DNA of 50,651 nucleotides, from contig NZ_JAJAFU010000018.1 of assembly GCF_020480685.1 (NCBI RefSeq), positions 1-50,651 on the forward strand, written 5' to 3'. Shown here piece after piece: positions 1 to 50,651 of this stretch. The position numbers and the translations under genes are program-made. Under the pieces are notes generated by a model. That model searched no databases. It was not told where the DNA came from and worked only from the letters and a program-made list of their open reading frames with translations. Origin of the DNA: Deferrivibrio essentukiensis. Lineage in GTDB: Bacteria; Chrysiogenota; Deferribacteres; Deferribacterales; Deferrivibrionaceae. The stretch's first letter is position 1. Each line of letters begins with the position of its first letter.

Positions 1-125
1 TCTGTCTCGATATTATCTTTTAATATTAGATTAAAACTTTCCCCTTCTGACTTAGGATGTTTAAAATCTTTCAATTTATACTCTTTTGAAACTATAGGAA
101 TATTTTGTACTATATTACTGTTCAT
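1..125 (-). CDS. hypothetical protein, N-terminal 41 residues only (gene cut by window edge)
   Basis: An open frame begins at an ATG (123-125) preceded by a good Shine-Dalgarno (GGAGGTGC, 3 nt before the ATG) and runs off the left edge. The visible part starts MNSNIVQNIPIV and is polar, with no signal peptide or membrane segment. I do not recognise a family. A soft resemblance to the N-terminus of flagellar hook-length control proteins (an early F-x-L-I-L block), together with a sigma54-like element upstream, makes a flagellar gene possible, but this is speculation. It lies 91 bases downstream of the lpxB stop, so it may have its own promoter. Confidence 0.6.
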   Translation of the reverse strand, partial: MNSNIVQNIPIVSKEYKLKDFKHPKSEGESFNLILKDNIET

Positions 126-127
126 AG

Positions 128-144
128 AGCACCTCCACGGTGCT
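128..144 (-). promoter_or_regulatory. hairpin overlapping the ribosome binding site of the truncated gene
   Basis: Six perfect base pairs (AGCACC with GGTGCT) enclose a 5-nt loop. The 3' arm and loop contain the Shine-Dalgarno of the gene starting at 125. If the transcript begins upstream of position 144, the ribosome binding site would be partly sequestered. If it begins near 138, as the sigma54-like element would predict, the hairpin cannot form. Confidence 0.4.
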
Positions 145-147
145 TAT

Positions 148-164
148 AGAAAATAACGTGCCAA
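148..164 (-). promoter_or_regulatory. candidate sigma54 (-24/-12) promoter
   Basis: On the minus strand the bases TTGGCACG, 4 nt, then TTTCT match the sigma54 consensus TTGGCACG-N4-TTGCW perfectly in the -24 element and with correct spacing. The usually invariant G of the -12 GC is a T here. It sits 23 bases upstream of the ATG of the truncated gene. One mismatch at a key position keeps confidence low. Confidence 0.3.
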
Positions 165-180
165 CAATACGGATTTATTT

Positions 181-198
181 ATATATATATATATATAT
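181..198. repeat. (AT)9 dinucleotide repeat
   Basis: Nine uninterrupted AT units lie in the lpxB to next-gene intergenic space, flanked by further A/T. No other such run was noticed in the window. Its length could vary by replication slippage, which would change spacing upstream of the truncated gene's promoter region. Confidence 0.9.
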
Positions 199-216
199 CA
201 GTTCTTTACAGTTTAG

Positions 217-1317
217 TTACGCAAGAAGGGAATATATTTCCTTTGCAGCAATTTCAGAAGGGTTTAGGTTTAGGAAATAATTACTTAGCCTTTTCAAGTC
301 ATCTTTTACGGTTGTCATATTTCCCATCATTTGATAGGTATGGTGCAATATATTATCGCTATTCATTTCTCCCTGAATCAACTCAGGGATAATTTGTTTA
401 TTAGCAATAATATTTGGCAAGCCAATAAATTTTGCTTTTATTAAAATTCTTCCTAAAAATTCCGTAATTTTACCCACTTTATACAACAAAATCATAGGTG
501 TTTGCAATATTGCAGCTTCAAGTGTTGCTGTCCCTGAGCATATCCATAAAAGATCGGAATATTTCATCACATCATAATTTGCATCTTCTAAAACTTTAAT
601 TGATGTACTTTCCGTATACTGTTCAATTAAGCTTTTATCTACATTAGAGGCTTTTGCTAAAACGAAATTATATCTGTCTTTCAAGTTTTTATATGCCTTT
701 ATAATTTCAGGCATCAAATTATCTATCTCTTTTCTCCTACTGCCGGGTAGAATGCCAATTGTCAATTTATTATCTAAACCGAATGATTTTCTAAACTCAT
801 CTTTAGAGCTGTATTTAATCTTGATGTTGTCAATAATCGGATTACCAACATATTTTGCATTTATCCTCTCTGATTTAAAAAGCTCTTCTTCAAAAGGCAA
901 AATACAGAGCACAAGATCAACATACTCCCTTATTTTATTAATTCTCGAATAGTGCCATGCCCAAACCTGTGGGGCTATATAATAAACAACCTTAAACCCA
1001 AGCTTTTTAGCTATCTTAGCAAACCTTAAATTAAAACCGGGATAATCAATCAAGACCACCAAATCAGGGTTTACCTCTACCAGCTTAGCTTTTAATGTTT
1101 TAAACATATTGAAAATCAAAGATGACTTTTTTACTATTTCATCAAGCCCTATGATTGTCATTTGATTGATATCAAAATACTGTTCTTGCCCCAAACTTTT
1201 AAGTCTGGTGCCACCCGTGCCATACAAAGAAAAATCCGCCATTTTCTTTAAATGGCGGATCATATTGCTGCCATGAATATCTGCGGACTCTTCACCCGCT
1301 ATGAGAAAAATTTTCAT
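217..1317 (-). CDS. lpxB: lipid-A-disaccharide synthase
   Basis: LpxB is a peripheral inner-membrane GT19 glycosyltransferase that joins UDP-2,3-diacylglucosamine to lipid X, giving the disaccharide core of lipid A. The N-terminus MKIFLIAGEESADIHG is the family signature (usually GExSGD). Further conserved blocks are YYIAPQVWAWHYSRI near residue 115 and GILPGSRRKEI near 190. At 366 aa it has the usual length. The frame extends one TTG further, but the ATG at 1317 has AGGAG 4 nt upstream and is preferred. It follows pilQ by 7 bases, so it is the last gene of the hyp-pil operon. Its presence shows that the organism makes lipid A. Confidence 0.97.
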   Translation of the reverse strand: MKIFLIAGEESADIHGSNMIRHLKKMADFSLYGTGGTRLKSLGQEQYFDINQMTIIGLDEIVKKSSLIFNMFKTLKAKLVEVNPDLVVLIDYPGFNLRFAKIAKKLGFKVVYYIAPQVWAWHYSRINKIREYVDLVLCILPFEEELFKSERINAKYVGNPIIDNIKIKYSSKDEFRKSFGLDNKLTIGILPGSRRKEIDNLMPEIIKAYKNLKDRYNFVLAKASNVDKSLIEQYTESTSIKVLEDANYDVMKYSDLLWICSGTATLEAAILQTPMILLYKVGKITEFLGRILIKAKFIGLPNIIANKQIIPELIQGEMNSDNILHHTYQMMGNMTTVKDDLKRLSNYFLNLNPSEIAAKEIYSLLA

Positions 1318-1324
1318 CAATCTC

Positions 1325-3730
1325 CTATCTTTCTACAACCTTAGGCGTCAAAAATACCAACAATTCTTTTTTAGAGGATATATTGCTTCTTGACTTAAAT
1401 AACCATCCTAAAATAGGTATATTTCCAAGCCCAGGGACCTGCTGAGTAATTACAGACTGCTCATCCTCATAAATTCCTCCGATTACAGTTGTATCCCCAT
1501 TAGCCAGAAGTACCTGTGTCTTTGCTTTTTTCTCTTCGGTAGTTGCTGTATTTCCAGTTACTGAACCAAGCGAGCTTTTCTCCACCTCTATTTCCATATA
1601 AACCATTTTGTTTGCTGTAATATGAGGCTTAACTTTTAATTTTATACCAACATCAATCTCTTGAGTAGCTGTGTTATCACCAGTAGGCACTATTACTGCC
1701 GTACCGCCGCTTTTTATTTCTGCCTCTTCGTTGTCAAGAGTTGTAATTCTTGGGCTTGAAATTGTCTTAGCTTTGTTTCTTGACTCAAGTGCAGACAGTG
1801 CCACATCAAGAGCAAACGTCTTTGACAAATTACCTAAAGATAATGCAAAAGCGCCTGCAGGTGATGCGACCGGCAAGTTTACTAAATATCCATTTCCAGA
1901 AGGGCTTGTAGTACCTGTGTTCCCCTGCAAACCTACTGTAGCTGGAAAATTGTATGCGGTAGTGCTGTTATTAACCTGTCCACCCCACTGAATACCTAAA
2001 TTAGTATTATTGGAATCGTAAACTTCAACTATCCTTGCCTCAATTGTCACTTGAGGTGTCGGTTTATCTATTTCCGCTAAAAGATTCTTAGCTTTTTCTA
2101 TATTCACCTTTGTATCTGTAATTACAAAGCTATTTGTCCTGTTTTCAATCTGTAATTTCCCTCTCGCAGACAATACAGAGTCTAAAACCCCTTTGTAGTC
2201 ACTTGCAGCTGAATAGTTAACAGGGATAATTTCAGTTACTAACGGCTCAAGCTCCTGCTTTTGTTGAGCTGCCTTAATGTCCTGAAGTTTTTTGGACTCT
2301 ATTTCATCTTTTCTCGCTTTGCTAATAACCCAAACAACATTGTCTTCATCGATCTCAATAAGATTATTTTCCTGATAGATAATATCCAATGCTTTTTGGT
2401 AGTGAACATTCTTAACAAAAAGGCTCACATTACCCTTCACTTCGTTACCAAATACTATATTTTTATTGCGACCAAAATAGATAAGTCTAATCGCCTCTCT
2501 AACATCCATATCTTTAATGCTCAGATTAACAAGGTCTTTCTTATCATAATTTTTAACCCCTGTATCTTCCTTCTTTGCTGTCTCCTGTATCTCCTGTGCT
2601 TTTAATACGTCTTCTGCCTTGGAGAAATTATTAAAACTACCACTTATCATTACCCCTTCAGGGACTTTTTCTACCTTTGCATATATTTCACCATTAGGTA
2701 CAACTATAATAGAAAGCTTGTCAGCTATTTTGCCTACAGTAACTTTTCTAAATGGTAGGTTGGCAAAAGCCATTGTATTTTTTACACTTTTTAAAGCTTT
2801 AAATCCTTTTCCGAATTCTAACACAAGGTTTCCATTAACAACTTTTTTGGTATAAACCGGATTACCGGTAAGCTTAATTATTATGCTTTGATATTTTTTT
2901 ACTGCAATAGACTCTATACTGGTTATATACTTGTCATCTCTCGGAACATTAGCAACTTCATTTGACAAAATAAGATATTTGCCATTTTGACCTGCAAAAA
3001 TAGGATTTGACATATTTATATCAACTAAGAATCTGACTTTTTGAGGAGGGTAATAACTGCCAATCTTTATTCTTCTTACTATCCCTTTTCCTGGCAGTGT
3101 CTTTTCAGTAATCTGACTGGTAACATCAAATATATCTATGTAAAGCAATTTGTCATTCAGGTAACCAAAATCGTATTTTACAACACCATCTAAGCCAATC
3201 TTTAAAAGTAAATTGTTGTCATCAGAAAGGTTTGATATATTTAAAACATTCTTTCCAAGCTCTACATTCTCAAACTCAGCCGAGTTAAACTCTATACCTG
3301 CGTCACCTAAATCTTTAATTTCAGCCTTAACTACCTGTAAATCAACCTTTAAGTTACCATCTTTTTCATCGAAGGTGTAGTTAGCATCACTACTAAGGTA
3401 GACCTCTAAAGTAGCACCTTGATCAGAAATAAATGCAGCAGTTTTTGTAATGACCTCATCACTATAACTATACTTCATTGCTTCTTCACTAAATAAGGAA
3501 TCAGCAGCCAAAACGGTTAGCTTATAAGGAGACTTAGAATAATAAATTTTGTATTTTACGCTACTGTCGCCCGTCAAATTTAATATATATTTTCCTTCAG
3601 CTGACTTTTCTACAGAAACAGCCTTAATCTTTTTCTGCAAAATCATATTGCCTGCTTGTTCTTTCTTTGAAGCACAGGCAATTATCAAAATAAGCGAAAC
3701 TGCAACTACAAATAATTTATAAATTCTCAT
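1325..3730 (-). CDS. pilQ: type IV pilus outer-membrane secretin PilQ (predicted lipoprotein)
   Basis: PilQ forms the outer-membrane channel through which the type IV pilus passes. This 801-aa protein has an N-terminal signal with a lipobox-like IIAC (Cys19), a beta-rich AMIN-type region up to about residue 370, a short STN-like domain (about 400-470, with VNLSIKDMDVREAIRLI), an N-domain (about 500-560) and a C-terminal secretin domain ending in VPGLGNIPILGWLFKSR and LLVFLTPKVV. Its ATG overlaps the pilP stop by 4 bases (ATGA), giving translational coupling. The Cys after a signal peptide suggests the secretin is itself acylated, which could replace a separate pilotin; this is inference. Confidence 0.96.
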   Translation of the reverse strand: MRIYKLFVVAVSLILIIACASKKEQAGNMILQKKIKAVSVEKSAEGKYILNLTGDSSVKYKIYYSKSPYKLTVLAADSLFSEEAMKYSYSDEVITKTAAFISDQGATLEVYLSSDANYTFDEKDGNLKVDLQVVKAEIKDLGDAGIEFNSAEFENVELGKNVLNISNLSDDNNLLLKIGLDGVVKYDFGYLNDKLLYIDIFDVTSQITEKTLPGKGIVRRIKIGSYYPPQKVRFLVDINMSNPIFAGQNGKYLILSNEVANVPRDDKYITSIESIAVKKYQSIIIKLTGNPVYTKKVVNGNLVLEFGKGFKALKSVKNTMAFANLPFRKVTVGKIADKLSIIVVPNGEIYAKVEKVPEGVMISGSFNNFSKAEDVLKAQEIQETAKKEDTGVKNYDKKDLVNLSIKDMDVREAIRLIYFGRNKNIVFGNEVKGNVSLFVKNVHYQKALDIIYQENNLIEIDEDNVVWVISKARKDEIESKKLQDIKAAQQKQELEPLVTEIIPVNYSAASDYKGVLDSVLSARGKLQIENRTNSFVITDTKVNIEKAKNLLAEIDKPTPQVTIEARIVEVYDSNNTNLGIQWGGQVNNSTTAYNFPATVGLQGNTGTTSPSGNGYLVNLPVASPAGAFALSLGNLSKTFALDVALSALESRNKAKTISSPRITTLDNEEAEIKSGGTAVIVPTGDNTATQEIDVGIKLKVKPHITANKMVYMEIEVEKSSLGSVTGNTATTEEKKAKTQVLLANGDTTVIGGIYEDEQSVITQQVPGLGNIPILGWLFKSRSNISSKKELLVFLTPKVVER

Positions 3731-4263
3731 AAATTTTCCTCCTTATTTACCAACTTAATCTCCTTAATAACTGTTCTGATATTACCAAAAATATCTGATT
3801 CAACCTGTCTTACCTTCATTGTATCAGTTGTAATATTTATTATCACACCACTATTTTTACCTATTTTATCCCCTTCTTTAACATAAAACACCTGCTGGCC
3901 GACTTGAACAACAGCGACATTTCCAACTTCGCCGCTGAGTGAGCCGGTTAATTTTATCTGATCAAGCTCTACACTCTCAAGCGGGTTATCCCCGCCGGAA
4001 GCATTGCTTGACAAATTTTCCTTATATACATCAATAACTGACACAAAAGGGTTTTTCTTATTTTTGTAGTCAAGTGGTTTGTACTGACTTTCAAATAGCT
4101 TCTTCAACTCATCACCTTGGGCTACAATAGCCGTACTATCAACTTCTATAGGCTTGATTTTGCTTTTTGCACCCCTTTTATCAAAATCGATTTTGGGAAT
4201 TAATTGGTCACAACCAAAAATAAGTAATATTAACAGTAAAAAAGCTACTTTTTTAACATTCAT
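3727..4263 (-). CDS. pilP: type IV pilus assembly lipoprotein PilP
   Basis: PilP is a periplasmic lipoprotein that links the PilN/PilO inner-membrane complex to the PilQ secretin. The 178-aa product starts with a short hydrophobic signal and a lipobox (IFGC, Cys18). It then has a disordered stretch and a C-terminal beta domain with the typical line LESVELDQIKLTGSL and VFYVKEGDKIGKNSGVI. It overlaps pilO by one base and pilQ by four. Identification rests on size, lipobox, this C-terminal block and position between pilO and pilQ. Confidence 0.95.
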   Translation of the reverse strand: MNVKKVAFLLLILLIFGCDQLIPKIDFDKRGAKSKIKPIEVDSTAIVAQGDELKKLFESQYKPLDYKNKKNPFVSVIDVYKENLSSNASGGDNPLESVELDQIKLTGSLSGEVGNVAVVQVGQQVFYVKEGDKIGKNSGVIINITTDTMKVRQVESDIFGNIRTVIKEIKLVNKEENL

Positions 4264-4838
4264 TAGTTCCCCTCCTTAGGTACGTTGAACCTGTAAGAAT
4301 TCAATGAAGCTTTTACATTCAATGTCAAGGTACCATCTTTATCTTTTTGAGGAGCTATTGAAAATGAATTGAGGTTAATTATTTTATCAAGATAATTAAG
4401 CCTGTATAAATAATTTATAAATTCCACATATGATGTCTGAAAGTTCATACTGAAATTAACTCTTGAGTGAAACTCATCTACTCTGCTTTCACCACCAGGC
4501 TGAAAAAGAGTTACTTTCACTCCACTCTTTTCTGCTAAACCAACAACTTCATCATATAAAACATTAAAATCTTTTTCATTTGGCAATATTTTTAAAACGG
4601 TTTGAAATTGATCTTCTAAAAGCTCAACCTCTTTTTTAAACTTATCATAACTCAGCTCGAAAGGTTTGAGCTGAGAAACCTTGATCACCAAACTGTCATA
4701 CTCTCTTGTAAGCTTATTAATCTCTTCAATCTTTGGGGTATAATAAAAGTAGTAATAAACACCTGCAATTATCAGAAGTATTAAGACTTCAATTATTATT
4801 CGAAATTTAAAAGGTATCTTAAACAGTTTATCTAACAT
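4263..4838 (-). CDS. pilO: type IV pilus inner-membrane protein PilO
   Basis: PilO is a bitopic membrane protein that pairs with PilN to form the alignment subcomplex. There is one membrane segment near residues 13-32, then a coiled-coil stretch and a periplasmic ferredoxin-like domain. I chose the ATG at 4838 (191 aa) because AGGTGG lies 5 nt upstream; a GTG at 4847 would add three residues. The stop shares a base with the pilP start, and the pilN stop lies just upstream of this start. Confidence 0.95.
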   Translation of the reverse strand: MLDKLFKIPFKFRIIIEVLILLIIAGVYYYFYYTPKIEEINKLTREYDSLVIKVSQLKPFELSYDKFKKEVELLEDQFQTVLKILPNEKDFNVLYDEVVGLAEKSGVKVTLFQPGGESRVDEFHSRVNFSMNFQTSYVEFINYLYRLNYLDKIINLNSFSIAPQKDKDGTLTLNVKASLNSYRFNVPKEGN

Positions 4839-4839
4839 A

Positions 4840-5385
4840 TCATCCACCTATCTTTATTTTTGCGGTGATATTAAAGTCATTTATATCCATATTTTCCACG
4901 GTTACCTTTTTGACAACCTTAAGGTCAATATTGTCGAACATTTTAGTAGAGTAAAGATTGAGTATAAACTCATTTACGGAAGCTGTCCTAAGGGATGAGC
5001 CATTCAAATTAACGCTATCCCCCTGAAAATCAAACTTAGATACCCATACATCCTCAGGCATCGCATACTCAAGGTTACGTAAAATCTCGTAATACCCTTT
5101 TTGCCCCTGCTTCAATTTCTTAACAATATCAATCTTCTTCTGCAATTCCTCTTTTCTCTTTTTAAACCCATCAACTTCTTTTTTGATTTTACTTAAACGC
5201 TTATACTCTCTGTCAAGCTTGCTAACCTCATTTTTAGCTATAAGAATCTGATTATCCAAAGATGAATTGATTATAAAGCAGGAAGCCACCAAAAAGCCAA
5301 CAACCATCAAAAAGAGTATTAGTTCATAAATACCCTTATTGACTTTCTTTCTCTTTTTTGAGGCAAGTAAATTAATCCTTATCAT
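4840..5385 (-). CDS. pilN: type IV pilus inner-membrane protein PilN
   Basis: PilN is a bitopic protein whose short cytoplasmic tail binds PilM and whose periplasmic part pairs with PilO. The N-terminal MIRINLLASKKRK is the classic PilN motif that docks in PilM (usually INLLP). A membrane helix follows at about 21-43, then a Lys/Glu-rich coiled coil (about 55-95) and a small alpha/beta domain. The length of 181 aa is normal. Its ATG overlaps the pilM stop by 4 bases. Confidence 0.96.
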   Translation of the reverse strand: MIRINLLASKKRKKVNKGIYELILFLMVVGFLVASCFIINSSLDNQILIAKNEVSKLDREYKRLSKIKKEVDGFKKRKEELQKKIDIVKKLKQGQKGYYEILRNLEYAMPEDVWVSKFDFQGDSVNLNGSSLRTASVNEFILNLYSTKMFDNIDLKVVKKVTVENMDINDFNITAKIKIGG

Positions 5386-6425
5386 TTATCATCCACCTTC
5401 CTTAGGGCAAGCCCTAAAGCACAGTTAAATTTATATAAATTATTATTTATAAATTCCATATCCAAACTCTTATCGATATCAATATTTGCAAAAGGATTAA
5501 ATTGACTGACAGTCATATCAAGGGTCTGCTCCAAAGTATCCTTAAGCCCATAAATAGCAGAACCACCACCACAAATATAGCATCTGCTTGTTTTCAACTG
5601 ACCGCTAGTAAGCAACATACTTATAGAGTTTTTGACCTCCATAGCCAGTTGATGACTGAAATCTTTTATGACACTTTGTAACTCTTCGTCATACTCAATA
5701 GACTCGATATCAAACAGCTTTGCGGTAGCATCATCTCGAGTAACACCCATCTTTTTTTGAATCATCTCAATACAATTTTTACCTGCAAAGTCAACTTCAC
5801 GAGAAAATTCATAAACACCATTTTTAACAAAAATTATTTGCGTTGAAGTGTTACCAATATCAACAATCGCTACGACTTCCTCTTCCACCCCATAATTCAC
5901 TTCAAAAGCATTAATCAGCGAAAATATAGAAAGGTCTATAGCAGACGGCTTCAAGCCTGCAGACTCCAATACTGAAGAGATATCCATAATCAAGTCTTTT
6001 CTGGCAACAGCTATTACGACATCAACATTTTCACCTTGCTTAATATTCCCAACTATTTCATAGTCCACATTATAATCTTCAAGATCTTTTTTGCCGATAT
6101 ACTGCTCTGCCTCCCATCTAAATGTTTCCTGAAACTGCTTTTCATCATCTATCGGCAAAGTAACTTTTTTGGCAATAATTCCGGTACCTTTTAAAGCCGA
6201 GGCTACCTTTTTATGGCTAAAATTACCTTTCTGAAAAGCCTCTCTTACGCACCTTGTAACCTCAGCATAGTCAACTATACTCCCCTCAGAAATAACATCT
6301 TCGGGCAGTACTACCTCGGAAATCCCCTTCAAAACATAGCCGACTTTTTTGCTTTTAAGCTCAAGTACCTTGACAGAGTAACTACCGATATCGATACCAA
6401 TCAAATTTTCTTTTTTTCCAAACAT
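5382..6425 (-). CDS. pilM: type IV pilus assembly ATPase-fold protein PilM
   Basis: PilM is a cytoplasmic actin-like (FtsA fold) protein that connects the pilus motor to PilN. The nucleotide-binding signatures are visible: IGIDIGSYSVKVLEL at the N-terminus, VAIVDIGNTSTQI near residue 185 and ICGGGSAIYGL near 285. The ATG at 6425 (347 aa) has AGGTGG 5 nt upstream and is preferred over a GTG at 6434. It is the first gene of pilMNOPQ and begins 10 bases after the hisI stop, so the pilus set has no promoter space of its own here. Confidence 0.96.
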   Translation of the reverse strand: MFGKKENLIGIDIGSYSVKVLELKSKKVGYVLKGISEVVLPEDVISEGSIVDYAEVTRCVREAFQKGNFSHKKVASALKGTGIIAKKVTLPIDDEKQFQETFRWEAEQYIGKKDLEDYNVDYEIVGNIKQGENVDVVIAVARKDLIMDISSVLESAGLKPSAIDLSIFSLINAFEVNYGVEEEVVAIVDIGNTSTQIIFVKNGVYEFSREVDFAGKNCIEMIQKKMGVTRDDATAKLFDIESIEYDEELQSVIKDFSHQLAMEVKNSISMLLTSGQLKTSRCYICGGGSAIYGLKDTLEQTLDMTVSQFNPFANIDIDKSLDMEFINNNLYKFNCALGLALRKVDDK

Positions 6426-6434
6426 AGTCCCCAC

Positions 6435-6752
6435 CTAATATATTTCATTAAAAAAACAAGTTCTTTTACCGGTGTGGCAAGCTGGGCCAATTTGCTCTAC
6501 GATATAAAGTAAGCAATCCCCATCACAATCCAAATAAATTTTTTTTATTTTCTGTAAATGTCCGGATGTTTCCCCTTTTTTCCAGATAGATTTTCTACTT
6601 CTTGAGTAGTAGTGCGCAAAACCAGACTCCATAGTTAATTTCAGTGCCTGCTCATTTAAATAAGCTTGCATCAGCACCTCTTTATCAAACACATCTTGAA
6701 CTATCACAGGGACAAGCCCGTTCATTTTTTCCCAGTCTATTTTGGCAATCAT
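6435..6752 (-). CDS. hisI: phosphoribosyl-AMP cyclohydrolase
   Basis: HisI opens the adenine ring of phosphoribosyl-AMP in the third step of histidine synthesis. It is a cytoplasmic Zn2+/Mg2+ enzyme. The diagnostic residues are present: YYSRSRKSIWKKGETSGH, DCDGDCLLY (metal-binding aspartates) and GPACHTGKRTCF (zinc cysteines). The ATG at 6752 gives 105 aa, matching the stand-alone enzyme without a HisE domain. A GTG at 6788 would add 12 residues; neither start has a strong Shine-Dalgarno. No other his gene is present in the window, so it is an isolated biosynthetic gene inside a hydrogenase-maturation and pilus operon. Confidence 0.96.
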   Translation of the reverse strand: MIAKIDWEKMNGLVPVIVQDVFDKEVLMQAYLNEQALKLTMESGFAHYYSRSRKSIWKKGETSGHLQKIKKIYLDCDGDCLLYIVEQIGPACHTGKRTCFFNEIY

Positions 6753-6792
6753 ACCAAAGTTTAGCACTATTTTAAATTTTGGCAACACTTTT

Positions 6793-7050
6793 TCAATAAG
6801 TTATAAGTTTTTTATCCTTTAATACTTTAAAAATTGTCTCTTCTTCATTATCAGTGATAACTAATCCTCTCAATTTCATAGCATAAATAATCCTTTGCCA
6901 CTCTGTTTCGCTTCTACTTTTTAAATAAACTATATCACTTTTATGACAATTACCGCATTTTGCATCAATAATATTATAATTATTACTAAAACAACCGTAA
7001 AGTACACTAACAAATACGAGGCAAAAGATTACCATCAGGCATTTCAACAA
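6793..7050 (-). CDS. small monohaem c-type cytochrome lipoprotein
   Basis: This 85-aa protein has a hydrophobic signal ending in a lipobox (LYGC, Cys20), then a single haem-binding CGNCH at 33-37 and a helical C-terminal half. It is therefore probably a periplasm-facing, lipid-anchored electron carrier with one c-haem. I do not recognise a named family. The frame opens at a TTG (7050) with GGGGG about 8 nt upstream, and an ATG five codons later (7035) is the alternative. The TTG start supplies the positive charge a signal peptide normally has. It overlaps hypE by 44 bases, and the hisI coding frame follows after 4-40 bases depending on its start. Confidence 0.75.
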   Translation of the reverse strand: MLKCLMVIFCLVFVSVLYGCFSNNYNIIDAKCGNCHKSDIVYLKSRSETEWQRIIYAMKLRGLVITDNEEETIFKVLKDKKLITY

Positions 7051-7993
7051 CTCTTATACCCCCATAACTATTTTTTAAAAGTACTTTTTTACTGTCAGTA
7101 ACCTCACCAACTACTCTTGCATTTTTAGCAATTTCAAGCTCTTTAAGTTTTCCAACCATTTCCTCTGCTTTATCATTTTCACAAATTAAAACAGCAACAC
7201 CTTCGTTGGCGATTTCCAGCATATCAAACCCTAAAAATTCACATAAATACTTAACAGGCTCCTCAACAGGCACTCTATCCTCTTCGATCAAAAACCCTTT
7301 ATTAGAATGCTCTTTAATCTCGTTTAACACTGCTGCGACCCCACCTCGTGTAGCATCTCTTGCAAACTTTATCCCTTCATAGCCGACATGTTCAAATATT
7401 TTATACAAGTTACAACAATCACTTTTTATTTCTGTATCTACATTAAGCTCATTCCTTTCGGACAACACTGCAAGCCCATGCCTTGCAATGTCCGAAGTAA
7501 TTATTACCTTATCACCAATATTGATATTATTATAATTATTTAAGTCAACAACAAGCTCACCTATTCCGGTTGTATTAATAAATATGGAAGGTTCTTCACT
7601 GCGCTCTACTACCTTCGTATCTCCACAAACAATTTTCACATCTATCTCATCAACTGCAAGCTTAATTGAATTTAATATTTTATCGAGGTTTTCAAGGCTA
7701 TAACCTTCTGACACAATAAGTGAAAGAGATAAATACTTAGGTTTTGCGCCGCTTACGGCCAAATCATTACAAGTGCCGTACACGGCAAGTTTGCCTATAT
7801 CTCCACCCGGAAAAAACTCCGGTTTAACTACAAATGAATCAGTTGTAAAAGATATATTTCCATTAGTCTTTAATTTAGATGCGTCCCTTAAATCATTTAA
7901 ATATACATTTCCAAAATATTTTATAATGTAATTTTTTATAAAATCGTTAGTAGCCTTGCCGCCACCGCCAAGCATCATTGTTGTAGAATTCAT
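7007..7993 (-). CDS. hypE: hydrogenase maturation protein HypE (carbamoyl dehydratase)
   Basis: HypE, with HypF, turns carbamoyl phosphate into a thiocyanate on its C-terminal cysteine, the source of the cyanide ligands of the [NiFe] centre. The 328-aa sequence has the PurM-like ATP-binding fold with FTTDSFVV, FFPGGDIGKLAVYGTCNDLAVSGA, GDTKVVER and ARDATRGGVAAVLNE. It ends in the family's obligatory PRIC, with the functional Cys last. The N-terminal glycine loop reads MLGGGG where the family usually has AHGxGG, so the conserved His is Leu8. The start has AAAGGGG upstream. HypF, HypA and HypB are not in the window. Confidence 0.96.
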   Translation of the reverse strand: MNSTTMMLGGGGKATNDFIKNYIIKYFGNVYLNDLRDASKLKTNGNISFTTDSFVVKPEFFPGGDIGKLAVYGTCNDLAVSGAKPKYLSLSLIVSEGYSLENLDKILNSIKLAVDEIDVKIVCGDTKVVERSEEPSIFINTTGIGELVVDLNNYNNINIGDKVIITSDIARHGLAVLSERNELNVDTEIKSDCCNLYKIFEHVGYEGIKFARDATRGGVAAVLNEIKEHSNKGFLIEEDRVPVEEPVKYLCEFLGFDMLEIANEGVAVLICENDKAEEMVGKLKELEIAKNARVVGEVTDSKKVLLKNSYGGIRVVEMPDGNLLPRIC

Positions 7994-8023
7994 AAATCCC
8001 CTTTAATTTTTTTTATTAATCAT

Positions 8024-9112
8024 TTAAATTTCATACTTATAGTAAGCAGCACAAGCCCCTTCCGAAGATACCATACATGGGCCAACCGGATTTTCGGGTG
8101 TGCACATCAAACCAAACAAATTACACTTATTTGGCAAGATTTTCCCTTTTAAAACCTCACCACACTTACACCCGTCAATCTCCAATTTGTCAGAAGGATG
8201 CAACCCAAAACGCTCTGAGGCATCCAAATATTTATACTGCTCTCTTATTTTTAAACCGCTGTTTTTGATAGTTCCAACACCTCTCCATATAGAATCAGCA
8301 GGCTCAAAATACTTATATACCAGTCCATTAGCCTTTTCATTGCCAATAGAGTTTACTACACGACCATAATTATTTTTTATAAAAAAGTTTTTGCAATTAA
8401 TTTGCCTGATTATATCCAAAATGGAATAAAGAATATCCACCGGCTCAAACCCTGTTATTACAGCTGCTTTATTCCTCTTAATAATCGGCAAATAAAGACT
8501 CTCCCCTGTCATGACTGATACATGTCCCGGACATAAGAATCCATCTACATTTAATTCTTTATCTTCCAACAATATATCTATTATTTCAGGCATTGTCTTA
8601 TTTAGAGTTAAAATATAAAATCCATCTAAACCTTGGTTTACTATAACTTCTATCAACCCTGCTGTGGCCGGATTAGTTGTTTCAAATCCTATAGAAATAA
8701 ACACTACACCTTTCTTTTGTTCATTTTTTAGCTTTAAAACATCAAGCGGAGAAATTACAACTCGGATATCTTTCCCCTCAGCTTTCAGATCTAATAAATT
8801 TCTACCATCAGAACCCGGTACTTTCATTAAATCCCCATAAACTGCTGCTATTACATCATTGTACTTAAGCAATTCGAATATCATATCTATTTCGCCCTGA
8901 GACGTAACACAAACAGGACATCCTGGCCCTGAAATAAGCCTTACATTTTTTGGCAAAAGCCCTCTAATTCCAAATCTTGAAATAGACATTGTGTGTGTGC
9001 CGCAAACTTCCATTATATTGTATATTTTATCGGTTTCTGTCTCCTTAAAAATATTCTCTAACAGGAGTTTTACTATATCCTTATCCCTGAATCTCGATAT
9101 CATCTCCATCAT
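8024..9112 (-). CDS. hypD: hydrogenase maturation protein HypD
   Basis: HypD is an iron-sulfur protein that, with HypC, holds the Fe(CN)2CO precursor for [NiFe] hydrogenase. All signature elements are present: MEVCGTHTMSISRFG (Cys37), GPGCPVCVT (Cys65, Cys68), GFETTNPAT, GFLCPGHVS, and the C-terminal cysteine cluster CKCGEVLKG, LFGLMCTPENPVGPC and EGACAAYY. The length of 362 aa is normal. The start overlaps the hypC end by 32 bases. Three ATGs occur within four codons; GGAG in the hypC tail best serves the first or second. Confidence 0.97.
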   Translation of the reverse strand: MMEMISRFRDKDIVKLLLENIFKETETDKIYNIMEVCGTHTMSISRFGIRGLLPKNVRLISGPGCPVCVTSQGEIDMIFELLKYNDVIAAVYGDLMKVPGSDGRNLLDLKAEGKDIRVVISPLDVLKLKNEQKKGVVFISIGFETTNPATAGLIEVIVNQGLDGFYILTLNKTMPEIIDILLEDKELNVDGFLCPGHVSVMTGESLYLPIIKRNKAAVITGFEPVDILYSILDIIRQINCKNFFIKNNYGRVVNSIGNEKANGLVYKYFEPADSIWRGVGTIKNSGLKIREQYKYLDASERFGLHPSDKLEIDGCKCGEVLKGKILPNKCNLFGLMCTPENPVGPCMVSSEGACAAYYKYEI

Positions 9113-9326
9113 AATACTCCATAATTGCTTTTAAGGTCTCCTCTGCTTGAGCTTCATCCATTTTAGAAATAGCAAAGCCCACATGCACCATAACATAATC
9201 CCCTAACTCAACCTCTTCGGGTAGAATCATCAAAGATACTTCCCTTTTTGTGCCTGCAATATCAACAATCCCGAATGTTTTATCGTCAGATATTTCTACA
9301 AGTTTACCCGGCAAACCCAAACACAT
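9081..9326 (-). CDS. hypC: hydrogenase maturation chaperone HypC
   Basis: HypC is a small chaperone that carries the Fe(CN)2CO group from HypD to the hydrogenase large subunit. The N-terminus MCLGLPGKL has the essential Cys2. VEISDDKTFGIVDIAG and GDYVMVHVGFAISKMDEAQAEETL follow the family line, and 81 aa is the usual size. The start is preceded by AGAGGTGATTAA. It lies 24 bases after the rhomboid gene and is coupled to hypD by overlap. Confidence 0.98.
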   Translation of the reverse strand: MCLGLPGKLVEISDDKTFGIVDIAGTKREVSLMILPEEVELGDYVMVHVGFAISKMDEAQAEETLKAIMEYYDGDDIEIQG

Positions 9327-9350
9327 TTAATCACCTCTTATTACATTTTA

Positions 9351-10037
9351 TTATATAAAATTTCCCCTATAAACATATCTTTTGCCATCAGTAATAGCAT
9401 ACAAAACCCCCGCTACAAAACCACCTATATGTGCCCACCAAGCCACACCACCTGCTGTAGAAAACATTAACTGTGACGACCCATTAACAAATTGCATAAA
9501 AAACCATAGCCCCAAAAATATTACGGCAGGAATCTCTACAATAGTCACAAATATTATTATAAATACAAGCGTCTTAACACGAGAGTGCGGAAATTTTATA
9601 AAATAATACCCCATTACTCCTGATACTGCACCAGACGCCCCTATTGTAGGGATATTTGAATGAGGGTAAATTACTACTTGCGTAATCGCTGCAGCGAGTC
9701 CAAATAATACATACATAATAGGATATTTGTAATGACCTATCATATCCTCCACGTTATCTCCAAAGATATATAAAAAATACATATTACCTATTAGATGCAT
9801 CCAGCCGCCATGCAAAAACATTGAACTAAAAAAAGGAATTATTTTATCGCTTAAAGTAACTACTTCACCAGGCAAAAATAGTTTTACAGGCACCAAGCCA
9901 TACTCAAGAAAAAACAAACTCAAGGTATACCTATCCATAGAAATTTCATACCAGAAAATCATACAATTCAATATTATTAATGCTGAATTGGCGACAGGAA
10001 ATGAATTTGATTTGATTGAATCTTTCAACGGAAACAT
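9351..10037 (-). CDS. rhomboid family intramembrane serine protease
   Basis: The 228-aa protein has at least six predicted membrane helices. The rhomboid active-site features are present: HGGWMHLIGNM (76-86), the nucleophile in GASG (Ser135) and the catalytic His203 in AHIGGF. It would cleave membrane-anchored substrates within the inner membrane; the substrate cannot be told from the sequence. It is the first gene after a promoter and 5' hairpin (10040-10096) and is followed by hypC, with no obvious functional link. The ATG at 10037 has only a weak ribosome site (GTGGGG), which lies inside the hairpin. Confidence 0.95.
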   Translation of the reverse strand: MFPLKDSIKSNSFPVANSALIILNCMIFWYEISMDRYTLSLFFLEYGLVPVKLFLPGEVVTLSDKIIPFFSSMFLHGGWMHLIGNMYFLYIFGDNVEDMIGHYKYPIMYVLFGLAAAITQVVIYPHSNIPTIGASGAVSGVMGYYFIKFPHSRVKTLVFIIIFVTIVEIPAVIFLGLWFFMQFVNGSSQLMFSTAGGVAWWAHIGGFVAGVLYAITDGKRYVYRGNFI

Positions 10038-10039
10038 AA

Positions 10040-10067
10040 ATTACCCCACGTATTAATTGTGGGTAAT
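10040..10067 (-). promoter_or_regulatory. 5'-UTR hairpin over the rhomboid ribosome binding site
   Basis: Arms at 10059-10067 and 10040-10049 pair (ATTACCCAC with GTGGGGTAAT, one bulged base) around a 9-nt loop. The hairpin starts at about the predicted transcript start and ends 2 nt before the ATG. Its 3' arm holds the only Shine-Dalgarno-like bases (GTGGGG), so folding should hinder translation initiation of the rhomboid gene. Confidence 0.5.
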
Positions 10068-10096
10068 ATTATATATTTTGCTAATTATTACAACAA
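10068..10096 (-). promoter_or_regulatory. sigma70-type promoter for the rhomboid-hyp-pil-lpxB operon
   Basis: A perfect -10 (TATAAT, 10068-10073) is placed 17 bp from a weak -35 (TTGTTG, 10091-10096). It lies directly behind the terminator of the cytochrome gene and in front of the rhomboid gene, where an operon promoter is expected. The predicted transcript would begin near 10061, at the foot of the hairpin. Confidence 0.55.
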
Positions 10097-10119
10097 AAAA
10101 AGCCCGGCTATTGCCGGGC
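10095..10119 (-). terminator. intrinsic terminator of the multihaem cytochrome gene
   Basis: A perfect 7-bp GC-rich stem (GCCCGGC with GCCGGGC, 4-nt loop) is followed on the minus strand by seven T. It starts 6 bases after the cytochrome stop codon and closes the atp-cytochrome unit. Confidence 0.93.
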
Positions 10120-10125
10120 ATTTGA

Positions 10126-11664
10126 TTATTTATGACAAGTAGTGCAGCTTGTACCTTTTGGCACCTTATTCTCCTTATGGCAAGGGAAACAAAGTTGTTT
10201 ATGGAAATCGTTGTTTGTCCCTGAAAGACTGGTAACTTCAAAATTCAGTTTACCCTCTTCAGGATTGCTGTGACACTCGTTACAGGAAATCTTTTCTGCA
10301 TGTTCTTTATGCTTAAATATAACAGGCTTTTTAGTAGTTTCAATACCATGCTGTTCAGCTAAATTAATCTCTTCTGGAGCTATTTCCATAAGCTCAGCAG
10401 GATTTCCTGCAAACTCTTTTTTCTCAACTGCTTCAGTTTTCTCTTCTGTAGCACTCTCTACCTTGTTAGTTTCGGCAGCTTCCATATGAGCCTTTTCAAC
10501 CTTAACCGGCTCAACATACTCTTCAGTAGCCTTTAAAAGTTCATTAGCCTTTTCAAAAATCATGTCAAAATATTCAGGATTATGAACCCCTTTAGAGCCA
10601 TCCATCTCAAGAAGTCTGACAAGTCTATTTGCTTCATTAAACAGTTTTCTCTTACCTTCAGGCATTTCAAGTCTTTCAGCAAACAGTCTATCTCTTACCT
10701 TTTGTACATTAGCAAGCTTCTCAAGATAGCTCTTCTGTATATCAAACATCATAGGAGCATATGACTCATCATGGCAGCTTACACATTTGTCAGAATTTGG
10801 CCTTGAAAAAGCATCGTCATGGCAGTCAGCACAGCTTAAATCTGCCATATACCAAGGTGTTTCTTCAATACCTTTGACATAAACCCCTTGCTGTATACCT
10901 TTCTGCATGGTATGACACTTTTCACACTCATCATTTTTAGGTGCAGAAATGTTTTCATTTTTAGCTCTTTCAGTATAGTGGCAAGTAAAACATGTTTCCA
11001 TCTTAGGTAAATTATGAAACTCGCCGCCGTGTGCCACACCTAAATGACAATCAACACAATTTAAACCTGCTTCCAATATATGTTTAGCATGATTCGGCTC
11101 AACCCCTACACTAACCTTCTGAGAAAGGATATCAGGTCTACCAAATGACTCTCTAAATTTAGGATTAACGACATTATCAATTTGTCTGAAATTGACACCA
11201 ACAGACATCACATAATTTTTTCTATTGTACTCATTAACAACATCTGAGTGACAATGAAGGCATGTTTCATTAGGTACGAGCTCGGCTGCATACTCTTTAT
11301 TGGTTGCACCTTTAGTCAGTATTTCAACCTTGTGCTCATAAGATTTAAAAAACTCACCGTATAAATCTTTAAGACCGCCTACCTTGGCCTTCATATATCC
11401 TACAAATCCAGGTTTTCCGTGACAGTCGATACATTCAACTTCTGCTGTAGAGTGTATATTTTTTGACCATGTATGATATTCCCCAAGAGGTCCTACCTTC
11501 TCTTCAGGGTGACATGAACCGCAAAATTTAGACTCTGAAGTTATATGGAGTATCTCGACATTTGCAAAAGTAAACCCAACAACAAGAAAAATAATAACTA
11601 AAACAAAAACAACAGGATCTTTTCTTATAAACTCTCTTAATTTACTTAATAAGTTTCCTAACAT
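10126..11664 (-). CDS. undecahaem c-type cytochrome, NapC/NrfH-like head with C-terminal c7-like triple-haem tail
   Basis: The 512-aa protein has an N-terminal membrane anchor (about 17-34) and eleven CxxCH haem motifs at about 48, 78, 135, 203, 225, 247, 278, 294, 461, 492 and 507. The anchor plus the first haems resemble the NapC/NirT/NrfH quinol-oxidising family. The last three haems, with FKHKEHAEKISCNECH, resemble class III (c3/c7) domains. A Glu/Lys/Ala-rich linker of about 160 residues separates haems 8 and 9. I infer that it takes electrons from menaquinol and passes them to periplasmic acceptors; the acceptor is unknown. It lies 40 bases downstream of atpE, across a hairpin, with a good ribosome site (GAGGTGG). 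It does not match a standard named protein I know. Confidence 0.9.
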   Translation of the reverse strand: MLGNLLSKLREFIRKDPVVFVLVIIFLVVGFTFANVEILHITSESKFCGSCHPEEKVGPLGEYHTWSKNIHSTAEVECIDCHGKPGFVGYMKAKVGGLKDLYGEFFKSYEHKVEILTKGATNKEYAAELVPNETCLHCHSDVVNEYNRKNYVMSVGVNFRQIDNVVNPKFRESFGRPDILSQKVSVGVEPNHAKHILEAGLNCVDCHLGVAHGGEFHNLPKMETCFTCHYTERAKNENISAPKNDECEKCHTMQKGIQQGVYVKGIEETPWYMADLSCADCHDDAFSRPNSDKCVSCHDESYAPMMFDIQKSYLEKLANVQKVRDRLFAERLEMPEGKRKLFNEANRLVRLLEMDGSKGVHNPEYFDMIFEKANELLKATEEYVEPVKVEKAHMEAAETNKVESATEEKTEAVEKKEFAGNPAELMEIAPEEINLAEQHGIETTKKPVIFKHKEHAEKISCNECHSNPEEGKLNFEVTSLSGTNNDFHKQLCFPCHKENKVPKGTSCTTCHK

Positions 11665-11681
11665 ATCCCACCTCGAGGAGA

Positions 11682-11698
11682 AGGGGCTTTAAGCCCCT
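11682..11698 (-). promoter_or_regulatory. intercistronic hairpin between atpE and the cytochrome gene
   Basis: A perfect 7-bp GC-rich stem (AGGGGCT with AGCCCCT, 3-nt loop) lies between the atpE stop and the next ribosome site. On the minus strand it is followed by TTCTCC, not a T tract, so it is unlikely to be a full terminator. It may stabilise the 3' end of a processed atpE message or cause partial termination. Confidence 0.55.
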
Positions 11699-11704
11699 AA
11701 TTAA

Positions 11705-12028
11705 TTATACAACAAAGAGAAGTATCAAAGCTACAACAAGAGCGTAAATAGCAAGTGACTCGATCATCGCAAGACCGATAATCATTGGAGTCATAATTTT
11801 ACCAGAAGCTCCTGGGTTTCTTGAAATACCTTCAACAGCACTTGCAACAGCTTTACCCTGTCCAAGACCGGTACCAAAAGCAGCGATACCCATACCAAGC
11901 CCGGCAGCAAGATATACAGCCCACTTAGCAGAGCTTGCATCTGCACCTGCTTCAGCAGCAAATGCACTCATTGCTGAAACAGCTAACACTGCAACAACAC
12001 TTAATACTAAACGTACAACTTTTGACAT
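11705..12028 (-). CDS. atpE: F0F1 ATP synthase subunit c
   Basis: Subunit c forms the membrane rotor ring. The 107-aa sequence is longer than the usual 70-90 because of an N-terminal signal-like extension with an AMSAFA-AE cleavage-like site (about residue 24). The two hairpin helices follow (about 36-62 and 78-106), joined by the polar loop RNPGA. The ion-binding carboxylate is Glu90 in [14 protein letters not shown]. Gln57, Ser91 and Tyr95 stand at the positions of Na+ ligands in Ilyobacter/Propionigenium c-rings, but the Thr after the Ser is Leu92. There is a strong ribosome site (AAGGAGG). It follows atpB in the usual order; the F1 genes are not in the window. Confidence 0.97.
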
Positions 12029-12048
12029 GTAAGCCTCCTTCTATAAAA

Positions 12049-12720
12049 TCAGTGTGCTTCTTCAAGAGCACCACTAATATAAATCATTGACAACATCATA
12101 AAAACATATGCCTGCAACGTACTTGTAAATACTGCCATAAAATACATAGGCAATGGTACTAAAAAAGGAACTAAAATAAAAAGAATTATAATAACCAAGT
12201 CTTCACCAAAAATATTACCAAAAAGCCTCATAGATAAAGAAAGTGGTCTTGACAGGTGACCTATAAGTTCAATTATGATCATTAACGGAGCAAGCCAAGG
12301 TATAGGTCCCATAAAATGTTTAACATAGTGTGCACCATGCTTTTTTATGCCTATAAAATGATACGTAAAAAACACAATAAGTGCCGGTGCAGCGGTAGTG
12401 TTTAGACTTGCTGTCGGTGCAGCAAAACCTGGTATTATACCCAATAAATTTGAAAAAAGGACATATATTCCTATTGCAAAAATAAGAGGTATATAAGGCT
12501 CACCCTCTTCACCCATAACGTCTAAACCCATCTTACGAATACCGCCAACGAGTAGCTCAAACACGTTTTGACCTTTTGTTGGGACTTCACTTTTCATTCC
12601 TGAAGCAACTTTACCAAGAAAAAGCACTAAAAGTATAACAACAAATGTCATTAAAACATGAAGATATTTTGCCACAATTTCATGGGGCAAAAATGAAAAA
12701 ATATTAAGTGGATGTTCCAT
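12049..12720 (-). CDS. atpB: F0F1 ATP synthase subunit a
   Basis: Subunit a forms the ion half-channels next to the c-ring. The 223-aa polytopic protein carries the essential arginine (Arg165) in SLSMRLFGNIFGE, and GHLSRPLSLS just before it is typical. NLLGIIPGF (91-99) is another family block. It starts directly after the AtpI stop, with AGGAGG 9 nt before the ATG. No subunit b gene follows; the next gene is atpE, so this is a separate a-c cluster. Confidence 0.97.
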   Translation of the reverse strand: MEHPLNIFSFLPHEIVAKYLHVLMTFVVILLVLFLGKVASGMKSEVPTKGQNVFELLVGGIRKMGLDVMGEEGEPYIPLIFAIGIYVLFSNLLGIIPGFAAPTASLNTTAAPALIVFFTYHFIGIKKHGAHYVKHFMGPIPWLAPLMIIIELIGHLSRPLSLSMRLFGNIFGEDLVIIILFILVPFLVPLPMYFMAVFTSTLQAYVFMMLSMIYISGALEEAH

Positions 12721-13068
12721 CTAACTTTTCCTCCTAACAGCAATAATAGCACTCACAGGTAAGCACACGGCAACTACACTTAAGCCGACTAGCAAACCAG
12801 TAATATCAACCTCATAGTATTTAAACCACAAAACCATAACAAAAGCCGTCAACAGCAATCTAAACTGACTGTTAAACACCAAAGCTCTTGTGATGTTGTT
12901 TTCAAAACCACCTTTTATTTTGTTAGCAAGCCCGTAGTAGTTTAGCAACGAAATAACCCAGCCAAACAAAAAATTAGTAGCAGCAACATCACTTTTGAAA
13001 TTCCTGAATACTGTATACAAAATCACAAAAAAAATCAACGATATAATTAAAAGAATTTTACTCGTCAT
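12721..13068 (-). CDS. ATP synthase protein I family (AtpI-like) membrane protein
   Basis: This 115-aa protein has four predicted membrane helices (about 4-22, 33-50, 68-86, 90-108) and matches the general pattern of the small ATP synthase I family that precedes atpB. In other bacteria AtpI helps c-ring assembly or Mg2+ supply. Sequence conservation is low, so the call leans on topology and on position directly upstream of atpB. It overlaps the preceding gene by 11 bases. Confidence 0.8.
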   Translation of the reverse strand: MTSKILLIISLIFFVILYTVFRNFKSDVAATNFLFGWVISLLNYYGLANKIKGGFENNITRALVFNSQFRLLLTAFVMVLWFKYYEVDITGLLVGLSVVAVCLPVSAIIAVRRKS

Positions 13069-13285
13069 TTTCGTTATCAGACATACTCTTTTTTACGAAA
13101 TATAACATATTTCTAAATCCGGCAACAATCCCTAATACCATAAAAATTAATGTCAGATATGGCTTTGTATTAAAATATTTATCCAAATAATATCCCATTA
13201 AACTACCAATACCTATTGCAGTAATAAAAGAGAAGCCGATGGTACTTGCATTCAACATCGACCTCATCTTTTTGTTAAACTTCAC
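13058..13285 (-). CDS. AtpZ/AtpI-type two-helix ATP synthase accessory protein
   Basis: This 75-aa protein has a basic N-terminus and two membrane helices (about 14-31 and 42-63) with the motif SLMGYYLDKYFNTKPYLTLIFMVLG, cut here to its core GYYLDKYF. That core, a glycine-rich first helix and GIVAGFRNM in the second are typical of the AtpZ family (ATPase gene 1). It starts with GTG after AGAGGTGA. It is the first of the atp genes and follows hemL by 9 bases. Confidence 0.82.
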   Translation of the reverse strand: MKFNKKMRSMLNASTIGFSFITAIGIGSLMGYYLDKYFNTKPYLTLIFMVLGIVAGFRNMLYFVKKSMSDNENDE

Positions 13286-13294
13286 AAATCACCT

Positions 13295-14563
13295 CTACAA
13301 AATTGCCTTTAAAGACTCATAGTGTGCTTTAATTGTAAAATCCAAATCATTATAGCTATGAGAAGCTGACACAAACATAGCCTCAAACTGACTCGGTGCC
13401 AAGTTAACACCTTTTTTGAGCATTTCATGAAAAAACTTGGCATATAGTTTTGTATCTGACTTAACCGCGACACTAAAGCTGTTGACATTCTCCTCTACAA
13501 AAAACAAACAACCAAGAGACTCAATCTTATTAAAACAAAACTTTAATCCTAACTTTTTTAAATTATCAGCAAAACCTTCCCAAAGATATTCAGATTTTTC
13601 TCTTAAATTATCATAAAATCCTTTTTCTTTAAGCTTTTCAATGGTTTTTATACCTGCAGCCATTGCCAAAGGGTTGCCACTTAATGTACCTGCCTGATAC
13701 ACAGGGCCAACCGGAGATATGTGCTCCATAATCTCTTTCTTGCCACCATATGCCCCAACCGGTAAACCACCACCTAAAATTTTACCTAACGTAGTCAAGT
13801 CTGGCATTATATCAAAATATTTTTGGGCTCCACCTTCAGACAATCTGAATCCGGTAATAACCTCATCAAATATCAAAAGAGCTTCATTTTCATCACATAT
13901 TTTTCTTAAACCGGCAAGAAAACCATCTTCCGGCAACACTAATCCCATATTTCCGGCAACCGGCTCTACAATTACACAAGCTATTTCATTTTTATTTTCC
14001 ACGAATAGTTTTTTCACTGACTCCAAGTCATTATATTGAGCAATTAAAGTATACTTTGCAAAATCAGTAGGCACCCCCGGGCTGCTTGGCTGATTAAAAG
14101 TCAATGCACCACTGCCGGCCTTTACTAAAAGTGAATCTGAATGGCCATGATAGCATCCCTCAAACTTTATAATTTTGTCCTTTTTTGTATAACCTCTGGC
14201 AAGTCTAATGGCACTCATAACCGCTTCAGTACCGGAGCTCACCATTCTCACAAGCTCTATTGAAGGGAAAAGTTCAACAACCATTTTCGCAAGCTTTAAT
14301 TCCAATTCAGTAGGTGCACCAAAACTGCATCCGTATTTTGCTTGCTCACAGATACTTTTTACAACATCATCATCCGAATGCCCCAAAATCATCGGACCCC
14401 AAGAACAAACATAATCAACATACTCCTTACCACTCACATCTGTAATTTTGGAGCCTTTAGCCTTGCTTATAAAAACAGGTTCACCACCTACTGAACCAAA
14501 TGCTCTTACAGGACTATTTACACCACCAGGGATGTATTTCTTGGATTCTTCAAATAAATTCAT
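13295..14563 (-). CDS. hemL: glutamate-1-semialdehyde 2,1-aminomutase
   Basis: HemL is a cytoplasmic PLP enzyme that converts glutamate-1-semialdehyde to 5-aminolevulinate in the C5 tetrapyrrole pathway. The N-terminus ESKKYIPGGVNSPVRAF is diagnostic, as are SSGTEAVMSAIRLARG, IFDEVITGFR and the PLP-lysine segment LGKILGGGLPVGAYGG (Lys261). The 422-aa length is normal. It overlaps the ABC-F gene by 4 bases (ATGA) and precedes the atp genes. Haem supply fits the cytochrome encoded further downstream in the same unit. Confidence 0.98.
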   Translation of the reverse strand: MNLFEESKKYIPGGVNSPVRAFGSVGGEPVFISKAKGSKITDVSGKEYVDYVCSWGPMILGHSDDDVVKSICEQAKYGCSFGAPTELELKLAKMVVELFPSIELVRMVSSGTEAVMSAIRLARGYTKKDKIIKFEGCYHGHSDSLLVKAGSGALTFNQPSSPGVPTDFAKYTLIAQYNDLESVKKLFVENKNEIACVIVEPVAGNMGLVLPEDGFLAGLRKICDENEALLIFDEVITGFRLSEGGAQKYFDIMPDLTTLGKILGGGLPVGAYGGKKEIMEHISPVGPVYQAGTLSGNPLAMAAGIKTIEKLKEKGFYDNLREKSEYLWEGFADNLKKLGLKFCFNKIESLGCLFFVEENVNSFSVAVKSDTKLYAKFFHEMLKKGVNLAPSQFEAMFVSASHSYNDLDFTIKAHYESLKAIL

Positions 14564-16377
14564 ATTGCCCCCTTGATCATTTTTTCGTATTCATCATAAT
14601 AGTTAAGCAGCAATTCTTCAAGCTTTTCTATTTCACATTTTATCTCTTCAAGCCTTTTCCAATTTGTAGCACTCTGCTCGGATTCTTTTGTTAATTCTTC
14701 TATTTTATTTTCCATATCAGCTATTTGTCTTTCAAGTTCGCTTAACTTGTATGTATTGATTCTCTTTTTCTTAGTCTGTTCAGACTTAGTTACACTTTCA
14801 GACAAATCCTTATTAATCGGCTCAGATGCCTTTATTTTAGACAAAACATCTTCAATATTTCCAAGTTCAATACTGTAACTGTCTCCAGTTAGACATAAAA
14901 ACCTATCGCACAAACCATCCAAAAAATATCTGTCGTGGCTCACAATAATCAATGTTCCCTCATATGACACAAGGGCATCTTTTAAGGCATTGACGGTATC
15001 AATATCAAGATGATTGGTCGGCTCATCAAGTATTAACAAATTCGGCTGTTCCAAAATAAGCTTCATTAGAGATAGTTTACTCTTTTCCCCTCCGCTCAAC
15101 ATGGCAATTTTCTTACTCCCATCCCTTTCCTCAAACCCAAATCTTGCCATTAGAGAATATACTTGATTTATAGAATTAACATTCTCATTGTAAAAAATTT
15201 CATCAAACAATGTATTGTTATAATTTAAATTTTTAAGCCCTTGGTCAAAATATCCTATTTTTAAACTACTTCCTACTACTATTCTTTCTTTTAGCGGACT
15301 AATTTCACCAATAATACTCTTTATTATAGTCGACTTGCCAGCGCCATTTTTACCAATAACGGCTATTTTTTCTCCTCGATAGACTTCAAAATTAAGGTTT
15401 TTGACAATTGGGTAAGCATAGCCTAAATCAACACTCTGAAAAGATATTACAGTTTGAGATTCTCTCCCACTTTTTTCTATATTAAAGCCTATCTTTTTGC
15501 TCACCTCAATCTCACGCAGCTCTGACTTCAACGAGTCTATCATCTTTTCTCTTGCTTTTATTTGCTTGGATTTGATGCCTGCACGATATTTTCTTACAAA
15601 CTCTTCATATTGTGAAATCTGCTCTTTAGCACTTTCATTATATTTTAAAACTTCATCAAGCTCTTTTTCAAAAGCTTCTCTGAATTTTAAGTAAGGTAAG
15701 TTATACTTTTTAGCTGTTTTGTTAAACAAACACACTACTGAAGTAGCTACATTCTCCAACAATCTTATATCATGACTTGTAAAAAATACTGTTTTTTCTG
15801 TAGTTCGAAGAAAATTTTCCAACCACTCTATCATCTGTATATCCAAATGATTAGTAGGCTCATCTAAGAATAGTATATCTGCATTTGAGGATAGCACTCT
15901 GGCAAGTTTCAACCTCTCCAATTCACCACCTGACAGTTCATCTATATATTTATTCCAGTATTCCTCACAAAATCCAAGCGCCTTTAAAATTGACTTTATA
16001 TTCGCCTGATACTTATAGCCGCCACCTTCTTCATACTTTTTTAGAAGTATGTCTATATCAGCAGGATTAGTTATTTCCTCCATTTTTTTCTCAATCAATA
16101 ATAAATCCTTATGCTCATCAAGCATAAAGTCAAATACCGAACCAACAAATTTCACTTCTTGAAATTTGTATGATAACTTTGAGCCGTTACTTATAGCAAT
16201 TGTTCCAGAATCTTTTTCCTCAAGACAATTAATGATATTTAGAAGTGTTGTCTTTCCTGCTCCATTTCTGCCAACGAGAGCACATTTTTCAGACTTTAGC
16301 AAAGAAAATGTTACATTATCAAAAAGTATGTATTCCCCGTAAGATTTGCTTAAAGAAGATACCGACAGTACAGTCAT
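14560..16377 (-). CDS. ABC-F family ATPase (ribosome-associated)
   Basis: This soluble 605-aa protein has two ABC ATPase domains and no membrane segments. Walker A motifs are GRNGAGKTT (about 37) and GKNGAGKST (about 330). Signatures are LSGGELERLKLARVL and LSGGEKSKLSLMKLI, and both Walker B segments read LDEPTNHLDI, a hallmark of ABC-F. A Lys/Glu linker (about 235-290) and a C-terminal coiled coil (about 530-600) resemble Uup. Such proteins act on ribosomes to regulate or rescue translation; whether this one gives antibiotic protection cannot be told. The DNA-level overlap with hemL suggests coupling. Confidence 0.93.
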   Translation of the reverse strand: MTVLSVSSLSKSYGEYILFDNVTFSLLKSEKCALVGRNGAGKTTLLNIINCLEEKDSGTIAISNGSKLSYKFQEVKFVGSVFDFMLDEHKDLLLIEKKMEEITNPADIDILLKKYEEGGGYKYQANIKSILKALGFCEEYWNKYIDELSGGELERLKLARVLSSNADILFLDEPTNHLDIQMIEWLENFLRTTEKTVFFTSHDIRLLENVATSVVCLFNKTAKKYNLPYLKFREAFEKELDEVLKYNESAKEQISQYEEFVRKYRAGIKSKQIKAREKMIDSLKSELREIEVSKKIGFNIEKSGRESQTVISFQSVDLGYAYPIVKNLNFEVYRGEKIAVIGKNGAGKSTIIKSIIGEISPLKERIVVGSSLKIGYFDQGLKNLNYNNTLFDEIFYNENVNSINQVYSLMARFGFEERDGSKKIAMLSGGEKSKLSLMKLILEQPNLLILDEPTNHLDIDTVNALKDALVSYEGTLIIVSHDRYFLDGLCDRFLCLTGDSYSIELGNIEDVLSKIKASEPINKDLSESVTKSEQTKKKRINTYKLSELERQIADMENKIEELTKESEQSATNWKRLEEIKCEIEKLEELLLNYYDEYEKMIKGAI

Positions 16378-16378
16378 A

Positions 16379-17101
16379 CTACCCTATTATCTCTTTCAGA
16401 TACTTTAATGATACTTCAAACTCGGAAATAGTTTTATTCTCAATTGTTAGAATTCTATTTACAAAATAATCTTTCAGTTCGTAAATATCGAAGCTTCCAT
16501 CAGGTAAAACATTATGCTCATCATATTTACCGTAATTGTTATGCAAATGAAAACTGAATAATTTTTTACTCCACTTTTGAATCCACGAATGGATATACTC
16601 TTCAGAAAACATATTAAAGTGTCCACAGTCAAAACACAGACCTATGTCATCTCTTCCAATTTTATCTACAATTTTTAATCCTATATTGGAATCAAATTCA
16701 AATACATTTTCAAAACTTATAGGATAACTATTTTTACCATCTATTACATCTAAAAATGTATCAACAAACCTTTCTACAAACGAATCTTCTTTAAATGCAT
16801 ATTTATATGGATTGTAATTGTGATGTATAACCAAATTTTCAGGGCTAAGCTCGTTGCACATAGCGATAACATCACGAAGTATTTTTTTCGACTCATTTCT
16901 TACATAAGGGTTCAATGAGCCCAATTCCACATCAAAAAATACTGAATGTATAGTATATTTAATGCCTGAATGTTTTAAAAATTGTAAGCTTTTATAATCA
17001 TCAAAGCTCATCAGGTATTCTATCCCAACAGAATTTATATTAGCAAACTCAACAATTTTTTTAAATGTAGACATATCTGCTTTTAAATATATATTATCCA
17101 T
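16379..17101 (-). CDS. TIM-barrel sugar isomerase/epimerase-like protein (AP endonuclease 2 superfamily)
   Basis: The 240-aa protein has the xylose isomerase-like TIM-barrel pattern: ISFENVFEFD (metal Glu), GLCFDCGHFNMF (Asp/His metal site), FSFHLHNNYGKYDEH and a late acidic FEVSLKYL. These would hold a divalent metal for isomerising or epimerising a sugar or sugar phosphate, though DNA repair enzymes share the fold. Its start overlaps the class II aldolase end by 8 bases, which argues for a joint role in a short carbohydrate pathway. The substrate is unknown. Confidence 0.8.
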   Translation of the reverse strand: MDNIYLKADMSTFKKIVEFANINSVGIEYLMSFDDYKSLQFLKHSGIKYTIHSVFFDVELGSLNPYVRNESKKILRDVIAMCNELSPENLVIHHNYNPYKYAFKEDSFVERFVDTFLDVIDGKNSYPISFENVFEFDSNIGLKIVDKIGRDDIGLCFDCGHFNMFSEEYIHSWIQKWSKKLFSFHLHNNYGKYDEHNVLPDGSFDIYELKDYFVNRILTIENKTISEFEVSLKYLKEIIG

Positions 17102-17639
17102 TTTTTATTAACTCTCTATAATATTTATCTTTGGCATAGTGTTCAAGAGCAGTTAAATAAACAAAGCATTCCTTAAAATTTTTACCGGCAGCGAAAACTC
17201 CATGCCCCATAACAATTACTATAGGATTCTCATTCAGAGCACCTGCTACATTTTCCGCAAGCTCAAAACTCCCACTTTTACCACCTACAATTGGAACTAA
17301 TTTTAAAAATGGCAGTACTTCAGAATAATTAAAAGTAACATAATCCTGAAAAACATCCATAAATGTTGAGTAGAGGCTATGAGTATGTATCACATTGGTG
17401 TAAATAGTTTTTTCATAGATCATTCTATGCACTATTAGCTCTGATGAAGCTAATTTGTCAGAGCTATTTTTTTTAGTTAATGAAACTTCAATAATATCCT
17501 TCTCATTAATTTCATCGAGCATGACCCCTGTCTTTGTTATAAAAATTGAATCCTGAACCCTATATGAAATATTACCAAAAAAGGACGTGCAAAGACCTGC
17601 CTCAACTACTTTTTTACCCCAATAAGCTATTTCACTCAT
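17094..17639 (-). CDS. class II aldolase/adducin family protein
   Basis: This 181-aa cytoplasmic enzyme belongs to the zinc-dependent fuculose-phosphate aldolase family. Visible motifs are SFFGNISYRVQDSIFITKTG near the N-terminus, VIHTHSLYSTF (zinc His pair) and VMGHGVFAAGKNFKECF with a third His. Members cleave ketose-1-phosphates or act as methylthioribulose-phosphate dehydratases; nothing here decides among them. It sits between ABC ATPase 2 (4-base overlap) and the sugar-isomerase-like gene (8-base overlap). The length is slightly below the usual 200-220 aa. Confidence 0.88.
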   Translation of the reverse strand: MSEIAYWGKKVVEAGLCTSFFGNISYRVQDSIFITKTGVMLDEINEKDIIEVSLTKKNSSDKLASSELIVHRMIYEKTIYTNVIHTHSLYSTFMDVFQDYVTFNYSEVLPFLKLVPIVGGKSGSFELAENVAGALNENPIVIVMGHGVFAAGKNFKECFVYLTALEHYAKDKYYRELIKNG

Positions 17640-18199
17640 TTTATCTCCAATACAAAATCCGCTATATCTGTATCCATCCTTCTATTAGTTGTATATACAA
17701 TAGTTTTACCTTCATTTTTAAAATCTTTAAACATTTTTTTTATATTATTTTTCGTTTCATGATCCATACTTGTAAAGGGCTCATCAAATATACAAATATC
17801 ATAACAGTATAATATACTCATGATAAACATCATCCTCTTTTGCCCGTCACTTAGATTGTGAGGATTTATACCTTTTAAATCATCAAAATTCAATTTTTTA
17901 ATTATTTGTTCAGCAACATATTTACTCTTAGCAATAGATAAAATCTCATCGTAAACTGTATTACAAAATATAAGGTTTTCCGGAAACTGCAAAACAACCC
18001 CCAATTTAGCATCAATTTTAACAGTAATTTCACCATTAATTGGTTTTAGATTGCCTATAATTAGCTCAATCAGAGTCGATTTACCACTCCCATTTAAACC
18101 AAATATGCAGCTAATACTACTTTCATTGAATGAAACATTTATATCATCAAAGATTAATTTATCATAACCAAAAGATAAACTTCTAACAGATATTGCCAT
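17636..18199 (-). CDS. ABC transporter ATP-binding protein, ECF-like, H-loop degenerate
   Basis: This 187-aa single ABC domain has Walker A GLNGSGKS (34-41), Q-loop LQFPENLIF (Gln71), signature LSDGQ (116-120), Walker B ending FDE (139-140) and D-loop SMD. The switch histidine is replaced by Asn172 (TTN for the usual TTH), a one-base change from CAT to AAT. The FPENLIF-TVYDE context resembles EcfA/CbiO ATPases. I start it at the ATG at 18199; a longer frame to 18247 lies wholly in the preceding gene. It overlaps that gene by 17 bases and the aldolase by 4. No membrane component is encoded nearby. Confidence 0.88.
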   Translation of the reverse strand: MAISVRSLSFGYDKLIFDDINVSFNESSISCIFGLNGSGKSTLIELIIGNLKPINGEITVKIDAKLGVVLQFPENLIFCNTVYDEILSIAKSKYVAEQIIKKLNFDDLKGINPHNLSDGQKRMMFIMSILYCYDICIFDEPFTSMDHETKNNIKKMFKDFKNEGKTIVYTTNRRMDTDIADFVLEIK

Positions 18200-18773
18200 T
18201 TTCAAGCCATATAATATTATCGGAATAATCGTCAAGCAAATCTTCATGGGTAGTTATTATAAAACAAGCATTTTTTGATGACTCAATAATTGTATTTTTT
18301 AAATTTTCAATCTCAAAGTCATCAAGCATATTAAACGGTTCATCTGCTAAAATCAGATTATAACCTGCATTGATACTCATCAATATCGACATCTTTTTTA
18401 GCTCGCCACCCGAATATTCATCAATATTTTTATCTAAATTTAAATTGTACTCTATACTATCTGAGCTGAGTAAGTTTACTTCATCCTGAACTCTTCCGGT
18501 AATAAAATTAAAGTATGGGAATGAGTGGATAAATATCTTTCTAAAATCATTCTTGCACTTCAATGAAAAATTTCCACTTGATGGTATTAAAATATCAGAT
18601 AAGATTTTAAGAAGTGTAGTTTTTCCAGACCCAACCTTACCTTTAATTAGCAATATATGGGAAAATTCAGTTTCGTAGTTTTCTATATTTATTATTCTTC
18701 TGTTATTTACTGAATAGGTTAATTGATTGAAAGATAAAAAAAAAGGGGTTGCCCCCCTTTTTTCTCTATTCAT
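18183..18773 (-). CDS. ABC transporter ATP-binding protein, Q-loop degenerate; starts across the rplQ terminator
   Basis: This 196-aa single ABC domain has Walker A GKVGSGKT (45-52), signature YSGGE (120-124), Walker B ADE (143-145) and switch His176. The Q-loop glutamine is His83 (FIHSFPYF). The ATG at 18773 overlaps the rplQ stop by 8 bases and is the only usable start: the preceding in-frame codon is TAA, and no ATG, GTG or TTG occurs before the first beta strand. Codons 4-13 coincide with an intrinsic terminator. It probably pairs with the next ATPase as a heterodimer, partner permease unknown. Confidence 0.85.
   Translation of the reverse strand: MNREKRGATPFFLSFNQLTYSVNNRRIINIENYETEFSHILLIKGKVGSGKTTLLKILSDILIPSSGNFSLKCKNDFRKIFIHSFPYFNFITGRVQDEVNLLSSDSIEYNLNLDKNIDEYSGGELKKMSILMSINAGYNLILADEPFNMLDDFEIENLKNTIIESSKNACFIITTHEDLLDDYSDNIIWLENGNIC
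18736..18763 (-). terminator. intrinsic terminator of the alpha (rplQ) operon, inside the next coding sequence
   Basis: On the minus strand a run of A, then GGGGG, a GCAA loop, CCCC and nine T form a strong hairpin with T tract, 3-5 bases past the rplQ stop. The A run before the stem can extend pairing with the T tract and gives weak bidirectional character. The whole element is also codons 4-13 of the ABC ATPase gene. Confidence 0.88.
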
Positions 18774-19155
18774 TTACTTTTTGTTCTTCTTTCTTTTCTG
18801 GTTTGTCTACAAATTCTATAATTGCCAGCTGAGCGTTATCGCCTCTTCTGACAGAAGTTTTCAAAACTCTTGTATATCCGCCATTTCTATCTTTAAAGAG
18901 CGGAGCTATTTCTTCAAATATTTTGTGAACAGTTTGCTTATTAGGAAGCTTTCTGAGAGCAAGCCTTCTGGCAGCAAGTGTGTTCTTCTTACCAAGAGTA
19001 ATAAGAGGCTCAATAAAACCCCTAAGTGTCTTGGCTCTATCTATGGTAGTTTCAATCCTACCATTTTCAACAAGAGAGTGTGCCATATTTCTAAGCATAG
19101 CAACCCTTGCATATGTAGGTCTACCTAACTTTTTTCCACCTTTTCTATGACGCAT
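18766..19155 (-). CDS. rplQ: 50S ribosomal protein L17
   Basis: L17 lies near the exit tunnel of the large subunit. I start it at the ATG at 19155 because MRHRKGGKKLGRPTYAR is the universal N-terminus; the open frame extends 12 codons into rpoA without similarity. This gives 129 aa, with the domain ending near residue 112 and a short Lys/Glu-rich tail. It overlaps rpoA by 11 bases and is the last gene of the alpha cluster, followed at once by a terminator. Confidence 0.98.
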   Translation of the reverse strand: MRHRKGGKKLGRPTYARVAMLRNMAHSLVENGRIETTIDRAKTLRGFIEPLITLGKKNTLAARRLALRKLPNKQTVHKIFEEIAPLFKDRNGGYTRVLKTSVRRGDNAQLAIIEFVDKPEKKEEQKVNE

Positions 19156-20161
19156 CGTTCTCTTCTCCCTCAGTTTCTTTATTATAGCCAATAGCTTCTA
19201 AATCCATTCCTAAGCTCAGTCCCATATCATTAAGGACTTTTTTGATCTCTTCAAGAGACTTCCTGCCAAAGTTTTTAGTTTTAAGCATTTCAGAATCTGT
19301 TTTAGAACAAAGCTCTGACAATGTCTTTATATTAGCATTTTTAAGGCAATTGTAAGCTCTAACAGACAGCTCAAGCTCTTCAATGCTCTTATCAAGAAGA
19401 TCCAAAATCTCACTATTATCCTTAGTCTCTTTTACCTCAACATCTTCGTACTCAGGCTCATCAAAGTTGATAAAAAGTTCCATTTGATCTTTCAAAATCT
19501 TCGCTGCAAAAGCTATTGCATCTTCCGGCTTTATTGAGCCATCAGTTTCCACTTCAAGTATAAGCTTGTCATAATCAGTGCTTTGACCAACCCTTGCATT
19601 GTCAACATGATAGTTAACACGCTTGATTGGACTGAATATTGCATCTATTGGTATAATGTCTACCTCATCAAACTTATCTTTCATCTCTTCGGCAGGTACA
19701 TACCCGATACCTCTTTCTACAATCAGCTCCATGTAGATTTTAGTATTAGGGTCAGTAATTGTAGCAATATGCTGCTCAGGGTTTAATACTTCCACATTTG
19801 GATTACCCTTAATGTCTGCAGCTGTTATTGCGCCTTCACCAGATTTTTCTATAAACACTCTAACTTGATCATGCGTATGCAAACTAAGTTCAAGCGATTT
19901 GATATTGAGAATTATATCAACTACATCCTCGAAAACACCAGGAATAGTCGCATACTCATGGGTGACACCTTCTATACGAACACCTACAACTGCAGTACCT
20001 TCAATAGTACTTAGCAGTGTTCTGCGCAAGGAGTTACCTATTGTTATACCAAAACCTCTTTCAAGCGGCTCAGCAACAAACTTACCATAATTTCTTGTAA
20101 GTTCCCCTACTGGCTCTATCTTTTTGGGCTTAATAAGGTTTTGAAATTGCATTAATATCAT
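19145..20161 (-). CDS. rpoA: DNA-directed RNA polymerase subunit alpha
   Basis: RpoA dimerises to start RNA polymerase assembly. The N-terminal domain shows FVAEPLERGFGITIGNSLRRTLLSTIEG. The C-terminal domain (about 255-325) shows LELSVRAYNCLKNANIKTLSEL and FGRKSLEEIKKVLNDMGL, the helices that bind UP elements. The ATG at 20161 (338 aa) has GGAGG 8 nt upstream; a TTG five codons earlier overlaps that Shine-Dalgarno and is rejected. It sits between rpsD and rplQ in the normal order. The intact C-terminal domain fits the A-tracts upstream of the two ribosomal promoters here. Confidence 0.98.
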   Translation of the reverse strand: MILMQFQNLIKPKKIEPVGELTRNYGKFVAEPLERGFGITIGNSLRRTLLSTIEGTAVVGVRIEGVTHEYATIPGVFEDVVDIILNIKSLELSLHTHDQVRVFIEKSGEGAITAADIKGNPNVEVLNPEQHIATITDPNTKIYMELIVERGIGYVPAEEMKDKFDEVDIIPIDAIFSPIKRVNYHVDNARVGQSTDYDKLILEVETDGSIKPEDAIAFAAKILKDQMELFINFDEPEYEDVEVKETKDNSEILDLLDKSIEELELSVRAYNCLKNANIKTLSELCSKTDSEMLKTKNFGRKSLEEIKKVLNDMGLSLGMDLEAIGYNKETEGEENDAS

Positions 20162-20183
20162 CAAATAATCCTCCAAGGGCCTA

Positions 20184-20810
20184 TTACTTAGAATAGAGCT
20201 CTACTATAAGATGTTCATGTATTTCGTAGTTAACGTCATTTCTATCAGGCAGCCTATTGATAACAGATTTCATATTATCTTTATCTACGCTCAGCCACTC
20301 TGGTACGCCTCTACCTTCTGATGTTTCAAGACAACTCTTAATCCTCTCAACATCGTTACTCTTTTCAATTACCTTTATTTCATCACCAGGCTTTACTATA
20401 AATGACGGTATATTTACCCTTCTGCCATTAACCTCAAAATGGTTATGCCTTACAAATTGTCTTGCCTCTTTCCTACTTCCAGCAAATCCACTTCTGTAAA
20501 CTACATTATCAAGTCTTCTTTCAAGAAGTTGCAAAAGATTCTCACCGGTAATGCCTTGCATCCTAGTAGCTTTTTCAAAGTACCTTCTAAACTGTGTTTC
20601 TAAAACACCATAAAGTCTCTTAACTTTTTGTTTTTCTCTCAACTGCAAGCCATAATCACTAATTTTCTTTCTGGCTTGCCCGTGCTGTCCGGGTGGATAC
20701 CCTTTTTTCTCGAAAGCACATTTATCTTTAAAACAACGATCACCTTTTAAATATAGCTTCATGCCCTCACGTCTGCAAAGTTTGCAAACAGGTCCTGTAT
20801 ATCTAGCCAA
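20184..20810 (-). CDS. rpsD: 30S ribosomal protein S4
   Basis: S4 nucleates 30S assembly and, in some bacteria, represses its own operon. The 208-aa product has an N-terminal zinc-type cysteine set ([18 protein letters not shown] and KDKC), the GQHGQARKK loop and the S4 RNA-binding domain ([19 protein letters not shown]). It begins with TTG after GGAGGTTTACA. The zinc-bearing form is retained, unlike in many proteobacteria. Confidence 0.98.
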
Positions 20811-20822
20811 TGTAAACCTCCA

Positions 20823-21203
20823 TTAAACTCTTCTTTTCTTTCTTGGTCTACAACCATTATGTGGAACAGGTGTCAAATCTCTTATCAGAGTAATTTTTAT
20901 ACCTGCTGCTTGAATGGCTCTAACTGCACTTTCTCTACCAGCGCCCGGTCCTTTTACGTTTACCTCGACCTCTCTCATACCTGCGTCAAGAGCCCTTTTA
21001 GCAGCACTTTCAGCTGCAAGTTGAGCTGCATAAGGGGTTGACTTACGTGAGTTTTTAAAACCCTCTCCACCACCTGCAGCCCAGCAAACTGCATTGCCGT
21101 ATATGTCAGTAAAAGTAACTATAGTATTATTAAACGTAGATTGAATATGTGCTATACCTTTTGGCACATTTCTTTTTTCTTTTTTCTTTCTTGGTCTAGC
21201 CAT
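20823..21203 (-). CDS. rpsK: 30S ribosomal protein S11
   Basis: S11 forms part of the platform of the small subunit near the mRNA exit. The 126-aa protein has [29 protein letters not shown] and the C-terminal [18 protein letters not shown]. It has a basic N-terminus and normal length. It lies between rpsM and rpsD with short spacers. Confidence 0.99.
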
Positions 21204-21221
21204 CTTTCCTCCAAATTACCG

Positions 21222-21590
21222 CTACTTCTTTTTAATACCGCGCTTTCCAGCAAGTCCACGTCTTGTCCTTGCATTGCTACGTGTCTTTTGACCTCTACAT
21301 GGCAGACTATTTTTATGTCTCTGCCCTCTATAGCAATTTATCTCCATTAATCGTTTAATATTAAGAGATACATCTTTCCTAAGGTCACCTTCTACCTTAA
21401 GATTTTCATCAATGAATTTCCTGATTTCTGAAATTTCCTGCTGAGTAAGATCACCGATTCTTTTATTTTCATCTACGCCGGTCACATCAATAATCTTTCT
21501 CGCCGTGCTACGGCCGATGCCAAAGATATAGGTAAGACCTATTTCAATCTTTTTGTTATTAGGTACGTCTACACCTGCAATACGAGCCAC
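21222..21590 (-). CDS. rpsM: 30S ribosomal protein S13
   Basis: S13 is in the 30S head and contacts the large subunit and P-site tRNA. The 122-aa product has [22 protein letters not shown] at its start (cut to [14 protein letters not shown] for certainty) and [20 protein letters not shown] near its end, with a basic tail. It begins with GTG after GAGGAAATTT. It is the first gene after rpmJ in the alpha cluster. Confidence 0.99.
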
Positions 21591-21601
21591 AAATTTCCTC
21601 C

Positions 21602-21715
21602 TTAACCCTGTCTTTGCTTATGTCTTGGGTTTTCGCAGATAACCCTAATGATTCCATTTCTTTTTATAACCTTACACTTGCTACATATAGGTTTAACACT
21701 TGCTCTAACCTTCAT
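21602..21715 (-). CDS. rpmJ: 50S ribosomal protein L36 (zinc-binding form)
   Basis: This 37-residue protein begins [17 protein letters not shown] and ends [12 protein letters not shown]. The Cys-x2-Cys, Cys and His are the four zinc ligands of the C+ form of L36. It lies between infA and rpsM, its standard site, with AGAGGTGG upstream of the ATG at 21715. L36 stabilises 23S rRNA at the base of the stalk region. Confidence 0.97.
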
Positions 21716-21728
21716 ATTACCACCTCTT

Positions 21729-21950
21729 TTACTTATGCCTGTAAGTTATCCTACCTTTAGTTAAATCGTAGGGGGAAATCTCAACAGTAACCTTATCTCC
21801 CGGTAATATCCTTATAAAATGCATGCGCATTTTCCCGGATAGATGTGCCAGAATAATATGCCCATTCTCCAGCGCCACTTTAAACATTGCATTAGGTAAA
21901 GCCTCTAACACTTTACCTTCGACTTCAATTACATCATCCCTTTTCCCCAT
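21729..21950 (-). CDS. infA: translation initiation factor IF-1
   Basis: IF-1 is a single OB-fold protein that binds the A site during initiation. The 73-aa sequence contains [39 protein letters not shown] and the C-terminal [12 protein letters not shown], all typical. It follows map by 10 bases and precedes rpmJ, as in many genomes. Confidence 0.99.
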
Positions 21951-21960
21951 TTACCTTACC

Positions 21961-22704
21961 TTATAATGTTAAAATTTCAGGTCCATTGGTTGTGATTGCC
22001 ACAGTATTCTCATAATGTGCTGCCAAACCACCATCTTCAGTGACAACGGTCCAGCCGTCTTCGAGGGTTTTTACCGTATAGCGTTTCTCCACAACCATAG
22101 GTTCTATTGCTAAAACCATACCAGGCCTAAGCCTAATGCCGCGGTTCGGTTTTCCATAGTTTGGTATAGTAGGATCTTCATGCAGCTCCCTACCTATACC
22201 GTGACCATAGTAGTCCCGTATAACTTCAAATCCGTTTTCTTCAACATATTTTTGTATTGCATGGGAAATATCAGAAAGTCTAAACATATGCTTCGCAAAC
22301 TCAATTCCTTTGAAAAAACTCTCCCTAGTCACGTCAACTAACTTCTTAGCAACTTCACTGCACTCACCAACTAAAAATGTCCTGGCAGCATCCCCATGAA
22401 AACCATCAATATAAGCACCAACATCAACACTTATAATATCACCGTCCTTCAATACATAGTCGGACGGTATTCCATGTACAACCACTTCATTAACAGAGGC
22501 ACATATTGAAGCTGGATACCCTCTGTAATTTTTAAACGAAGGCCTCGCAGAACGTGAAACTATAATATTTTCTGCGAGAATGTCAATACTTTTCGTTGTT
22601 ATACCTGGTTTTATCTCTTTTTCTACTTTTTCCAATACTTCTCTTACAATCCCGCAAGCTTTTCTCATTCTTTCAATTTCAGCTTTGCTTTTAAGTTCTA
22701 CCAT
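21961..22704 (-). CDS. map: methionine aminopeptidase, type I
   Basis: Map removes the initiator methionine from nascent proteins and uses two metal ions. The 247-aa protein keeps the metal ligands: VDVGAYIDGFHGDAART (two Asp), YYGHGIGRELHEDP (His), LAIEPMVV (Glu) and AAHYENTVAIT (Glu). It is the short form without a zinc-finger extension. Its start shares one base with the adk stop, a common gene pair in spc clusters outside the enterics. Confidence 0.98.
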   Translation of the reverse strand: MVELKSKAEIERMRKACGIVREVLEKVEKEIKPGITTKSIDILAENIIVSRSARPSFKNYRGYPASICASVNEVVVHGIPSDYVLKDGDIISVDVGAYIDGFHGDAARTFLVGECSEVAKKLVDVTRESFFKGIEFAKHMFRLSDISHAIQKYVEENGFEVIRDYYGHGIGRELHEDPTIPNYGKPNRGIRLRPGMVLAIEPMVVEKRYTVKTLEDGWTVVTEDGGLAAHYENTVAITTNGPEILTL

Positions 22705-23351
22705 TAAGATAAAATCCCTTTAATCTTAGTATATATTTCATCTGGTTCACCGGTACCATCAATTATACTAAGTTTACCAGAATTTTTATAGTAATCTTTC
22801 AACATAGAAGTCTGTTCGTGATATACATTCAACCTCTTTTTTATTGTTTCTTCCTTGTCATCGTCACGCTGAATGAGTTTACCGCCACATTCATCACAAA
22901 CATCACCTTTTGCTGAGGGAGCAAATTTAATATGAAAACCCTTTTTACAATTTTCACATGTTCTTCTACCGGTGAGTCTTTCAAGAATATCTTCGTCAGG
23001 CACTTCTAAGCTTATTATATGAGTAATTTCAGTATTCAGACTATCCTTAAGCATACTGTCAAGAGCAATTGCCTGAGGGATTGTCCTTGGAAAGCCATCA
23101 AGAATAAATCCGTTTTTGCAGTCATCAGCCTGAAGTCTATCCTTTACAATACCGATTATGACATCATCAGGGACAAGTTTACCTTCATCCATGTATTTTT
23201 TCGCCATTAAACCAAATTCTGTCCCTTCTTTTACGGCGGCCCTTAAAATGTCCCCAGTGGAAATCTGTACAATATTAAAATCTCTTATAATATTTGCTGA
23301 CTGAGTTCCTTTACCAGCCCCTGGAGGTCCAAGAAAAATCATATTAATCAT
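22704..23351 (-). CDS. adk: adenylate kinase
   Basis: Adk interconverts ATP, AMP and ADP. The 215-aa long form has the P-loop FLGPPGAGKGTQS, the AMP-binding DGFPRTIPQA and a LID domain with four cysteines (CENC and CDEC, about 130-155) that bind zinc. The ATG at 23351 has GGGG 6-8 nt upstream; an internal ATG three codons later is less likely. The start overlaps the secY stop by 4 bases (ATGA). Confidence 0.98.
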   Translation of the reverse strand: MINMIFLGPPGAGKGTQSANIIRDFNIVQISTGDILRAAVKEGTEFGLMAKKYMDEGKLVPDDVIIGIVKDRLQADDCKNGFILDGFPRTIPQAIALDSMLKDSLNTEITHIISLEVPDEDILERLTGRRTCENCKKGFHIKFAPSAKGDVCDECGGKLIQRDDDKEETIKKRLNVYHEQTSMLKDYYKNSGKLSIIDGTGEPDEIYTKIKGILS

Positions 23352-24661
23352 ACGTAACCCCTACCCTTAATTCTTCCCTTCTTTAGAAAGCCATCATAAT
23401 TATGAGTTATCAAATGTGACTCTACCTTATTCATCACATCCATGCCAACTCCAATGACAATAAGAAGGCTTGTTCCACCAAAATAAAATGGAACATTGAA
23501 GTTATTAATAATTAGCTGAGGTAATATCGCAACAGCAGACAGATAAATTGCACCAATAAATGTTAATCTTGACAAAGTATAGTCAATAAACTGAGCAGTT
23601 GCCTCCCCGGGACGTTTCCCAGGAATGACCCCACCACTTTTTTGAATATTATCAGCTATATCTTTTGGATTAAAAATTATTGAAGTGTAAAAATAAGTAA
23701 AAAATACTATCAGCACTACATACAATACATAATAAAGTACTGAACTCGGGGAAAAATAGTAGCCTATTTTACCTAAAACACTGCTTTGAGAAAATGAGGA
23801 GAGCATACTTGGAAAAGACATAATTGAAGCCGCAAAAATAATCGGAATAACATTAGCAGTGTTCAATTTTAGAGGCAGGTACGAATTACCTACACTTTGT
23901 CTTCCGCCCAGTCCGCCTTTTCGAACATATTGAATCGGCAATCTACGTGAAGCAATCTCCATATAAACTATTCCTGCGGTCACTGCAAGTGCAATTATAA
24001 TAACAACAACAACAGTGATAATTTGTAATTCTCCAGTCTTCAAAACCCTAAAGGTGTTAATTACAGCTGTTGGCATTGCAGCTACAATACCAGTAAATAT
24101 TATCAAAGAGATACCATTGCTTAACCCTTTCTCGGTAATCTTTTCACCCAACCACATTAAAAAAATCGTTCCAGCTGTTAGAGTTATTGTTGTAACAAAC
24201 CTAAAACCCCATCCTGGAAACATGACTATAGGAGACCCAACTGGTGAGGTCATGGATTCAAGCCCAATAGAGATTCCAAGCGCCTGAATAGCACATATAA
24301 GGACTGTCCCATATCTAGTATATTTTGTAATCTTATTCCTACCTTCTGTTCCTTGTTTTTTTAGTTCAGATAGATGAGGAACTACTACACTTAAAAGTTC
24401 CATAATAATCGATGCAGAAATATAGGGCATTATACCAAGCCCAAAAACAGTTAGCCTGCTTAATGCCCCACCAGTAAACATATCAAAAAATCCAAGCATA
24501 TTCCCAGACTGTCTCGCAAAAAATTGTGCGAGCGCATCGGAATCTATGCCAGGTGTCGGTACGTGTGTACCAATTCTGTAAACAATCAACATAAGAACTG
24601 TAAAGACTATTCTCTTTCTTAGCTCTGGTAATGAAAATATATCTTCTAATTTTTTAAACAT
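23348..24661 (-). CDS. secY: protein translocase subunit SecY
   Basis: SecY is the ten-helix channel of the Sec translocon, pairing with SecE (encoded at 48.5 kb) and SecG. The 437-aa sequence has RIGTHVPTPGID in helix 1, the plug region GALSRLTVFGLGIMPYISASI, and the cytoplasmic loops RRLPIQYV and GKRPGEATAQFI. It lies between rplO and adk as usual. All parts appear intact. Confidence 0.98.
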   Translation of the reverse strand: MFKKLEDIFSLPELRKRIVFTVLMLIVYRIGTHVPTPGIDSDALAQFFARQSGNMLGFFDMFTGGALSRLTVFGLGIMPYISASIIMELLSVVVPHLSELKKQGTEGRNKITKYTRYGTVLICAIQALGISIGLESMTSPVGSPIVMFPGWGFRFVTTITLTAGTIFLMWLGEKITEKGLSNGISLIIFTGIVAAMPTAVINTFRVLKTGELQIITVVVVIIIALAVTAGIVYMEIASRRLPIQYVRKGGLGGRQSVGNSYLPLKLNTANVIPIIFAASIMSFPSMLSSFSQSSVLGKIGYYFSPSSVLYYVLYVVLIVFFTYFYTSIIFNPKDIADNIQKSGGVIPGKRPGEATAQFIDYTLSRLTFIGAIYLSAVAILPQLIINNFNVPFYFGGTSLLIVIGVGMDVMNKVESHLITHNYDGFLKKGRIKGRGYV

Positions 24662-24676
24662 TAGAATCTCCGGATG

Positions 24677-25117
24677 TTATTTTATCTCTCCGCCTAGTTC
24701 TTTAATTTTTGCTGCAGCTGACTCAGAAATCTTATCAACCACAAATGTAAGTTTTTTGGTAAATTCGCCCTCGGCAAGAACCTTTACACCACCCTTATTC
24801 CCTTTGATAAGATTCCTTTCAACAAGTGTTTCCAAACTTACAGTTTCACCATTATTAAATTTCTGTTCTATATTACCAAGGTTGACTATTTCATACACAG
24901 CAGCAAACTTCTTATTATTAAATCCCCTTTTTGGAATTCTTCTAGCAAGAGGCATCTGTCCACCCTCAAATCCCGGCTTGACTCCACCGCCAGATCTTGC
25001 TTTTTGACCTTTATGCCCTTTTCCAGCAGTAGTACCAAGTCCACTTCCACTTCCTCGACCAACTCTCTTCTTATTTTTCTTCGAGCCTGGAGCAGGTTTT
25101 AAATCATGTATCTTCAT
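24677..25117 (-). CDS. rplO: 50S ribosomal protein L15
   Basis: L15 organises 23S rRNA in the large-subunit core. The 146-aa product starts [20 protein letters not shown], with the basic glycine-rich loop [22 protein letters not shown] that inserts into rRNA (motif [10 protein letters not shown]). It follows rpsE by 12 bases; in most bacteria rpmD (L30) would sit in that gap, and it is missing here. Confidence 0.99.
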
Positions 25118-25129
25118 ATCTTCTACCCC

Positions 25130-25621
25130 TTATCTAATAACTTCTTGAATAGTTTTTCCTCTTGCAGAGGCAATTTCACTTACTGTTCTAATCTTTTTAA
25201 AACCATCCATAACTGCGTAAAGAACATTATGTGGGTTTCTACTTCTTGTTGACTTTGCAAGAATATTTTGAACACCAGCAAGTTCAAACAATGGCCTTGC
25301 TGCACCACCAGCAATAATACCTGTACCAGGTGCGGCAGGCTTCATTACCAATTCAGCTGCACCAAATTTACCAATGACTTTATGAGGAATTGTCCCTTTT
25401 GAAACAGGAACTTCTACTATGTTCTTCTTAGCCATTTCAAGAGCTTTTCTAATTGCATCGGGCACTTCTCTTGCTTTACCATGTCCAATTCCAACTCTTC
25501 CGTTATAGTCACCTACAACAACTATAGCAGTGAATCTGAAAATTCTACCACCCTTTACAACCTTTGTAACTCTTCCTATATGGACTACCTTATCTACTAA
25601 TTGATTTTCTGCTGTACTCAA
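25130..25621 (-). CDS. rpsE: 30S ribosomal protein S5
   Basis: S5 helps decoding fidelity at the mRNA entry. The 163-aa sequence has the double-stranded-RNA-binding-like N-domain with VVKGGRIFRFTAIVVVGD and VGIGHGKAREVPDAI, and the C-domain with GTGIIAGGAARPLFELAGV. It begins with TTG preceded by GGAGG at 6 nt spacing; no nearby ATG is in frame. It ends 12 bases before rplO. Confidence 0.98.
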   Translation of the reverse strand: MSTAENQLVDKVVHIGRVTKVVKGGRIFRFTAIVVVGDYNGRVGIGHGKAREVPDAIRKALEMAKKNIVEVPVSKGTIPHKVIGKFGAAELVMKPAAPGTGIIAGGAARPLFELAGVQNILAKSTRSRNPHNVLYAVMDGFKKIRTVSEIASARGKTIQEVIR

Positions 25622-25635
25622 TTTAAGCCTCCATA

Positions 25636-26001
25636 TTAAAATTCTAATCCGGCTTCTCTGGCCGAATCAGCAAAAGCCTTTATTTTCCCATGGTAAATAT
25701 AACCGCCTCTGTCAAACACTACAGAAGCTAATCCTTTTTCTTTAGCCCTTTTTGCAATAAGCTCACCTACTTTTTTAGCTGTTTCAATATTACAGTGAGA
25801 ATTACAAACTGATTTCAATTCTTTTTCTAATGAACTAGCTGAAACAATTGTATTACCAGTAGTATCATCAATTACCTGGGCATAAAAATATTTATTACTT
25901 TTAAATACATTCAATCTCGGTCTTTCAGCAGTACCAGAAATTTTCTTCCTAATTCTAAAATGTCTCTTCTTTCTGGCAGCATTTTTATCTATCTTAGCCA
26001 C
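25636..26001 (-). CDS. rplR: 50S ribosomal protein L18
   Basis: L18 binds 5S rRNA in the central protuberance. The 121-aa protein has the basic N-terminus [19 protein letters not shown], followed by [16 protein letters not shown] and the C-terminal [20 protein letters not shown]. It starts with GTG after AGGTGAGAT. It lies between rplF and rpsE, its normal place. Confidence 0.98.
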
Positions 26002-26013
26002 ATCTCACCTCTC

Positions 26014-26553
26014 TTACTTTTTACCGGTCTTACCGGCTTTTCTTACTATTCTTTCCCCTTCATAACGAACACCTTTGCCCTTGTATGGCTCAGGCTTTCT
26101 TATCTTCCTAATATCAGCAGCAACCTGACCTACCAATTGTTTGTCAATCCCTCTGACAACAATCTTCTGCTGGCCCTCTACTGCAAACTCGATACCTTCA
26201 GGTGGGGAAACAATAACTGGATGAGAAAATCCAAGAGAGAGATCTAAATCTTTACCCTTTAAGGCAGCCCTGTAACCTACACCAACTATTTCCAACTTTT
26301 TCTCATAACCTTTTAAAACGCCTTCTACCATGTTATATATTAAAGTTCTGTAAAGTCCATAAAGTGACCTTGCAAGCTGAGATTCATCTTTTTTGCTTAC
26401 AACTACTTGATTACCATCAACAGCTACAGATATTTTATTATGTAGTTTTTGCTGAAGTTCACCCTTTGGTCCCTTCACTATAATCTTTTCGTCATCTACC
26501 TTAACTTCTACACCAGCCGGTATATTAACTGGAACTTTTCCTATTCTTGACAT
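26014..26553 (-). CDS. rplF: 50S ribosomal protein L6
   Basis: L6 lies near the sarcin-ricin loop. The 179-aa protein has two repeated alpha/beta domains. [17 protein letters not shown] is the typical start, and the C-terminal [20 protein letters not shown] is diagnostic. Length and position between rpsH and rplR are standard. Confidence 0.99.
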
Positions 26554-26566
26554 TTTAAATCTCCAA

Positions 26567-26965
26567 TTACCATACTTGACAAATATATTCGCCGCCGACC
26601 TTTTCGATTTGGCATTGCTTAACAGTTAAAAGACCCTTAGATGTAGAAACTATTCCAGTTCCAAGTCCACCCAAAACTGTGTCAAGATTTTTTGACTTAG
26701 TATACACTCTTCTACCAGGTTTACTGATTTTTTTAAGTCCTCTAATTACAGATTCACCTGTATCAGTATACTTCAAATAAATAACGATATTCTTTTTTGT
26801 ACCGTCTTCAACAACTCTGTAATTCTTGATATAACCTTGGTCTTTCAAAATTGAAGCAATCCCTTCTTTCATTTTTGAATATGGGATTAATACTTCCTGA
26901 AAATTAACCTGCACAGCATTCCTGATTCTGCTGAGCATATCTGCGATAGGATCAGTCATTACCAT
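26567..26965 (-). CDS. rpsH: 30S ribosomal protein S8
   Basis: S8 binds the central domain of 16S rRNA and in E. coli represses the spc operon. The 132-aa protein has [14 protein letters not shown] near its start and the C-terminal [29 protein letters not shown], cut here to its marker GEYICQVW. The ATG at 26965 has GGAG 6 nt upstream; the ATG two codons later is the more usual family start. Confidence 0.98.
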
Positions 26966-27006
26966 TTTTTTCTCCTTTTTTCTCTAAGGTAATCGATATC
27001 CAACTA

Positions 27007-27192
27007 TTACCAGCTGGATTTTCTAAGCCCTGGAATCATTCCTTCATGGGCTAATTTTCTAAAGCACAATCTGCACATATTAAATCTTCTTATAAAAGAT
27101 CTTGGCCTTCCGCAGATTGGGCACCTATTATATTCTCTAACCTTAAATTTCTTTTCTTTCAAAGCGTGATTATTCTTTGCAGTAGTAGCCAC
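27007..27192 (-). CDS. rpsN: 30S ribosomal protein S14, zinc-binding type Z
   Basis: This is the short, 61-aa zinc form of S14, with CPIC and CRLC ligand pairs around RPRSFIRRF and the C-terminal [12 protein letters not shown]14 sits in the 30S head near the A site. It starts with GTG after AGGAGGACTAA. It is the C+ paralogue; a zinc-free copy, if any, would be elsewhere. A 41-base gap to rpsH follows, the longest in this stretch, with only a weak inverted repeat. Confidence 0.98.
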
Positions 27193-27201
27193 TTAGTCCT
27201 C

Positions 27202-27744
27202 CTAATTGTTAGCAAAAGGCATTCCTAAAGCCTTTAATAGCTCTCTTGCTTCCTCATCAGTCTTAGCTGTAGTCGTAATGATAACATCAAAGCCTCTAAT
27301 CTTATCAATCTTATCATAATCGATTTCAGGGAAAACAATCTGCTCTTTAATGCCAAAAGCATAATTACCTCTGCCGTCAAAAGAGTTTGGGTTAACTCCG
27401 GCAAAGTCTCTTACCCTAGCAAGTGCAATATTAAACAATCTGTTTAAAAATTCATAGCATCTTTCTTTCCTAAGGGTAACTTTGCAGCCTATAGGCATAC
27501 CTTCTCTAAGCTTAAAACCAGCTATGGACTTTTTTGCTTTGGTCACTACCGGTTTTTGCCCGGCAATAAGTTCCATATCCCTCAATGCAAATTCAAGAAC
27601 TTTGGAGTTACTTGTAGCTTCACCAACTCCCATATTAAGAACAACTTTCTCAATTTTAGGTACTTCCATTATGTTCTTATACTTGAATTTTTCCATTAAG
27701 TAAGGAACAACCTCTTTTTTATATTTTTCATTCAATACTGACAT
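27202..27744 (-). CDS. rplE: 50S ribosomal protein L5
   Basis: L5 binds 5S rRNA and contacts S13 and P-site tRNA. The 180-aa protein has [12 protein letters not shown], the loop [41 protein letters not shown] and [18 protein letters not shown]. All are standard, as is the position between rplX and rpsN. Confidence 0.99.
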
Positions 27745-27759
27745 ATCTGTTCCTCTCTA

Positions 27760-28089
27760 TTAATCTTTATCAATTATTTCTCCGCATGACTTGCAGAATC
27801 TTTGTTTGTTACCTGATTCCAAGACCTTGTAACCAAGCCTTACACCTTTGTCACACTTTTTACAATAGTACATTACGTTTGAAATATGTATTGGCATCTC
27901 TTTCTCAACTATTCCGCCTTCAGGATTAAGTTGATTAGGTTTAACATGCCTTTTCACTATATTTAAACCTTCAGCAAAAACTTTATCCTTTGTTCTATCA
28001 ATTTTAAGAACCTTGGATGTCTTGCCTTTCTCTTTCCCACTAATAACAATAATTGGGTCATCTTTTTTAAGCTTATATTTTCTAAGCAT
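27760..28089 (-). CDS. rplX: 50S ribosomal protein L24 with C-terminal zinc-ribbon-like extension
   Basis: L24 is an assembly initiator with a KOW domain (LKKDDPIIVISGKEKGKTSKVL). This 109-aa version has the usual HVKPNQLNPEGGIVEKE and then a C-terminal segment with two Cys pairs (CKKC and CKSC, about 85-105) that looks like a zinc ribbon. Similar cysteine tails are known in L24 of several phyla, so it is not unique, but it is absent from the E. coli protein. Confidence 0.98.
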   Translation of the reverse strand: MLRKYKLKKDDPIIVISGKEKGKTSKVLKIDRTKDKVFAEGLNIVKRHVKPNQLNPEGGIVEKEMPIHISNVMYYCKKCDKGVRLGYKVLESGNKQRFCKSCGEIIDKD

Positions 28090-28099
28090 CCATTACCTC

Positions 28100-28468
28100 C
28101 TAAAGAACTTCGGGTGCCATGGAGACTATTTTCAAAAAGCCTTTCGCTCTAAGATCTCTGGCTACTGGTCCAAACACCCTTGTTCCAACAGGTTCAAGGT
28201 TTTTATTTAAAATTACAGCAGCGTTATCATCAAACTTTATATAAGTTCCATCAGCACGACGCTTTTCTTTTTTAGTTCTCACAATCACAGCTTTTACTAC
28301 AGCACCTTTCTTAATATTACTGTCAGGGATAGCTGACTTAACACTGGCAACGATCACATCACCAATTGAGCCATACTTTTTCTTAGAGCCACCCAGCACT
28401 TTTATACACATAATCTCTTTTGCACCGGAGTTATCCGCAACTTTCAATCTACTTTGAATCTGAATCAT
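28100..28468 (-). CDS. rplN: 50S ribosomal protein L14
   Basis: L14 lies at the subunit interface. The 122-aa sequence has [23 protein letters not shown], cut to its marker [13 protein letters not shown], then [21 protein letters not shown] and [13 protein letters not shown] near the end. It is a highly conserved protein with normal length and position. Confidence 0.99.
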
Positions 28469-28485
28469 AGCTATTCTCCCTAAAA

Positions 28486-28755
28486 TTAATTTCCAGCATC
28501 GCCAACTGGACGCTCAATTAATTTAACCACTCTCCAGCGCTTATGCTTACTAAGAGGCCTAGTTTCCATAATCTCAACCACATCTCCCGGCCTCAGCTCA
28601 TTTGCCTCATCATGAGCCATAAATTTTTTACTGCGCTTGATAAATTTGTGATACTTTTTATGTAATTTAAGCGTTTCAACTTTAACAACAACAGTTTTGT
28701 CCATTTTGTTGCTAACAACAACACCGCGCCTAACTTTGCGATAGTTTCTTTCCAT
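28486..28755 (-). CDS. rpsQ: 30S ribosomal protein S17
   Basis: S17 is an early-binding OB-fold protein of the 30S body. The product has [19 protein letters not shown] and the signature [21 protein letters not shown] start it at the ATG at 28755 (89 aa), which has AGAGGG 5 nt upstream and begins 1 base after the rpmC stop; the open frame extends eight codons further into rpmC. Confidence 0.98.
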
Positions 28756-28756
28756 C

Positions 28757-28951
28757 TTATCCCTCTGCACGTTTTTCATTAATTATTGTGAGGATCCTTG
28801 CTATATCCTTCTTAGTCTTATTAATTTGTGAAACGTCTTCCAAATCACCTGTTGTCATCTTGAACTTTAGCCTGAAAAGGTTTTCTTTTAGCTCGCCGTG
28901 TTTGGCATTAAGTTCTTCAACCGACATATTTCTAAGTTCTGCAGCTTTCAT
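28757..28951 (-). CDS. rpmC: 50S ribosomal protein L29
   Basis: L29 is a two-helix protein near the tunnel exit, part of the docking site for signal recognition particle and trigger factor. The 64-aa sequence has [20 protein letters not shown], then [15 protein letters not shown] and [14 protein letters not shown]. It lies between rplP (2 bases away) and rpsQ. Confidence 0.98.
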
Positions 28952-28953
28952 AT

Positions 28954-29382
28954 CTATTGCTCCTCAACCAAGGTGTCTTCTTTTTTTACAAACTTACACT
29001 TAATAGGCAGTTTGTGGATTGCAAGCCTGATAGCTTCCCTTGCCAATTCCTCACTTACACCCTTCACTTCGTAAAGAATTGTTCCCATTTTTACAGGAGC
29101 TACATAAAACTCAACAGCACCCTTACCTTTACCCTGACGAGTTTCAGCAGGTTTTGCAGTAATAGGCTTATGAGGGAAAATCCTGATATATACCTTACCG
29201 CCCCTTTTAAGGTATCTGTTAATAGCAATCCTGGCTGCTTCTATCTGCCTACTTGTTATCTTGCCATGCTCAAGAGCAACAATTCCGTATTCACCAAAAG
29301 CAAGAGTATTCCCTTTGGTGGCCTTCCCTTTAATTCTGCCCTTGAACTGCTTTCTATATTTCATTCTAGATGGCATTAACAT
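28954..29382 (-). CDS. rplP: 50S ribosomal protein L16
   Basis: L16 shapes the A-site tRNA elbow region. The 142-aa sequence starts [16 protein letters not shown] and has the usual [25 protein letters not shown] core (marker GEYGIVALE), [22 protein letters not shown] and [13 protein letters not shown]. Its start overlaps nothing but follows the rpsC stop by one base. Confidence 0.99.
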
Positions 29383-29383
29383 C

Positions 29384-30040
29384 TTATTCTACCTCTAAAT
29401 TTTTATTCTTATCTTCGATAATCTCGCCTTTAAATACCCATACTTTTATACCTGTCAAGCCATAGGTAGTAAGGGCTTCAGCAAAGCCGTAATCTATGTC
29501 AGCTCTAAGAGTCTGAAGAGGTACTCTACCTTTAATATACCACTCAGTCCTTGCCATATCAGCACCAGCCAATCTTCCCGCAACAGCTATCTTAATCCCC
29601 TGTGCACCTGATTTGATAGCTTGTAAAACAGCTTTTTTCATAGCTCTTCTGAAAGCCACCCTTCTCTCAAGCTGCAATGCTATATTTTCTGCAATTAACT
29701 GAGCATCTATTTCAGGTTTCTTAACCTCTTTAATACCAAGGTGCACATCTGCTTTAGTAAGCTTTTTAAGCTCACCTTTCAACTTTTCAATCTCTGCACC
29801 TTTCTTACCAATCACTATCCCTGGTCTGCTTGTATTCAAAGTAATTTTAATTTTGGACCCCATTCTCTCAATATTAATTTCAGATATACCAGCCAATTTT
29901 AGTTTATCTTTCAAATATTTTCTGATTTTGAGGTCTTCCATCAAGTTAGCAGCATACTCTTTCTTATTCGCAAACCAAACTGATTTCCAATATTTATTTA
30001 TTCCTAACCTTACCCCGGTAGGATGTACTTTCTGACCCAC
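29384..30040 (-). CDS. rpsC: 30S ribosomal protein S3
   Basis: S3 forms part of the mRNA entry pore. The 218-aa protein has [14 protein letters not shown] at the start, a KH domain with [17 protein letters not shown] and the C-terminal [20 protein letters not shown]. It starts with GTG. It lies between rplV and rplP as in all S10 clusters. Confidence 0.99.
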
Positions 30041-30053
30041 TATTTCACCTCCA

Positions 30054-30386
30054 CTATTCAGCTAAAACCACAGTAATATGGCTGGTTCTTTTTTTAATTG
30101 GGGTAGCTCTCCCATATGCACGAGGCGTGTATCTTTTCAAGAAAGGTCCATTATCAATCTTAATTTCAGATACCTTAAGCTTGCTTATGTCTCTGTAGTT
30201 TTGGTTTTCTTCCGCATTTGCTATGGCTGACTTAATTACAGCTGCAATCATCTTAGAAGCCTTTTTTGGAGAAAACTTCAAAATATTCATGGCTTCTTCA
30301 ACATTTTTGCCTCTGACTAAATCAGCAACAGGCCTAGCTTTTCGCGGAGAAACTCTCATATATTTTCCTATTGCTGTAGCAATCAT
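30054..30386 (-). CDS. rplV: 50S ribosomal protein L22
   Basis: L22 lines the exit tunnel with a long beta hairpin and is a site of macrolide resistance changes. The 110-aa sequence has [27 protein letters not shown] and the hairpin [25 protein letters not shown] (marker RAYGRATPI). No insertion or loss is visible in the hairpin. Confidence 0.99.
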
Positions 30387-30395
30387 GATTTACCT

Positions 30396-30677
30396 CTACC
30401 TACCTTTTACTTTCTTATCGTCTTTTTTATGCCCTTTAAATGTTCTGGTAAGGGCAAATTCCCCAAGTTTATGTCCAACCATATTTTCTGTTACATAAAC
30501 CGGTATAAATTTATGTCCGTTATGCACTGCAAAAGTAAGTCCTACCATTTGAGGTGTTACAGTACTTCTACGTGACCAAGTTTTTATAACCTTTTTATCA
30601 CCTGTTTCAACTGCTTTATCAACCTTCTTTTGCAGATGGTCATCTATAAAAGGTCCTTTTTTTAGCGATCTAGGCAC
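30396..30677 (-). CDS. rpsS: 30S ribosomal protein S19
   Basis: S19 lies in the 30S head next to S13. The 93-aa sequence has [37 protein letters not shown] (marker [13 protein letters not shown]) and the C-terminal [13 protein letters not shown]. It starts with GTG preceded by GGGGG. Confidence 0.99.
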
Positions 30678-30688
30678 TTTTTACCCCC

Positions 30689-31513
30689 TTACTTACGCTT
30701 TGTAACGATATATTTATTAGAAGGCTTATTCTTCTTTCTGGTTTTGTAACCTTTGGTTGGCATACCCCATGGAGAAACAGGATGTCTACCACCACTTGTC
30801 CTACCTTCACCACCACCATGTGGGTGATCAATTGGGTTCATTGCAACCCCTCTTACAGTAGGTCTAATACCTAACCAGCGTGCCCGACCTGCCTTACCTA
30901 TTTTGATATTTTCATGCTCAGGATTACTTACCTGTCCAATAGTAGCTTTGCACTCAGCAAGTACAAGTCTGATTTCTCCAGATGGTAGCCTTAAGTGGCA
31001 ATAAGTCCCTTCTTTTGAAAGAAGCTGAGAGTAAGTTCCTGCTGATCTCGCCAATTGTCCACCTTTTCCAGGTCTCATTTCAACATTGTGAACAATAGTA
31101 CCAACAGGGATATCTTTTAATTGCAATGAGTTGCCAGGTTTAATATCAGCTTCAGAACCTGCCAATACAGTATCGCCGACTTTTAGTCCGATAGGTGCGA
31201 TAATGTATCTATACTCGCCATCTGCATAAGCCAAAAGAGCAATTCTTGCACTTCTGTTTGGATCATATTCTATTGTTCTGACTTTAGCTGGGATATTTTC
31301 TTTATCCCTTTTAAAATCTATAATCCTGTAGAGTTTTTTATGCCCGCCACCTTGGTGTCTGACAGTAATTCTACCATAATTATTTCTACCGCTCTTCTTC
31401 TTTAGGCTGGTAGTTAGCGGTTTAAAAGGTTTATCTGTGGTAACATCTTTATAGTCGTCACCTGTTCTAAACCTAACACCAGCTGAAGTTGGTTTATAGC
31501 TCTTTATACCCAT
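30689..31513 (-). CDS. rplB: 50S ribosomal protein L2
   Basis: L2 is needed for subunit association and peptidyl transfer. The 274-aa protein has [18 protein letters not shown], the RNA-binding core and the C-terminal [21 protein letters not shown], whose His is the conserved residue near the peptidyl-transferase centre. Length and order are standard. Confidence 0.99.
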
Positions 31514-31524
31514 ATTTTTCCTCT

Positions 31525-31806
31525 CTAAACAAACTCAAGTTTCTGGTCATTTTCAAGAACGACTATAGCTTTTTTCCAGTCGTTACGTTTTCCAACTACC
31601 AAACCAAATCTTTTTGTTTTACCTTTAAAGTTCATAGTTCTTACTTCTTTCACTTTAACATCAAAAAGTTTTTCTACAGCAGTTTTAATAAGATGCTTAT
31701 TAGCTCTTTTATCAACTGCAAACACAACATGATTAAGCTTTTCCTTAAGATCGATAGCTTTTTCAGTTATTAGTGGTTTTTTTATAACATCATAAATAGT
31801 TATCAT
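31525..31806 (-). CDS. rplW: 50S ribosomal protein L23
   Basis: L23 is the docking site for trigger factor and signal recognition particle at the tunnel exit. The 93-aa product has [35 protein letters not shown] (marker [11 protein letters not shown]) and the acidic-basic C-terminal strands. It overlaps rplD by 4 bases (ATGA). Confidence 0.99.
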
Positions 31807-32429
31807 TTGGACAATACCTCCGTTAATTTTGGCAAGCAGCTCTGGAGGATAAATATTTTGTCTGCATTAATAAGATCATAAACATTAATTCCATCAAGAT
31901 GTAAAAGTTTTACTTTAGGAATATTCCTAAAAGCTCTAATTGATGAATCTTCCAATTCATCAAATACTAAAAGGACTCTTCTGTCTGCACCAAAATTTTT
32001 TAATACTTGTGCTGCTTCTTTGGTTTTACCTGTTTCCACAACCAAAGATTCCAAAAATTCAATACTACCATCCTCAATCTTTGCCCTGAAAGCTGATTTT
32101 AATGCATTTCTCATCTTTTTCTTAGGCATACTGATCGAATAATCTCTTGGTTGTGGACCAAAAATAGTCGCACCACCTCTCCATAAAGGGGATCTTATCG
32201 AACCAGCACGAGCCCTACCAGTACCTTTCTGCTTCCAAGGTTTTCTTCCACCACCTGTAATTTTAGCTCTATTTTTTGTCGCATGAGTACCTGCTCTTTT
32301 GTCAGCAAGTTGCTTTACAACTACTTCATGCATAAGCCAAGGCTTTACAGGGTAAGAGATTATAGCATCATTAATTTCAATCTCTCCAACCTTCTCATTC
32401 TTTAGGTTTTTCAATTCTACAAGAGCCAT
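31803..32429 (-). CDS. rplD: 50S ribosomal protein L4
   Basis: L4 reaches into the exit tunnel with a basic loop and in E. coli represses the S10 operon. The 208-aa protein has the loop GTHATKNRAKITGGGRKPWKQKGTGRARAGSIRSP (marker GGGRKPWKQKGTGRARAG) and the C-terminal NINVYDL-like NGINVYDLINADKI (here DGINVYDLI). The order rpsJ-rplC-rplD-rplW is normal; no S10-type leader is present because rpsJ directly follows tufA. Confidence 0.98.
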   Translation of the reverse strand: MALVELKNLKNEKVGEIEINDAIISYPVKPWLMHEVVVKQLADKRAGTHATKNRAKITGGGRKPWKQKGTGRARAGSIRSPLWRGGATIFGPQPRDYSISMPKKKMRNALKSAFRAKIEDGSIEFLESLVVETGKTKEAAQVLKNFGADRRVLLVFDELEDSSIRAFRNIPKVKLLHLDGINVYDLINADKIFILQSCLPKLTEVLSK

Positions 32430-32443
32430 GACTACCTCTATCC

Positions 32444-33082
32444 TTAATTATTAGATTTTGTGCTTTTCTTTATATAGATAATACCATTCTTATGTCCTGG
32501 TACAGATCCTTTAATAAGCAGCACGTTTTTATCTGCCATTACTTTGGCAATCTTTAATCCTTGTGTAGTAACAGTTTTATTGCCCATTCTTCCAGGCATC
32601 TTTTTGCCCTTAAGGGTCTCGCCCGGAAACTCACACATACCAATTGAACCAGGTGCTCTGTGGAAATCAGAACCGTGAGAAGCAGGACCTCCGGCAAAGC
32701 CGTGTCTTTTTATAACGCCCTGAAATCCTTTACCAATACTTACACCCTGTACATCAACAAGTTCACCTTCAGTAAAAATATCTACTTTTATCTCCTGGCC
32801 AACTTCAAATTCTCCGACATTGTCTGTTCTGAATTCTTTTAAAAATTTAAAGAACTCAAGGTTATTTTTCTTAAAATGGCCAGCCATAGGCTTATTGACT
32901 TTTTTAGCCTTTAATATTTTGCCAAAACCAAGTTGCAAAGCATTATAGCCGTCAGTCTCAACTGTTTTTTTCTGAACCACTACACAAGGGCCTGCCTCAA
33001 CTACTGTAACCGGGATTACAGTCCCATCGGACATAAATATCTGGGTCATTCCAACCTTTTTTCCAATTATCCCTTTAAACAT
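32444..33082 (-). CDS. rplC: 50S ribosomal protein L3
   Basis: L3 binds near the 3' end of 23S rRNA and extends to the peptidyl-transferase centre. The sequence has [16 protein letters not shown] and the tip [21 protein letters not shown], then [17 protein letters not shown] start at the ATG at 33082 (212 aa), which gives the usual family N-terminus; an in-frame TTG two codons earlier is possible. Confidence 0.98.
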
Positions 33083-33096
33083 CTTCAAGCCCTACC

Positions 33097-33405
33097 TTAT
33101 AATTTTATTTCTACATCCACACCTGCAGACAACTCAAGTTTCATTAGTGCATCTATCGTCTGCGGATTGTGTTCAAAAATATCCACTAATCTTTTGTGTG
33201 TTCTAATCTCAAACTGTTCCCTACCATCCTTATCTACATGGGGAGATTTAATTATTGTAAATTTCTCAATCCTTGTAGGGAGGGGGATAGGACCGATGAC
33301 TTTTGCACCGGTCCTTTTTGCTGTATTAACTATATCTCTTACGGCTTTATCCAATATTTTATAATCATAGCCTTTGAGCTTAATGCGAATTTTCTGGCTG
33401 CTCAT
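33097..33405 (-). CDS. rpsJ: 30S ribosomal protein S10 (transcription factor NusE)
   Basis: S10 sits in the 30S head and, as NusE, binds NusG and NusB to couple transcription with translation. The sequence has [33 protein letters not shown] and [19 protein letters not shown]. Two ATGs are adjacent; the second (33405, 102 aa) is better spaced from AGAGGG. It follows tufA by about 10 bases, so the S10 cluster has no visible promoter of its own. Confidence 0.98.
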
Positions 33406-33416
33406 CATACCCTCTG

Positions 33417-34607
33417 TTATTCTATTATTTCAGTAACTACGCCAGCACCAACTGTTCTACCACCTTCACGAATCGCAAAGCGTAATCCCTGATCCATTGC
33501 TATCGGCTGTATCAAATTAACTTCACAGCTTATATTATCTCCAGGCATTACCATCTCTACTCCCTCAGGCAATGTAACTACTCCAGTTACATCTGTCGTC
33601 CTGAAGTAAAACTGTGGTCTGTATCCACTGAAAAATGGCGTATGACGACCACCTTCTTCCTTAGTCAATATATATGCCTCACACTTAAATCTTCTATGCG
33701 GTGTAATGCTACCAGGCTTAGCCAATACCTGACCACGCTCTACCTCATCCTTCTTAATTCCTCTAAGAAGTACACCAACATTATCCCCTGCTACACCTTC
33801 ATCAAGTATCTTACGGAACATCTCTACACCAGTTACTACCGTCTTCTGAGTCTCCTTAATACCTACTATCTCTACTTCATCTCCAACCTTAACTACACCC
33901 TTCTCAACTCTACCTGTTACAACTGTTCCTCTACCTGATATACTGAAAACATCCTCTATCGGCATCAAGAAAGGCTTATCAATATCTCTCTGTGGCTCAG
34001 GTACATAATCATCCAATGCCTGAACAAGCTCAAGAATCGCTCCAGCCCACTTCTCATCTGTTGGATTCTCCAACGCCTTCAATGCACTACCTTTGATAAT
34101 TGGTATATCATCTCCAGGAAACTCATATGTACTCAATAAGTCCCTAATCTCAAGCTCGACAAGCTCTAAAAGCTCCTCATCATCTACCATATCTACTTTG
34201 TTCATAAATACTACAATATAAGGAACTCCTACCTGACGTGCCAAAAGTATATGCTCTCTTGTCTGTGGCATAGGACCATCTGCTGCACTTACTACCAATA
34301 TAGCTCCGTCCATCTGCGCTGCACCTGTAATCATGTTCTTTACATAGTCAGCGTGACCAGGACAGTCTACGTGTGCATAGTGACGCTTCTCACTCTCATA
34401 CTCAACATGCGCTGTAGCAATAGTAATACCTCTCTCACGCTCCTCAGGAGCCTTGTCAATATTACCATAATCTACAAACTCAGCCAAACCCTTATGTGCC
34501 AAAACTGAGGTAATAGCTGCTGTCAATGTAGTCTTACCATGGTCAACGTGACCTATCGTTCCTACATTAACGTGAGGTTTCTTCCTTTCGAACTTCTGCT
34601 TTGCCAT
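33417..34607 (-). CDS. tufA: elongation factor Tu, copy A
   Basis: EF-Tu carries aminoacyl-tRNA to the ribosome. The 396-aa GTPase shows the G motifs GHVDHGKT (19-26), DCPGH (81-85) and MNKVDM (near 136), plus the C-terminal barrel domains with [14 protein letters not shown]. It follows fusA by 15 bases with ribosome site GGAGGAAATT. Its protein is identical to copy B at 48.97 kb; the reading frames differ by one silent base (codon 16, GGA here, GGG there) and in the stop codon (TAA here, TAG there). Confidence 0.99.
33418..34607. repeat. direct repeat, tufA copy
   Basis: This 1190-bp block matches 48966-50155 with a single mismatch that I could find (34560 t versus 50108 c). Similarity stops at the reading-frame ends: the flanking ribosome sites and the first base of the complemented stop codon differ. 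The same orientation and about 15.5 kb spacing make it a substrate for recombination or gene conversion. Confidence 0.95.
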
Positions 34608-34622
34608 AATTTCCTCCTAACT

Positions 34623-36698
34623 CTAACCTTTACTCTTTATTATTTCTTCAGCAATATTTGTTGGTACTTCCTCATAATGATCAAATATCATTGTATAAGT
34701 AGCTCTACCCTGAGTAAGAGATCTTAAAACTGTTGCATATCCAAACATCTCTTTCAAAGGAACATTACATCTGACAACCTGAGCATTACCGCGAGCTTCC
34801 ATACCTTCAATTCTTCCTCTTCTTGAGCTCAAGTCACCCATAACGTCCCCCATATACTCATCTGGGACAACAACTTCAACTTTCATAATAGGCTCCAAAA
34901 GCACAGGATTTGCCTTCCTCATTGCCTCTTTAAAACACATCGAACCGGCAATCTTAAAAGCCATTTCAGAAGAGTCAACTTCGTGGTAAGAACCGTCATA
35001 AAGCGTAACTTTAACATCAACAACAGGGAAACCGGCTAACACACCGCTTTCACACGCTTCTTGTACACCCTTTTCAACAGCAGGTATATATTCCTTAGGA
35101 ATAGTACCACCCACGATTTTGTTGACAAACTCAAAACCTTTCCCAGCTTCAAGTGGCTCAACCTCAAGCCAAACATGGCCGTACTGACCACGACCACCTG
35201 ATTGCTTAATATATTTACCTTCTTGATTTACTTTCTTCTTAATCGCTTCACGGTAGGCAACCTGCGGATTACCAACATTCGCCTCTACTTTAAACTCTCT
35301 TACAAGTCTATCAACAATAATCTCAAGGTGAAGCTCACCCATACCAGAAATAATTGTCTGACCTGTTTCCTCATCAACCTTAACTCTGAAAGAAGGGTCT
35401 TCCTGAGCCAATTTGTTAAGTGCACTGGAAAGTTTTTCCTGGTCAGCTTTTGTCTTAGGCTCGATAGCAACAGATATAACAGGGTCAGGGAATTCCATAG
35501 ACTCGAGAATTACGGGTTTATCTTCAGCACACAAAGTATCACCGGTAGTAGTATATTTTAAACCTACCGTCGCACAAATATCACCCGCATAAATCTCTTT
35601 AATCTCTTCCCTTTTATTAGCATGCATCTTAAGCAGACGACCAACTCTTTCTTTTTTATCTTTAGTTGAATTCAAAACATAGCTTCCTGCTTCAAGATGG
35701 CCCGAATACACCCTAAAGTAAGTTAACTGCCCCATATAAGGGTCTGTCAAAATTTTAAACGCTAATGCAGCAAATGGTGCATCATCATCAGACTCTCTAA
35801 CCTCTTCTTCGCCAGTTATCGGATTGACACCTTTTATTGCAGGCACATCAAGAGGTGATGGCATATAATCAACCACTGCATCAAGTAGCGGTTGTACACC
35901 TTTATTTTTAAATGCCGTACCACAAAGCACAGGGTTAAACATCAAATTTATAGTACCTTTTCTTAATCCTGCTTTAATCTCCTCTTCAGTAAGCTCTTCA
36001 CCTTCGAAATATTTTTCCATAAGAGCTTCATCTGCCTCACAAACAGTTTCAATAAGATTTTTTCTATACTCTTCTGCCTTCTCAGCTAATTCAGCAGGAA
36101 TATCAACATATTCAAATTTTGCACCTAATTGGTCACCCTTCCAAGAAATTGCTTTCATCTTAACAAGATCAATTACACCCTCAAAGGAATCCTCAGCACC
36201 CCAAGGAAGCTGAATAGGAAGAGGTCTGGCACCAAGCCTATCTCTCATCATTTCAACAACATTATAAAAATCAGCACCAACTCTATCCATTTTATTTATA
36301 AAAGCAATTCGAGGAACATGATACTTGTCAGCTTGACGCCAAACTGTCTCAGACTGAGGCTCAACACCGCCAACAGCACAAAATACTGCAACGGCACCGT
36401 CCAATACCTTAAGCGATCTCTCAACCTCAATTGTAAAGTCAACGTGCCCCGGAGTATCAATGATGTTTATCCTATGATTATTCCAAAAGCACTGTGTAGT
36501 CGCAGAAGTAATAGTAATCCCTCTTTCCTTCTCCTGCTCCATCCAGTCCATAGTGGCTGCACCGTCATGGACTTCACCAATCTTATAATTTACACCTGTA
36601 TAATATAAAATTCTCTCTGTAGTTGTCGTTTTTCCAGCATCAATATGGGCCATAATCCCAATATTGCGCTGCTTGTCAAGTGGGTACTTTCTTGCCAC
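34623..36698 (-). CDS. fusA: elongation factor G
   Basis: EF-G is the translocase GTPase. The 691-aa protein has [18 protein letters not shown] (P-loop), [11 protein letters not shown] (switch I), DTPGHVDF, and INKMDR, followed by domains II-V with [18 protein letters not shown] and [10 protein letters not shown]. It starts with GTG after AAGGAGG. It lies between rpsG and tufA as in the str operon. Confidence 0.99.
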
Positions 36699-36713
36699 TT
36701 ATTCCTCCTTAAA

Positions 36714-37187
<474 letters not shown>

Positions 37188-37196
37188 TTATTTCTC

Positions 37197-37568
37197 CTAC
37201 TTTGGTCTTTTAGCCCCGTATTTAGAGCGACTTTTTTTCCTATTCTGTACCCCGCCAGCATCAAGCGTTCCACGAATAATCTTATAACGAACACCAGGTA
37301 AGTCTTTTACCCTACCACCTCTCACCAATACAACAGAGTGTTCCTGCAAATTGTGTCCGATTCCAGGAATATATGCAGTAACCTCTACTCCATTTGTTAA
37401 CCTTACCCTGGCAACTTTCCTAAGAGCAGAGTTTGGTTTCTTTGGTGTGGTAGTATATACCCTAACACAAACACCTCTTTTCTGAGGATTTTCCTTAAGA
37501 GCAGGCGATTTTGTTTTACTCTCCACCACAGCTCTACCTTTCCTAACAAGTTGGTTCAACGTTGGCAC
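37197..37568 (-). CDS. rpsL: 30S ribosomal protein S12
   Basis: S12 monitors codon-anticodon pairing in the decoding centre. The 123-aa protein has [20 protein letters not shown] and [27 protein letters not shown], and both lysines linked to streptomycin sensitivity in E. coli appear unaltered. It starts with GTG, 6 nt after GGAGG. It is the first gene after the promoter at 37627-37655, with a leader of about 50 nt. Confidence 0.99.
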
Positions 37569-37626
37569 CTAGCACCTCCAAATTTATATAAAAGTACAAA
37601 ACAATACTCTCCAAAATGAGCATCAG

Positions 37627-37655
37627 ATATTATCAGCGCTTTTATTACATGTCAA
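37627..37655 (-). promoter_or_regulatory. strong sigma70-type promoter of the str-S10-spc-alpha unit
   Basis: A perfect -35 TTGACA (37650-37655), a 17-bp spacer and -10 TAATAT (37627-37632, preceded by TGA) lie on the minus strand. A/T-tracts directly upstream (37657-37676) look like an UP element and include the T tract of the rpoC terminator. The predicted start is near 37620. No gene lies between this and rpsL. Confidence 0.88.
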
Positions 37656-37669
37656 GTTTTTATTTTGTC

Positions 37670-37690
37670 AAAAAAAGGGGGTTGCCCCCC
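37670..37690 (-). terminator. intrinsic terminator of the rpoBC operon
   Basis: On the minus strand GGGGG, a GCAA tetraloop, CCCCC and seven T follow the rpoC stop by 7 bases. The core is nearly the same sequence as the rplQ terminator at 18.74 kb. Confidence 0.93.
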
Positions 37691-37697
37691 TGAATTG

Positions 37698-40600
37698 TTA
37701 ACTATTTTTCAGAAATCTGAATTTTTCAGATTGGATTCTGTCGGTCCCCGTACCGGCAGGAATGAGCTTACCCATAATCACATTTTCCTTAAGGCCCCTT
37801 AAGTGGTCTATCTTTCCGGTACATGCCGCATCAGTAAGAATCCTTGTTGTTTCCTGGAAACTTGCAGCGGAGATAAAGCTTTCAGTATTAAGTGCAGCCT
37901 TTGTTATACCCTGCAAAATTGGTCTACCTTTTGGAGGGATACCACCTTCAGCAATTATCTTCTGCTGTACTTTAATAAACTCTGATTTATACACTTCTTC
38001 ATTAGGCATAAAGTCAGAATCTCCAACCTCTTCTATAATTACTTTTTTAAGCATCTGTCTAACAATTACTTCTATATGTTTGTCATTAATAGATACACCC
38101 TGCTTTTTGTAAACTTCCTGAATTTCATTTACAAGGTACTTTTGCAATTCATCTTCACCCAAAATACTCAAAATGTCATGAGGATTAACAAGTCCATCAA
38201 CAAGGGCTTCACCTGCTTTAACTCTATCCCCGTCACGAACATTGATATATTTCTGAACAGAAATATTGTAACTTTTCTTGTCCCCTGTTTCCTCATTTAC
38301 TATAGTAACTTTTCTAATACCTCTGGCTGTATTTTCTATCGAAACCACACCGTCAATTTCTGCAATGACAGCTGGCTCTTTCGGTTTTCTGGCTTCAAAT
38401 AACTCAGCAACACGAGGAAGACCTACTGTAATATCTTTGGTTTTTTGTGTCTCCATTGGAATTTTTGCTATAATATCACCAGGGTAAACTTCAGCTCCCT
38501 CTTCAACCGTAATAATAGCTCCAACAGGAAGTATATACCTTTGAACAGTTTTATTGCTTTCATCCTTAATTGATACACGTGGCTGCTTTTTATCTCTCGT
38601 ATTGCTAATAATTACTTTTTGAGCAAGTCCTGTAATAGGGTCGATATCTTCTTTAAGTGTTTCACCCTCAATAATATCACCAAAGGCAACTTTACCCTGA
38701 TATTCTGTCATTATCACAGCAGCATAAGGATCCCATTCTGCCAAAATGGTACCCTGCTTAATTTCCTGCCCATCTTCTACAAGCAGCTTTGTACCGTATG
38801 AAATATTATATTTTTCAATAGATCTGCCATCTTTATCTACAATTTTAAGAACACCATTCCTGTTAAGAACGACATTTTGTCCAAGTCTATTCTTTACATA
38901 TTTTACTTCTTCAAACTTTGCCACACCGCCAAGTTTGGCAATAAGGCTTGACTCTTCAGCAGTAGCTGAAGCAGCACCACCAATGTGGAATGTTCTCATT
39001 GTGAGCTGAGTACCAGGCTCACCAATTGACTGTGCAGCCATAATACCTACAGCTTCACCTGTTTCTATTTCCCTTTTTGTTGATAAATCTAAACCATAAC
39101 AGTGCTTACAAACTCCATACTCCATTTCACAAGTAAGAACTGAACGAACTTTTACTCTATCGATACCGGCTTTTTCAATCTTTTTAACTTCATCCTCTAA
39201 AAGTAGAGTATTTGCCTCTACCAAAAGCTCATCAGTAATTGGGTCATAAATATCTTCAAGAGCGTACCTACCGTAGATCCTTTCACCAAGACTTTCTATT
39301 ACATCTGTACCTTCCAAAAGTGCTGTTATTTCAACGCCTTTGATTGTTCCACAGTCCTCTGCCGATATAATAACGTCTTGAGCTACATCGACTAACCTTC
39401 TGGTCAAGTAACCGGCATTTGCAGTTTTAAGAGCAGTATCTGCAAGACCTTTCCTTGCACCGTGAGTAGAAATAAAGTACTGCAAAACTGTTAGTCCATC
39501 TCTAAAATTTGCAGTAATCGGAGTTTCAATAATCTCACCGGAAGGCTTAGCCATCAAACCCCTCATACCGGCAAGCTGACTAATCTGAGCCTTACTACCC
39601 CTTGCACCGGAGTGAGCCATCACATAAATAGGATTATAATACTTATCCCTTTTATTAGTAGCACTCTTATCACCACCCATGCTCTCAAGACCTTTCATCA
39701 GGTAGTCAGTGATGGTATCATTAGCCTTTGACCATATATCAATTATCTGGTTGTATCTTTCACCTGCAGTTAAAGCACCTTCCCTGTAGTGTTCTTCTAT
39801 ATCCCTTACTGCCTTTGTTGCCTCTTCAATAATTTTTGTTTTTTCTGCAGGGATTACAAGGTCATCAATACATATTGAGAAACCTGCCTTAGCTGCATAA
39901 CTGAACCCTAAATTCTTAATACTATCAAGAAATTTAACTGTCTGATAATTACCGAGTTTATTATAAATATATTCTACCAGCTTAACCAAATCTTTTTTAC
40001 CGAGAATCTGATTTATCTTATCAAACTCTACACCTTCAGGAACATGGTTAAAGAGAATAACTCTACCAGTTACGGTATCATAAATTTTACCATTAATCCT
40101 AACCTTAATCTCAGCATGTAAATCAAGTTGCCCTTGATCGTACGCTATGATAACTTCCTCAGGGCTTGCGTAAGTTTTACCACATCCTTTGGCATTTTTC
40201 ATACCTCTGGTGAGATAGTAAATTCCAAGAACCATATCCTGAGTAGGTACCGCTAATGGTTTACCGTTTGCAGGTGACAAAATATTATATGCAGAAAGCA
40301 TCAAAGTCCTTGCCTCAAGTTGAGCTTCCACAGAAAGAGGCACGTGAACAGCCATCTGGTCCCCATCAAAGTCAGCATTAAATGCAGGACAAACAAGTGG
40401 GTGTAGCTGTATAGCTTTACCTTCTATAAGTTTAGGCTCAAATGCCTGGATACCTAACCTGTGAAGAGTAGGCGCCCTGTTTAGCAATACCGGATGCTCT
40501 TGAATAACCTCTTCCAAAACATCCCACACTTCTGGTCTCTGCTCTTCAACCATTCTTTTGGCTTGTTTAATTGTAGTTGCTATCCCTTTTTCTTTTTCAA

Positions 40601-41759
40601 GCTTGTAATAAATAAAAGGCTTGAAAAGCTCCAGAGCCATAAGCTTAGGGATACCGCACTGATGCATCTCAAGGGTAGGACCGGCGACAATTACAGAACG
40701 ACCTGAATAGTCAACCCTTTTACCGAGAAGGTTTTGTCTGAATCTACCCTGCTTACCTTTAATCATATCACTTAATGATTTAAGTGGACGCTTATTTGAA
40801 CCTCTAATAACCCTTCCACGCCTTCCATTATCAAAAAGTGCGTCCACTGACTCTTGAAGCATCCTTTTTTCATTTCTAATAATAATTTCAGGAGCATTCA
40901 ACTCAATCAGTTTTCTAAGACGGTTATTTCTATTAATAACCCTTCTATATAAATCATTTAAATCACTTGTAGCAAACCTTCCTCCGTCAAGAGGGACAAG
41001 AGGTCTAAGCTCAGGTGGAATTACCGGAATCACATCCAAAACCATCCATTCAGGCTTGTTACCACTTCTCCTGAACGATTCTAAAACTCTTAGCCTTTTT
41101 GCAATTTTGAGTTTCTTTTGAACACTATTAGTTTCCTTAAGCTCAGTTTTAAGCTCCAAAATTGTCAAGTCTATATCTACTTTCTTTATAAGTTCTTTAA
41201 TGGCCTCTGCACCCATCTTCGCAACAAAAGCATTTGGGCCATACTCTTCAACAAGCTTTCTATACCTTTCTTCACTTAAAAGTTCCCTTTCTTTGAGAGG
41301 TGTAGATTTAGGGTCAATTACTATATATGATTCAAAATATGTCACTCTCTCAATATCTTTGATATTTAAATCTAAGACAGCACCTATCCTACTTGGGCTA
41401 CCTTTAAAAAACCATATATGCACAACAGGTGAAGCAAGCTCTATATGCCCCATCCTCTCTCTTCTAACTTTAGACTGGATTACCTCAACACCACATTTTT
41501 CACAAACAATGCCTCTGTGTTTCATCCTTTTATATTTCCCACAAAGACATTCCCAGTCTTTTACAGGTCCAAATATTTTGGCACAAAACAAGCCATCCCT
41601 TTCAGGCTTGAATGTCCTGTAATTAATCGTTTCAGGTTTAGTAACCTCTCCATTAGACCAGCTTCTAATCTTATCAGGAGAAGCGATTTTTATTCTTATG
41701 GCATCAAAGAAAACTGGGCCTTTTTCATCCTTAAATGGATTAACTCTAACAGTTGACAC
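37698..41759 (-). CDS. rpoC: DNA-directed RNA polymerase subunit beta'
   Basis: RpoC carries the catalytic Mg2+ site. NADFDGD (462-468) holds the three aspartates. The N-terminal zinc site has Cys71, 73, 86 and 89 (CLCGKYK and CEKC), and a second zinc set appears near [13 protein letters not shown]. The frame opens at a TTG (41771), but GGAGGG lies inside that extension and 5 nt before a GTG at 41759, which starts [10 protein letters not shown] use the GTG (1353 aa). It follows rpoB by 17 bases. No large lineage insertion stands out. Confidence 0.98.
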
Positions 41760-41776
41760 GTAGCCCTCCAAATATA

Positions 41777-44700
41777 TTATTCTTCATTATTTTCTTCATT
41801 TTTTAAATCTTCCTTGGTCAAAAGTTCAACATCAAGACCAAGACCTTGGAGCTCTTTTATAAGTACATTAAAGGATTCAGGCATACTTGCCTTAAAACTC
41901 AAGTTACCGTTTACTATAGACTCATACACCTTTGTCCTACCTTCAACATCATCAGATTTAACAGTCAACATCTCTTGTAAAATATGTGATGCACCGTAAG
42001 CCTCAAGTGCCCAAACCTCCATCTCACCAAGTCTCTGACCACCAAACTGAGCTTTACCTCCAAGCGGTTGCTGAGTTACAAGTGAGTATGGCCCGGTAGA
42101 CCTTGCGTGAATTTTGGTTTCAACAAGGTGGTGAAGTTTCAACATGTACATAACACCAACGGTAACTTCTCTATCAAAAGGCTCTCCCGTCCTACCATCG
42201 TATAGAATAGTCTGACCATCTTCATTAAAGCCTGCCTTTTTGAGCAGTTCTTTGATATCGCTCTCTTTAGCTCCATCAAAGACAGGAGTAGCTACATGCA
42301 AGCCGAGAGCTTTTGCAGCCCATCCAAGATGTGTTTCAAGTACCTGCCCAACGTTCATCCTTGAAGGAACGCCCAACGGGTTTAAAACTATCTCAACAGG
42401 CGTACCATCAGGAAGATACGGCATGTCAGCTTCAGGAAGTACTCTTGAAATAACACCTTTGTTACCGTGACGACCTGCCATCTTATCACCAACCATCAAC
42501 TTTCTCTTGATTGCGATAAAGACCCTAACCGACTTTAAAACACCGGCCGGCAGTTCATCACCCTTTTCTATCTTATTTCTTTTATCTTTAAAGTTTTCTT
42601 CAGCTCTTTTTACCCTTTCAAAATAGATCACATTTATTTTTGCTATTTTGTCTTCAATTTCACTTTTGTTCTCTACAGGAAGAAGTATTAAGTCCGAATA
42701 ATTTAGATTAAGCAATGTATCTTCATCTAAAACCGTCCCTGATTTTAAGACTCCATTATCAGTTTCATAGTCTTCAATTAGCTTTCTATCCTTCAAAAGA
42801 GAGATAATTTTTTTCTTTCTTCCAATCTCTATAGCTTCAAGCTCTTTTTTGTGCCCCTCTTTTAGCCTTTCATATTCTGATTTTTCAATCTGCTCAGTAC
42901 GCTCATCCTTCTCAATACCACGCCTTGTCATTACTTGCACATCAACAACAGTACCATTAACTCCAGGTGGCACTCTTAGAGAAGCATCTTTTACATCTCC
43001 GGCTTTCTCGCCAAATATTGCTCTAAGAAGTTTTTCTTCAGGAGTAGCCTGAGATTCACCCTTAGGTGTTACCTTACCGACTAAAATATCCCCTTCAGAA
43101 ACCTTGGCACCAATTCTAATGATACCACTTTCATCAAGGTCTTTTACAGCCTCTTCACTAACATTAGGAATATCCCTTGTTATCTCTTCAGGTCCTAATT
43201 TGGTATCCCTTGCTTCTATTTCATACTCTTCAATATGAATTGAAGTAAAGGCATCTTCCTTAACCAGTTTCTGAGAAACAAGTATAGAGTCCTCGTAGTT
43301 ATATCCCATCCAAGGCATGAAGGCCACCACGATATTTTTACCAAGTGCAAGCTCACCCATGTCTGTAGATGGTCCATCTGCAATAGGCTGCCCTTTTTCG
43401 ACAAAACTCCCCTTCTTAACAATCGGTTTGTAATTTATACAAGTTTCTTGGTTAGTTCTTCTATATTTATCAAGGTCATATACATCTATTCCAAATTGTC
43501 CATCCTTCTCAAATCTGATAACAATTCTCATAGAGTCAACATATTCCACATAACCAGCGTTTTTAGCAACTATTGCCGCACCTGAATCAACTGCAACCTT
43601 TTTCTCAAGCCCCGTCCCTACAATCGGAGCACTCGTCTTGATAAGCGGTACAGCTTGACGCTGCATGTTAGAACCCATCAATGCCCTGTTTGCATCATCA
43701 TGTTCCAAAAATGGAATAAGTGCCGTAGATACAGATACAATCTGCATTGGAGCAACGTCCATATAGTTGATAAGCTCTTTCGGTGCAGACAAAGACTCAC
43801 CTTTATGTCTTGCTGCAATATAGTCTTTAACAAATCTACTATCTTCATCAAGCAATGCGTTTGCCTGAGCAATATAATAATCCTCTTCCTCAATAGCAGA
43901 CATGTACACTACTTCATCAGTTACTCTTCCATCAACTACCTTTCTATATGGTGTTTCTATAAAACCAAACTCATTTATCCTTGCATAAGTAGTCAACGAA
44001 GTAATAAGACCGATATTTGGTCCTTCAGGAGTTTCAATAGGACATAGCCTACCGTAACTTGAAGTATGAACGTCCCTTACCTCAAAGCCTGCTCTCTCTC
44101 TGTTTAAACCACCGGGTCCAAGGGCAGACAATCTTCTTTTGTGAGTAACCTCACTAAGAGGGTTAGTCTGATCCATAAATTGTGATAATTGATAACTTCC
44201 GAAAAACTCTTTAATTGAAGCTGATAAAGGTTTTGAATTGAGCAAGTCTTGTGGAGTAAGTTCTTCAATCTCATGAATACTCATTCTTTCACGAACAGTC
44301 TTCTCCATCCTTGCAAGACCTATTCTTATGTGGTTTTGAAGCTGCTCACCCACAGCCCTTACCCTTCTATGACCAAGGTGGTCTATATCATCTACGTTAT
44401 CAAGACCAAGCCTTATGTTATTTAAAACTCTCACAGTTTCAACAATATCCTCTTTTGTAAGAGTAGTTGTTTCAAGGGGGACATCAAGCTTGAGTCTTTT
44501 ATTTATTTTTAATCTTCCGACTTTTGAAAGGTCATAACGTCTGTCATTAAAAAACAGGTTTTCAAAAAGTGCGGTGGCTGTTTCTATAGTAGCAGGCTCA
44601 CCGGGTCTGAGTTTTTTGTAGATTTCGATTAACGCCTCTTCTTGAGAGCTAACCTTATCCATACTCAAGACATCCCTAATAGCACTGTCACTATTTTGCC

Positions 44701-45730
44701 TATCAATAAACAATACTTTAAAAGATTTAATCCCCGAATCGATAATCTTTTCTAAAAGTTCTTCAGAAAGAGATGTGTTTGACTCGCAAATTACTTCACC
44801 GTTTTCATCCATGATATCATCAGCTATAAATGTTTCCTGAAGATCCTGAAATGTAATCGGATAATCTTTTATTTCAGCTTTGACAAGCCTCTTTCTTGCA
44901 GCCTTTGTTATCTTATGCCCTGCTTTTACTACGACATTCCCTTCCGTATCGGAAATATCCATACTGTTTCTTCTACCTACAATCTTCTCAGGGTCAAATT
45001 CTTTATATAGCTCATCCCCTTTGATAATTACGGTTTCAGTTTCGTAGTATGTTTTTAATATATCTTGATCTGTCAGCCCAAGTGCTTTCAAAAGGACAGT
45101 AACAGGAATCTTTCTCTTTTTATCAATACGAACATACATTATGTTCTTGGTATCAAACTCAAAATCTATCCATGAACCTCTGTAAGGAATAATTCTCGCA
45201 CTGTAAATATGCTTTTCAACAACACTCTTGCCTGCTGTTGTATCCTCAAAGAATATCCCAGGTGATCTATGCAGCTGGTTAACGATAACCCTCTCCACAC
45301 CATTTATTACAAATGTACCCCTGTCAGTCATAAGTGGGATGTCACAAATATAGACATCTGACTCCTTGGCTGAAAGGACACTTTTTTCACCTGTTTCTTC
45401 ATCTATATCATAATTTACAAGTCTTACCTTTATTTTTACCGGAGCTGCAAATGTCGCTTTTCTTTCTATTGCCTCTCTGGCTGAGTATTTAGGTTTCTCT
45501 ATTGTATAGCTTACATATTCAAGAATTGAAGTCTCATTGAAATCAGTAATGGGAAATATCTCTGTAAACACCTGCTCAAGCCCTTTCAGCTCACGTTTAT
45601 CAGGTGCAACTTCAGCCTGTAAAAAATCTCTGTATGAGTTTTTTTGGACCTCAACCAGATCTGGTAGGTCAATAACGTGTTTTATTTTTGAAAAATTTAA
45701 TCTACTCTTGGGAATTAAGGATTTATTCAT
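41777..45730 (-). CDS. rpoB: DNA-directed RNA polymerase subunit beta
   Basis: RpoB forms the other half of the active cleft. The rifampicin region reads [23 protein letters not shown], close to E. coli with the key Asp, His and Ser kept and one Asn replaced by Thr (marker [16 protein letters not shown]). [10 protein letters not shown] and the C-terminal [13 protein letters not shown] are standard. I start at the ATG at 45730 (1317 aa), 4-5 nt after GGTGGA; an in-frame GTG lies three codons earlier. It follows rplL across a hairpin. Confidence 0.98.
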
Positions 45731-45765
45731 GCTTTCCACCCGCCGGAAATATTTTAAACGGAAAA

Positions 45766-45786
45766 TAGGAGGCGTAGTGCCTCCTA
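45766..45786 (-). terminator. rplL-rpoB intercistronic hairpin, probable attenuator
   Basis: A perfect 8-bp stem (TAGGAGGC with GCCTCCTA, 5-nt loop) is followed on the minus strand by only four T. It lies 29 bases after the rplL stop and about 36 before rpoB. A partial terminator at this junction is well known in E. coli, where it lowers rpoBC expression relative to L12; the same role is inferred here. Confidence 0.65.
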
Positions 45787-45815
45787 CAAAAACTACAACT
45801 TATTAATATCTTAAA

Positions 45816-46199
45816 TTACTTAATTTCAACTGAAGCGCCAGCTTCTTCAAGCTTAGCCTTAATCTGCTCAGCTTCTTCTTTCTTGATACCTTCTTTAACT
45901 GGTTTTGGAGCTTCGTCAACTAATGCCTTGGCCTCTTTTAATCCAAGTCCAGTAAGCTCTCTTACAACTTTGATAACCTGAACTTTCTTATCGCCACCAC
46001 TTGTTAAGATAACGTCAAATTCAGTTTTTTCTTCAGCAGCTTCAGCGCCACCAGCTGCAGGAGCAGCACCAGCAACCATAGCAACAGGAGCAGCAGCAGA
46101 AACACCAAACTTATCTTCAAGCTCCTTTACAAATTCAGCCAACTGAATAACAGTCATATTTTCGATAAATTCAATTACTTGTTCTTTAGTTATGGACAT
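45816..46199 (-). CDS. rplL: 50S ribosomal protein L7/L12
   Basis: L7/L12 forms the flexible stalk that recruits translation GTPases and is present in several copies. The 127-aa protein has an N-terminal dimer domain, an Ala/Gly-rich hinge (about 40-55) and the C-terminal domain [35 protein letters not shown] (marker [15 protein letters not shown]). It follows rplJ by 15 bases. Confidence 0.99.
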
Positions 46200-46214
46200 A
46201 GTAAATATCCTCCA

Positions 46215-46736
46215 TTAATTATTTTCTTTCTTATCTTTAATTGCATTAAGTACATTAAGCAGACTTCTTGGTATGTTTGCAAGAAGTGAAACAAAGTTTC
46301 TTGTAGGTGCTGACATAGAGCCAAGCATCTTCGCAAGAAGCTCCTCTCTTGAAGGCAAATCAGCAAGAGCAATTACATCCTCTTTACTTAAGGCAGTACC
46401 TTCAAAATATCCGGCTTTTATGTCGAAATTTTTGTAATCTTTTGCATATTTTTTGAATTCCTTCGCAACAGATGCAGGATCTCCAAAAACAATTGCACAG
46501 GCAGTTGGTTCAACAAGGTATTCATCAAGCCCTTCAATGTTGTTATTTTTAAGGGCAAGCTTTAATAGTCTATTTTTAACAACTCTAAAGTCGTGTCCGC
46601 TGGACTTGATAGAGTTGCGAACGTTACTAAGCTCTGTATATGTCATCCCTTTATATGAAGCAAGAAACAGGGCTGACATTTCAGAGGTTTTCTCAGTGAG
46701 TTCTTGGACGAGTTTTTCCTTGTCACTCTTTTTCAA
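46215..46736 (-). CDS. rplJ: 50S ribosomal protein L10
   Basis: L10 anchors the L7/L12 stalk and, with L12, can repress its own mRNA. I start it at a TTG (46736) that is 5 nt after AAGGAGG and gives the family-like MKKSDKEKLVQELTEK; the open frame extends 11 codons upstream through the Shine-Dalgarno. The 173-aa product has ALFLASYKGMTYTEL and RVVKNRLLKLAL. A structured leader precedes it. Confidence 0.96.
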   Translation of the reverse strand: MKKSDKEKLVQELTEKTSEMSALFLASYKGMTYTELSNVRNSIKSSGHDFRVVKNRLLKLALKNNNIEGLDEYLVEPTACAIVFGDPASVAKEFKKYAKDYKNFDIKAGYFEGTALSKEDVIALADLPSREELLAKMLGSMSAPTRNFVSLLANIPRSLLNVLNAIKDKKENN

Positions 46737-46832
46737 ATTTTCCTCCTTAAACTCCGGCTTATATATCAAAACCGGTTTCCACAGGATTTACGCTTAACAG
46801 CACCTGCTTCTCCAACCAGAGTTTAGTCCTTT
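46737..46832 (-). promoter_or_regulatory. L10-type ribosomal protein leader
   Basis: The rplA-rplJ gap can fold into an outer stem CUGGUU/AACCGG and an inner stem CAGG/CCUG, with GGAGAAG and UAAAU in the junction, matching my memory of the L10 leader that binds L10(L12)4. A rival pairing, ACUCUGG (46816-46822) with CCGGAGU (46751-46757), shares bases with the outer stem and lies just before the Shine-Dalgarno. Autoregulation by L10 is inferred. Confidence 0.72.
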
Positions 46833-47534
46833 TTAGATAAGTGCTACAGCTTTTTGCTGGTCTACTTTAACACCAGGGCCCATTGTAGTGGAAATTGTGA
46901 TACTTCTTATATACTGCCCTTTAGCTGAAGCAGGTTTTGCCTTGACCAGCGACTCAAGCAAAACCATAAAGTTTTCAACAAGCTTTTTTGTTTCAAAACT
47001 TTTCTTTCCAACAGGTGCATGAACTATACCAGCCTTGTCAACTCTGTACTGAATCATACCTGCCTTCAAATCAGTAACAACTTTTTTAACATCATTTGTA
47101 ACTGTACCTACCTTTGGGTTAGGCATAAGACCTCTTGGTCCTAAAACTTTTCCCAACTTACCAACTTCCGCCATCATATCTGGCGTTGCAACTACCTTGT
47201 CAAAGTCAAACCAACCACCTTGGATCTTACTAACAAGATCACTGTCACCGACATAATCAGCCCCTGCCTCTTGAGCTTCTTTTGCCTTGTCACCTTTTGC
47301 AAAAACCAACACTTTTACCTGCTTTCCTGTACCATGCGGTAGGGTTACCGAACCCCTAACCATCTGATCAGCATGTCTTGGATCTACTCCAAGCTTTATT
47401 GCCGCATCAACAGTTTCATCAAACTTTGCATAAGCCGTATTTTTAGCTATCTCTATCGCTTCTTCAAGCTCATAAAGCTTAAGTCTGTCAATTTTAGCGA
47501 TAGCTTCTTTATATTTCTTACCTCTTCTTGGCAT
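46833..47534 (-). CDS. rplA: 50S ribosomal protein L1
   Basis: L1 forms the mobile stalk at the E site and in E. coli represses the rplKA mRNA. The 233-aa protein has [35 protein letters not shown]-like [20 protein letters not shown], and [12 protein letters not shown]. All are family hallmarks. It lies 14 bases after rplK. Confidence 0.99.
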
Positions 47535-47548
47535 CTTTACCCTCTCAT

Positions 47549-47974
47549 TTACATTTCTACTTCTATGCCCATGCTGCGGGCAGAGCCGGCTACTATTTTC
47601 ATAGCCTGTTCAATGTCTTTAGTATTTAAGTCCGGCAACTTAATCTCTGCAATCTTCTTAAGTTGCTCTTTAGTCAATTTCCCAACTTTTTGTTTGTTAG
47701 GATTACTTGAACCGCTCTGAATACTAAGCTCCTTTTTAATAAGGTTAGTAACCGGCGGAGTTTTTGTTATAAATGTAAAAGATCTATCTTCAAAAACTGT
47801 AATAATAACAGGGATAACCATATCACCCATATTTTGTGTTGCAGCATTAAACTGCTTACAAAATTCCATAATATTAACCCCTCTCTGACCCAATGCAGGA
47901 CCAACAGGAGGTGCAGGATTTGCCTTACCTGCAGGAATTTGTAATTTTATTTGACCCATTACCTTCTTAGCCAT
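47549..47974 (-). CDS. rplK: 50S ribosomal protein L11
   Basis: L11 binds the GTPase-associated centre of 23S rRNA. The 141-aa sequence has the proline-rich [31 protein letters not shown] (marker [11 protein letters not shown]), [11 protein letters not shown] and [11 protein letters not shown]. It follows nusG by 17 bases, leaving no room for a structured rplK leader. Confidence 0.99.
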
Positions 47975-47991
47975 TTATTTTCCTCCAAAAT

Positions 47992-48516
47992 CTATCCAAC
48001 TCTTTTAATTTGCAGATAGTCAAGCTCAATAGGAGTCTGTCTCCCGAATATACTGACTATAACTCTAACCTTTTCTTTCTCAGGATTAACCTCATCCACA
48101 ACACCATTAAAACCGCTGAAAGGTCCATCTATTACCTCAACAGTATCCCCTTTCATATATTTCGAAGCCATTCTTGGTGCCTGGGATTTTGCAAGGTCAA
48201 TCATTGCCTTAACATCTTCCTCAGGAATAGGGACAGGATTTATTCCACCCACAAAACCGGTAACCTTAGGAATAGACTTAACCTTATGCCAATTTGTAGT
48301 GTTCATCTCCATATGCACAAGAATATAACCAGGGAAAGTTTTCTTTTTACTAATCTTTTTCTTCCCTTTCTTGAGCTCAACAACATCCTCGGTTGGTATA
48401 AGAATATCATCTATCTGGTCTTCAAGATGCTCATTCTTAATACGCTCCTCTAAGAGCTGTTTTACCCTTTTTTCAAAACCTGAGTAAGTGTGAACTACAT
48501 ACCAATTCTTCGACAT
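47992..48516 (-). CDS. nusG: transcription termination/antitermination factor NusG
   Basis: NusG binds RNA polymerase and links it to Rho or to the ribosome through S10. The 174-aa protein has the NGN domain with WYVVHTYSGFEKRVKQLLEE and PGYILVHMEM, VTGFVGG, and a KOW domain with GDTVEVIDGPFSGFNGVVDEV (marker GPFSGFNG). No insertion domain is present. It follows secE by 6 bases. Confidence 0.99.
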   Translation of the reverse strand: MSKNWYVVHTYSGFEKRVKQLLEERIKNEHLEDQIDDILIPTEDVVELKKGKKKISKKKTFPGYILVHMEMNTTNWHKVKSIPKVTGFVGGINPVPIPEEDVKAMIDLAKSQAPRMASKYMKGDTVEVIDGPFSGFNGVVDEVNPEKEKVRVIVSIFGRQTPIELDYLQIKRVG

Positions 48517-48522
48517 CTTTTA

Positions 48523-48705
48523 TTAACCTACGATAAACTGTATAATTTTAGAGAGCCCGATATCGACAATACCTATAAAAACAGATATCAAAATAACGAG
48601 AACAAGGACAACCACAGTCGTACCAATTGTCTCTTCCTTACCAGCCCATGTTACCTTCTGAAGCTCTTCTTTAACTTCTTTTAAAAAAGTGCCGACATTT
48701 GCCAC
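48523..48705 (-). CDS. secE: protein translocase subunit SecE
   Basis: SecE clamps SecY in the Sec channel. This 60-aa single-helix form has the amphipathic FLKEVKEELQKVTW before one membrane helix (about 32-55). EELQKVTWAGKEET is the conserved cytoplasmic segment. It starts with GTG after AGGGGATTAAT. It lies between tRNA-Trp and nusG, as in most bacteria. Confidence 0.97.
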   Translation of the reverse strand: MANVGTFLKEVKEELQKVTWAGKEETIGTTVVVLVLVILISVFIGIVDIGLSKIIQFIVG

Positions 48706-48722
48706 ATTAATCCCCTATAAAA

Positions 48723-48798
48723 TGGCAGGCCAGGAGGGACTCGAACCCCCAGCCCCCGGTTTTGGAGACCGGTGCTCTGCCAATTGAGCTACTGGCCT
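48723..48798 (-). tRNA. tRNA-Trp (CCA anticodon)
   Basis: A 76-nt cloverleaf with acceptor AGGCCAG/CTGGCCT, anticodon loop CTCCAAA (anticodon CCA) and T-loop GTTCGAG. The terminal CCA is encoded, unlike in the four tRNA genes upstream of tufB. It lies between rpmG and secE, a common site. Confidence 0.97.
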
Positions 48799-48805
48799 AC
48801 TTTAT

Positions 48806-48955
48806 TTATTTTGTTTCCTTATGCAAAGTATGTGTCCTGCAATGTTTGCAAAACTTTTTAAATTCCAACTTACCAGTTGTAGTCTTTTTATTTTTTGTTG
48901 TAGTGTAATTTCTGTTTTTACACTCGCCACAAGCTAAAATTACTATATCTCTCAT
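48806..48955 (-). CDS. rpmG: 50S ribosomal protein L33 (zinc-binding form)
   Basis: This 49-aa protein begins [20 protein letters not shown] and has [20 protein letters not shown] at its end. The two Cys pairs (CGEC, CKHC) are the zinc ligands of the C+ form. It sits between tufB and tRNA-Trp, the standard site of rpmG, and starts at an ATG 9 bases after the tufB stop. Confidence 0.97.
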
Positions 48956-48964
48956 TTAAGACAC

Positions 48965-50155
48965 CTATTCTATTATTTCAGTAACTACGCCAGCACCAAC
49001 TGTTCTACCACCTTCACGAATCGCAAAGCGTAATCCCTGATCCATTGCTATCGGCTGTATCAAATTAACTTCACAGCTTATATTATCTCCAGGCATTACC
49101 ATCTCTACTCCCTCAGGCAATGTAACTACTCCAGTTACATCTGTCGTCCTGAAGTAAAACTGTGGTCTGTATCCACTGAAAAATGGCGTATGACGACCAC
49201 CTTCTTCCTTAGTCAATATATATGCCTCACACTTAAATCTTCTATGCGGTGTAATGCTACCAGGCTTAGCCAATACCTGACCACGCTCTACCTCATCCTT
49301 CTTAATTCCTCTAAGAAGTACACCAACATTATCCCCTGCTACACCTTCATCAAGTATCTTACGGAACATCTCTACACCAGTTACTACCGTCTTCTGAGTC
49401 TCCTTAATACCTACTATCTCTACTTCATCTCCAACCTTAACTACACCCTTCTCAACTCTACCTGTTACAACTGTTCCTCTACCTGATATACTGAAAACAT
49501 CCTCTATCGGCATCAAGAAAGGCTTATCAATATCTCTCTGTGGCTCAGGTACATAATCATCCAATGCCTGAACAAGCTCAAGAATCGCTCCAGCCCACTT
49601 CTCATCTGTTGGATTCTCCAACGCCTTCAATGCACTACCTTTGATAATTGGTATATCATCTCCAGGAAACTCATATGTACTCAATAAGTCCCTAATCTCA
49701 AGCTCGACAAGCTCTAAAAGCTCCTCATCATCTACCATATCTACTTTGTTCATAAATACTACAATATAAGGAACTCCTACCTGACGTGCCAAAAGTATAT
49801 GCTCTCTTGTCTGTGGCATAGGACCATCTGCTGCACTTACTACCAATATAGCTCCGTCCATCTGCGCTGCACCTGTAATCATGTTCTTTACATAGTCAGC
49901 GTGACCAGGACAGTCTACGTGTGCATAGTGACGCTTCTCACTCTCATACTCAACATGCGCTGTAGCAATAGTAATACCTCTCTCACGCTCCTCAGGAGCC
50001 TTGTCAATATTACCATAATCTACAAACTCAGCCAAACCCTTATGTGCCAAAACTGAGGTAATAGCTGCTGTCAATGTAGTCTTACCATGGTCAACGTGAC
50101 CTATCGTCCCTACATTAACGTGAGGTTTCTTCCTTTCGAACTTCTGCTTTGCCAT
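48965..50155 (-). CDS. tufB: elongation factor Tu, copy B
   Basis: The protein is identical to tufA at 33.4 kb (396 aa, motifs [19 protein letters not shown]). It lies directly after four tRNA genes and before rpmG, the E. coli tufB arrangement. The ribosome site (GGAGGGAGAACT) differs from that of tufA, and the stop codon is TAG. The first gene of the operon to be translated, it probably adds to EF-Tu supply under the tRNA promoter at 50.6 kb. Confidence 0.99.
48966..50155. repeat. direct repeat, tufB copy
   Basis: This is the partner of 33418-34607: same orientation, 1190 bp, one mismatch found (50108 c). The flanks are unrelated on both sides, which marks the limits of the homogenised tract. 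Confidence 0.95.
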
Positions 50156-50179
50156 AGTTCTCCCTCCGACTTTGATTTA

Positions 50180-50253
<74 letters not shown>

Positions 50254-50264
50254 GTTTTATATAC

Positions 50265-50298
50265 AAAAAAGCAGACGAAGACTACCTGTCTCTTCGTC
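50265..50298 (-). terminator. terminator-like hairpin between tRNA-Gly and tRNA-Thr(GGT)
   Basis: On the minus strand an 8-bp stem (GACGAAGA with TCTTCGTC, 9-nt loop) is followed by TGC and six T. The stem is only half G/C, so termination would be partial. It separates the first three tRNAs from tRNA-Thr(GGT) and tufB, and may set their relative output or mark a processing site. Confidence 0.5.
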
Positions 50299-50326
50299 CT
50301 TATTTTTGGTCCCCTATAAAAAATTA

Positions 50327-50400
50327 AGCGGGTAACGGGACTTGAACCCGTGACCCTCAGCTTGGAAGGCTGATGCTCTAGCCAACTGAGCTACACCCGC
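50327..50400 (-). tRNA. tRNA-Gly (TCC anticodon)
   Basis: Cloverleaf with acceptor GCGGGTG/TACCCGC (last pair G-T), anticodon loop TTCCAAG (anticodon TCC) and T-loop GTTCAAG. CCA is not encoded. It follows tRNA-Tyr after only seven T and precedes a hairpin. Confidence 0.97.
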
Positions 50401-50407
50401 AAAAAAA

Positions 50408-50490
50408 TGGGGAGAGGAGGATTCGAACCTCCGAAGGCAATCGCCGGCAGATTTACAGTCTGCTCCCTTTGGCCGCTCGGGCATCTCCCC
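50408..50490 (-). tRNA. tRNA-Tyr (GTA anticodon)
   Basis: An 83-nt class II tRNA with acceptor GGGGAGA/TCTCCCC, anticodon loop CTGTAAA (anticodon GTA), a long variable arm (CCGGCGATTGCCTTCGG region) and T-loop GTTCGAA. CCA is not encoded. Seven T follow the discriminator A directly. Confidence 0.97.
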
Positions 50491-50501
50491 AAAAAAATTA
50501 A

Positions 50502-50574
50502 AGCTGGCGAAGGGAATTGAACCCCCAACCTGCTGATTACAAGTCAGCTGCTCTACCGATTGAGCTACGCCAGC
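50502..50574 (-). tRNA. tRNA-Thr (TGT anticodon)
   Basis: Cloverleaf with acceptor GCTGGCG/CGCCAGC, anticodon loop CTTGTAA (anticodon TGT) and T-loop GTTCAAT. CCA is not encoded. It is the first gene after the promoter at 50604-50632. The order Thr(TGT)-Tyr-Gly-Thr(GGT)-tufB is the same as in E. coli. Confidence 0.97.
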
Positions 50575-50580
50575 CTAATC

Positions 50581-50595
50581 GCCTCTACTTGAGGC
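50581..50595 (-). other. hairpin at the 5' end of the tRNA-tufB transcript
   Basis: Five pairs (GCCTC with GAGGC) close a 5-nt loop just downstream of the predicted transcription start (about 50597) and 7 bases before tRNA-Thr. It may protect the 5' end or guide leader removal. Confidence 0.4.
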
Positions 50596-50603
50596 GGATG
50601 TGG

Positions 50604-50632
50604 ATATTAATAAAATATCTTTTCCATGTCAA
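50604..50632 (-). promoter_or_regulatory. strong sigma70-type promoter of the tRNA-tufB-rpoBC unit
   Basis: A perfect -35 TTGACA (50627-50632), 17-bp spacer and -10 TAATAT (50604-50609) lie on the minus strand, with an A-rich stretch upstream (50635-50651) typical of an UP element. Both boxes, spacer length and flanking bases (CTTGACATG, TAATATC) match the rpsL promoter. Confidence 0.9.
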
Positions 50633-50651
50633 GCTTTTTTTTATTTTTTTT

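Follow-up and report, generated by a model that had tools for sequence, protein, structure and literature searches.

A conserved 11-haem membrane cytochrome of Deferribacterales, encoded beside F0 ATP synthase genes and built of NrfH-like, OcwA/NrfA-like, and tethered cytochrome c7 modules

A gene for a membrane-anchored cytochrome with 11 haem motifs follows the F0 ATP synthase genes in Deferrivibrio essentukiensis, and the locus raises the question of what this protein is composed of, how it arose, and which role it has. The window, that is the whole stretch of DNA analyzed, comprises 50,651 nt of contig NZ_JAJAFU010000018.1, and the gene is a single unbroken open reading frame on the minus strand (10126–11664; ATG at 11664, stop at 10126) encoding 512 aa. 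The haem motifs start at aa 48, 78, 135, 203, 225, 247, 278, and 294 and then at aa 461, 492, and 507; all eleven are CxxCH, and CxxCK is absent. An earlier note made from the sequence alone had described 11 CxxCH motifs in groups of eight and three, an N-terminal anchor, and a Glu/Lys/Ala-rich stretch, and all of these are present in the open reading frame. Its separation of about 160 residues between the two groups also holds (162 residues from motif 8 to motif 9); however, the separating region is not a linker throughout because aa 302–381 form three confident helices. All 11 motifs and the linker are kept in 22 intact orthologues from five families, including that of the window (relatives are 45–92% identical), and the arrangement is therefore not due to chance.

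The N-terminus (MLGNLLSKLREFIRKDP-VVFVLVIIFLVVGFTFA) is positively charged and of the uncleaved anchor type, and an AlphaFold2 model combined with conservation analysis places the membrane anchor helix at aa 17–41 (11542–11616, minus strand) with an invariant His40 at its periplasmic end. The helix is followed by a NapC/NrfH-like part with haems 1–3 (aa 42–150; 11215–11541, minus strand). The domain search that the earlier note had proposed identified the NapC/NirT N-terminal family (Pfam NNT, PF03264) at aa 18–147 with 56.6 bits against a curated cut-off of 24.1, as well as c7/c3-type and class III matches further on. A profile built from residues 1–200 finds Desulfovibrio vulgaris NrfH (2j7a_C, E 2.2e-5), and in this alignment Lys94 and Asp100 line up with a Lys and an Asp that we take to belong to the quinol site of NrfH. 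Both residues are swapped together for His and Ser in the same 12 Geovibrionaceae-type heads (L013–L023, L066). The haem 1 motif has the context CGSCHPE and thus lacks the methionine of the CxxCHxM motif, which is a ligand of the quinol-side haem in NrfH (PMC8840924); its place as haem 1 ligand may be taken by the invariant His40, which sits at the edge of the membrane. Because Foldseek and VIA-align searches with the N-terminal half modeled on its own (pLDDT 80) gave no match, NrfH included, the NrfH likeness of this half rests on sequence. The cut-off of the NrfH equivalog TIGR03153 was not reached (51.7 bits vs 134.2), and neither was any other NCBIfam whole-protein cut-off, which agrees with the earlier note, where no named family with this order was recognized. 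The NapC/NrfH likeness that the earlier note had seen in the anchor and first haems extends over haems 1–3 but not beyond haem 3; haems 6–8 are of a different type. Within the window genome the 11-haem protein is the only full-length NNT match, and the same is true of several relatives.

Haems 4–5 (aa 186–241; 10942–11109, minus strand) lie in a part that resembles the c7-type part of ActA from alternative complex III (ACIII) according to profile matches to 8k9e, 6lod, and 6f0k at profile positions 181–235, and Pfam c7/c3-type matches cover aa 188–298. In the AlphaFold2 model of the whole protein, which was built with 32 sequences and has a pLDDT of 81, confident helices are found at 302–329, 336–353, and 363–381. 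Together with haems 6–8 these make up a module (aa 246–378; 10531–10929, minus strand) that includes the invariant His361 and matches the module of haems and helices at the C-terminus of OcwA (6i5b) with a Z score of 11.6 and an rmsd of 2.0 Å over 127 residues at 27% identity; the helical share of this score alone could reflect a common arrangement, and the match also takes in the haem motifs and the conserved His361. The next fold matches are MccA, the Carboxydothermus undecahaem cytochrome, octahaem nitrite reductase, and NrfA, and sequence profiles independently reach OcwA and octahaem nitrite reductase. As modeled, haems 6–8 and about half of the supposed linker, that is the approximately 80 residues of the three-helix bundle, form an OcwA/NrfA-type folded part of the head. 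Given NapC/NrfH-like haems 1–3 and OcwA/NrfA-type haems 6–8 with their bundle, the head itself is composite. The remainder of the linker is a disordered Glu/Lys/Ala-rich tether at about aa 384–420 (10405–10515, minus strand), in which pLDDT values below 50 are confined to residues 389–416. By composition the disordered stretch spans about 37 residues, 59% of them Glu, Lys, or Ala, and with a contour of about 13 nm at most it could in principle reach across much of the periplasm.

The tail (aa 421–512; 10129–10404, minus strand) carries haems 9–11. The earlier note had likened it to a triple-haem class III domain, and this likeness is supported by profile matches: the best PDB match of the tail alone is cytochrome c7 (1ehj, E 1.9e-5), and the best Cytochrom_CIII stretch in Pfam is aa 440–511. 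The tail shares three CxxCH motifs and an FxHxxH start with the cytochrome c7/PpcA/"nanowire" triheme domain (1ehj, TIGR04257), although it scores 32.9 bits against the TIGR04257 cut-off of 40 and, unlike those proteins, is joined through a tether to a membrane cytochrome, at the C-terminal end of the latter. It also resembles a secreted triheme c7 (identity up to 47–54%) for which almost every genome of the order has a stand-alone gene. The 11-haem protein is, in sum, composed of an NrfH-like anchor, an OcwA/NrfA-like core, a flexible tether, and a cytochrome c7 tail, and this domain order is real and conserved, lacks a name, and is built of known modules.

The NrfH/NapC/CymA family (PF03264) shares the N-terminal anchor, the first haems, and the aligned Lys and Asp; however, its members have 4–5 haems rather than 11 in 512 aa, and the window protein lacks the CxxCHxM methionine and scores far under the NrfH and NapC equivalog cut-offs. 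Membership in CymA is rejected because CymA is a tetrahaem protein of about 187 aa (PMC6295460). Geobacter ImcH is likewise an inner-membrane protein with a NapC-like start and additional haems, but it crosses the membrane with three helices and its first motif is CX3CH (PMC6295460), whereas the window protein has one helix (aa 17–41) and CGSCH as its first motif, and ImcH membership is therefore rejected as well. OcwA (6i5b), the Carboxydothermus undecahaem cytochrome (6qvm), octahaem nitrite reductase (3f29), and NrfA (2j7a) share the C-terminal haem cluster, the three-helix bundle, and the conserved His; unlike them the window protein is membrane-anchored, has no CxxCK catalytic haem, and has a different N-terminal half. 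By description it can also be likened to Thermincola ImdcA, a multihaem cytochrome of the inner membrane for which an interaction with menaquinone has been proposed (PMC7911101), which has 10 haems and comes from another phylum. No named family of this architecture and no mention of its association with atp genes turned up in the literature searched, and an earlier description may exist in the literature on Deferribacteres energy metabolism.

The gene order at the locus is hemL, atpI, atpB, atpE, cytochrome. On the minus strand, an atpI-like gene (12721–13068), atpB for F0 subunit a (12049–12720), and atpE for F0 subunit c (11705–12028) precede the cytochrome gene, which begins 40 bp after atpE. 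In all 22 11-haem loci with both genes on the contig, which represent five families, the cytochrome gene lies 17–79 bp downstream of atpE and in the same orientation. Linkage to atpB–atpE is also seen for several 8-haem genes of Deferribacterota and for those of Geothermobacter and near relatives (Desulfuromonadales). General synteny as the sole cause is rejected because the genes downstream of the cytochrome vary between families, whereas atpI–atpB–atpE–cytochrome is constant. The gap between atpE and the cytochrome gene (11665–11704) contains a hairpin (AGGGGCTTAAAGCCCCT; 11682–11698, minus strand), and a GC-rich hairpin recurs there in most relatives' loci with differing sequences, often followed by T, although the z-scores of single hairpins are modest. 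A terminator-like hairpin with a T-run lies just past the cytochrome stop codon (10102–10119, minus strand). This organization suggests an F0–cytochrome unit with separate control of its last gene, and the hairpin in front of that gene is possibly an attenuator or RNA-stability element.

Among 40 Deferribacterales genomes, 23 encode the 11-haem form (one copy is split at contig ends), 14 encode an 8-haem form, and three encode neither. Tail-less 8-haem relatives, which have the same head without a fused tail and in some cases lie beside atpB–atpE, are found in gut Deferribacterota and in Desulfuromonadales including metal reducers. In the head tree the 11-haem heads form one clade (support 100/99) and the Desulfuromonadales 8-haem heads another. 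In the tail tree, where short sequences leave some forks open, the fused tails neighbour free triheme c7 proteins, apart from the repeats of Nitrospirota. Because the 11-haem heads form one clade, the head tree fits a single fusion of a c7 tail onto an 8-haem protein in the ancestry of free-living Deferribacterales; loss of the tail in tail-less lineages is a less simple alternative. The donor type of the tail, a secreted triheme c7, persists alongside as a separate gene. The family is a clear-cut natural example of how a diffusible cytochrome was turned into a tethered domain, for which the free paralogue and the relatives without a tail can serve as controls. Nitrospirota relatives with 12 haems have the same first half followed by three other consecutive c7 repeats, without the helix bundle, and are a parallel case of module addition. 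Some Desulfuromonadales encode a separate triheme protein shortly upstream of the 8-haem gene. The Desulfuromonadales loci L094, L104, L107, L108, and similar ones have a gene for a weakly related 9-haem protein of about 620–660 aa directly upstream of the 8-haem gene, and in two loci this gene sits between atpE and the 8-haem gene.

Could the head be catalytic? We surveyed non-motif residues in 68 heads of 11-haem, tail-less Deferribacterota, and Desulfuromonadales proteins and found that H40, H71, H192, H195, H212, M222, and H361 are invariant (68/68) and that M273 is kept in 67. These eight conserved residues are candidate distal ligands for the eight head haems, and their pairing with individual haems is tentative. 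In three Mucispirillum copies (L037:7481-8821, L039:7100-8437, and L040:7813-9156) the motif of haem 8 is CX3CH (e.g., CGTNCH), so that these 8-haem proteins have seven CxxCH motifs and one CX3CH. The fold of aa 246–378 would suit a membrane-anchored multihaem reductase of the nitrite, sulfite, or hydroxylamine type that uses the OcwA/NrfA-like core. We regard this as very improbable, since the absence of CxxCK makes catalysis unlikely and, with a conserved candidate distal ligand for each head haem, an open coordination site is not obvious.

The window genome encodes a cbb3 oxidase (CcoN and CcoO), and searches of it for bc-type cytochrome b (PF13631), for ActD of ACIII, and for NrfA (PF02335) gave no match; a bc or ACIII complex is thus rejected as the quinol oxidizer in this genome. 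With cbb3 present and neither cytochrome bc nor ACIII detected, the 11-haem protein is the best candidate link from menaquinol to the periplasm. Nine genomes that are at least 90% complete have a match to the haem-copper oxidase family without cytochrome b, and all nine encode this head; the oxidase is confirmed as cbb3 in the window genome, and PF00115 also covers nitric oxide reductases. Some relatives, including Deferrivibrio metallireducens (G001), do have cytochrome b. The bc-free argument fails beyond the order, where seven of eight genomes with relatives of the protein have cytochrome b.

On these grounds we think that the 11-haem protein rather probably acts as a menaquinol-to-periplasm electron conduit, a reading in which quinol oxidation, haem attachment, direction, and partners are all inferred. 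The N-terminal helix would anchor the protein and place the haems in the periplasm, and menaquinol would be oxidized beside haem 1 at the NrfH-like site (Lys94/Asp100). Electrons would then pass along the eight head haems, with haems 6–8 and the helix bundle serving as an OcwA/NrfA-type core for transfer rather than catalysis, and the c7 tail on its Glu/Lys/Ala tether would take electrons from the head and deliver them to periplasmic partners, replacing a freely diffusing triheme c7. The missing methionine at haem 1 and the replacement of Lys94/Asp100 in the 12 Geovibrionaceae-type sequences speak against a conduit. Quinol could also be oxidized through NapGH or through a b-type cytochrome encoded beside other multihaem genes of the window genome. 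A protein that mainly runs in reverse, as a quinone reductase fed by periplasmic donors, would have a precedent in CymA- and CbcL-type proteins, which occur in organisms using either direction (PMC6295460); no periplasmic donor system is linked to the gene, however, which is linked to atpIBE, and we hold this for the most remote of the readings considered here. As a conserved, testable candidate, the protein may provide the quinol-to-periplasm route in Deferribacterota.

An orthologue that is 92% identical to the window protein has already been described under another name. In D. metallireducens V6Fe1 a gene named "cymA" (DSN97_06310) adjoins the ATP synthase genes DSN97_06300-305 (PMC11896075). 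Because its position matches and because the D. metallireducens genome contains no other full NapC-type match, DSN97_06310, published as tetraheme CymA, is the 11-haem protein, and the "tetraheme CymA" label in this 2025 expression study should be read accordingly. By RT-qPCR, DSN97_06310 transcripts were seen only with fumarate, were highest on fumarate without nitrate and lowered by nitrate, and went undetected with H2 plus nitrate (PMC11896075). This pattern disfavours a constitutive hub role of the conduit. There is also a more specific version of the conduit, in which a bc1-independent, single-subunit 11-haem quinol:cytochrome c oxidoreductase, encoded with F0 genes, replaces complex III and the mobile cytochrome in several Deferribacterales, the tethered c7 tail being a built-in shuttle to cbb3 and other periplasmic acceptors. 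We offer this version as a conjecture that could be right but that we doubt.

The authors of the RT-qPCR study propose that "cymA" acts with fumarate reductase (PMC11896075), and a donor to periplasmic fumarate respiration or fumarate disproportionation would explain why the orthologue is expressed mainly on fumarate. Those data come from a single study with three conditions. Membrane fumarate reductases of the Frd/Sdh type take quinol directly, and we therefore judge such a role improbable. FrdABCD has been reported for the phylum (PMC12887300).

The relative in which the CymA label was given reduces Fe(III) (PMC11896075), homologues occur in metal-reducing Desulfuromonadales, and the best fold match, OcwA, is a cell-surface reductase, all of which would suit a protein devoted to the initial step of extracellular (metal) electron transfer, a functional counterpart of CymA or ImcH. 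Almost all genomes of the order nevertheless encode the head, including those of gut lineages and those of Calditerrivibrio and Deferribacter desulfuricans, which are described as not iron-reducing, and a multihaem cluster with its own b-type cytochrome is located elsewhere, so that we find this dedicated role unlikely. For D. autotrophicus, a Nap system has been reported without NapC, and CymA, ImcH, and CbcL homologues have been reported as absent (PMC6896113).

Several further observations were made in passing. In two genomes of the window's genus (D. metallireducens, G001, locus L047; and G002, locus L144) a second gene for haem-copper oxidase subunit I is located a few kb away from the gene of the free triheme c7. 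Within the window, a small open reading frame for a single-haem, lipoprotein-like protein (6793–7050, minus strand) overlaps the 3' end of hypE and is conserved among relatives (41–87% identity), and the two tuf copies (33417–34607 and 48965–50155) have an identical translated sequence of 396 aa.
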